From a virus, in the IMG/VR virus record IMGVR_UViG_3300028925_009652, positions 1 to 25,312 of that record: a stretch of 25,312 bases of DNA. One strand, given 5' to 3'. The notes beneath the pieces are model-generated. The model saw only the letters and a list, made by a program, of their open reading frames with translations. It was not told where the DNA came from and made no database searches. The first letter of the stretch is position 1. Each line of letters starts with the position of its first letter. This document shows positions 1 to 25,312 of this stretch, one piece after another. The translations under genes and the position numbers were made by a program.

Positions 1-173
1 CGACGGCTATTACCGCTTGCGTCAGCCATTTCGTTTAGGGTAATTTCTGAAGAGTTTGTAGCTTGTGAGAAAGAAAAGCCATCAAGAACGGGAATGTTCC
101 AAACAAAGTTTGGTTGGTTAGCCACGTTAGTAATATCGACTTTTGCATTTCTACTAAATTGTAATTTTGCCAT
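1..173 (-). CDS. Tail-tube-like protein, second copy (partial, C-terminus outside window)
   Basis: The gene starts at the ATG at 173 behind a good ribosome site (AGGAG, about 7 nt upstream) and runs off the left edge; 57 residues are visible. The stretch WNIPVLDGFSFSQATNSSEI is nearly the same as WEIPVLDGFSVSQGTNTSEI of the neighbouring 269-2302 product. The short N-terminal arm (MAKLQFSRNAKV) also resembles that protein's MSENLFFSRDTKV. This copy lacks the glycine-rich repeat insert of its neighbour. The leaders of the two genes are also related (CTTTTCAAGA followed by ATAGGAGA), so gene and leader were duplicated together. It has its own consensus promoter. The role as tail tube or tube-like virion protein is inferred from its position after the tail terminator gene; the family itself was not recognised from a named motif. 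Confidence 0.7.
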   Translation of the reverse strand, partial: MAKLQFSRNAKVDITNVANQPNFVWNIPVLDGFSFSQATNSSEITLNEMADASGNSR

Positions 174-206
174 AGTTTTATCTCCTATGCATCTTGAAAA
201 GTCCTA

Positions 207-247
207 GAGTATTCCACTTTTCTAAACATCATTATAGTGGAATACTC
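207..247. repeat. 11-bp perfect inverted repeat around the -10 box
   Basis: GAGTATTCCAC (207-217) and GTGGAATACTC (237-247) are perfect inverted copies separated by 19 bp. One arm lies in the promoter spacer and the other just downstream of the expected start site. Because the upstream arm is not transcribed, a DNA operator is more likely than an RNA hairpin. Inference: a repressor or activator site controlling the second tail-tube gene. Confidence 0.7.
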
Positions 248-259
248 AGGAATTGTCAA
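231..259 (-). promoter_or_regulatory. Consensus sigma-70 promoter for the second tail-tube gene
   Basis: On the minus strand, TTGACA (259-254) and TATAAT (236-231) are separated by exactly 17 bp, a perfect match to the sigma-70 consensus. An A-run followed by GTTC precedes the -35, as at 23870-23875. The expected start is near 224, about 50 nt before the ATG at 173. Confidence 0.85.
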
Positions 260-268
260 GAACTTTTT

Positions 269-2302
269 TTAAGCACCTTTGTAGGCGACAGTTAGTTCAT
301 CAGTACCACTTATAGTAGAAGGAAGAGCATGGAAGTTGACTTCCAGGCCGATCACATCGTCTAAAGAGTGTGTTGGTACTTCTAAGTGGCAGTTTGCCAT
401 TGTTAATTTAAGTCCAGGAGCTGCGGCCACTCCACCAATATGGAATGTTGAAGCAAAGCTATTGGTTACACTTGTGGTCGCTTCAATAATATCTTCAAAT
501 AGATCTGCTGAGCCGCCTACCGTCTTATCTAAGTAAGTAGTAAAGTTGCCTGCGATACTTCTAGTACCTGTGACATGCTCTAAAGGCTGATTTACCATAC
601 CAGTAGTTTCTGGAGTAAGATATGTCATATTATTGCTAATAGTAACATTACCTCCAGTAAGAACCAAGTTGTAAGTGCCATCTCCATCGCTATCTCCTGG
701 GAAAGTTGTATGATCTGCAGCAAGTAGAGTCATAGAAGTTAGTCGATTACGTATCATATTACTTGTAGAAGTAGTACCTTCAAATACTGTAGGAGCAGGT
801 GTTGCAGCCTCAGTGATTAGCTTACCTAAGCCTGACCAGTTGATAGTAGCGATACCATCAATATCAAAATCAATGCTGGCTTCATTCACACAACACTCTT
901 CGACTTTATATGTTATTCTACGGCTAAAGGTAACTACGGTCTCATCGGGTACTACCAAAGCTGAGCTCATTTGTACAAACTGAAAATCATTTAGACCGCC
1001 GTCATTAGCAGGATCAATCTCAAGTACTGTTCGTGTGCTAGCATTATGAGAAAAACTAATTACATCCCCTACTTCGATACCGGTCACATCCGGAAGAAAT
1101 AATCGAGCGTTGGACGCACCCGCAGATAGTGCAAGTACAGTATTTCCTGCAGGAATCGTACGATTAGTAGCTGCATCAGTTACTTTTTGCCCTACAGCAT
1201 AAGTTACAGAACCATCGCTCTCTCCAAACAAAGTTCTAAGATCTGCCTGTGAAGTAGTTCCCAGACTTAAAATGGTAACAACTGAACCGCCGACGAGTGT
1301 ACCGCCTGTGGTAAGTTTGTTGCTATCGGAATGAGTCGGTAGTGCCAGTATTTTACTTTCGGTACTTGATTCGCCTAAATTAAAGAATATTTGACAAGTG
1401 CCTAGATCTGTTTTATTTGTGTCTACAAAATCAATAAACTGCACATTATTGTTCGGAGAGGCTAAAGTATTATGCAATCCTTGTTCCCAAAAAGTATTCT
1501 GATTGCCATCAACAGGAGCAACATACGCTGCATTACCTGCCATAAGTGCCCACAGTACTTCTTCAACTGCGTGGTGGCGAGCTACATTGTCTGCGCCGCC
1601 TCCTGCAACAGTACCGCTAGCTATGAAAGGTCTTGCATAAGTGGAAAAGCTCCACTCTGCCGGAGCGTACGAGTCCGTAAACATTTGACGACCACGAAGG
1701 CTATTACCGCTAGTATCAGACGCTTCGTTTAAAGTGATCTCTGAAGTATTAGTACCTTGAGAAACTGAGAAACCGTCCAGTACTGGAATTTCCCAAATAC
1801 CTGCTCCTGCTCTTATCACTGCTGTGGTTGACGGGCTACCACCGCCATTAACTGTTACAGTAGGGGTGGACGTATATCCGGACCCTTCATTTGTTACAGT
1901 TACATCCGCTACACCTAGAACTATTGTGCCAGCGCCACTTGAACCACCGCCACCAGAAATAGCTATAGTAGGAACGCTAGTATATCCTGTACCTCGTGAA
2001 ACGATAGTAAAACCTGTTATTGCACCACTTGCGACTGTAGCAGTCAGTACCGCTCCAGAACCACCACCACCATTAACAGCTACAGTAGGAGTACTAGAGT
2101 ATCCACTTCCTCCTGCTGTTACAGTTGCGGTAGAGACTCCGATAACGGCTGTAGCTGCTGCACCAGAACCTCCGCCACCAGAGAAAGCAAGAGTAGGGGG
2201 CTGAGTATATGCCACTCCCCTAGTTTGGATGCGGAGTGCTTTAATTTTATCAAGTCCTATAAAGACTTTTGTATCTCTGCTGAAAAATAGATTTTCAGAC
2301 AT
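269..2302 (-). CDS. Tail-tube-like virion protein with glycine-rich repeat insert
   Basis: A 677-residue protein, placed directly after the tail terminator gene, where siphophages and myophages carry the major tail protein. Residues about 170-220 (IWEIPVLDGFSVSQGTN through PAEWSFSTYARPF) match the start of the paralogue at 1-173. Residues 28-168 hold four copies of a motif of the type GSGYTSxPTVxVNGGGGSGA, spaced 36-39 residues (YT/YS at 32, 68, 107, 143). Similar glycine-serine-rich GxGYxSxP repeats occur in virion proteins of marine phages; here they are inserted between the N-terminal arm and the shared core. The start at 2302 has AGGAG 7 nt upstream. The insert may be surface-exposed decoration. 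Tail tube identity is inference from position and gene duplication. Confidence 0.7.
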   Translation of the reverse strand: MSENLFFSRDTKVFIGLDKIKALRIQTRGVAYTQPPTLAFSGGGGSGAAATAVIGVSTATVTAGGSGYSSTPTVAVNGGGGSGAVLTATVASGAITGFTIVSRGTGYTSVPTIAISGGGGSSGAGTIVLGVADVTVTNEGSGYTSTPTVTVNGGGSPSTTAVIRAGAGIWEIPVLDGFSVSQGTNTSEITLNEASDTSGNSLRGRQMFTDSYAPAEWSFSTYARPFIASGTVAGGGADNVARHHAVEEVLWALMAGNAAYVAPVDGNQNTFWEQGLHNTLASPNNNVQFIDFVDTNKTDLGTCQIFFNLGESSTESKILALPTHSDSNKLTTGGTLVGGSVVTILSLGTTSQADLRTLFGESDGSVTYAVGQKVTDAATNRTIPAGNTVLALSAGASNARLFLPDVTGIEVGDVISFSHNASTRTVLEIDPANDGGLNDFQFVQMSSALVVPDETVVTFSRRITYKVEECCVNEASIDFDIDGIATINWSGLGKLITEAATPAPTVFEGTTSTSNMIRNRLTSMTLLAADHTTFPGDSDGDGTYNLVLTGGNVTISNNMTYLTPETTGMVNQPLEHVTGTRSIAGNFTTYLDKTVGGSADLFEDIIEATTSVTNSFASTFHIGGVAAAPGLKLTMANCHLEVPTHSLDDVIGLEVNFHALPSTISGTDELTVAYKGA
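1799..2221 (-). repeat. Four-copy coding repeat (GxGYTSxP...GGGGSGA)
   Basis: The region encodes four diverged copies of a 36-39 residue unit, each with a [GA]xxYxSxP turn followed by a VxGGGGSG run. It is visible in the DNA as recurring blocks of CCACCACC with TATATCC or TATCC. The paralogue at 1-173 lacks it, so it is either an insertion here or a deletion there. Confidence 0.8.
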
Positions 2303-2365
2303 AATGTTTCTCCTATATTGTCTTGAAAAGACTGGAATTTAAGTATTTACTTATACCAATATTTT

Positions 2366-2818
2366 CTAGTATCGAACCTCTATAAGCATTTCACCAACAC
2401 CTAAAGGTTCGAGTACACCTTCGTCAGTATCAATACTAACTATGGTGATCTGTTGTGTATGCTGAGTTTTGCCCTGCCTGTCAGTATACTTGAGTCTTGA
2501 GTTTTCTTCTAACACCGTCTCTACATCTTCTAGTAGCTCATCTAGCGCTTTTACCGAGTCCTCATCTTGCACATAACAGCGAAGAGTTACGGATAAAAAC
2601 CTATCCTTGTATCCTCCTGCTTGATATTCTCTAGTTTCGTTTCCTGCGTTTAAATGTACTGCAGGGAACTCTTCTACCTCGTCCCAAAACTTTAGTCGAG
2701 GAGATATGTTTTCGTTCAGGTCTGCTAAGTAGCCTCCCGATCCGTCAATGTCTTTTAGCTTATCTACGATTGCGTTAACAATACCTAAGCGTCTTGTTGT
2801 AAACTCTCTTTCTGCCAT
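2366..2818 (-). CDS. Tail terminator / minor tail protein U-like
   Basis: A 150-residue protein. The layout fits the tail terminator family (lambda gpU, HK97 gp10-like): an N-terminal helix (RRLGIVNAIVDKLKDI), a central strand EFPAVHLNAGNETREY, a LSVTLRCYVQ strand, a helix ALDELLEDVETVLEEN and a final strand MLIEVRY. This class of protein caps the tail tube and joins it to the head. Its position between the neck protein and the tail tube fits. Its ATG overlaps the stop of the upstream gene (TAATG), so translation is likely coupled. The family assignment is by fold pattern and context rather than a signature residue. Confidence 0.65.
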   Translation of the reverse strand: MAEREFTTRRLGIVNAIVDKLKDIDGSGGYLADLNENISPRLKFWDEVEEFPAVHLNAGNETREYQAGGYKDRFLSVTLRCYVQDEDSVKALDELLEDVETVLEENSRLKYTDRQGKTQHTQQITIVSIDTDEGVLEPLGVGEMLIEVRY

Positions 2819-4122
2819 TATACTCTCCGAGTAAAGAATCTGCCTATAGCCAAACCTGCGGCAATCTCTCTTATAGATTGGTCAATAATACGTCTAGGGT
2901 CTCGTTCGGGCGTGGCGAGCGAGGGGTCTCCGTTTCCCATCTCGAAAACTCCGTAAGGGCTTTTATCATAAGTAAAACCTATGCTTGGGAAACCTTTTGG
3001 AGTTTTTGAAATATCCGTTAATTTTACGCTGTCTGCAAAAGTACCTGTCCTATTAACAAGCATAGGACTATTCATGTTCTTTCTTACTGTTGCGGGCAGC
3101 TTAGCGTTAATCATTGCCAACAGTTGAAGGGGCTGTGCTGCAGGTGCTTTTTTTGCTGCAGTTGCTTTTACGCTTTTACGCCTACGCAAACTAGCCGCTG
3201 CTTTAACTGCAGGTGTTACCTTAATAGTGTGCTTCTTCTTGCTATGTTTAATCTTAGGGGCTTTACTTACTTTTACGTTTTTCTTTCCTCGGAAAGGGTC
3301 TAAAGTTTTAGTAATTGCCTTCTTTTCAAATATCTCTACAAAAGAATCAGAGCCTGGAAGCTCTGCAATAGGGATATTGGAATCTAGTTGTTTAATCGCC
3401 TTAAGAAGTGCTTTTTGTAGTTTTTGCTTCCTAGCCCCTGAGATACCTCCTTCTTTTGAGTTCTCTCGTTGGGAGCCTAGACTGACATGAGCAGTATTAG
3501 CTTTAGTATCTCTTATGACCTCTAAGGAGATCTTGTTTTTCTTCATAAAAGCACTTAAGTGTTTTTTTGTAATTTCTTCTTCACCTATTAGTGCATTGTT
3601 GATAGCGTCTCTAACTTGGGTCTCGATAATTCCCTCTAAATGCTTATGATTCAGATTCCAGAGACTTTTACTTTTTATGTTTGATGTCTCGTTTAGTACT
3701 CTCTCTATGCTGCGTATTACAGCTGGAGTTGCTGCGGATAAGTGCTTTGTATACAGTCTTGTTATCTGAGCATACCTATTCTGTCCCGAAGCATCAAAAG
3801 TAGCTTCTACTCTTGATTTAGTCTGTCTTTGAAGGGTAACACCTCCAAGTCCTGGCGTTTCTACAGCGTTAATTGACTGAGCAGTATCTCTTATAACTTT
3901 ATAAAGTGCGGCATCACAGCCTTTTAGTATAGCAGCTACTTCCGCTTTTGATACTCCAGCAAAGTTTTTCTCTACCCGGTCTTTTATACCTTTTCTAAGG
4001 GCTCTTCTTGTAAGTACGAAAGTATGAAACTGTACGTTTACCAGTTTTCGATAATCGTCTCCTGTTACCAAAAGCTCGTTGTGGAGTTTTCTCAGAAAAT
4101 CTTTCTGGCTTTGGACACTCAC
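2818..4122 (-). CDS. Putative neck / head-closure protein with lysine-rich linker
   Basis: A 434-residue protein between the head-tail connector and the tail terminator. Residues 1-275 are mostly helical and charged. Residues 279-330 form a Lys/Arg/Ala-rich linker (KIKHSKKKHTIKV, LRRRKSVKATAAKK). Residues 335-434 look like a separate domain, with LVNRTGTFADSV, SPYGVFEMGNGD and TPERDPRRIIDQSI, a pattern seen in phage neck or tail-completion proteins. At more than 400 residues it is much longer than typical head-closure proteins, so it is probably a fusion. The start is GTG at 4122, immediately after the stop of the preceding gene and without a clear ribosome site, which suggests coupling. Confidence 0.5.
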   Translation of the reverse strand: MSVQSQKDFLRKLHNELLVTGDDYRKLVNVQFHTFVLTRRALRKGIKDRVEKNFAGVSKAEVAAILKGCDAALYKVIRDTAQSINAVETPGLGGVTLQRQTKSRVEATFDASGQNRYAQITRLYTKHLSAATPAVIRSIERVLNETSNIKSKSLWNLNHKHLEGIIETQVRDAINNALIGEEEITKKHLSAFMKKNKISLEVIRDTKANTAHVSLGSQRENSKEGGISGARKQKLQKALLKAIKQLDSNIPIAELPGSDSFVEIFEKKAITKTLDPFRGKKNVKVSKAPKIKHSKKKHTIKVTPAVKAAASLRRRKSVKATAAKKAPAAQPLQLLAMINAKLPATVRKNMNSPMLVNRTGTFADSVKLTDISKTPKGFPSIGFTYDKSPYGVFEMGNGDPSLATPERDPRRIIDQSIREIAAGLAIGRFFTRRV

Positions 4123-4707
4123 TTAAAAGTTCTTATACATGTCCAGTACACGTTTAATGTGGTCTGGAAAGCCTACATTACCAGTTTGGCTAGTAGTGTT
4201 GCTATTCTGAATACTAGCAGAGGCTAGTGTCTGGCGCTGCTTGTACTCGTCTTTATGATAGTATGTAATTAAGTCAACTATTGCGAGTTTAAGATCTGCA
4301 GGTGTGGCGGAGTATCCACCAGTGTAAATAACCTTTACAGAACCTCTACCAGGTTTAAATGCTTTGTCTACGGGGCCCGCTATTCTATAGATGGAGTCCG
4401 TTTTAGTGTCTATATAGTAGTCACTATTGTTTGTTAGAACAGTATAAGTATCGGTTGGGTTTGATCTTTCTGATACAGAAGTAACTGCAATTACAGGGCT
4501 TTCTGAAAGATGTACGAAGCTCTCTCCATACGTTATATCAAAGATTTCTGTTTTTGCGCTACTAGCGTGGTCTACGAAAGAATTGTTACAATAAGTTTTT
4601 ACTAATTGACTCACAGAGGTCACTAGAGACTCGAGACGTATGTCATCGCCGTAGCCAGTCAGTTTCATAGCTTCTTTGTAGTCATCTAAAGTTATTAAGT
4701 TTGCCAT
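4123..4707 (-). CDS. Head-tail connector (gp6/gp15-like adaptor)
   Basis: A 194-residue protein directly downstream of the capsid gene. The N-terminus ITLDDYKEAMKLTGYGDD followed by a helix LESLVTSVSQLVKTYCNN is typical of HK97 gp6 / SPP1 gp15-type adaptors. So are the later RGSVKVIYTGGYSATPADLK (a strand, then the start of a helix) and AIVDLITYYH. These proteins form the ring under the portal that links head to tail. The last residues (HIKRVLDMYKNF) match the usual C-terminal helix. The ATG at 4707 follows a terminator-like hairpin. Confidence 0.75.
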   Translation of the reverse strand: MANLITLDDYKEAMKLTGYGDDIRLESLVTSVSQLVKTYCNNSFVDHASSAKTEIFDITYGESFVHLSESPVIAVTSVSERSNPTDTYTVLTNNSDYYIDTKTDSIYRIAGPVDKAFKPGRGSVKVIYTGGYSATPADLKLAIVDLITYYHKDEYKQRQTLASASIQNSNTTSQTGNVGFPDHIKRVLDMYKNF

Positions 4708-4726
4708 GTTCTATAAGTCCATTAGT

Positions 4727-4751
4727 AAAAACTTAGGGGAGCGAACTCCCC
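4727..4751 (-). terminator. UUCG-loop terminator or attenuator after the capsid gene
   Basis: Read on the minus strand, GGGGAG-TTCG-CTCCCC forms a perfect 6-bp stem with the very stable UUCG tetraloop, followed after three bases by five T. It lies between the capsid stop and the connector start, so partial termination here would make capsid mRNA exceed connector mRNA. Confidence 0.7.
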
Positions 4752-4774
4752 CTCGTTTCTTACTCTTTTTGCTC

Positions 4775-6811
4775 TTAGTTTGCGAGGTAATGCAGACCAA
4801 TTGAAGAAGTCGCGCCTTGGATAGTCTTGAATCCAAGAGATTGACTTGCAATGAATGCAGTACGCTGCTCTGAAGGCTTGTACTCAGTCTCAAGGCTAAC
4901 GCCACGTAGACGACCGATAAGTGCAGAGTCAGTATTAACGATAACGCCAAACGACTTAGCATCAGCACCATTAGGGATCTGATCACTAACGATAACTGGA
5001 GAGCCGAACAACATACCAACTTGACCAGTTACTTTAGTAGCAAGACCACCAACGTCAGTAACGTCTTGGAATTCGCCATCTAACAACAGATCGTAGTATG
5101 CATCAGAGTTGATAACATAAGCCAGTTTGTTAGGATCGATACCGTGAACGCCCATGCTTCCGCGAGCTACGTTAAGTTCTGCAGAAGTCAATGCTGTAGA
5201 GCCGTCTGCCTGAGCAGCAGTCATAACAAGCTTAGTACCAGAACCGTCATATGAACCAACAGCAGTATCTTTAGTACCACCAGCATCAAGAAGACCAGCA
5301 GTTGAACCAGCAGTACCATAAAGGATAGCAGTATCAATAGCCTGACCGTGAGCACGTGCGATAGCAGCGTTGATCATAGGCAGGAAGCTGATGATTTGAC
5401 CTTCGTCGATGTTGTTGTCGATGTAAGTACCAGCAACTAAACGCTCAGCGATAAGGATCTTGTTAGAGATGTCGAAATCGTCATCACTAATGCCAGTCAG
5501 TTCTAGTGAGTTAGCAGAAGCCAACAGACCAGTATTAGTGCTGAAAGTAGCTGGGTTTACTTCACCCAAGAAAGGAACTACTAAAGAGTTAGACTGCATT
5601 TCAACTTCACGGAAGAGACCGCCTACTTTAGTTTCCAGACCTACTGCTTGCTCGAAGGCATCAGTATATGCTAGAGAGAAATCAACAGTAGTAACGTTCA
5701 GAGCTGAAGGAACAACAGCTGCAGTTTTTTCCATTACGTCTTTAGCATAGGCAGTATCCCAACCTTTACCAGTGATTTTACCTAGGATTTCAGCATTCAA
5801 GTAGTCCTGACCGAAATCAGACATGCTCTTCTGGCCGCCAGACTTAGCGAATTCCATTTTGCTGTTACGCATAGCTTCTAGCTCTGCACTTTTCTCAGAA
5901 ACCTGAGCTTCGTACTTCTTAACTAGAGCACTGATTTCGTCGCCTTTAGCGGCTTCGAAAGCTTTTGTCATGTCAGCTTCTAGAGCTTCAACGCCAGTGG
6001 CGATTCCGCTTTCGATTACTGATTTAATTTGTACGCCTTCAGCAGCTTTCGCTTCTGTGGCTTCTTGAGCTGCTTTAGCTACTGCTTCATCAGCTGCTTT
6101 TTGCTCGGCTAGCTTCATAGCAATCTTAGCAGCTGTGTCTTCAGCTACCTTCTTTGCAAAAGCTTCCAAGTCGATGTTTTGATTGTCCATTTTGATCTCC
6201 TGATCTGCGGAATTAAGTTCCGCGCTTTTCGGTGTGTGGTCACTAGCTATATTTGAAGATATATCTTCGTCCTTAGCCAGAGACTGACCGGCTAGATCTA
6301 CACGATTAGTGAAAGTTTTTTTGAATTCTTCGTACTCATTAGTTGAGTCGAAAGACTTCGCGAGCGAAAAAGTAGCTGACTGATTGCAGGGCACGGAAAC
6401 AACCGATACCTCAAACAACTCAGCGTCCTTAATCATTAGTCCATCAGTTTCCTTGATGTAATCTGCGTCCTTGACTTTGAAACCGACGGAAAAGGCTCCA
6501 AGGACACCGTCTTTAACAAGCTCAGCAACATTGCCAGGGGCATTTTTGCTGATCTTACATTCGAGTTCTAAACCATTAGGTCCTGCTTTCATACCTGTGG
6601 CTCGACCAATTGGTCTGTCATAGTCATGATTAAACAGAATAATTGGATTTTTCTCAAAGTTTTGTAATCCACCTTTTGTCCACGCTTCAGCTGAGATTGT
6701 ATCGCCTGCGCGATCAAAGTCTGCTGTACTAGCCATACCACGAATCATTACTGACCCGTCGTCTGCTTCTGCGGCTTTAAAAGTAGATGTTAGATTGAAA
6801 ATCTTATTCAT
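4775..6811 (-). CDS. Prohead protease fused to HK97-type major capsid protein
   Basis: A 678-residue fusion. Residues 15-155 are a U35/S78-type prohead protease: IRGMASTADFDRAGD, LFNHDYDRPIGR with candidate catalytic His62, GAFSVGF with candidate Ser108, then AELFEVSVVSVPCNQSA with Glu131/Glu134. Residues about 208-325 are Ala/Glu/Lys-rich coiled coil, like the HK97 delta scaffold. From about 330 onward there is an HK97-fold capsid protein (SNSLVVPFLGEVNPATF, and TAFIASQSLGFKTIQGA near the end). The protease should process the shell during maturation. Separate HK97-type protease and capsid genes are more usual. An internal ATG with a strong ribosome site at Met208 could give free delta-capsid protein. 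Confidence 0.9.
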   Translation of the reverse strand: MNKIFNLTSTFKAAEADDGSVMIRGMASTADFDRAGDTISAEAWTKGGLQNFEKNPIILFNHDYDRPIGRATGMKAGPNGLELECKISKNAPGNVAELVKDGVLGAFSVGFKVKDADYIKETDGLMIKDAELFEVSVVSVPCNQSATFSLAKSFDSTNEYEEFKKTFTNRVDLAGQSLAKDEDISSNIASDHTPKSAELNSADQEIKMDNQNIDLEAFAKKVAEDTAAKIAMKLAEQKAADEAVAKAAQEATEAKAAEGVQIKSVIESGIATGVEALEADMTKAFEAAKGDEISALVKKYEAQVSEKSAELEAMRNSKMEFAKSGGQKSMSDFGQDYLNAEILGKITGKGWDTAYAKDVMEKTAAVVPSALNVTTVDFSLAYTDAFEQAVGLETKVGGLFREVEMQSNSLVVPFLGEVNPATFSTNTGLLASANSLELTGISDDDFDISNKILIAERLVAGTYIDNNIDEGQIISFLPMINAAIARAHGQAIDTAILYGTAGSTAGLLDAGGTKDTAVGSYDGSGTKLVMTAAQADGSTALTSAELNVARGSMGVHGIDPNKLAYVINSDAYYDLLLDGEFQDVTDVGGLATKVTGQVGMLFGSPVIVSDQIPNGADAKSFGVIVNTDSALIGRLRGVSLETEYKPSEQRTAFIASQSLGFKTIQGATSSIGLHYLAN
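6188..6201 (-). promoter_or_regulatory. Internal ribosome site and ATG for capsid-only product
   Basis: On the minus strand, AGGAG (6201-6197) lies 6 nt before an in-frame ATG (6190-6188) at codon 208 of the protease-capsid fusion. It sits exactly at the boundary between the protease tail and the start of the delta-like coiled coil (MDNQNIDLEAFAKK). The product would be 471 residues. Translation from here would raise the ratio of capsid subunits to protease. Confidence 0.7.
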
Positions 6812-6812
6812 A

Positions 6813-7136
6813 TTATTTCTCTACAGTACTTGCCCCAAATTTTGAAGCGGGTTTAGCCTTTGTTACTGGCTTAACTTTTGGTGCCGGAGCAGTCACTGGT
6901 TTAACAGGCGCTTGAAGCGCTGCTGATTGCTCTACTAAAGCCACCAGGGTTTCGTCGGCTCTAAGCTCTGCTTCTAGTCCGGCGTAACGTCCGTAAATTC
7001 TTCGTATGGAACTACCAGGTATAGGCATTGAGTCACCTAAGGCTGTGTATTCCGTACTATTATAGAACTTGCCTTGCTTAATAAAATAAGCAGCAAGTTG
7101 CTTTTTGAGTTTCTTTCTTTGTATTTTTTTAGTCAT
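6813..7136 (-). CDS. Small basic head-operon protein, function unknown
   Basis: A 107-residue protein between portal and protease-capsid genes. It has a strongly basic N-terminus (TKKIQRKKLKKQL), a middle part with GDSMPIPGSSIRRIYGR, and a low-complexity Ala/Pro/Lys/Val tail from about residue 75 (VKPVTAPAPKVKPVTK). No family was recognised. It is tightly packed: it starts next to the portal stop and ends 1 nt before the fusion gene start. Its position suggests a minor head or scaffold-associated factor, but that is only inference. Confidence 0.7.
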   Translation of the reverse strand: MTKKIQRKKLKKQLAAYFIKQGKFYNSTEYTALGDSMPIPGSSIRRIYGRYAGLEAELRADETLVALVEQSAALQAPVKPVTAPAPKVKPVTKAKPASKFGASTVEK

Positions 7137-7138
7137 AA

Positions 7139-8332
7139 TTAGCTCTCTTCATCCTGTGGCGGTCTGCCGCCTTCGTCTGGGTTTGATGCAGAGCCTGCTA
7201 TATTTGCTGGTACTCTGATGTCTTCTGCCTCTTCTCTAGTTTCATATCCCAACGCTTCACGAGCTTCGTTCGGGCTAATAATACCGCCATTTACTAGTGA
7301 GGTATAATACGCTGCACTATCTCGTAGTTCGGGCTGTAAGGCAGGTACGTTTGTTACGTCTTCTGTTATCTCAAATCCGAAGAATCTTGATAAGCCTGAG
7401 TTTAGTTTAGTAACTATAGGTAGTACTGTCTCAAGGTAGTATAAACGCATATTCGGACGAATATTAGCGTTGTTACCTGAGTCTAGTAGAATTGGTGGTA
7501 CTCCTACTGCTTTTAGAATAATCTTCTCATTGTCTGCGATCGAAGCCTGGAAGTCTAGATCTTTAAAGTTTACATTTGAGATCTTGTCTAAGTCTAGTCC
7601 ACCATCAAGAATAAGAGGGCGACGTCCGCCACTGTCTGGACGGTAACGGCTCTGCCAAGATACCATCATACGTTCTTTGATTTTATCAGATAAGGTATTC
7701 GGCGACTTTAGTACAAGACCGGGAACAGCTCCATTCTTGAAGAAGTTGTCTTGGAAGTCTCTCATTCTTGCCATTAGCTGCATTGTTCTTACTGCAGGTC
7801 TTAAGCGGGAGACTCCTCTGTAAGTATCACGAAAAGAGTTTTCTTTAATATGGATAATCTCACTCGGTGAGTAATCAACATCATGATAGCTGTACTTTTC
7901 AATGTAGGTTCTTTTATCTCCGTGGATAGTTACTCTGTCAGCGGGCAGATGGTACAAGTGAGCGCCGTCAAAGTAGAGAAACATATTACCGTTTAGCATA
8001 AAATCAGTAATTAAGTTTCTTCGGAAAGTATTGATGTCTTGAAATAGGTTGGGCTGTTGAGTAAGTAAAGTCTCTACTTTTGATCTTTTTACGCCTTTTA
8101 CTACGCCGGGAAAGCCAACAGGCTTAACAATAGTACTAATTGCGGCAGTGTCGTCCACTACCATATTTACGGCGCGATTAACAACCTCTAGTTGTTCGTA
8201 GTAAGCTTCGTAGCTCTGGGTAAATTCTCTAGAAGACTCTGTACGATTGCCGATATATTGCTGCCCAGGATTAAGTTTCTCAACTGTATCCGTAGGTGCT
8301 GCTGTCTTTTCAAAAGGGTTATACCAAGCCAT
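7139..8332 (-). CDS. Portal protein (HK97 family)
   Basis: A 397-residue protein with HK97-type portal features: the N-terminal helix EQLEVVNRAVNMVVDDTA, LLTQQPNLFQDINTFRRNLI, MLNGNMFLYFDG, LYHLPADRVTIH and IIHIKENSFRDTYRGVSRL. These are followed by the clip/stem region with FFKNGAVPGLVLKSP, and by VGVPPILLDSGNNANIR late in the chain. The portal is the dodecameric ring through which DNA enters and leaves. The length is normal for the family. Its ATG overlaps the HNH gene end by 14 nt, and it shares that gene's promoter. Confidence 0.92.
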   Translation of the reverse strand: MAWYNPFEKTAAPTDTVEKLNPGQQYIGNRTESSREFTQSYEAYYEQLEVVNRAVNMVVDDTAAISTIVKPVGFPGVVKGVKRSKVETLLTQQPNLFQDINTFRRNLITDFMLNGNMFLYFDGAHLYHLPADRVTIHGDKRTYIEKYSYHDVDYSPSEIIHIKENSFRDTYRGVSRLRPAVRTMQLMARMRDFQDNFFKNGAVPGLVLKSPNTLSDKIKERMMVSWQSRYRPDSGGRRPLILDGGLDLDKISNVNFKDLDFQASIADNEKIILKAVGVPPILLDSGNNANIRPNMRLYYLETVLPIVTKLNSGLSRFFGFEITEDVTNVPALQPELRDSAAYYTSLVNGGIISPNEAREALGYETREEAEDIRVPANIAGSASNPDEGGRPPQDEES

Positions 8333-8684
8333 GTTTTTCTCTTTGAATCTCTACCCAGCGCATTTGTTTCTTTGCAGTCCCTAGCGCAGGGTCTTTGCCA
8401 TATATTTTGTGAAGGCTTAAGTGGTGTGTATGACACAGTGTTACTGTGTGGTCATATAGCTCAGCATGGTGCTCTTCTATAAAGTCATCTCTGAGTGCCA
8501 TTATATACTCAGGATTGTGTTTGTTCTTTAATAACCACTGGTTAAGTAGTGGTGTCAAACTATAAAAATGGTGAAAATCAAGTTGTTCTGTTTCGCCACA
8601 TATCTGACAAGAGGTGCCTTTATCATACTTGGACTTTGCTTTGTCTCGTACATACTTTACTACATCACGTTTTAACTTAGGCAT
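8319..8684 (-). CDS. HNH endonuclease (packaging-associated)
   Basis: A 121-residue HNH protein. Zinc ligands Cys26 and Cys29 (SCQICG) and Cys84/His87 (LCHTHH) frame the core LDFHHFYSL, with the catalytic-type His38-His39 and a final His92. Small HNH proteins next to terminase and portal genes are known to be needed for DNA cutting at cos sites in several HK97-type phages, and the context here fits that role. The ribosome site is weak (CCGGAACC), but the gene has its own consensus promoter. Confidence 0.88.
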   Translation of the reverse strand: MPKLKRDVVKYVRDKAKSKYDKGTSCQICGETEQLDFHHFYSLTPLLNQWLLKNKHNPEYIMALRDDFIEEHHAELYDHTVTLCHTHHLSLHKIYGKDPALGTAKKQMRWVEIQREKHGLV

Positions 8685-8717
8685 TTTGGTTCCGGTTCTT
8701 GATTTTTCAATAGAAGA

Positions 8718-8746
8718 ATTATATCGACTTTAAGGTCACTTGTCAA
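8718..8746 (-). promoter_or_regulatory. Consensus promoter for the HNH-portal-capsid operon
   Basis: On the minus strand, TTGACA (8746-8741), 17 bp, then TATAAT (8723-8718), with an A/T-rich GAAAAATAG upstream. It sits between the large terminase stop and the HNH start. The expected start near 8711 gives a leader of about 27 nt. Confidence 0.85.
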
Positions 8747-8769
8747 TAACTATTTTTCACTAGGTATCG

Positions 8770-10074
8770 CTAGAAGGTAACGTTTGCAGTAATAAATGAA
8801 TAAAGTGCGTAACGAAGTGCATCGGCCATATGCGAGGCATAATTGTGTTTCGGCTTTTCCCTTACTAGATTCGGGTTTGGGTCCCACTGATAAGCATCTA
8901 CACAGCTCAAAGATTCTTTTGCTTGCTGATCCACAAAGAGTTGGTCCTGGTCGATAATGGCTGCAACATGGCCAATTCCATCGAGGACAGATTTCTTCGC
9001 GTTAATAGTTGATATTCCATAGTTCTGCGCGAAATCGAACCTTGTTTGCTGAGCAGCTGAGTCAATATAGATATAATCAATATCCCACTTATCAATGAGT
9101 ATTTGAATCTGTTCTGCATGTTGGTCTGTTGTCCTTTCACTGTTTAAATATTCATCTAGTAAGTAAAACTTTTCTGTGTCCCAGTCATAGGCAATTACAC
9201 ACATTGCGGTAGGGTCTCGGAAACCGACATCGAGTCCCGCAAATACATCCATTCTCTTAGTGTCAAATTGAGACAGATCTTGTACTTGAGTCTCAAAGTT
9301 GAAGTTCCATACCTGCCCTTCGTAAGTGTTAAAATCAGCCTCGTACTCCTGCTTAAATTCAGCTTCTGACATGGACTTACGAGCTTCATCAATATCTGAT
9401 TGAGACATTCGAGGGTTGTCTTTGTAAGTAGCGCGGATAGAGACCCACTCGGGGAAATCGTCTGAGTAACCTCTATGATAGAACTCAGAGAACCAGTTGT
9501 TGCGACCCCGTGGCGTGGAGATAAAGATTGCCTTTGAGTTTGGCTTATCTAGGGTAGGTCGTAGTGCTACGTTGAAAGCATCTCTACCGTCTGCGAGTGC
9601 TGCTTCATCAAAGATAATTAGATCGTAAGAACGACCAACACAAGAATCAACTTGGTTTACAGAACCCATTCTAACAGTAGAGCCGTTAGAGATTTCGATA
9701 ACTTTATCCTTTGCATTATCTTTTGTAACTTCTAAATCAAAGTGCTTAATCAAGTTTCTCTGAAGATCAAAAGAGATCTGAGACAAGGCGTAGTTGGGAG
9801 ACATAATTAAAATAGTAGAGCCAGGCACTAGAGATACTAGCTGCCCGATGATGTTGGCTATGTATGTCTTACCTTGTCGCCGAGATACAGCGGCACAGAC
9901 AAAACGATACTTTGGATTGTTGATCGCATTGATAATTGCTATCTGCGAAGGGAGCGGTTCAATTCCCAGCATTTCCAAATAGGAAGGTACTGGGAGTTTA
10001 AGAAACCTTGTCTCAGAGCTTAATTCGTGTATCGTGTCGCTTAAAATATCTTTACGGCTTATTTCAACTGCCAT
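8770..10074 (-). CDS. terL: Terminase large subunit
   Basis: A 434-residue packaging motor. The ATPase half shows a Walker A variant VSRRQGKT (residues 63-70), Walker B DLIIFDEA (151-158, with Asp156-Glu157) and a coupling motif FISTPRG (184-190). The RNase H-like nuclease half shows FAGLDVGFRDPTA with Asp282, YIYIDSA with Asp338 and SHMADALRYAL with Asp418, the three acidic metal ligands. It pumps DNA into the prohead through the portal and cuts it. The length is normal. The start at 10074 has AAGG 9 nt upstream. Unusually, it lies about 3.5 kb from the small-terminase candidate. Confidence 0.95.
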   Translation of the reverse strand: MAVEISRKDILSDTIHELSSETRFLKLPVPSYLEMLGIEPLPSQIAIINAINNPKYRFVCAAVSRRQGKTYIANIIGQLVSLVPGSTILIMSPNYALSQISFDLQRNLIKHFDLEVTKDNAKDKVIEISNGSTVRMGSVNQVDSCVGRSYDLIIFDEAALADGRDAFNVALRPTLDKPNSKAIFISTPRGRNNWFSEFYHRGYSDDFPEWVSIRATYKDNPRMSQSDIDEARKSMSEAEFKQEYEADFNTYEGQVWNFNFETQVQDLSQFDTKRMDVFAGLDVGFRDPTAMCVIAYDWDTEKFYLLDEYLNSERTTDQHAEQIQILIDKWDIDYIYIDSAAQQTRFDFAQNYGISTINAKKSVLDGIGHVAAIIDQDQLFVDQQAKESLSCVDAYQWDPNPNLVREKPKHNYASHMADALRYALYSFITANVTF

Positions 10075-10085
10075 TTGTTTCTACC

Positions 10086-10403
10086 TTATTTCTTTTTAGA
10101 AGTGAGTGCTTGTGATGTGAAGAATGCGGCAACGATACCAGCAACAGCAACGAAGTATGTTGGGGCCATATCGCCTAGTGTTTCTTGTGCTTGATCCAAA
10201 CCTGCTAATGATGCCAGTACTACAGCGAAGGGATAGAGTAACAAACCACCTAGTGCAAACCAGGTCATGTTTCTCTGCGCATCTCGCATAGCGTCTTGAT
10301 CTTCAAGTTCTTTTCTTTTAAACTCAAGGTACATAGCCTCTTCTGCGCTAGATACCTTGCCGTCTCCATTTGTGTCTGCTGGGTGGAACTTGTCTTCTAC
10401 CAT
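10086..10403 (-). CDS. EF-hand membrane protein, possible holin-type
   Basis: A 105-residue protein. Residues 10-21 (DTNGDGKVSSAE) form a canonical EF-hand calcium loop with Asp10, Asn12, Asp14, Ser18 and Glu21. A charged helix follows, then two hydrophobic helices at about 46-68 and 82-100, and a short basic end (TSKKK). A small two-helix membrane protein beside terminase could be a holin or another envelope factor. The EF-hand suggests calcium binding on the soluble N-terminal side. It overlaps the preceding gene by 7 nt. Confidence 0.8.
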   Translation of the reverse strand: MVEDKFHPADTNGDGKVSSAEEAMYLEFKRKELEDQDAMRDAQRNMTWFALGGLLLYPFAVVLASLAGLDQAQETLGDMAPTYFVAVAGIVAAFFTSQALTSKKK

Positions 10404-10705
10404 TTTACTTTATCAGCCCAATATGCTGCGGACATTGGGCCCTTAGCGATATTCTTAGCGTGCCTTGCTTTAAAAGAGCGACGCTTGGCTTTCATAGCCT
10501 CTGATTCGCCGGCCTTCGGCTTCCCTGCCGTTTTAGCTCCCTGCTGACCGAACCTGATTGTCTTCACCTTGTCGCCTACTTTGGCTACTACAATGTGAGA
10601 CTTTTTTGGGTGATTAGGAGTACGCTTTGGCTTATTATAGCCCGATACTCCAGCCCTCTTTACTCTGCCGTTAGTCTTCTTACTTCTTTTTCTTTTTGCT
10701 GGCAT
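10397..10705 (-). CDS. Very basic conserved phage protein, unknown function
   Basis: A 102-residue Lys/Arg-rich protein. After a basic N-terminus it has SHIVVAKVGDKVKTIRFGQQ, then KAGESEAMKAKRRSFKARH and the ending GPMSAAYWADKVKW. I recall this combination (IRFGQQG, FKARHAKNI, SAAYWADKVKW) as a recurring small phage protein without known function. It is the last of four consecutive highly basic proteins. DNA or RNA binding is plausible from charge alone. Confidence 0.8.
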   Translation of the reverse strand: MPAKRKRSKKTNGRVKRAGVSGYNKPKRTPNHPKKSHIVVAKVGDKVKTIRFGQQGAKTAGKPKAGESEAMKAKRRSFKARHAKNIAKGPMSAAYWADKVKW

Positions 10706-10901
10706 CTTTCTTCCCCAATCTCATTCTCTGCGCTAGCAGAGACTTAGGAACAGTCTTCCCTTCCTTATACAGTTTTGCGATACGTTTAATGACGCCCGCA
10801 AGTTGAGTTCTTTTAGTACCTTTTGTACCACTTAAGTACTTCTTTGGTACTCTCGACTTCTTGTCTTTTGGTACTTTGCGTTTACTTTTTCTTTTTGGCA
10901 C
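10680..10901 (-). CDS. Very basic small protein (GTG start), unknown function
   Basis: The GTG at 10901 is preferred because AGAGGG lies 6 nt upstream; an in-frame ATG at 10922 has no such site. The product is 73 residues, starting PKRKSKRKVPKDKKSRVPKK. A conserved-looking core KYLSGTKGTKRTQLAGVIKR and KRIAKLYKEGKTVPKSLL follows, and it ends in a poly-lysine run. It overlaps its upstream neighbour by 20 nt and its downstream neighbour by 26 nt. The function is not recognised. Confidence 0.75.
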   Translation of the reverse strand: MPKRKSKRKVPKDKKSRVPKKYLSGTKGTKRTQLAGVIKRIAKLYKEGKTVPKSLLAQRMRLGKKDASKKKKK

Positions 10902-11184
10902 GACCAGCCCTCTTAATATCATTGTCTTGGGGGTGTCCGCCTTGCATAAACGAGTTTACACGGCCAAAAGCCCATTGAGACATTGATGTTCCAGGACGGG
11001 AACCAGACGATAAATATGCGCCTTGTCCGCGACGATAAACTTTAGCTAGCTGCCCATAAGTATATCTTTTACTCTTCTTTGCCTTCCCTCTAAGGGTGGA
11101 TCTTACAGTAGCGCTTAAGGGTTTAGCACTGCGGCGTTTAGCAGGTGCCTTCTTTTTAGTAGTCTTTCTTTTACGTACGGCCAT
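10882..11184 (-). CDS. Basic small protein, resembles DUF5824-type phage proteins
   Basis: A 100-residue protein with a very basic N-terminus (RKRKTTKKKAPAKRR) and a compact core, YTYGQLAKVYRRGQGAYLSS followed by RPGTSMSQWAFGRVNSFM and QDNDI, ending KRAGRAKKKK. The core pattern (a Y-RGxGAY stretch, R-P-G, W-A-x-x-RVNSF) resembles an uncharacterised phage family that I recall as DUF5824; I could not check this. Its ATG overlaps the stop of the upstream gene (TAATG). Confidence 0.75.
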   Translation of the reverse strand: MAVRKRKTTKKKAPAKRRSAKPLSATVRSTLRGKAKKSKRYTYGQLAKVYRRGQGAYLSSGSRPGTSMSQWAFGRVNSFMQGGHPQDNDIKRAGRAKKKK

Positions 11185-11405
11185 TAGTAGCCCCTACGTG
11201 AACGATTCTTACTTGCTCTTTGACCTCTTTTAGGTTTGCTTGGTTTCTTCTTTGGTTTCTTCTTTGGTTTCATTGCTTTCTGAAAAGCTGCGTGTGTTTT
11301 ACCTGCCATATGAATTTTTCCTGTACCAGTACCGTGACTATGGGTACCGCTTAAACCTAACCGCTTCGCTGCTTTGAGGGCGGCTGCTTTAGTTTTATAT
11401 CTCAT
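11184..11405 (-). CDS. Very basic small protein with His-rich segment
   Basis: A 73-residue protein. The N-terminal helix TKAAALKAAKRLGLSG is followed by THSHGTGTGKIHMAGKTHAA. The tail after residue 46 is almost wholly Lys/Arg/Pro/Ser (KPKKKPKKKPSKPKRGQR). The start lies 1 nt after the preceding stop. It is the first of four consecutive strongly cationic products (11405 down to 10397). No function is recognised; nucleic-acid binding is a guess from charge. Confidence 0.7.
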   Translation of the reverse strand: MRYKTKAAALKAAKRLGLSGTHSHGTGTGKIHMAGKTHAAFQKAMKPKKKPKKKPSKPKRGQRASKNRSRRGY

Positions 11406-11406
11406 A

Positions 11407-11865
11407 CTATTTTCCTAACGGATTGGACAGATAGTCCATACCGTCCCAGAGCTCTTGTATCTCACGCTTTACAACTTTTACTGCGCCTTCAATACCTTCC
11501 AGCTCTTTGGTCTTTAATTCTGCTCTTTGTACTACGCCTTTCATGGACTCCATTTCTTTCTCGACTTCTACCATACGTTCTTGAATGGCGAGGAGTTTGG
11601 TCTGTTGACCCATGATTGTCTCAAGGTTAGTACCAAATGAAGCTAGTTTTCCTTGAAGCTGCGAAATATCATTCGCTTCGAGTTCCTTCTCTATAACAGT
11701 AATTTGTTCCTGTAGGGGAGCAACGTCTGGAATCTCATAAGATTCTACCGCTTCAAGTCTGGCATATACTGAGGAAGCTGTCCATATTCCTCCAGCGATT
11801 GTAGAAACGAACGCAAGTACAACGGCAATTTGTGCTCCACTAAATCCTACGCCATCAACTTTCAT
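11407..11865 (-). CDS. Membrane-anchored coiled-coil protein
   Basis: A 152-residue protein. One hydrophobic helix (AQIAVVLAFVSTIAGGIWTA, about residues 11-30) is followed by a long heptad-rich, Glu/Lys-rich region to residue 145. It may be anchored in the inner membrane with a coiled-coil ectodomain or cytoplasmic rod. Its ATG overlaps the stop of the upstream exported protein (ATGA), tying it to that pair. Spanin-like or holin-accessory roles are possible but not shown. Confidence 0.7.
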   Translation of the reverse strand: MKVDGVGFSGAQIAVVLAFVSTIAGGIWTASSVYARLEAVESYEIPDVAPLQEQITVIEKELEANDISQLQGKLASFGTNLETIMGQQTKLLAIQERMVEVEKEMESMKGVVQRAELKTKELEGIEGAVKVVKREIQELWDGMDYLSNPLGK

Positions 11866-12716
11866 GGCTTAACCTCACACTTTTCTCCAGCAAAGAAGCA
11901 GCTGTTTTGTGTAGGGCCTTGTAAGTAGAAATCGCTGTTACTTCCTTCAAGAAGAATATCTGAGCGTGAAGCCATGATGTTAATACCAAAGAAGTCTGTG
12001 CCATTTACAAAGACTGCGTACCCTTGGTTCTGAGCTGCAAAGTCTAGAAGTACTGCACTCGAATTATGTACGAAGGAGAGGTTGTTTGCTGCGTCAGTAA
12101 ATCGTACGCCTGCTTGGTCTGCTCCATCTTGTAAGTGCTGTACTGCATCGCCATTTGAAGCTACAGCAAGGTAAGCTGCGGCATTTGCTGCATGACTTGC
12201 TATATCGTCAAGGCTAGTATTATAAGCCTGTACATCGTCTTGTGATACTGTAAGAAGCTGTTCGTTGGTTGATACGTAATCTTGAAGGTCTTCTTGCTGT
12301 TGAATATTGTTTGTCTGCTGAGCTTCAACTGCCATATCAGCAATCTCCACTACAGATACGAGAGCTACGGTAGCTTCTGCAAAGGTATCGATAGCCTCAT
12401 TCATTAAATCAAGCTCTACGTGCCCTTGGTCATTTAAAAACTCTTGAGCAGTATAAGCCGTAAAGTTTGATATGCCTTGAAGTGCGTTATTATAAGCATC
12501 TGTCTCTGCTGATGAAATCTGAGCATCTGTCTGCATGCCAAGCGGTGCTATACCAAAGTTGGTAGAGCTCATAACAGTAGCTGCACCTACGTACTGAATA
12601 CCAAGATCAAGTTTATTTGCAATAGTACTTGAAGCATTTACTAAGTTATCGAGCTCATTCGCTGGTGCGGAAACGCTCGCTAATAGACATGCCGTCGCTA
12701 GAATCTTCTTGTTCAA
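11862..12716 (-). CDS. Exported protein with Sec signal peptide, unknown function
   Basis: A 284-residue protein. A typical signal peptide (MNKKILATACLLASVSAPA, likely cleaved after residue 19) precedes a mostly helical mature chain rich in Ala, Asn, Gln and Asp. A predicted strand region near the end (FFGINIMASRSDILLEGS) is followed by two Cys (NSCFFAGEKCEVKP), possibly a disulfide. The start at 12716 has TAGGAG upstream. It overlaps the preceding exported-protein gene by 62 nt. Secretion by a phage protein outside a lysis or attachment module is unusual. Confidence 0.75.
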   Translation of the reverse strand: MNKKILATACLLASVSAPANELDNLVNASSTIANKLDLGIQYVGAATVMSSTNFGIAPLGMQTDAQISSAETDAYNNALQGISNFTAYTAQEFLNDQGHVELDLMNEAIDTFAEATVALVSVVEIADMAVEAQQTNNIQQQEDLQDYVSTNEQLLTVSQDDVQAYNTSLDDIASHAANAAAYLAVASNGDAVQHLQDGADQAGVRFTDAANNLSFVHNSSAVLLDFAAQNQGYAVFVNGTDFFGINIMASRSDILLEGSNSDFYLQGPTQNSCFFAGEKCEVKP

Positions 12717-13374
12717 CGTTCTCTTCTCCTATCCCTAGTAACGAATTGTACCAGAGTTGCTTGGCAGTAAATTTAGGCTTTGAAACGTACTCAGGCTTGA
12801 TCGGACATTTAAGATATGTTTTCTTCTTGTCGCAAACCCGTCTTTCTTCTCTACCATTCTTTACTTCGCCGTAATTCGGAATATAAAGTTCCGGATTACT
12901 TTTCATCATTAAGTAAGCTCTTTTGCCTACAATTAGTTTTCCTCTTGTTAAAATTGGACACGGGGTGCCTGATATAAACATCGACTCCCATACTTTGTTA
13001 TCTTCACACATTCTTGCTACTGCTGCGACCTTCATTCCAAGGTCTGATAATACTTTTGAATCTCGTCTACGGTTACAGTTCTGATCTTCTACGAACCTAC
13101 CACCAGACATTCCGAGTATCCCCGAAGAGATAGAGCCAGAAGCACCTTGAAGGCACGTTTCGACCCCGTTGGCCATGTAGGAAGGCGCTATTGCTGACGG
13201 AGGTGGAATAGTTCCAGAAGAACCAGCTCCATTATAGTTGTTAGTCTCGGAAGAAGACTGGGACTCATTGTTACTATTTACTGTCGAGTTCTCAGCATTC
13301 GTATTTAACGAACCATCCTGAGAGGTGTCAGCAAATGCAAAACTAGAAACTAGGAGTAATAAAGCTAGTCGCAT
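12655..13374 (-). CDS. Exported Cys-rich protein with Sec signal, unknown function
   Basis: A 239-residue protein. The signal peptide (MRLALLLLVSSFAFADTS, cleavage near residue 15) is followed by a Ser/Asn-rich low-complexity linker to about residue 60. After it comes a Cys-containing domain with VETCLQGASG, EDQNCNRRRDSKVLSDLGMK, ARMCEDNKVWESMF, SGTPCPILTRGK, RRVCDKKK and YLKCPIKP. Six Cys suggest three disulfides in the periplasm. The ATG overlaps the stop of the 63-residue membrane protein (TAATG). No family is recognised. Periplasmic exclusion, lysis or surface functions are all possible. Confidence 0.75.
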   Translation of the reverse strand: MRLALLLLVSSFAFADTSQDGSLNTNAENSTVNSNNESQSSSETNNYNGAGSSGTIPPPSAIAPSYMANGVETCLQGASGSISSGILGMSGGRFVEDQNCNRRRDSKVLSDLGMKVAAVARMCEDNKVWESMFISGTPCPILTRGKLIVGKRAYLMMKSNPELYIPNYGEVKNGREERRVCDKKKTYLKCPIKPEYVSKPKFTAKQLWYNSLLGIGEENVEQEDSSDGMSISERFRTSE

Positions 13375-13565
13375 TACATCGTTGCTAAAGTAACGATTAC
13401 ACCGGCGAGGAACAAAATAATTGTACCACCAAGTGCGACAAACCGCCCTTCCATACGACCTAAAGAGGATTCTATTCCTTCGAGTCGTGTGAACGTAGTT
13501 TTCCAGCGTTCTTCACACTGTACTTCATGCGTACGTAGTTCAATTTCTAGCCTATTCTGATCCAT
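13374..13565 (-). CDS. Small tail-anchored membrane protein, XhlA-like layout
   Basis: A 63-residue protein with a charged helical N-terminus (LEIELRTHEVQCEERWKTTF, then RLEGIESSLGRMEGR) and one C-terminal hydrophobic helix (FVALGGTIILFLAGVIVTLA). This layout resembles XhlA-type holin-accessory proteins, which have a short coiled coil followed by one membrane helix. It overlaps the small terminase candidate by 14 nt. The function is inferred from topology only. Confidence 0.75.
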   Translation of the reverse strand: MDQNRLEIELRTHEVQCEERWKTTFTRLEGIESSLGRMEGRFVALGGTIILFLAGVIVTLATM

Positions 13566-14013
13566 TTAAAAGTTTTTCCATTAACTTACCATAGTTTCCT
13601 TGACCGAACGGGACTTGCTCGTTGATCTGGACATTGGTTTGGTTCTTGATATTGCCGTTCTCAGCTTTTAATATGTCAGCTTGGGCTTTAATCTCATCCA
13701 TCCGCATTTTATGTGCCATTAGAAGTAGATCTGCTAGGTCTTTACTAGAGTATACGCCAGATTCCTGGGCTTCTTCCAGTTTAGATGCAATCATGTCGTC
13801 TAATAGGCTTCCGATGTTATTCTTGTTTCGATACCCCATGTCTAGGTAGACAGTATCGATATACTTCTTAACTTCGCGTTTGTTCAGTAGTTCTACTACC
13901 GTTTGTTCAGGTACCTGAAGATACTCACACACGCCTCGGATGTTTCCGAATTGTAAGTAACTATTGGCTATCTCTAGCCCTTCAGGTGAAATTGTAGTTA
14001 ATTCTTTTGCCAT
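13552..14013 (-). CDS. Terminase small subunit candidate (leaderless start)
   Basis: The ATG at 14013 is chosen; a longer frame reaches a TTG at 14049, but that lies inside the promoter -35. The product is 153 residues. An N-terminal helix-turn-helix-like part (GNIRGVCEYLQVPEQTVVEL) is followed by KYIDTVYLDMGYRNKNNIGS, then long helices LDDMIASKLEEAQ and LADLLLMAHKMRMDEIKAQA. A DNA-binding head followed by an oligomerising helical part fits small terminases, as does the first position in the late operon. The -10 box ends 7 nt before the ATG, so the transcript may have no leader. The assignment is moderate. Confidence 0.65.
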   Translation of the reverse strand: MAKELTTISPEGLEIANSYLQFGNIRGVCEYLQVPEQTVVELLNKREVKKYIDTVYLDMGYRNKNNIGSLLDDMIASKLEEAQESGVYSSKDLADLLLMAHKMRMDEIKAQADILKAENGNIKNQTNVQINEQVPFGQGNYGKLMEKLLNGSE

Positions 14014-14020
14014 GCTAGAG

Positions 14021-14049
14021 ATTATACTGAAAATGGGGTTTGTTGTCAA
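14021..14049 (-). promoter_or_regulatory. Consensus late-operon promoter with A/T-rich upstream element
   Basis: On the minus strand, TTGACA (14049-14044), 17 bp, then TATAAT (14026-14021). AAAAATATTTC lies directly upstream, like an UP element. The ATG of the first gene begins 7 nt after the -10, so transcription would start at or next to the A of ATG. Confidence 0.88.
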
Positions 14050-14105
14050 GAAATATTTTTGAGGAGGTACATATCAATAACCTCTCGAAGAAGTGAATAA
14101 TTTAT

Positions 14106-14129
14106 GAAAATTTTTGAAAATTTTTGAAG
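14106..14129. repeat. Phased A/T tracts (GAAAATTTTT x2, plus partial third)
   Basis: Two perfect 10-bp units GAAAATTTTT follow each other and a partial third (GAAG) begins. A-tracts repeated at the helical period cause intrinsic DNA bending. This is typical near origins, packaging sites or strong promoters. Confidence 0.7.
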
Positions 14130-14238
14130 ATTGGTGTGGGGGCATCGTGGATGGGCAAGTCTTTTTTAGTTGTACACCGTTAAGCATTACTCAATTTACT
14201 TGAGTCGTACGTGTGGGGCAGCGTGAGCGTGCACCGCT

Positions 14239-14328
14239 TTGGTGCGTCTCTTAACCGCCCTGCCCCATGTTGGTGCGGCTGGAGGGCAGACAGGGCAAGG
14301 GGTGCAGGGCATGCACTCTGTTGGTGCG
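14239..14328 (+). repeat. Three TTGGTGCG direct repeats
   Basis: TTGGTGCG occurs at 14239-14246, 14270-14277 and 14321-14328, with a related TTGGTGTG at 14131. All are in the same orientation inside GC-rich non-coding DNA, with unequal spacing (31 and 51 bp). They could be binding sites for a phage protein such as the small terminase. Confidence 0.6.
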
Positions 14329-14418
14329 GCGGGTAGGTATACCAGGTGCCCCATCGTGGTGCATCGCTTTGGTTCTAAGGAAGGGCGGGCATATAACTTT
14401 TTGTTCTAAAAAATAAAT

Positions 14419-14443
14419 AAAATAAATGCGAAAAAAGCTTGAC
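14419..14443 (+). repeat. 25-bp direct repeat, left copy (flanks the cassette)
   Basis: The block AAAATAAATGCG + AAAAAAGCTTGAC is found again at 16840-16864 with a single mismatch (24 of 25). The two copies bracket the 14.4-16.8 kb cassette. This left copy carries the -35 of a functional-looking promoter. Confidence 0.8.
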
Positions 14444-14466
14444 GGGTTCGCCTATCGTGCTATAAT
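14439..14466 (+). promoter_or_regulatory. Rightward promoter of the 14.5-16.7 kb cassette
   Basis: TTGACG (14439-14444), 16 bp, TATAAT (14461-14466). The -10 sits in the centre of a perfect 15-bp palindrome. Confidence 0.8.
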
Positions 14467-14471
14467 AGCAC
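14457..14471. promoter_or_regulatory. 15-bp palindrome centred on the -10 box
   Basis: GTGCTAT-A-ATAGCAC is a perfect dyad with 7-bp arms, exactly overlapping TATAAT. A dimeric regulator bound here would block RNA polymerase. Confidence 0.7.
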
Positions 14472-14500
14472 CTCATTAGACGGAAAGAGAAGGGCTTGAC

Positions 14501-14599
14501 ATGAAAGAATTTATCGCAATCGCATTCGGATTTGTTGCTATCGTGCTCGGAACTATTTGCGTTATGGGGCTTGCATTCTCTGCCATACTAATGTTATAA
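14501..14599 (+). CDS. 32-residue membrane microprotein
   Basis: The ATG at 14501 is the first one after the cassette promoter, with GAAGGG about 8 nt upstream. The product begins MKEFIAIAFGFVAIVLGT and continues as one hydrophobic helix to the end (CVMGLAFSAILML). It is a single-pass membrane peptide of unknown role, first in an operon of mostly small genes. Confidence 0.6.
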   Translation: MKEFIAIAFGFVAIVLGTICVMGLAFSAILML

Positions 14600-14633
14600 T
14601 AAATTTCAAACTTAATAATAAAAGGCTATAAAA

Positions 14634-14945
14634 ATGACTGATTCTAAAACTGTAAACTATACTCCCGCAATGCTCGCAACTCTAAAAGCCGCGGCTCCCG
14701 TTGACTATGCAAAAGCTCAAGCGCTGGCAATTGAACTCGATAGAGGCGTGCGATCTATCATCGCAAAATGCAAACGTGAGGGCGTAGAATATATCTCTAA
14801 GCCCGCACCAGCAAAGAAAAAAGCCGCCCCATCTAAAGCGGATATGGTCGCGGCTATTTGCGCGGCAACTGGCGCGGATGATCTGACCGGACTCGAAAAA
14901 GCTACCGGTTCGGCTCTAAATAATCTTTTATCATCGCTTGCATAA
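14634..14945 (+). CDS. GcrA/Myb-like DNA-binding protein, paralogue 1
   Basis: A 103-residue protein. The N-terminal part (NYTPAMLATLKAAAPVDYAK, then ALELDRG-type helix) ends in DRGVRSIIAKCKREGVEY. This aligns with NKSTRSIVAKLVREGVYK at 18040-18354 and DKSTKSIIGKLSREGVYK at 19887-20210. The pattern (YTxE start, three short helices, RSIxxKxxREGV) resembles the helix-turn-helix head of GcrA-type regulators. A basic Ala/Pro/Lys linker (PAPAKKKAAPSK) leads to a small C-terminal helical domain (MVAAICAATGADDLTGL). It is more GC-rich than the two paralogues, so it probably came from a different source. A regulatory role is inference. Confidence 0.75.
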   Translation: MTDSKTVNYTPAMLATLKAAAPVDYAKAQALAIELDRGVRSIIAKCKREGVEYISKPAPAKKKAAPSKADMVAAICAATGADDLTGLEKATGSALNNLLSSLA

Positions 14946-14952
14946 CTGGGGA

Positions 14953-14974
14953 AAGCCCTGTATAATCAGGGCTT
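14953..14974 (+). other. 8-bp hairpin between genes
   Basis: AAGCCCTG-TATAAT-CAGGGCTT is a perfect 8-bp stem with a 6-nt loop. There is no T-run after it, so it is more likely an RNA processing or stabilising hairpin, or a binding site, than a terminator. Confidence 0.6.
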
Positions 14975-14991
14975 AACCAATGGAGAAAAAA

Positions 14992-15192
14992 ATGAATAAC
15001 ACTACTGCTACTGCTATCGGATACGTCGGCGCTATCATCATGGCTTTCTTTTCCTTTACAATGTTGCCCGCCCTTGCAATCCTTGGGCTTGTGTTGCTAA
15101 CGGTTCAGATGGTATACTCTCGCATCTGGAACCTTGTAATCCTTAACTTAATATCAATCGGCGGATTCTCTGCCCAATTTATAGGCGCGTAA
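14992..15192 (+). CDS. Two-helix membrane protein, unknown function
   Basis: The ATG at 14992 is preferred because GGAG lies 6 nt upstream; an in-frame ATG at 14980 lies before that site. The product of 66 residues is almost entirely hydrophobic: YVGAIIMAFFSFTMLPALAI with LGLVLLTVQMVY forms one or two helices, and NLVILNLISIGGFSAQFI another. It ends 2 nt before the next gene. No family is recognised. Confidence 0.65.
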   Translation: MNNTTATAIGYVGAIIMAFFSFTMLPALAILGLVLLTVQMVYSRIWNLVILNLISIGGFSAQFIGA

Positions 15193-15194
15193 TT

Positions 15195-15680
15195 ATGATT
15201 AATAAGACTTTTATTTTCGATCTAGATCACACTGTAATCGACTCAAGCCACAGGCAAATCACCCTCGCAGATGGTTCCCTCGATCTTAATAACTGGATAG
15301 AAAATTGCACGCAAGAAAAAATTATGGCTGATACTTTGTTGCCACTGGCTCAACACTGGCGCACGTTTCAAGCCGCTGGCGCTGAAATTGTCGTTTGTAC
15401 TGCCCGCTGTATGGGTGAACATGATCACGCTTTTCTATCTGATCACGACCTGAAAGCCTCGGCTATTCTCTCCCGTCCTTTCGGTTGCACTGATGCTGAT
15501 GCGGATTTAAAGGAGAATCTTTTGCGGGATTATGCTCACAATACTGACAGATCTTGGGCACGCTTCTCTCGCGATGCGGTAATATATGATGACAACCTGA
15601 GCGTACTTTTACGCCTTGACTCCATAGGCATTACCGGATACAATGCAATCTCAATCAACTCAATACTAAAGGCGGCATAA
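15195..15680 (+). CDS. HAD-superfamily phosphatase (PNK 3'-phosphatase / nucleotidase type)
   Basis: A 161-residue protein. HAD motif I is FIFDLDHTVID with nucleophile Asp9 and acid Asp11. Motif II is VVCTARC with Thr69. A Lys near 106 (DADLKENLL) may be motif III, and motif IV is VIYDDN (Asp132-Asp133). Size and motif spacing fit the phage/bacterial 5'(3')-deoxyribonucleotidase or polynucleotide kinase 3'-phosphatase branch. The exact substrate cannot be read. It lies just before an exonuclease gene, so a joint nucleic-acid end-processing or nucleotide-salvage role is plausible. Confidence 0.85.
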   Translation: MINKTFIFDLDHTVIDSSHRQITLADGSLDLNNWIENCTQEKIMADTLLPLAQHWRTFQAAGAEIVVCTARCMGEHDHAFLSDHDLKASAILSRPFGCTDADADLKENLLRDYAHNTDRSWARFSRDAVIYDDNLSVLLRLDSIGITGYNAISINSILKAA

Positions 15681-15681
15681 C

Positions 15682-16332
15682 ATGAGACACTTTTATATAA
15701 TCGTAGACACTGAGACAACTAAACGCGGCACTGTAGCAGATTTCGGAGCGGTAATTGTAACTAAACAGGGTGAGATTGTAGAGCGGTTTGGTTCAATGGT
15801 TCACGGGCATTTTGGGGTTTTGCCTTTATTCTCTGATCCCTCGGCGAACCCAGACGCCTTCTGGTCAGAGCAATCGGCACAACGTAGAGCTAAAAATTAT
15901 GATGCTATGCTGGAAAGCGGCGAACGCTCAATTGCCTCGCCTCAACTGATTAACCAATGGCTGCAACGTGTGAACGCTCAATATTCGCCGGTTCTGACCG
16001 CTTACAATCTACCCTTCGATCTAGGCAAATGCCGTAACACTCGCATCGACCTCGGTATTTTCAAACAGAGCTTTTGCTTACTGAAGGCGGCCAAAAAGCA
16101 GATCGGCACGCTGGCGGAATATCACGACTTTTGCAAGACCAATAATCTTTTGACCGCTAAACTGCGCGCGCCTTCAATGACTGCCGACACAATGAGCAAA
16201 TTCATTTTTGGTATTGATCTAGAAGACGAACCCCACACTGCTTTGGAAGATGCACAATTCTATGAGGCTCCGATTCTGACCAAAATCCTCGAATCGGTCA
16301 CCCGCAAGCAACTACTGGAGCTAGGCAAATGA
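15682..16332 (+). CDS. DEDDh 3'-5' exonuclease (DnaQ/RNase T superfamily)
   Basis: A 216-residue protein. Exo I is FYIIVDTETTKRG (Asp9, Glu11), Exo II is LTAYNLPFDLGKC (Asp113) and Exo III is HTALEDAQFYE (His185, Asp190). All five metal and catalytic residues of the DEDDh class are present. Such enzymes degrade single-stranded DNA or RNA ends or proofread. No polymerase is fused. The start follows the upstream stop by one base, and its end overlaps the next gene by ATGA. Confidence 0.9.
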   Translation: MRHFYIIVDTETTKRGTVADFGAVIVTKQGEIVERFGSMVHGHFGVLPLFSDPSANPDAFWSEQSAQRRAKNYDAMLESGERSIASPQLINQWLQRVNAQYSPVLTAYNLPFDLGKCRNTRIDLGIFKQSFCLLKAAKKQIGTLAEYHDFCKTNNLLTAKLRAPSMTADTMSKFIFGIDLEDEPHTALEDAQFYEAPILTKILESVTRKQLLELGK

Positions 16333-16547
16333 GCATTTTATCCCTGAGAATGAAGGCTTTAATTGTTTTACCAATCTCGCCCATATGGATTATGGGCGCT
16401 TTAATCTGGGAACACTGGGACGATGTTGCAGACTGCTACGCGGATATTTTCAAGGCGATACGCGGGACGAGCGCCCAGCAGCTAAGAGACCAGCACCAAC
16501 GGGCAAAGGACAAGGTAGAGCGAGACTTAAAGGAACTGAAAAAATGA
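16329..16547 (+). CDS. Small membrane protein with charged C-terminal helix
   Basis: A 72-residue protein. The hydrophobic segment LIVLPISPIWIMGALIWEHW (about 11-30) is followed by an acidic/basic helix (QLRDQHQRAKDKVERDLKEL). ATGA overlaps join it to the exonuclease upstream and to the microgene downstream. Its first codons (ATGAGCATT... then CTGAGA.TGA) resemble those of the 16621-16746 gene, which suggests a local duplication. The topology recalls lysis-accessory proteins, but the function is unknown. Confidence 0.7.
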   Translation: MSILSLRMKALIVLPISPIWIMGALIWEHWDDVADCYADIFKAIRGTSAQQLRDQHQRAKDKVERDLKELKK

Positions 16548-16624
16548 GCTATATTTGTTGCAAAAATTGTAATCACGGACTACCCTGTTATTTTTACCCT
16601 AAGAAAAAGGAACAAACCAAATGA
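16544..16624 (+). CDS. 26-residue Cys-rich microprotein
   Basis: An ATGA overlap with the upstream gene marks the start, and another ATGA overlap at the end leads into the next gene. The product begins MSYICCKNCNHGLPCYFY and ends in a Lys-rich tail. Cys5, Cys6, Cys9, His11 and Cys15 could bind one zinc ion. The double coupling makes a real gene likely despite its size. Confidence 0.6.
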   Translation: MSYICCKNCNHGLPCYFYPKKKEQTK

Positions 16625-16746
16625 GCATTATACCTGAGACTGAGGCGGAACTGATTCGCCTCAAAACGCAAATGGAAGTTATCAGAACCATTTGCCCGCT
16701 TTTGGCAATTGTTTTACAGATAATTATTTTAACCCAAATCTTCTAG
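16621..16746 (+). CDS. 41-residue membrane microprotein
   Basis: It starts in an ATGA overlap with the Cys-rich microgene. A short amphipathic N-terminus (MSIIPETEAELIRLKTQMEV) is followed by one hydrophobic helix (CPLLAIVLQIIILTQIF). It is the last gene before a strong terminator. The start region is similar to that of 16329-16547. Confidence 0.6.
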   Translation: MSIIPETEAELIRLKTQMEVIRTICPLLAIVLQIIILTQIF

Positions 16747-16791
16747 CACAGGTAAATCAGGATAGCAAATTTATTTTTTCCTAGCACAAAG

Positions 16792-16821
16792 AATCTCAAA
16801 ATGCAAATTTTGGGATTTTTT
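16792..16821 (+). terminator. Rho-independent terminator closing the cassette
   Basis: AATCTCAAAAT-GCAA-ATTTTGGGATT is an 11-bp stem (one T-G pair) with a GCAA tetraloop of the stable GNRA type, followed directly by six T. Confidence 0.85.
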
Positions 16822-16839
16822 GCTATTTGCAGAAAAATA

Positions 16840-16864
16840 AAAATAAATGCAAAAAAAGCTTGAC
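16840..16864 (+). repeat. 25-bp direct repeat, right copy
   Basis: It matches 14419-14443 at 24 of 25 positions, ending in GCTTGAC. The -35-like TTGACT has no TATAAT at 16-18 bp, so the promoter seen in the left copy is not complete here. Confidence 0.8.
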
Positions 16865-17124
16865 TTTTGTTTTAAAATCGGCGCGGTCGCGCCAATACCA
16901 CACGACTAGCATATGCTAATGCGCCTCGAATACGAATAAAAATGCCCAAACAGGTTGCTATAGTCTATATTTTGGCGCGGGGGCGCCAGTAGTAAGTCAA
17001 CGACTTATTAAGCATGGGCCTCAAAAACGTGTGACCAATTAAGGAAAGTTAGTCATAGTCTATTTTCGGTGCGGAGGCGCCAGTAGTAGTGCGACGACGA
17101 TTTCCCGTCGGATGCTCAGCGCCG

Positions 17125-17153
17125 ATTATAGTGCAGTTGCGATGCGATGTCAA
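17125..17153 (-). promoter_or_regulatory. Leftward consensus promoter, array unit 4
   Basis: On the minus strand, TTGACA (17153-17148), 17 bp, then TATAAT (17130-17125), followed at once by CGGCGC. A GC-rich discriminator of this kind is known from stringently controlled promoters. No leftward gene follows, so its product would be a non-coding or antisense RNA. Confidence 0.75.
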
Positions 17154-17214
17154 GTCTTTTCTGTGACCCCGAGCAAATTCGGGCAAGTAAATGAAATTTC
17201 CTGCCAAGGCGCCG

Positions 17215-17243
17215 ATTATACAGTACTCCAGCGACGCTGTCAA
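17215..17243 (-). promoter_or_regulatory. Leftward consensus promoter, array unit 5
   Basis: On the minus strand, TTGACA (17243-17238), 17 bp, then TATAAT (17220-17215), again followed by CGGCGC. It is exactly 90 bp upstream of the matching promoter in unit 4, in the same direction. Confidence 0.75.
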
Positions 17244-17334
17244 GTACTATTTGGGAGCATGCGGCAAATTCGGGCAAATAAAGGAAGTCTCGTGATAACC
17301 GTAGCGGGTGTGGGGAGATTGGGGCAGTGGCGAT

Positions 17335-17364
17335 ATAATTTTAGATAATTTTAGATGATTTGGC
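17335..17364. repeat. A/T-rich 10-bp direct repeats (ATAATTTTAG)
   Basis: ATAATTTTAG occurs twice in tandem (17335-17344, 17345-17354), followed by the related ATGATTTGGC. Phased A/T-rich short repeats next to an array of larger repeats are typical of DNA-unwinding elements. An origin role is inference. Confidence 0.6.
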
Positions 17365-17442
17365 AAATAAATCTTGACTCGGTGGCTCGTTCGGCCCCCC
17401 GGAATTAAAGTGCGTTTGCTTACCTTCTTTTTCCGAAAGTTG

Positions 17443-17471
17443 TTGACAACCCCCTTGTACGGGCGTATAAT
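17443..17471 (+). promoter_or_regulatory. Consensus promoter of the 17.5 kb duplicated genes
   Basis: TTGACA (17443-17448), 17 bp, TATAAT (17466-17471). The extended -10 GTATAATAC is a 9-bp palindrome shared with the promoters at 17964 and 19393. Here the dyad is nearly 15 bp (GCGTATAATACACGC). Confidence 0.88.
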
Positions 17472-17498
17472 ACACGCATAAACCAAGAAAACAACAGA

Positions 17499-17974
17499 AT
17501 TGAGGAAATACCATTATGAAAGCTCCAATAGCAATGTTTGACATAGCAGAAGGCGGATTTACTTTTTACAACAAAGAACAGTGGGCTGTAGCTTTAGCAG
17601 AGTGGCGTAAAGAACTAAGAGCTGATGGCCTTGATGTGGACTACTTTAACGAATACGATCTAGTAGAGACAATGTTTGGTGACGAGGTATTTATCGAAGA
17701 GATTCCACAAAACATAGTTTAATTCTTGACAGATTGAGGAAATACCATGATGAAAGATCCAATAGACATAGCAGACAGTGAATTTACTTTTTACAACGAA
17801 GAGCAGTGGACTGTAGCTTTAGCAGAGTGGCGTGCAGAACTAAAAGAGTATGGTGATTCCGTAAACCACTGGGACGACTACGATATAGTAAAGATGGTCT
17901 GGGGTGAAGGGGTATTTATTATGAAAACAATGCAACGAGATTCCACAAACCATATTTTAATTCTTGACAGATTG
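17499..17974 (+). repeat. Tandem duplication (unit about 234-238 bp)
   Basis: Unit 1 begins near 17499 (ATTGAGGAAATACCAT) and unit 2 near 17733, each with one gene and ending in TTCTTGACAGATTG (to 17736 and 17974). CAGAATTG and CAGATTG at the ends give the microhomology expected at a duplication junction. The -35 in unit 1 (17726-17731) was left without a -10, while that in unit 2 still drives a promoter. Confidence 0.8.
17516..17722 (+). CDS. Small acidic protein, tandem copy 1
   Basis: A 68-residue protein. The core FTFYNKEQWAVALAEWRKEL is repeated nearly unchanged in the next gene (FTFYNEEQWTVALAEWRAEL). It continues with DYFNEYDLVETMFGDEVFI and ends EEIPQNIV. GAGG lies 10 nt before the ATG, as in copy 2. 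It is acidic and probably helical in the middle. No family is recognised. It is the first gene after a strong promoter, which suggests an early or high-level product. Confidence 0.75.
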   Translation: MKAPIAMFDIAEGGFTFYNKEQWAVALAEWRKELRADGLDVDYFNEYDLVETMFGDEVFIEEIPQNIV

Positions 17975-17983
17975 CCCAAATGA
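17747..17983 (+). CDS. Small acidic protein, tandem copy 2 with shifted C-terminus
   Basis: Paralogue of the previous gene, 78 residues. ATG occurs twice (17747 and 17750); 17750 is the position homologous to copy 1, while 17747 has the better 7-nt spacing from GAGG. After EGVFI the frame is shifted relative to copy 1 by a net insertion of 4 bp in the unit. The shared DNA GAGATTCCACAAA is therefore read as RDSTNH instead of EIPQN, and the protein runs on through the next promoter's -35 (ILDRLPK). The tail is thus new sequence made by frameshift. Confidence 0.75.
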   Translation: MMKDPIDIADSEFTFYNEEQWTVALAEWRAELKEYGDSVNHWDDYDIVKMVWGEGVFIMKTMQRDSTNHILILDRLPK

Positions 17984-17992
17984 ACGTATAAT
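17964..17992 (+). promoter_or_regulatory. Consensus promoter for paralogue 2
   Basis: TTGACA (17964-17969), 17 bp, TATAAT (17987-17992) in the palindrome GTATAATAC. The -35 and spacer lie inside the last codons of the preceding gene. Confidence 0.88.
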
Positions 17993-18039
17993 ACATTTAT
18001 AAACTTAAAAACAAAAAGCATTTTTCGGGAGAAAAAATT

Positions 18040-18354
18040 ATGACAGAAGTATCAAAGAACTACACAGAAGAGATGGTTGACGCTATGGTTGCAGACTACC
18101 AAGACAACCCAACCCAAGAAACAGTTGCAGCTCTATCAGAAGAGTTCAACAAAAGCACAAGATCTATCGTTGCTAAGCTAGTGCGCGAAGGTGTCTACAA
18201 AGCTCCAAGCAAGGCTGTAAAAGCTAAGGTTGCAGTTGTTCGTAAGGCAGACCTCGTAGCCACTATCAACGAAGCACTTGGTGTAGAGCTTGATACTCTC
18301 AGCAAAGCATCTAAAGCTGACTTGGAAGTGCTAGTAGCGGCAATTGCTAAGTAA
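18040..18354 (+). CDS. GcrA/Myb-like DNA-binding protein, paralogue 2
   Basis: A 104-residue protein. NYTEEMVDAMVADYQDNP opens the domain, followed by TVAALSEEFNKSTRSIVAKL and VREGVYKAPS; three short helices of the GcrA/Myb helix-turn-helix type can be drawn. A basic linker (KAVKAKVAVVRKADL) and a C-terminal helical pair (LGVELDTLSKASKADLEVLV) match the layout of paralogues 1 and 3. GGGAG lies about 8 nt before the ATG. First gene after its own consensus promoter. DNA binding and regulation are inferred from the pattern. Confidence 0.78.
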   Translation: MTEVSKNYTEEMVDAMVADYQDNPTQETVAALSEEFNKSTRSIVAKLVREGVYKAPSKAVKAKVAVVRKADLVATINEALGVELDTLSKASKADLEVLVAAIAK

Positions 18355-18398
18355 TGAAATACTGGGAACTAAAAGAGGAATTTGATAATGGTAAGTGA
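18354..18398 (+). CDS. Possible 14-residue leader-type peptide
   Basis: The ATG overlaps the stop of paralogue 2 (TAATG) and encodes MKYWELKEEFDNGK before TGA. It covers the ribosome site and start of the next gene, so it could couple translation. Its reality is uncertain given its size. Confidence 0.3.
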   Translation: MKYWELKEEFDNGK

Positions 18399-18582
18399 AT
18401 ATAGAAAGCACGAATTACCCTACATATTTGATCTGCTGTGGGACGTAAAAACTTATAAACAAGTCGAACGAATAGCAAAGTTTGAAGCTGATTGCTCGGA
18501 CGCTCATCCGTATGACTTAGTTGAATTATTTCAGGAAGAAAATTTAGAGATTCCGGAGTGCCTTAAAGGATTTGCTAAGTAA
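18388..18582 (+). CDS. Small protein, unknown function
   Basis: The ATG at 18388 is used, with AGAGG 9 nt upstream; an in-frame TTG at 18382 is less likely. The product is 64 residues: MVSEYRKHELPYIFDLLWDV, then KTYKQVERIAKFEADCSDAH, ending LEIPECLKGFAK. It is acidic and helical, with no recognised family. It is part of a compact chain of small genes, since its stop overlaps the next start (TAATG). Confidence 0.65.
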   Translation: MVSEYRKHELPYIFDLLWDVKTYKQVERIAKFEADCSDAHPYDLVELFQEENLEIPECLKGFAK

Positions 18583-18710
18583 TGAGATTCTATATTGTAC
18601 GAGATACGTACTACTTTTATAAAGAAAACGAGACAGCAGTGTTGGCATTATCAGCACTGTTTATCTTCCCACTATTGATTGGAGTAGCTAGATGCCTAGA
18701 TTTAGGATAG
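18582..18710 (+). CDS. 42-residue single-pass membrane protein
   Basis: It starts in a TAATG overlap and encodes a polar N-terminus (MRFYIVRDTYYFYKENE) followed by one membrane helix (AVLALSALFIFPLLIGVA). Its end overlaps the next gene by 19 nt. Two-sided overlap supports it as a real gene. Confidence 0.55.
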   Translation: MRFYIVRDTYYFYKENETAVLALSALFIFPLLIGVARCLDLG

Positions 18711-18937
18711 ATATGCGAGTAACAGAAATACATGGCTATACTGTGGAAGCTGAGAGCATGGAAGCTGCAGTAGCTAGGCTCTATGAGGAAGATCCAAAGC
18801 CTGATTATATTGCTACAGAGAGCTGGGAAGTAGAGCAGATCGACGAGATGATGACAGACAAAGATTACTATGATGGTAGAAAGGAATTTATTGAGAGCCA
18901 TGAAAAAATAGTTCTTGACGAGATGGTTAAAAGTTAG
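18692..18937 (+). CDS. Small protein, possibly DpnD/PcfM-like
   Basis: An 81-residue acidic protein. MPRFRIDMRVTEIHGYTVEA followed by ESMEAAVARLYEEDPK gives a strand-strand-helix pattern. This recalls the short DpnD/PcfM-type domain, in which a strand ending in VEA is followed by a helix rich in EEA. The assignment is tentative. The last codons (IVLDEMVKS) contain the -35 of the following promoter. Confidence 0.6.
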   Translation: MPRFRIDMRVTEIHGYTVEAESMEAAVARLYEEDPKPDYIATESWEVEQIDEMMTDKDYYDGRKEFIESHEKIVLDEMVKS

Positions 18938-18943
18938 TATAAT
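18915..18943 (+). promoter_or_regulatory. Promoter of the structured RNA
   Basis: TTGACG (18915-18920), 17 bp, TATAAT (18938-18943), preceded by AAAAAATAGTTC. The expected start is near 18950. The next supportable gene begins only at 19452, beyond a terminator. Confidence 0.82.
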
Positions 18944-18949
18944 ATCATT

Positions 18950-19304
18950 TCAAAGAGAGAAAAACCAGTATAGATGCTTGATTGATAAGCTACATTGCAA
19001 CCCACCTGATACAGGAACGAGCGTCTAACTCGTGTGTAATGTAGTTTTAATATCGCGGGAATGCTGGTACTGCCTACCTCTACTGAGGCAGTATAAAGTG
19101 TATGGCGTAGAGGGGCTTACATAGTTGTGCCGAACAACGTGGGTTTGTCTTATGTAGGTATTATGTTATCCCATTCCTAAAAATCATAGCCGAGGTGCTG
19201 GATTGTAGTCCAGTTGATTGTATAGCGAGGCGGTCTATCTTTCACCCTAATTCTGAATCAGTCATTCTGAATCCTTTATGCCTCCTTCTCGGGGGCATCT
19301 TTTT
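18950..19304 (+). ncRNA. Structured non-coding RNA candidate, about 355 nt
   Basis: Bounded by a consensus promoter and a rho-independent terminator, with no supportable gene. Perfect helices found by eye: GCTT/AAGC (18976-18979 with 18987-18990); CTACATT/AATGTAG (18990-18996 with 19038-19044), enclosing hairpins CCTG-ATA-CAGG and ACGAG/CTCGT; TACTGCCT/AGGCAGTA (19068-19075 with 19086-19093). The loop of the last holds CCTCTAC, which pairs with GTAGAGG at 19107-19113, an H-type pseudoknot. Further stems are CTTACATA/TATGTAGG (19116-19123 with 19151-19158) around GTTGT/ACAAC; GGGAATG/CATTCCT (19057-19063 with 19172-19178) enclosing the preceding elements; and CTGGA/TCCAG (19198-19213). No match to tmRNA, RNase P, 6S or group I introns was recognised. 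Novel class or unknown member. Confidence 0.75.
19278..19304 (+). terminator. Terminator of the structured RNA
   Basis: ATGCCTCC-TTCTC-GGGGGCAT is an 8-bp stem with one T-G pair, followed by C and five T. Confidence 0.85.
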
Positions 19305-19311
19305 GTCTGAA

Positions 19312-19361
19312 GTATACATATATGTTGACTATTTTTAATAATTGTATACATATATGTTGAC
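19312..19361 (+). repeat. Two 18-bp direct repeats (operator candidates)
   Basis: GTATACATATATGTTGAC occurs perfectly at 19312-19329 and 19344-19361, 32 bp apart (about three helical turns, same face). It contains the palindrome GTATAC. The pair lies just upstream of the -35 at 19393, in the usual place for activator or repressor sites. Confidence 0.75.
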
Positions 19362-19392
19362 AATCTTTTTTCAGCACCTCCTTAAAAAATTC

Positions 19393-19421
19393 TTGACAAT
19401 TTGTCCAAACCTCCGTATAAT
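19393..19421 (+). promoter_or_regulatory. Consensus promoter of the 19.4-20.5 kb operon
   Basis: TTGACA (19393-19398), 17 bp, TATAAT (19416-19421) inside GTATAATAC, with AAAAAATTC upstream of the -35. Confidence 0.88.
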
Positions 19422-19451
19422 ACTCGTATAAAATCTAATTAGGAGTAAACT

Positions 19452-19760
19452 ATGAGCAAGGTATTAGAATTTCCCACTATAAAAGTAGTCAGTGAGATTA
19501 TGAAAGATGAACTGCTTTTGAGTATGCAATCCCTCGAAGAAAACTATCAACTGCTCGACCAACTACATCAAGGACTCCATGTAATGGAAGAGGCTACCTC
19601 TAAACATGAGGAGGCGTATAACGCAATGGTAAGTGAGTATATAGACCTAGTAGGTATTGAGAATGTTCAAGTAGACATCTTAGAGTATAGTACAGCGGCT
19701 CTCGTAGAGATTGATGGAGACGGACATAAAGTAACAGACACTAGGAGTGACGACGAGTGA
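19452..19760 (+). CDS. Small acidic coiled-coil protein, unknown function
   Basis: A 102-residue protein. A short N-terminal segment (MSKVLEFPTIKVVSEIM) is followed by long helices with heptad character (LLLSMQSLEENYQLLDQLHQ, VMEEATSKHEEAYNAMV) and an acidic tail (VTDTRSDDE). AGGAG lies 6-7 nt before the ATG. It is the first gene of an operon with a strong promoter and operator-like repeats. No family is recognised. Confidence 0.75.
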   Translation: MSKVLEFPTIKVVSEIMKDELLLSMQSLEENYQLLDQLHQGLHVMEEATSKHEEAYNAMVSEYIDLVGIENVQVDILEYSTAALVEIDGDGHKVTDTRSDDE

Positions 19761-19894
19761 AATTAAAAGATGATGTACTAGAAAGATTTGAGAAAGGCGA
19801 GACAATATATGATATTGCAGAAGACTACAACGTAACTGCGCAAGCAGTATTAGAATTACTAGGATTAGATGAGAACCCGTGGCACTATGATTAA
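19757..19894 (+). CDS. 45-residue helix-turn-helix microprotein (GTG start)
   Basis: The GTG start overlaps the stop of the preceding gene (GTGA). The product has a helix-turn-helix-like core, FEKGETIYDIAEDYNVTAQA followed by VLELLGL, ending DENPWHYD. The YDIAxxYNV pattern is typical of small DNA-binding heads. It overlaps the start of paralogue 3. A regulatory role is inference. Confidence 0.6.
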   Translation: MKLKDDVLERFEKGETIYDIAEDYNVTAQAVLELLGLDENPWHYD

Positions 19895-20210
19895 CTATAC
19901 AGAAGAACAAACAAGACTAATGGTGTACTGTTATGTAACTAAACCTACACCCGAAACAGTACAGGAATTAGCACTAGAGTTTGATAAGAGTACTAAGTCC
20001 ATAATTGGCAAACTATCAAGAGAAGGAGTATACAAACGTGCAGTTTATACGAACAAAAGTGGTGATGCCCCTGTCACGAAAGTGGAGTTGGTTACTAACA
20101 TCGCTGAGAATCTGGGGCTTGAAGTTGAGGATATACTTGGTATCGTTAAAAGTCCGAAGGCTGCTCTCCAAGCGTTGGAACGAGCCACGGGGACAGAACG
20201 AGAAGGATAA
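19887..20210 (+). CDS. GcrA/Myb-like DNA-binding protein, paralogue 3
   Basis: Homology with paralogues 1 and 2 (MINYTEEQ against NYTEEMVD) supports the ATG at 19887, giving 107 residues. An in-frame ATG at 19869 would add six and has AGGA 4 nt upstream. The core TVQELALEFDKSTKSIIGKL plus SREGVYK matches the family. A middle part (KSGDAPVTKVELVTNIAENL) and a C-terminal helical pair follow. The start overlaps the 45-residue gene, so translation is probably coupled. Confidence 0.75.
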   Translation: MINYTEEQTRLMVYCYVTKPTPETVQELALEFDKSTKSIIGKLSREGVYKRAVYTNKSGDAPVTKVELVTNIAENLGLEVEDILGIVKSPKAALQALERATGTEREG

Positions 20211-20215
20211 GACAT

Positions 20216-20383
20216 ATGACTTTAGTGGAGACAGAAAGAAGTAAGTTAGATTGGAAGTTCTGGGTGTGTAGTGGAACTGGATTCATAGTAGTAGACTATG
20301 GCGGTATAACCTGGGATACTGTATGGGTTCCTAAGGATGCAAGGGAATACTTTATGAACAACTATGGTAAGATTGTGAGGTAA
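20216..20383 (+). CDS. 55-residue protein, unknown function
   Basis: AGAAGGA lies 8 nt before the ATG at 20216. The product begins MTLVETERSKLDWKFWVCSG, continues TGFIVVDYGGITWDTVWVPK and ends in a helix (DAREYFMNNYGKIVR). It is Trp-rich (four Trp) with a strand-rich middle. No family is recognised. It continues the operon from 19452. Confidence 0.6.
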   Translation: MTLVETERSKLDWKFWVCSGTGFIVVDYGGITWDTVWVPKDAREYFMNNYGKIVR

Positions 20384-20385
20384 TT

Positions 20386-20466
20386 ATGAGTGAGAATGAT
20401 TTTTGGGTTGTATTTGCACTTCTAACAGTAGTTTGTTTTCTATTAGATAGTTGTGGAATGATGTAG
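20386..20466 (+). CDS. 26-residue membrane microprotein
   Basis: TGAGG lies 5 nt before the ATG, which itself follows the preceding stop by two bases. The product is MSENDFWVVFALLTVVCFLL followed by DSCGMM, a single membrane helix. It is the last gene before a strong terminator. Confidence 0.5.
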   Translation: MSENDFWVVFALLTVVCFLLDSCGMM

Positions 20467-20487
20467 CTGCGGGGATAATGCGACAAT

Positions 20488-20519
20488 AACTCTGGTCTAG
20501 AAATAGGCTGGAGTTTTTT
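20488..20519 (+). terminator. Rho-independent terminator of the rightward operon
   Basis: AACTCTGGTCTA-GAAA-TAGGCTGGAGTT gives a 12-bp stem (three G-T pairs) with a GAAA tetraloop, then a run of T (20514-20519). Confidence 0.85.
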
Positions 20520-21098
20520 ATCGACTAAAGAAAGTGAGGACAAGTTGTAGTTCTGCTAGTGAAAGCACATACAATTGTCATAAATTGAGGGAAAGGAATA
20601 CGGGTCAGAACGACCATAAGCGAATCGGACACAATTTGGCTCTTAGAGCAACCGGAACAAATATTAGAGTTATAGCAATTTGATGATTACAGGTCTCTTA
20701 GACCCGTTGTTATTACTCGTTAGTAATGTTTGGTTATCGTTGTCATCAACAATTGATCATAGATCTCGTAGTTAAAACACAGTATATGTATAGATTCAGA
20801 TAAGTCAGTTAAATATAGAGATAACACAATACCAACCCCCTTCCACTTTGTTACAGGGGTTTCTTGTAACGTCATCTCAATTCAAACGATTATCTTTTAG
20901 AAGAGAAGAAGTATTGTTTTGATCTTGTTGTTGATCATAGTCATTAAATTATGGTTTATTATATCACACAATTTAAGATCTGTAAAGGTCTATTTTTTGC
21001 CCACCTCCCTTATCTTATAATGCTTTCAAAAAGTAGGGAATGATAGTTGGGAATTATAATTTATTTTTCTAGCCTCACATCAGGATTGTCAAGGGCGT
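20520..21098. other. Non-coding convergent intergenic region with many hairpins
   Basis: No supportable gene in about 580 bp. It holds short dyads: GGTC-AGAAC-GACC; GCTC-TTA-GAGC inside CGG/CCG; GGTCT-CTT-AGACC; and ATTACT-CGTT-AGTAAT. ACAATAC (20826-20832) can pair with GTATTGT (20911-20917) around a possible pseudoknot (CCCCT 20837-20841 with AGGGG 20855-20859; GTTAC 20850-20854 with GTAAC 20866-20870). A direct repeat TTGATCATAG occurs at 20753 and 20931, and AGATC/GGTCT precedes a T-run near 20990. No clear promoter was found. Confidence 0.5.
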
Positions 21099-21142
21099 AA
21101 AAAAGCCCCCAAGGTTGCGCTTTGTGTAGAGGCGTGAGGGCT
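21099..21142 (-). terminator. Terminator of the leftward 25-21 kb operon
   Basis: On the minus strand, AGCCC pairs with GGGCT around an inner CGC/GCG stem, followed by six T. It lies just after the last leftward gene. The loop is long, so the confidence is lower than for the other terminators. Confidence 0.6.
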
Positions 21143-21147
21143 ATGTT

Positions 21148-21585
21148 TTAGGGCATTGGTTCGTACTTACTTTTTATCCGTTGCTCTAGCTCACATTCAA
21201 TGCTATAGTTCTGAATAGACCTGCGGGTCATTGCTAGACTGTATAACTCCTCTTTGAGAGGTGCTGTAGCTATCTCTTCTTCTAACCTTTCCTCAAACTC
21301 AGTATCCTTAGCTAACCAATCACTAGCAGAGAGTAGGTTCATTTCATATTGATAAGGTTGTCCAGCATCAATATATTGTCGTACAGCCTCGTGCCAGACT
21401 TGGTAAGGCTCATGCTTAACACCATAGTGAAGAAGTCGTATCCTTAGCTCGTCCTGATTAGTATCAAGTGTCTTAGCTGCGAGCTTTAGAGTGCCTGCGT
21501 TCAATACAGTTTGAAGTACTTGTTGCTTTCTTACTTCTTTTATAGTAGCCGCTTCACTAATGCGTTCATCATGAATTCTAGTCAT
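21148..21585 (-). CDS. Helical protein with possible helix-turn-helix, unknown
   Basis: A 145-residue protein. VLQTVLNAGTLKLAAKTLDT followed by NQDELRIRLLHYGVK resembles a helix-turn-helix of the kind that discriminates DNA sites. The rest is acidic and helical (EFEERLEEEIATAPLKEELY) with a final basic segment. It overlaps GroES by 8 nt. Regulatory function is inferred weakly. Confidence 0.7.
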   Translation of the reverse strand: MTRIHDERISEAATIKEVRKQQVLQTVLNAGTLKLAAKTLDTNQDELRIRLLHYGVKHEPYQVWHEAVRQYIDAGQPYQYEMNLLSASDWLAKDTEFEERLEEEIATAPLKEELYSLAMTRRSIQNYSIECELEQRIKSKYEPMP

Positions 21586-21844
21586 AGATGACCGCCTTGA
21601 TATCGTTCAGGTCGATAAAAGTAAGGGTCTCCTCGTCTACCTGAACATTGTCAGTACCCGCATACTTGCCAAAGATAATAGTATCTCCAACTTCGATGCC
21701 CTCAATACCAGTACCTACAGCTCTTACTTCACCTTGAGCAGGTACGTCTTGCTGGCTGTGAGTAAGAATAATACCACCAGCGCTAGTGTCCTCGATCTCT
21801 TCCCTTTTAACAAGTACTCGATCTCCAATTGGTTTAACTCTCAT
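21578..21844 (-). CDS. groES: GroES-like co-chaperonin
   Basis: The ATG at 21844 is used (GGAAG 6 nt upstream); upstream codons in frame belong to the overlapping 50-residue gene. The product of 88 residues begins MRVKPIGDRVLVKREEIEDT, the typical GroES opening. It has the mobile loop core TSAGGIIL (residues 20-27) that docks on GroEL and the later GEVRAVGTG and VGDTIIFGKYAGTDNV. It ends ADDI-type as LNDIKAVIYD. It should cap host GroEL to fold phage proteins, probably capsid subunits, as T4 gp31 does. It is slightly shorter than bacterial GroES (about 95). Confidence 0.92.
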   Translation of the reverse strand: MRVKPIGDRVLVKREEIEDTSAGGIILTHSQQDVPAQGEVRAVGTGIEGIEVGDTIIFGKYAGTDNVQVDEETLTFIDLNDIKAVIYD

Positions 21845-21986
21845 CACTTTCTTCCCATTCATCTTTAATAAAATCAGCAAAACGGCTGATATAATCTTTC
21901 TTCGACAGTACGGGGTCTCCTACACTGTCTCGCTCAATACAGTTCTCAATCCATAGTTTCTGAACGAAGGTATCATAGAGTGTCAT
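21834..21986 (-). CDS. 50-residue acidic protein, unknown function
   Basis: Its ATG overlaps the stop of the preceding gene (ATGA), and its end overlaps the GroES start by 11 nt. The product begins MTLYDTFVQKLWIENCIERD, continues SVGDPVLSKKDYISRFADFI and ends KDEWEESDES. It is acidic and helical. The tight placement on both sides supports a real gene. It may control GroES translation by coupling. Confidence 0.65.
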   Translation of the reverse strand: MTLYDTFVQKLWIENCIERDSVGDPVLSKKDYISRFADFIKDEWEESDES

Positions 21987-22249
21987 TTAAGGATCTCCAA
22001 CGCCTGAGCTTTGAATTCCTCAACACTCCAGCCTTGATTGTAGTTGCCTGCTACTGCTTCTTTAATGTTCTTATCATTAGCTTCCTTAGAAAGAATAATG
22101 CTATCTCCAAGATGACGCTGAGCAATCTCAAGACCATCACCTTCCATAACTACCTCATGTGCCCAGGTAGGGTCATCACTCTCTTCCATAGCTACTAGGT
22201 ATGTATTGTGGAAAGTGCTTACTGTATCTACCATGTAGTATTTGATCAT
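21983..22249 (-). CDS. Small acidic protein, unknown function
   Basis: An 88-residue protein. A strand part (MIKYYMVDTVSTFHNTYLVA) is followed by MEESDDPTWAHEVVMEGDGL and helices EIAQRHLGDSIILSKEAND and WSVEEFKAQALEIL. This alpha-beta layout is common in small phage proteins. ATGA overlaps occur at both ends. No family is recognised. Confidence 0.75.
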   Translation of the reverse strand: MIKYYMVDTVSTFHNTYLVAMEESDDPTWAHEVVMEGDGLEIAQRHLGDSIILSKEANDKNIKEAVAGNYNQGWSVEEFKAQALEILK

Positions 22250-22431
22250 GTTCTTTCCATCTCCGCTAGTTTTCTAACCGCTACAAGAAAATCATGCTGA
22301 CCAACATAGACGTAGCTACGGGTGATCCACATCTCGTCTGACGCTCGACGACCAGAGACACGAAGAACGAAGCCGTTCTCTGCCATCTCAAAGTCTGCCT
22401 TCTCATCAATTACTTTAAATTCTGCAAACAT
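22246..22431 (-). CDS. 61-residue strand-rich protein, unknown function
   Basis: The product begins MFAEFKVIDEKADFEMAENG, then FVLRVSGRRASDEMWITRSY, with a C-terminal helix (FLVAVRKLAEMERT). Antiparallel strands followed by one helix resemble small phage modifier proteins, but no family is assigned. It starts 2 nt after the MazG-like gene and ends in an ATGA overlap. Confidence 0.7.
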   Translation of the reverse strand: MFAEFKVIDEKADFEMAENGFVLRVSGRRASDEMWITRSYVYVGQHDFLVAVRKLAEMERT

Positions 22432-22433
22432 TC

Positions 22434-22826
22434 TTAAATCTCCTGTGGTAGTATAAATTGTACTAAGTTTGGTGGCTCGTAGTTCGGGCCTTTCATTACC
22501 TTGCCATCTTCGCGGTAGATAGGTCTGCCATCTTCACCAAGTTTAGTCATATTGCTACGGTGAACTTCTTGATAGCAATCATCGAGATCAATACCAAAAC
22601 TGTGTCCAGCCCCGTAAGTAACGTAAAGAATATCAGTAAGTGCGTCAGCAATCTCTACAATATCTCCAGCAGCGAGAGCAACCGTAAGCTCTTGTACTTC
22701 TTCTTGAATCAAATCAAGTCGCAGGGCTGCGAGGCTATAACCGGGAACAGTGGGGCGGTGCAGTACTTCTTGACCGAATGCTTCCATAAAGTCACCGGCC
22801 TTCTCAAAATTGCTTATTGTAATCAT
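22434..22826 (-). CDS. MazG-like nucleotide pyrophosphohydrolase
   Basis: A 130-residue protein. Helical core with RLDLIQEEVQELTVAL (Glu42, Glu43, Glu46) and VEIADALTDILYVTYGAG (Glu58, Asp61), the EExxE...ExxD metal motif of the MazG/HisE superfamily. The C-terminal stretch EVHRSNMTKLGEDGRPIYRE followed by GPNYEPPNL is common in the phage members. These enzymes hydrolyse nucleoside triphosphates. Phage MazG has been linked to altering ppGpp or dNTP pools. Start codon and preceding stop overlap (TAATG). Confidence 0.9.
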   Translation of the reverse strand: MITISNFEKAGDFMEAFGQEVLHRPTVPGYSLAALRLDLIQEEVQELTVALAAGDIVEIADALTDILYVTYGAGHSFGIDLDDCYQEVHRSNMTKLGEDGRPIYREDGKVMKGPNYEPPNLVQFILPQEI

Positions 22827-23152
22827 TATGTTATTCTCTTTAGTAAGTCTTTGCCTTCTTGGGCAGGGTAATCGTATAGTTGTATATTGTCGAGGAAGTA
22901 AAGAATCTCGTCCCAGTGTTCGAGGCTTACTGTCCTAGCATCGTGTGTTGCTATGAAGCCGCCATCTGTCATAGCATCCCGCATCAAATTCATTGAGTTA
23001 GTAAGCATTTCTGATGCAGAGTCAATCACTTGCTCTTTCAGTAGCTCTTCTTTGTTTTCAGTTACTTGGCTAAAGATAGTGTCATAGTTAGCTTCAAACT
23101 TCTCTTTGTCTCCAGGCCGCTGTTTACTGCCCTTTCCACCATGTGTTCTCAT
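22826..23152 (-). CDS. Conserved phage protein with GGKGSxxRP motif
   Basis: A 108-residue protein. It opens MRTHGGKGSKQRPGDKEKFE, then ANYDTIF. I recall a THGGKGS-RP...F-x-N-x-D-x-IF opening from many small phage proteins of unknown function. The rest is helical and acidic (LLKEQVIDSASEMLTNSMNL; HWDEILYFLDNIQLYDYP). ATGA overlap with the upstream MazG-like gene. Function unknown. Confidence 0.75.
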   Translation of the reverse strand: MRTHGGKGSKQRPGDKEKFEANYDTIFSQVTENKEELLKEQVIDSASEMLTNSMNLMRDAMTDGGFIATHDARTVSLEHWDEILYFLDNIQLYDYPAQEGKDLLKRIT

Positions 23153-23415
23153 CGTATTAAGTCACTCCACTTACGTAATTTTTCATATTTAGCTGCGGCG
23201 AATTCAGCTGCACGATCAAACTCTACTAAACCATACTGGTCGAGGAGATCTGTCATGCAGATTAAGTCACCTGTTTCATGTGCAAGATTTGACATATGCT
23301 CATGCTCTTTACCAAATCTTAGTATCTTTGAGCAGGCTTGGACGAGCTCACCTGCTTCTTCCATTGTAATGACGAGAAGCTCTATCTCGCCCTGTGTTAG
23401 TTTATTAGATAGCAT
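23149..23415 (-). CDS. Second MazG-like all-alpha NTP pyrophosphohydrolase
   Basis: The ATG at 23415 is used, with AAGGAAGG 5 nt upstream; the frame continues further, but over the preceding gene. The product of 88 residues contains ELLVITMEEAGELVQACSKI (Glu19, Glu20, Glu23) and NLAHETGDLICMTDLL (Glu47, Asp50), the same EExxE...ExxD arrangement as the gene at 22434-22826. It is shorter, giving a minimal helical core. A nucleotide-pool function is likely, but the exact substrate is not readable. Confidence 0.82.
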   Translation of the reverse strand: MLSNKLTQGEIELLVITMEEAGELVQACSKILRFGKEHEHMSNLAHETGDLICMTDLLDQYGLVEFDRAAEFAAAKYEKLRKWSDLIR

Positions 23416-23566
23416 CCTTACCTTCCTTGTACAGATCATAGGCAGAAAAAGCTAGTAAGCCAACACCTATGGCAGTGAGTATCCCAACATCAAACGAGAT
23501 GCCTACTACAAGATTGAGGATACCAACGCCTGCAGTGTTTAGAATATTACGATTATAGTTGCTCAT
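23405..23566 (-). CDS. 53-residue membrane protein
   Basis: The ATG overlaps the preceding stop (TAATG) at 23566. The product has two hydrophobic stretches, TAGVGILNLVVGISFDVG and ILTAIGVGLLAFSAYDLY, ending in KEGKDAI. Its end overlaps the MazG-like gene by 11 nt. A two-pass membrane protein; no family recognised. Confidence 0.6.
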   Translation of the reverse strand: MSNYNRNILNTAGVGILNLVVGISFDVGILTAIGVGLLAFSAYDLYKEGKDAI

Positions 23567-23811
23567 TACCAAATCTTCCCAGAGTTAGTTTCTGCATCTG
23601 TGATCTCATAGTCAGCGTGGTCTACAATCTCAATAGATTCGGTTGCATCAAAGTGAAAGCCTACAGCCTTGAGAAAGTACTCGAACTGCTCAAGCATATC
23701 ATTGCGTGACATATCTTTAGTAACGATAGAATACTCAACAACCACATCTGGCGAGCTGCGGAATGGACATTCGTAAGGGTATGAAGTGAATTTGTAAGAT
23801 GGGTTTGACAT
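23566..23811 (-). CDS. 81-residue conserved-type phage protein, unknown function
   Basis: It begins MSNPSYKFTSYPYECPF, then SIVTKDMSRNDMLEQFEYFL and KAVGFHFDATESIEIVD. The DMLEQFEYFLKAxGFHF helix is, as far as I recall, a recurring feature of small phage proteins. It is the first gene after the 23.85 kb promoter, with GAGAG about 11 nt before the ATG. Function unknown. Confidence 0.75.
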   Translation of the reverse strand: MSNPSYKFTSYPYECPFRSSPDVVVEYSIVTKDMSRNDMLEQFEYFLKAVGFHFDATESIEIVDHADYEITDAETNSGKIW

Positions 23812-23846
23812 TTTTATTTTGCTCTCTTTGTTTAGTTTATGCGGAT

Positions 23847-23875
23847 ATTATACTAGCCTTTGGGTTACTTGTCAA
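23847..23875 (-). promoter_or_regulatory. Consensus promoter of the 23.8-21.1 kb operon
   Basis: On the minus strand, TTGACA (23875-23870), 17 bp, then TATAAT (23852-23847). It is preceded by AAAAAAAGTTC, the same block as at the 254-259 promoter. The -35 lies in the last codons of the upstream gene. The expected start is near 23840. Confidence 0.88.
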
Positions 23876-24038
23876 GAACTTTTTTTATGTCCTTCTTAAA
23901 AATAGTCCAGTCTCCACTGTCGTTCTTATACCAAATAATTTCTGAACCAGGAATAAGTTCTAGAGTATCACAAGCCCACTCAGGAAGCTCAATGGCTAGG
24001 TTCCCTTCTTCATCTTTAAATACTGTTGTTAGTCCCAT
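23865..24038 (-). CDS. AbrB/MazE-like small protein
   Basis: A 57-residue protein: MGLTTVFKDEEGNLAIELPE, then WACDTLELIPGSEIIWYKND, ending WTIFKKDIKKVLDK. The pattern (strand, D-E-x-G-N-xxIxLP, helix-loop with PGSEI, then W) resembles the swapped-hairpin AbrB/MazE antitoxin fold. It could be a DNA-binding autoregulator. No toxin is visible beside it. Its final codons (GTT CTT GAC AAG) include the next promoter's -35. Confidence 0.65.
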   Translation of the reverse strand: MGLTTVFKDEEGNLAIELPEWACDTLELIPGSEIIWYKNDSGDWTIFKKDIKKVLDK

Positions 24039-24048
24039 AGTGTTTTCT

Positions 24049-24141
24049 TTATACGATAAAATTTAGGAAGGCTTTGAAACTAAAGTATATCACAAAAGCC
24101 CATGTAACAAACGCAGCGTATGCAATAATATCGTCTAGCAT
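24049..24141 (-). CDS. 30-residue membrane microprotein
   Basis: The ATG overlaps the stop of the 155-residue gene (TGATG). The product MLDDIIAYAAFVTWAFVIYF continues FSFK-type as SFKAFLNFIV, a single membrane helix with an acidic start. Confidence 0.5.
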   Translation of the reverse strand: MLDDIIAYAAFVTWAFVIYFSFKAFLNFIV

Positions 24142-24608
24142 CAGTCCCATAAGCTCTCATAGTACTTGCCAAATAAAAGGAAGCCTTTAGTGATTCTGTC
24201 CTGGTATTCTTTTCGTGCATCCCAGTCGCAACACCAAGTATGTTTGTCACCCCAGACTACTTTGGAATAACCATTGCCCATGTCTTCTGTTCTTAGATCT
24301 GTTGTGCCACTAATGAACTGATCTTCCCAGTCTTCAAGTTTGCTACTGAATGCAAAGATCATTTCGTCGAGCGCCCAGTACCATGCTTGATGATGGAACT
24401 CATCAACATCACCACTCTTTGTGTCAGGTAGTGTGCCAACTAAGTTTTCAGGACGATCTTCCAACTCAACAAAGGGTGAGCCATGAGTACTATCACGAAG
24501 CTGAACTAGCATCGGCACAACGATGTGTGCAAGCGTTTCATCCATTGACCACGTATCATGCTTATCAATCTTCACATATTGACTGTTTTTTGTAATAATT
24601 GCTTTCAT
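24141..24608 (-). CDS. Conserved phage protein of unknown function (DEMIFAF type)
   Basis: A 155-residue protein. KIDKHDTWSMDETLAHIVVP, LRDSTHGSPFVELED, WYWALDEMIFAFSSK, DWEDQF, and the ending ITKGFLLFGKYYESLWD match what I recall of a widespread family in T4-like and other large phages (HDTWS, DEMIFAF, EDQF and LFGKYY motifs). It is rich in Trp and Asp. No function is known to me. Its ATG overlaps the preceding gene's stop (ATGA). Confidence 0.85.
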   Translation of the reverse strand: MKAIITKNSQYVKIDKHDTWSMDETLAHIVVPMLVQLRDSTHGSPFVELEDRPENLVGTLPDTKSGDVDEFHHQAWYWALDEMIFAFSSKLEDWEDQFISGTTDLRTEDMGNGYSKVVWGDKHTWCCDWDARKEYQDRITKGFLLFGKYYESLWD

Positions 24609-24898
24609 AGCAGGTTCGCTGGGCTGCTAAGCCATGTTTTGCTAGGTTCAAGAGTAAGAAATAGGCCACCGTCTCGAGAGCTGATCTTCAGTACTTCTCT
24701 ACCTTTGATAACACTTCCAACTTCGATGTATGGGCCACCGCTTGGGTCACACATACCGAGATCATCCATGTCAATATTGTCTTGTCCCTTCTTGCCTCCA
24801 AGTCTCCAGTATTCGAGATCGCCCATGATTTCAAAGATATTGTCCTCTCTCTCTTCGAACCAGTACTTGTTTCCATATCTATTTACATATTTCTTCAT
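24605..24898 (-). CDS. 97-residue protein, unknown function
   Basis: MKKYVNRYGNKYWFEERED is followed by NIFEIMGDLEYWRLGGKKGQ, and then a strand-rich part GSVIKGREVLKISSRDGGLF and a short tail. GGAG lies 6 nt before the ATG at 24898. It resembles small strand-rich phage proteins, but no family is assigned. A 7-bp hairpin lies in its leader. Confidence 0.7.
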   Translation of the reverse strand: MKKYVNRYGNKYWFEEREDNIFEIMGDLEYWRLGGKKGQDNIDMDDLGMCDPSGGPYIEVGSVIKGREVLKISSRDGGLFLTLEPSKTWLSSPANLL

Positions 24899-24946
24899 CG
24901 TTTTCTCCAGTAATTAGGTGAGCAGTTTCGAGACATACTCAGGTCA

Positions 24947-24965
24947 GTCCTAAGGTAGTTAGGAC
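24947..24965. other. 7-bp perfect hairpin/dyad in the leader region
   Basis: GTCCTAA-GGTAG-TTAGGAC is a perfect 7-bp inverted repeat with a 5-bp spacer, 50 bp upstream of the 24898 start and just after a terminator. Either an operator or a leader hairpin. Confidence 0.6.
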
Positions 24966-24968
24966 ATT

Positions 24969-25013
24969 AAAAAACGAGTAACGATGAGATTGCGATTCTC
25001 AAATCGAATTACT
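24969..25013 (-). terminator. Terminator after the right-edge gene
   Basis: On the minus strand, AGTAA, CGAT and GAGA pair with TCTC, ATCG and TTACT (13 bp, two 2-nt bulges on one side), followed by CG and six T. The stem begins inside the stop codon of the right-edge gene. Confidence 0.75.
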
Positions 25014-25312
25014 GACACCGAGGTGTACTCTCGTCAAACCATTCTATCTCATGGCCAGTGATATCTTCAAAGTGCTGTATTAGCTCTTCATATGGTACTA
25101 GCTGAGAAGACGCGAAGGTATCGAGATATTCAGAGAGTAAGTGCCAAGATTCGGCACTCATAACACCAAGACCGTACTCAGACTTACCACCCCAATACTC
25201 TTCTTCACAAAGACCATAGATGTCTATACGACCACATGAGTATGACTCTAGAAAGTCTTTGTACTCAACAACAGGTAATATCTCACCGCTTGTCTTCTTC
25301 AACACATACGGT
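25009..25312 (-). CDS. Acidic protein, partial at the right edge
   Basis: The frame stays open to the edge; a GTG at 25305 has no ribosome site in view, so the true start is probably outside the window. About 100 residues are visible: VLKKTSGEILPVVEYKDFLE, then SYSCGRIDIYGLCEEEYWGG, LLSEYLDTFASSQLVPYEEL and IQHFEDITGHEIEWFDES. It is acidic, with no recognised family. Followed by a terminator. Confidence 0.65.
   Translation of the reverse strand, partial: PYVLKKTSGEILPVVEYKDFLESYSCGRIDIYGLCEEEYWGGKSEYGLGVMSAESWHLLSEYLDTFASSQLVPYEELIQHFEDITGHEIEWFDESTPRCQ

Follow-up and report, generated by a model that had tools for sequence, protein, structure and literature searches.

A promoter and a terminator enclosing no gene

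What does a phage encode in some 355 nucleotides that lie between a promoter and a terminator and hold no gene? This question is raised by a locus in a 25.3-kb fragment from an uncultured phage, deposited as a virus record (IMG/VR IMGVR_UViG_3300028925_009652). The whole stretch, of 25,312 nucleotides, is referred to here as the window. The terminase encoded in the window is closest to those of T5-like phages of Pectobacterium, Serratia, Vibrio and others (about 49-50% identity). The head protein is likewise nearest to T5-like phages. Note that the locus sits amid small plus-strand genes, and that all parts of the RNA unit, together with its two neighbouring genes, are on the plus strand.

The original prediction was of a structured non-coding RNA bounded by a consensus promoter and a rho-independent terminator. 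Both signals are present. The promoter, at positions 18915-18943, is of the sigma70 type (TTGACG-17-TATAAT) and matches 11 of 12 consensus bases. The terminator, at 19278-19304, consists of positions 19278-19298 plus a T-run. These signals, and the homologues described below, delimit a proposed transcript of about 355 nt (18950-19304), for which there are no RNA data. The absence of a gene was also borne out: stops occur in nearly all frames of all 14 cores in the family, and no frame is conserved. The fixed upstream neighbour is D5-like gene 1 (18040-18354), recognized by synteny and by a weak match (E 1.9e-5) to the D5-like regulators of PHROG. The fixed downstream neighbour, placed by synteny, is a coiled-coil-like gene (19452-19760). 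This next gene has a separate promoter, a perfect match to the consensus, at 19393-19421 (supported by sequence and synteny). Judged by sequence, 18950-19304 is a discrete transcription unit. Expression data are lacking and a stable transcript of about 355 nt during infection is inferred.

ARAGORN detected no tRNA or tmRNA in the window. The folding energy of 18950-19304, taken as a single sequence, is not significant (z = -1.8, with 7 of 100 shuffles equally good). The case for an RNA rests on homologues; folding energy alone would not reveal the structure.

Other features of the window are recorded here as separate observations. Two 25-nt copies of GTATACATATATGTTGACNATNTTT, 32 nt apart and operator-like, occupy 19312-19368, between the terminator and the next promoter. 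Three paralogous small genes with D5-like DNA-binding resemblance flank the RNA locus (14634-14945, 18040-18354 and 19869-20210). The region 16620-17500 is gene-poor and carries imperfect direct repeats with a spacing of approximately 91-95 nt (35 nt at 16970/17064 and 31 nt at 17173/17264, with GCGCCGATTATA repeated); similar non-coding stretches are found in relatives. Finally, about 760 bp between converging gene sets (20384-21147) have no convincing gene, and the corresponding intervals of relatives cluster as similar non-coding DNA.

Homologues of the RNA in uncultured phages

Proteins encoded next to the locus led to two related contigs, whose intergenic DNA revealed a conserved core. 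Further homologues came from short core patterns, two protein-family scans and then profile searches. Most matches of the short core patterns were rejected as chance. We identified 13 distinct homologues, all in uncultured phage contigs (L021, L010, L022, L044, L220, which is the same as L051, L056, L058, L060, L062, L221, L223, L225 and L227). With the window, the family has at least 14 members. Note that these are from related phages, none of which is cultured, and that every contig is a fragment.

The transcription signals are shared. Upstream DNA is available for 12 homologues (the L062 sequence is truncated), and in all 12 a TTGAC-N17-TATAAT promoter precedes the core. After the core, every homologue has a terminator-like T-run. 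Separate promoters for the RNA and the next gene occur in the window and in the nine homologues with a complete interval. Across the family, the RNA would be about 280-560 nt long.

Searches outside the family returned little. Among 50,697 named phage records, no homologue was found by DNA similarity. Similarity to cultured phages was limited to terminator- or promoter-like scraps, and L220, L225 and the 5' modules had none. Two D5-like proteins were compared with the same 50,697 records, again without a match. A gapped DNA pattern gave at least 118 matches in genome contigs, which were chance-like, and model R1 gave none at E < 0.6 in the 20 of these loci that were searched. Model R1 also had no match in 274 genomes of the class to which the L106 genome belongs, with strict filters and no positive control among them.

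Two of the checks suggested by the original prediction, an Rfam search and a covariance model built from homologous phage regions, were done. Rfam 15 (4227 families) gave no match to the window at any meaningful score. At the Rfam gathering threshold, the window and 22 related loci had matches to tRNA and tmRNA families alone, all of them outside the core. Six member loci searched at E ≤ 2 yielded a tRNA only. Built without the divergent member L225, the covariance model finds L225 at the proper place (48.5 bits, E 4e-8) and, across 94 loci of these phages, detects no locus outside the family. Nothing below E 0.6 was found in 81 control loci. On a literature check of open-access full text only, this appears to be a new RNA family of uncultured, T5-related phages.

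Covariation in a pseudoknotted core

The putative RNA has a conserved 3' core, made of an H-type pseudoknot and helices P3, P4 and P5, and an exchangeable 5' domain. The order in the window, from 5' to 3', is the 5' domain with an insert, pseudoknot stems S1 and S2, P3, P4, P5, P6 and the terminator.

For a structure test, 13 cores were aligned by sequence only (alignment A6) and compared with a named structure that included the pseudoknot. In this alignment, 88.4% of cells are paired. When partners are slid by 1-3 columns, the value is 38-47%. Both-side changes occur in 16 of 26 pairs, compared with 5-8 in the slid controls, and the number of cells with both-side changes is 56, compared with 7-15. 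None of 500 shuffles reached any of five covariation measures. Because related sequences make the shuffle control lenient, we give more weight to the slide control and to the arm permutation test described below.

The 8-bp stem, the H-type pseudoknot and two further helices covary across the 13 cores. Stem S1 pairs 19069-19075 with 19086-19092, and reaches 8 bp with 19068/19093; its strands in the window are TACTGCCT/AGGCAGTA. It is paired in 97.8% of cells, with 4 pairs changed on both sides, which strongly supports the stem originally proposed from the single sequence. The loop of S1 was said to pair over 7 bp with GTAGAGG downstream, and here too the homologues agree. Stem S2 pairs 19077-19083 (CCTCTAC) with 19107-19113 (GTAGAGG), and 5 of its 7 pairs have changes on both sides. 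In a permutation test, the loop of each member was paired with its own downstream strand and with that of every other member. Mean pairing was -10.1 kcal/mol for cognate arms versus -6.9 kcal/mol for non-cognate arms, and none of 20,000 permutations was as good. The arms are CCUCUAC/GUAGAGG in the window, CCUCUAU/AUAGAGG in L010, CCUAACA/UGUUAGG in L060, CCUACUC/GAGUAGG in L225 and CCCCAAG/CUUGGGG in L058. The weakest S2 is that of L056, with about 4 clear pairs. A conserved joining strand, ATAAAGNGTATGGC (AUAAAGNGUAUGGC as RNA), seen in the alignments at 19093-19106, crosses S1.

Two further helices follow, each supported by covariation. Hairpin P3 (19124-19138) has the loop GCCGA, or RCCGA in many members; 88% of its cells are paired and 3 pairs changed on both sides. 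Helix P4 (19157-19191) pairs 19161-19165 with 19185-19189, and the GG at 19157-19158 with the CC at 19190-19191; 78% of cells are paired and 4 pairs changed on both sides. Wobble pairs are frequent, with U-G in S1, S2 and P4, as expected if the conserved molecule is RNA rather than DNA.

We conclude, from comparison of the aligned cores, that the core is under active selection. Two of the outcomes that would have counted against the prediction, stems broken without compensating changes and a conserved reading frame, are both absent. Hence, with close to full confidence, we assign 18950-19304 to a structured RNA.

An exchangeable 5' domain and additional 3' hairpins

The 5' domain (18965-19067) is closed by helix P1, CCAGTAT/ATGCTGG, which pairs 18965-18971 with 19061-19067. 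Inner pairs are formed by 18975-18977/19055-19057 and 18980-18982/19052-19054, and ATGCTTGA...ATCGCGG is conserved within the domain. In an alignment of eight sequences (A9), 100% of cells are paired and 3 pairs changed on both sides. The domain is absent or replaced in L010, L022, L058, L225 and L223. Replacements are a simple hairpin in L010, L022 and L225, and a tRNA in L058.

Two elements originally drawn in this part of the RNA survive only partly. The three-way element with CTACATT/AATGTAG is present in the sequence of the window, where a stem (18987-18999/19035-19047) encloses two inner hairpins. However, it is a variable insert (18987-19047), common only to the nearest relative, L021, with some mismatches. 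An enclosing GGGAATG/CATTCCT stem can be drawn but overlaps the better-supported P1. A shorter version of that stem, joining the 5' domain to the P4 loop at the same two sites, gave a permutation p of about 0.009 in one uncorrected test. Comparative support for this pairing is weak.

Hairpins P5 and P6 were judged, in the group that includes the window, by folding each sequence, since the first MAFFT alignment of both was unusable. P5 (19197-19214) folds in the members examined. Its version in a more distant subgroup covaries, with 100% of cells paired and 4 pairs changed on both sides. P6 (19222-19238) is an ATAG/CTAT hairpin with the conserved loop CGAGGCGGT, and is found only in members closer to the window. 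In L056 the stem is AGAG/CTCT; by inspection of the sequences, without a formal test, this is a compensatory change. Unconstrained folding favours another register of P6 in some members.

tRNA and tmRNA genes in the same interval

In relatives with a complete interval, the gene order is D5-like gene 1, the RNA unit, the coiled-coil-like gene and, usually, D5-like gene 2. We considered the coiled-coil protein as a dedicated partner of the RNA and rejected this, since its gene also occurs where the RNA is absent. Hence, no protein partner is indicated.

Some members carry a tRNA in the same transcription unit as the core. L044 and L221 each have a tRNA-Met on the 3' side of the core, and L058 has a tRNA-Gly on the 5' side. 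The other 11 of the 14 members, including the window, have no intact tRNA in the unit. L021 contains what reads like a decayed tRNA, for which ARAGORN makes no call. In more distant relatives, the same interval contains a permuted tmRNA (L069 and L276), a tRNA-Cys (L073) or a tRNA-Met (L238). The tmRNA genes, at L069:1873-2241 and L276:3287-3670, match Rfam RF04321 at 108 and 95 bits, and their tags are GNDDIYDIAA and ANDDVYSLAA, respectively. The intervening segment of the L069 tmRNA contains a 60-nt hairpin (L069:1971-2030) that is also present, at about 90% identity, in the 5' region of the new RNA in L056 (2450-2509) and L221 (3787-3845). Hence, pieces seem to move between these RNAs, and the hairpin is possibly a mobile or processing element.

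Several further non-coding stretches were noted at these loci. A promoter-to-terminator unit at L073:2575-2957, and in L074 and L075, looks like an unrelated structured non-coding RNA. Others of this appearance, with the shared motif GATAAGGCAGTAAAGATYTCGGTAAAAG, occur in L064, L257, L278 and L069 (near 2490-2550). In more distant phages (L229-L296), mutually similar non-coding stretches of 0.3-1.3 kb lie just 3' of the D5-like gene; 109 intervals form one cluster, and Rfam was near-empty in 20 such loci. Separately, a gene at L051:5188-5628, on a phage contig, was identified by eye as coding for an IscU/NifU-like iron-sulphur scaffold, and has a segment duplicated within it.

Comparison with known phage RNAs

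The original prediction likened the RNA to the large ornate RNAs of phages and recognized no known member. The analogy is strengthened by the tRNAs in three of the units and by the layout. GOLLD and ROOL come from phages, where they are often encoded close to tRNA islands. Both assemble into RNA-only cages of open function; GOLLD has a conserved 3' part, a variable 5' part and, sometimes, tRNAs in a linker (PMC12286853). The new RNA shares that layout, with a 3' domain that is conserved, a 5' domain that varies and a tRNA within or beside the unit, and the likeness goes no further than layout. Like GOLLD, it is phage-encoded, large, structured and pseudoknotted, with tRNAs close by or inside (PMC12286853). 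However, GOLLD is often over 800 nt and has a different core, and the phages of the new RNA are T5-related. The GOLLD model (RF02032) had no match at E ≤ 10 in 10 RNA-carrying contigs. ROOL is also phage-encoded, often near tRNA islands, with several pseudoknots (PMC12286853), whereas the new RNA is shorter and unmatched by the ROOL model (RF03087). Note that the positive control for ROOL was silent. This negative is consequently weaker than that for GOLLD, and full Rfam scans agree with it.

The permuted tmRNA (RF04321) occupies the same place in L069 and L276 and has one hairpin module in common with the new RNA. It differs in that the new RNA has no tRNA-like domain, tag frame or score; the window gave no ARAGORN or Rfam tmRNA call, in keeping with the earlier reading that marks of tmRNA are missing. 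In vibriophage ICP1, the most abundant transcript is an unassigned non-coding RNA of approximately 800 nt from a gene-free gap (PMC7567579). Its standing is similar to that of the new RNA; the phage and the size are different. Since it fails both sequence-structure tests, we do not assign the RNA to GOLLD or ROOL. These comparisons place it in a new family of its own, within a kind already known: it resembles GOLLD and ROOL in context and belongs to neither.

What the RNA might do

The sequence features of a structured trans-acting non-coding RNA are found: covarying helices, its own promoter and terminator, and no conserved frame. Because the terminator and a new promoter separate the RNA from the next gene, we infer that it very probably acts in trans. 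The rigid core would be the working part or a scaffold. The inference of which we are least certain is that the function of the RNA is akin to those of the genes that neighbour or replace it, and concerns the translation machinery of the infected cell or its tRNA pool. The RNA would bind some component of translation or keep it sequestered, or else travel with tRNA and protect it, a role that has been proposed for GOLLD. The translation link is suggested because tRNA and tmRNA genes share the locus with the RNA or replace it. Since no RNA of known function matches, context is the sole basis for the mechanism, and we regard the link as tentative, not shown. Two results weigh against it: tRNAs are present in only 3 of 14 units, and pairing to the anti-Shine-Dalgarno sequence was not in excess. 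Taken as a whole, a stand-alone, trans-acting structured RNA connected to translation or tRNA is our best explanation, held with a little less than even confidence.

The main rival, which we think rather unlikely, is a decoy or inhibitor. Here, a rigid pseudoknot core would act as a mimic of some host RNA, titrating a nuclease, an RNA-binding protein or a defence sensor of the host. A compact conserved core with an exchangeable periphery would suit this role, and host attack on tRNAs could, in the same way, be countered by the tRNAs and tmRNA found at this locus. However, Rfam revealed no likeness to a known host RNA, and no defence target has been identified.

Alternatively, the RNA could be a tRNA or tmRNA remnant or precursor, whose structure is either a scaffold on which embedded tRNAs are processed or what is left of a tmRNA after decay. 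The tRNAs within three units, the tRNA-like remnant read in L021 and the hairpin shared with a tmRNA are consistent with this. Against this, the core is better conserved than the presence of any tRNA, most units having none intact, and has neither a tmRNA nor a tRNA score; its strong covariation shows active selection. We consider this explanation distinctly improbable.

Two regulatory roles have very little in their favour, and we give them equal, slight weight. An antisense regulator, base pairing with phage or host mRNAs, would be expected to be an independent phage unit of sRNA size with a terminator, as here. Yet, in a test confined to the 5' regions of 44 window genes, leaving out other phage genes and the mRNAs of the host, no region had better complementarity than chance allows across that many comparisons (best z -2.1), and structure, rather than any long unpaired seed, is what has been conserved. 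A cis-acting leader or attenuator, akin to a riboswitch, would control the coiled-coil gene, which lies downstream in the same orientation in members with a known interval. However, the terminator and a separate, near-perfect promoter intervene in the window and homologues, and that gene occurs without the RNA. Least credible of all is a DNA-level element (an origin, packaging or recombination site) transcribed incidentally, since its one support, a conserved position between fixed genes, is set against common pair changes through G-U, conserved orientation of promoter and terminator, and a pseudoknot that fits single-stranded RNA.

For a trans-acting RNA linked to translation, one more specific proposal can be made, which we consider speculative and probably wrong in at least some part. 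The interval between the D5-like and coiled-coil genes may be, in a large group of uncultured phages, an 'RNA cargo' site, where tRNAs, permuted tmRNA, the new RNA and unrelated structured RNAs interchange. The RNA would be a functional stand-in in translation control, possibly as an oligomeric, tRNA-holding assembly like GOLLD or ROOL, with a much smaller core.

Significance

Large structured phage RNAs are few; they can rank with the most abundant transcripts of a phage, and there is no consensus on what they do. The alignment described here is sufficient to found an Rfam-type family. As a compact new family, with a core of 130 nt, it would be a tractable model for such RNAs. The locus, which in relatives holds tRNA or tmRNA genes, offers a concrete link, open to testing, between RNAs of this kind and translation. 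The RNA may help the virus to manage the protein-making machinery of its host.
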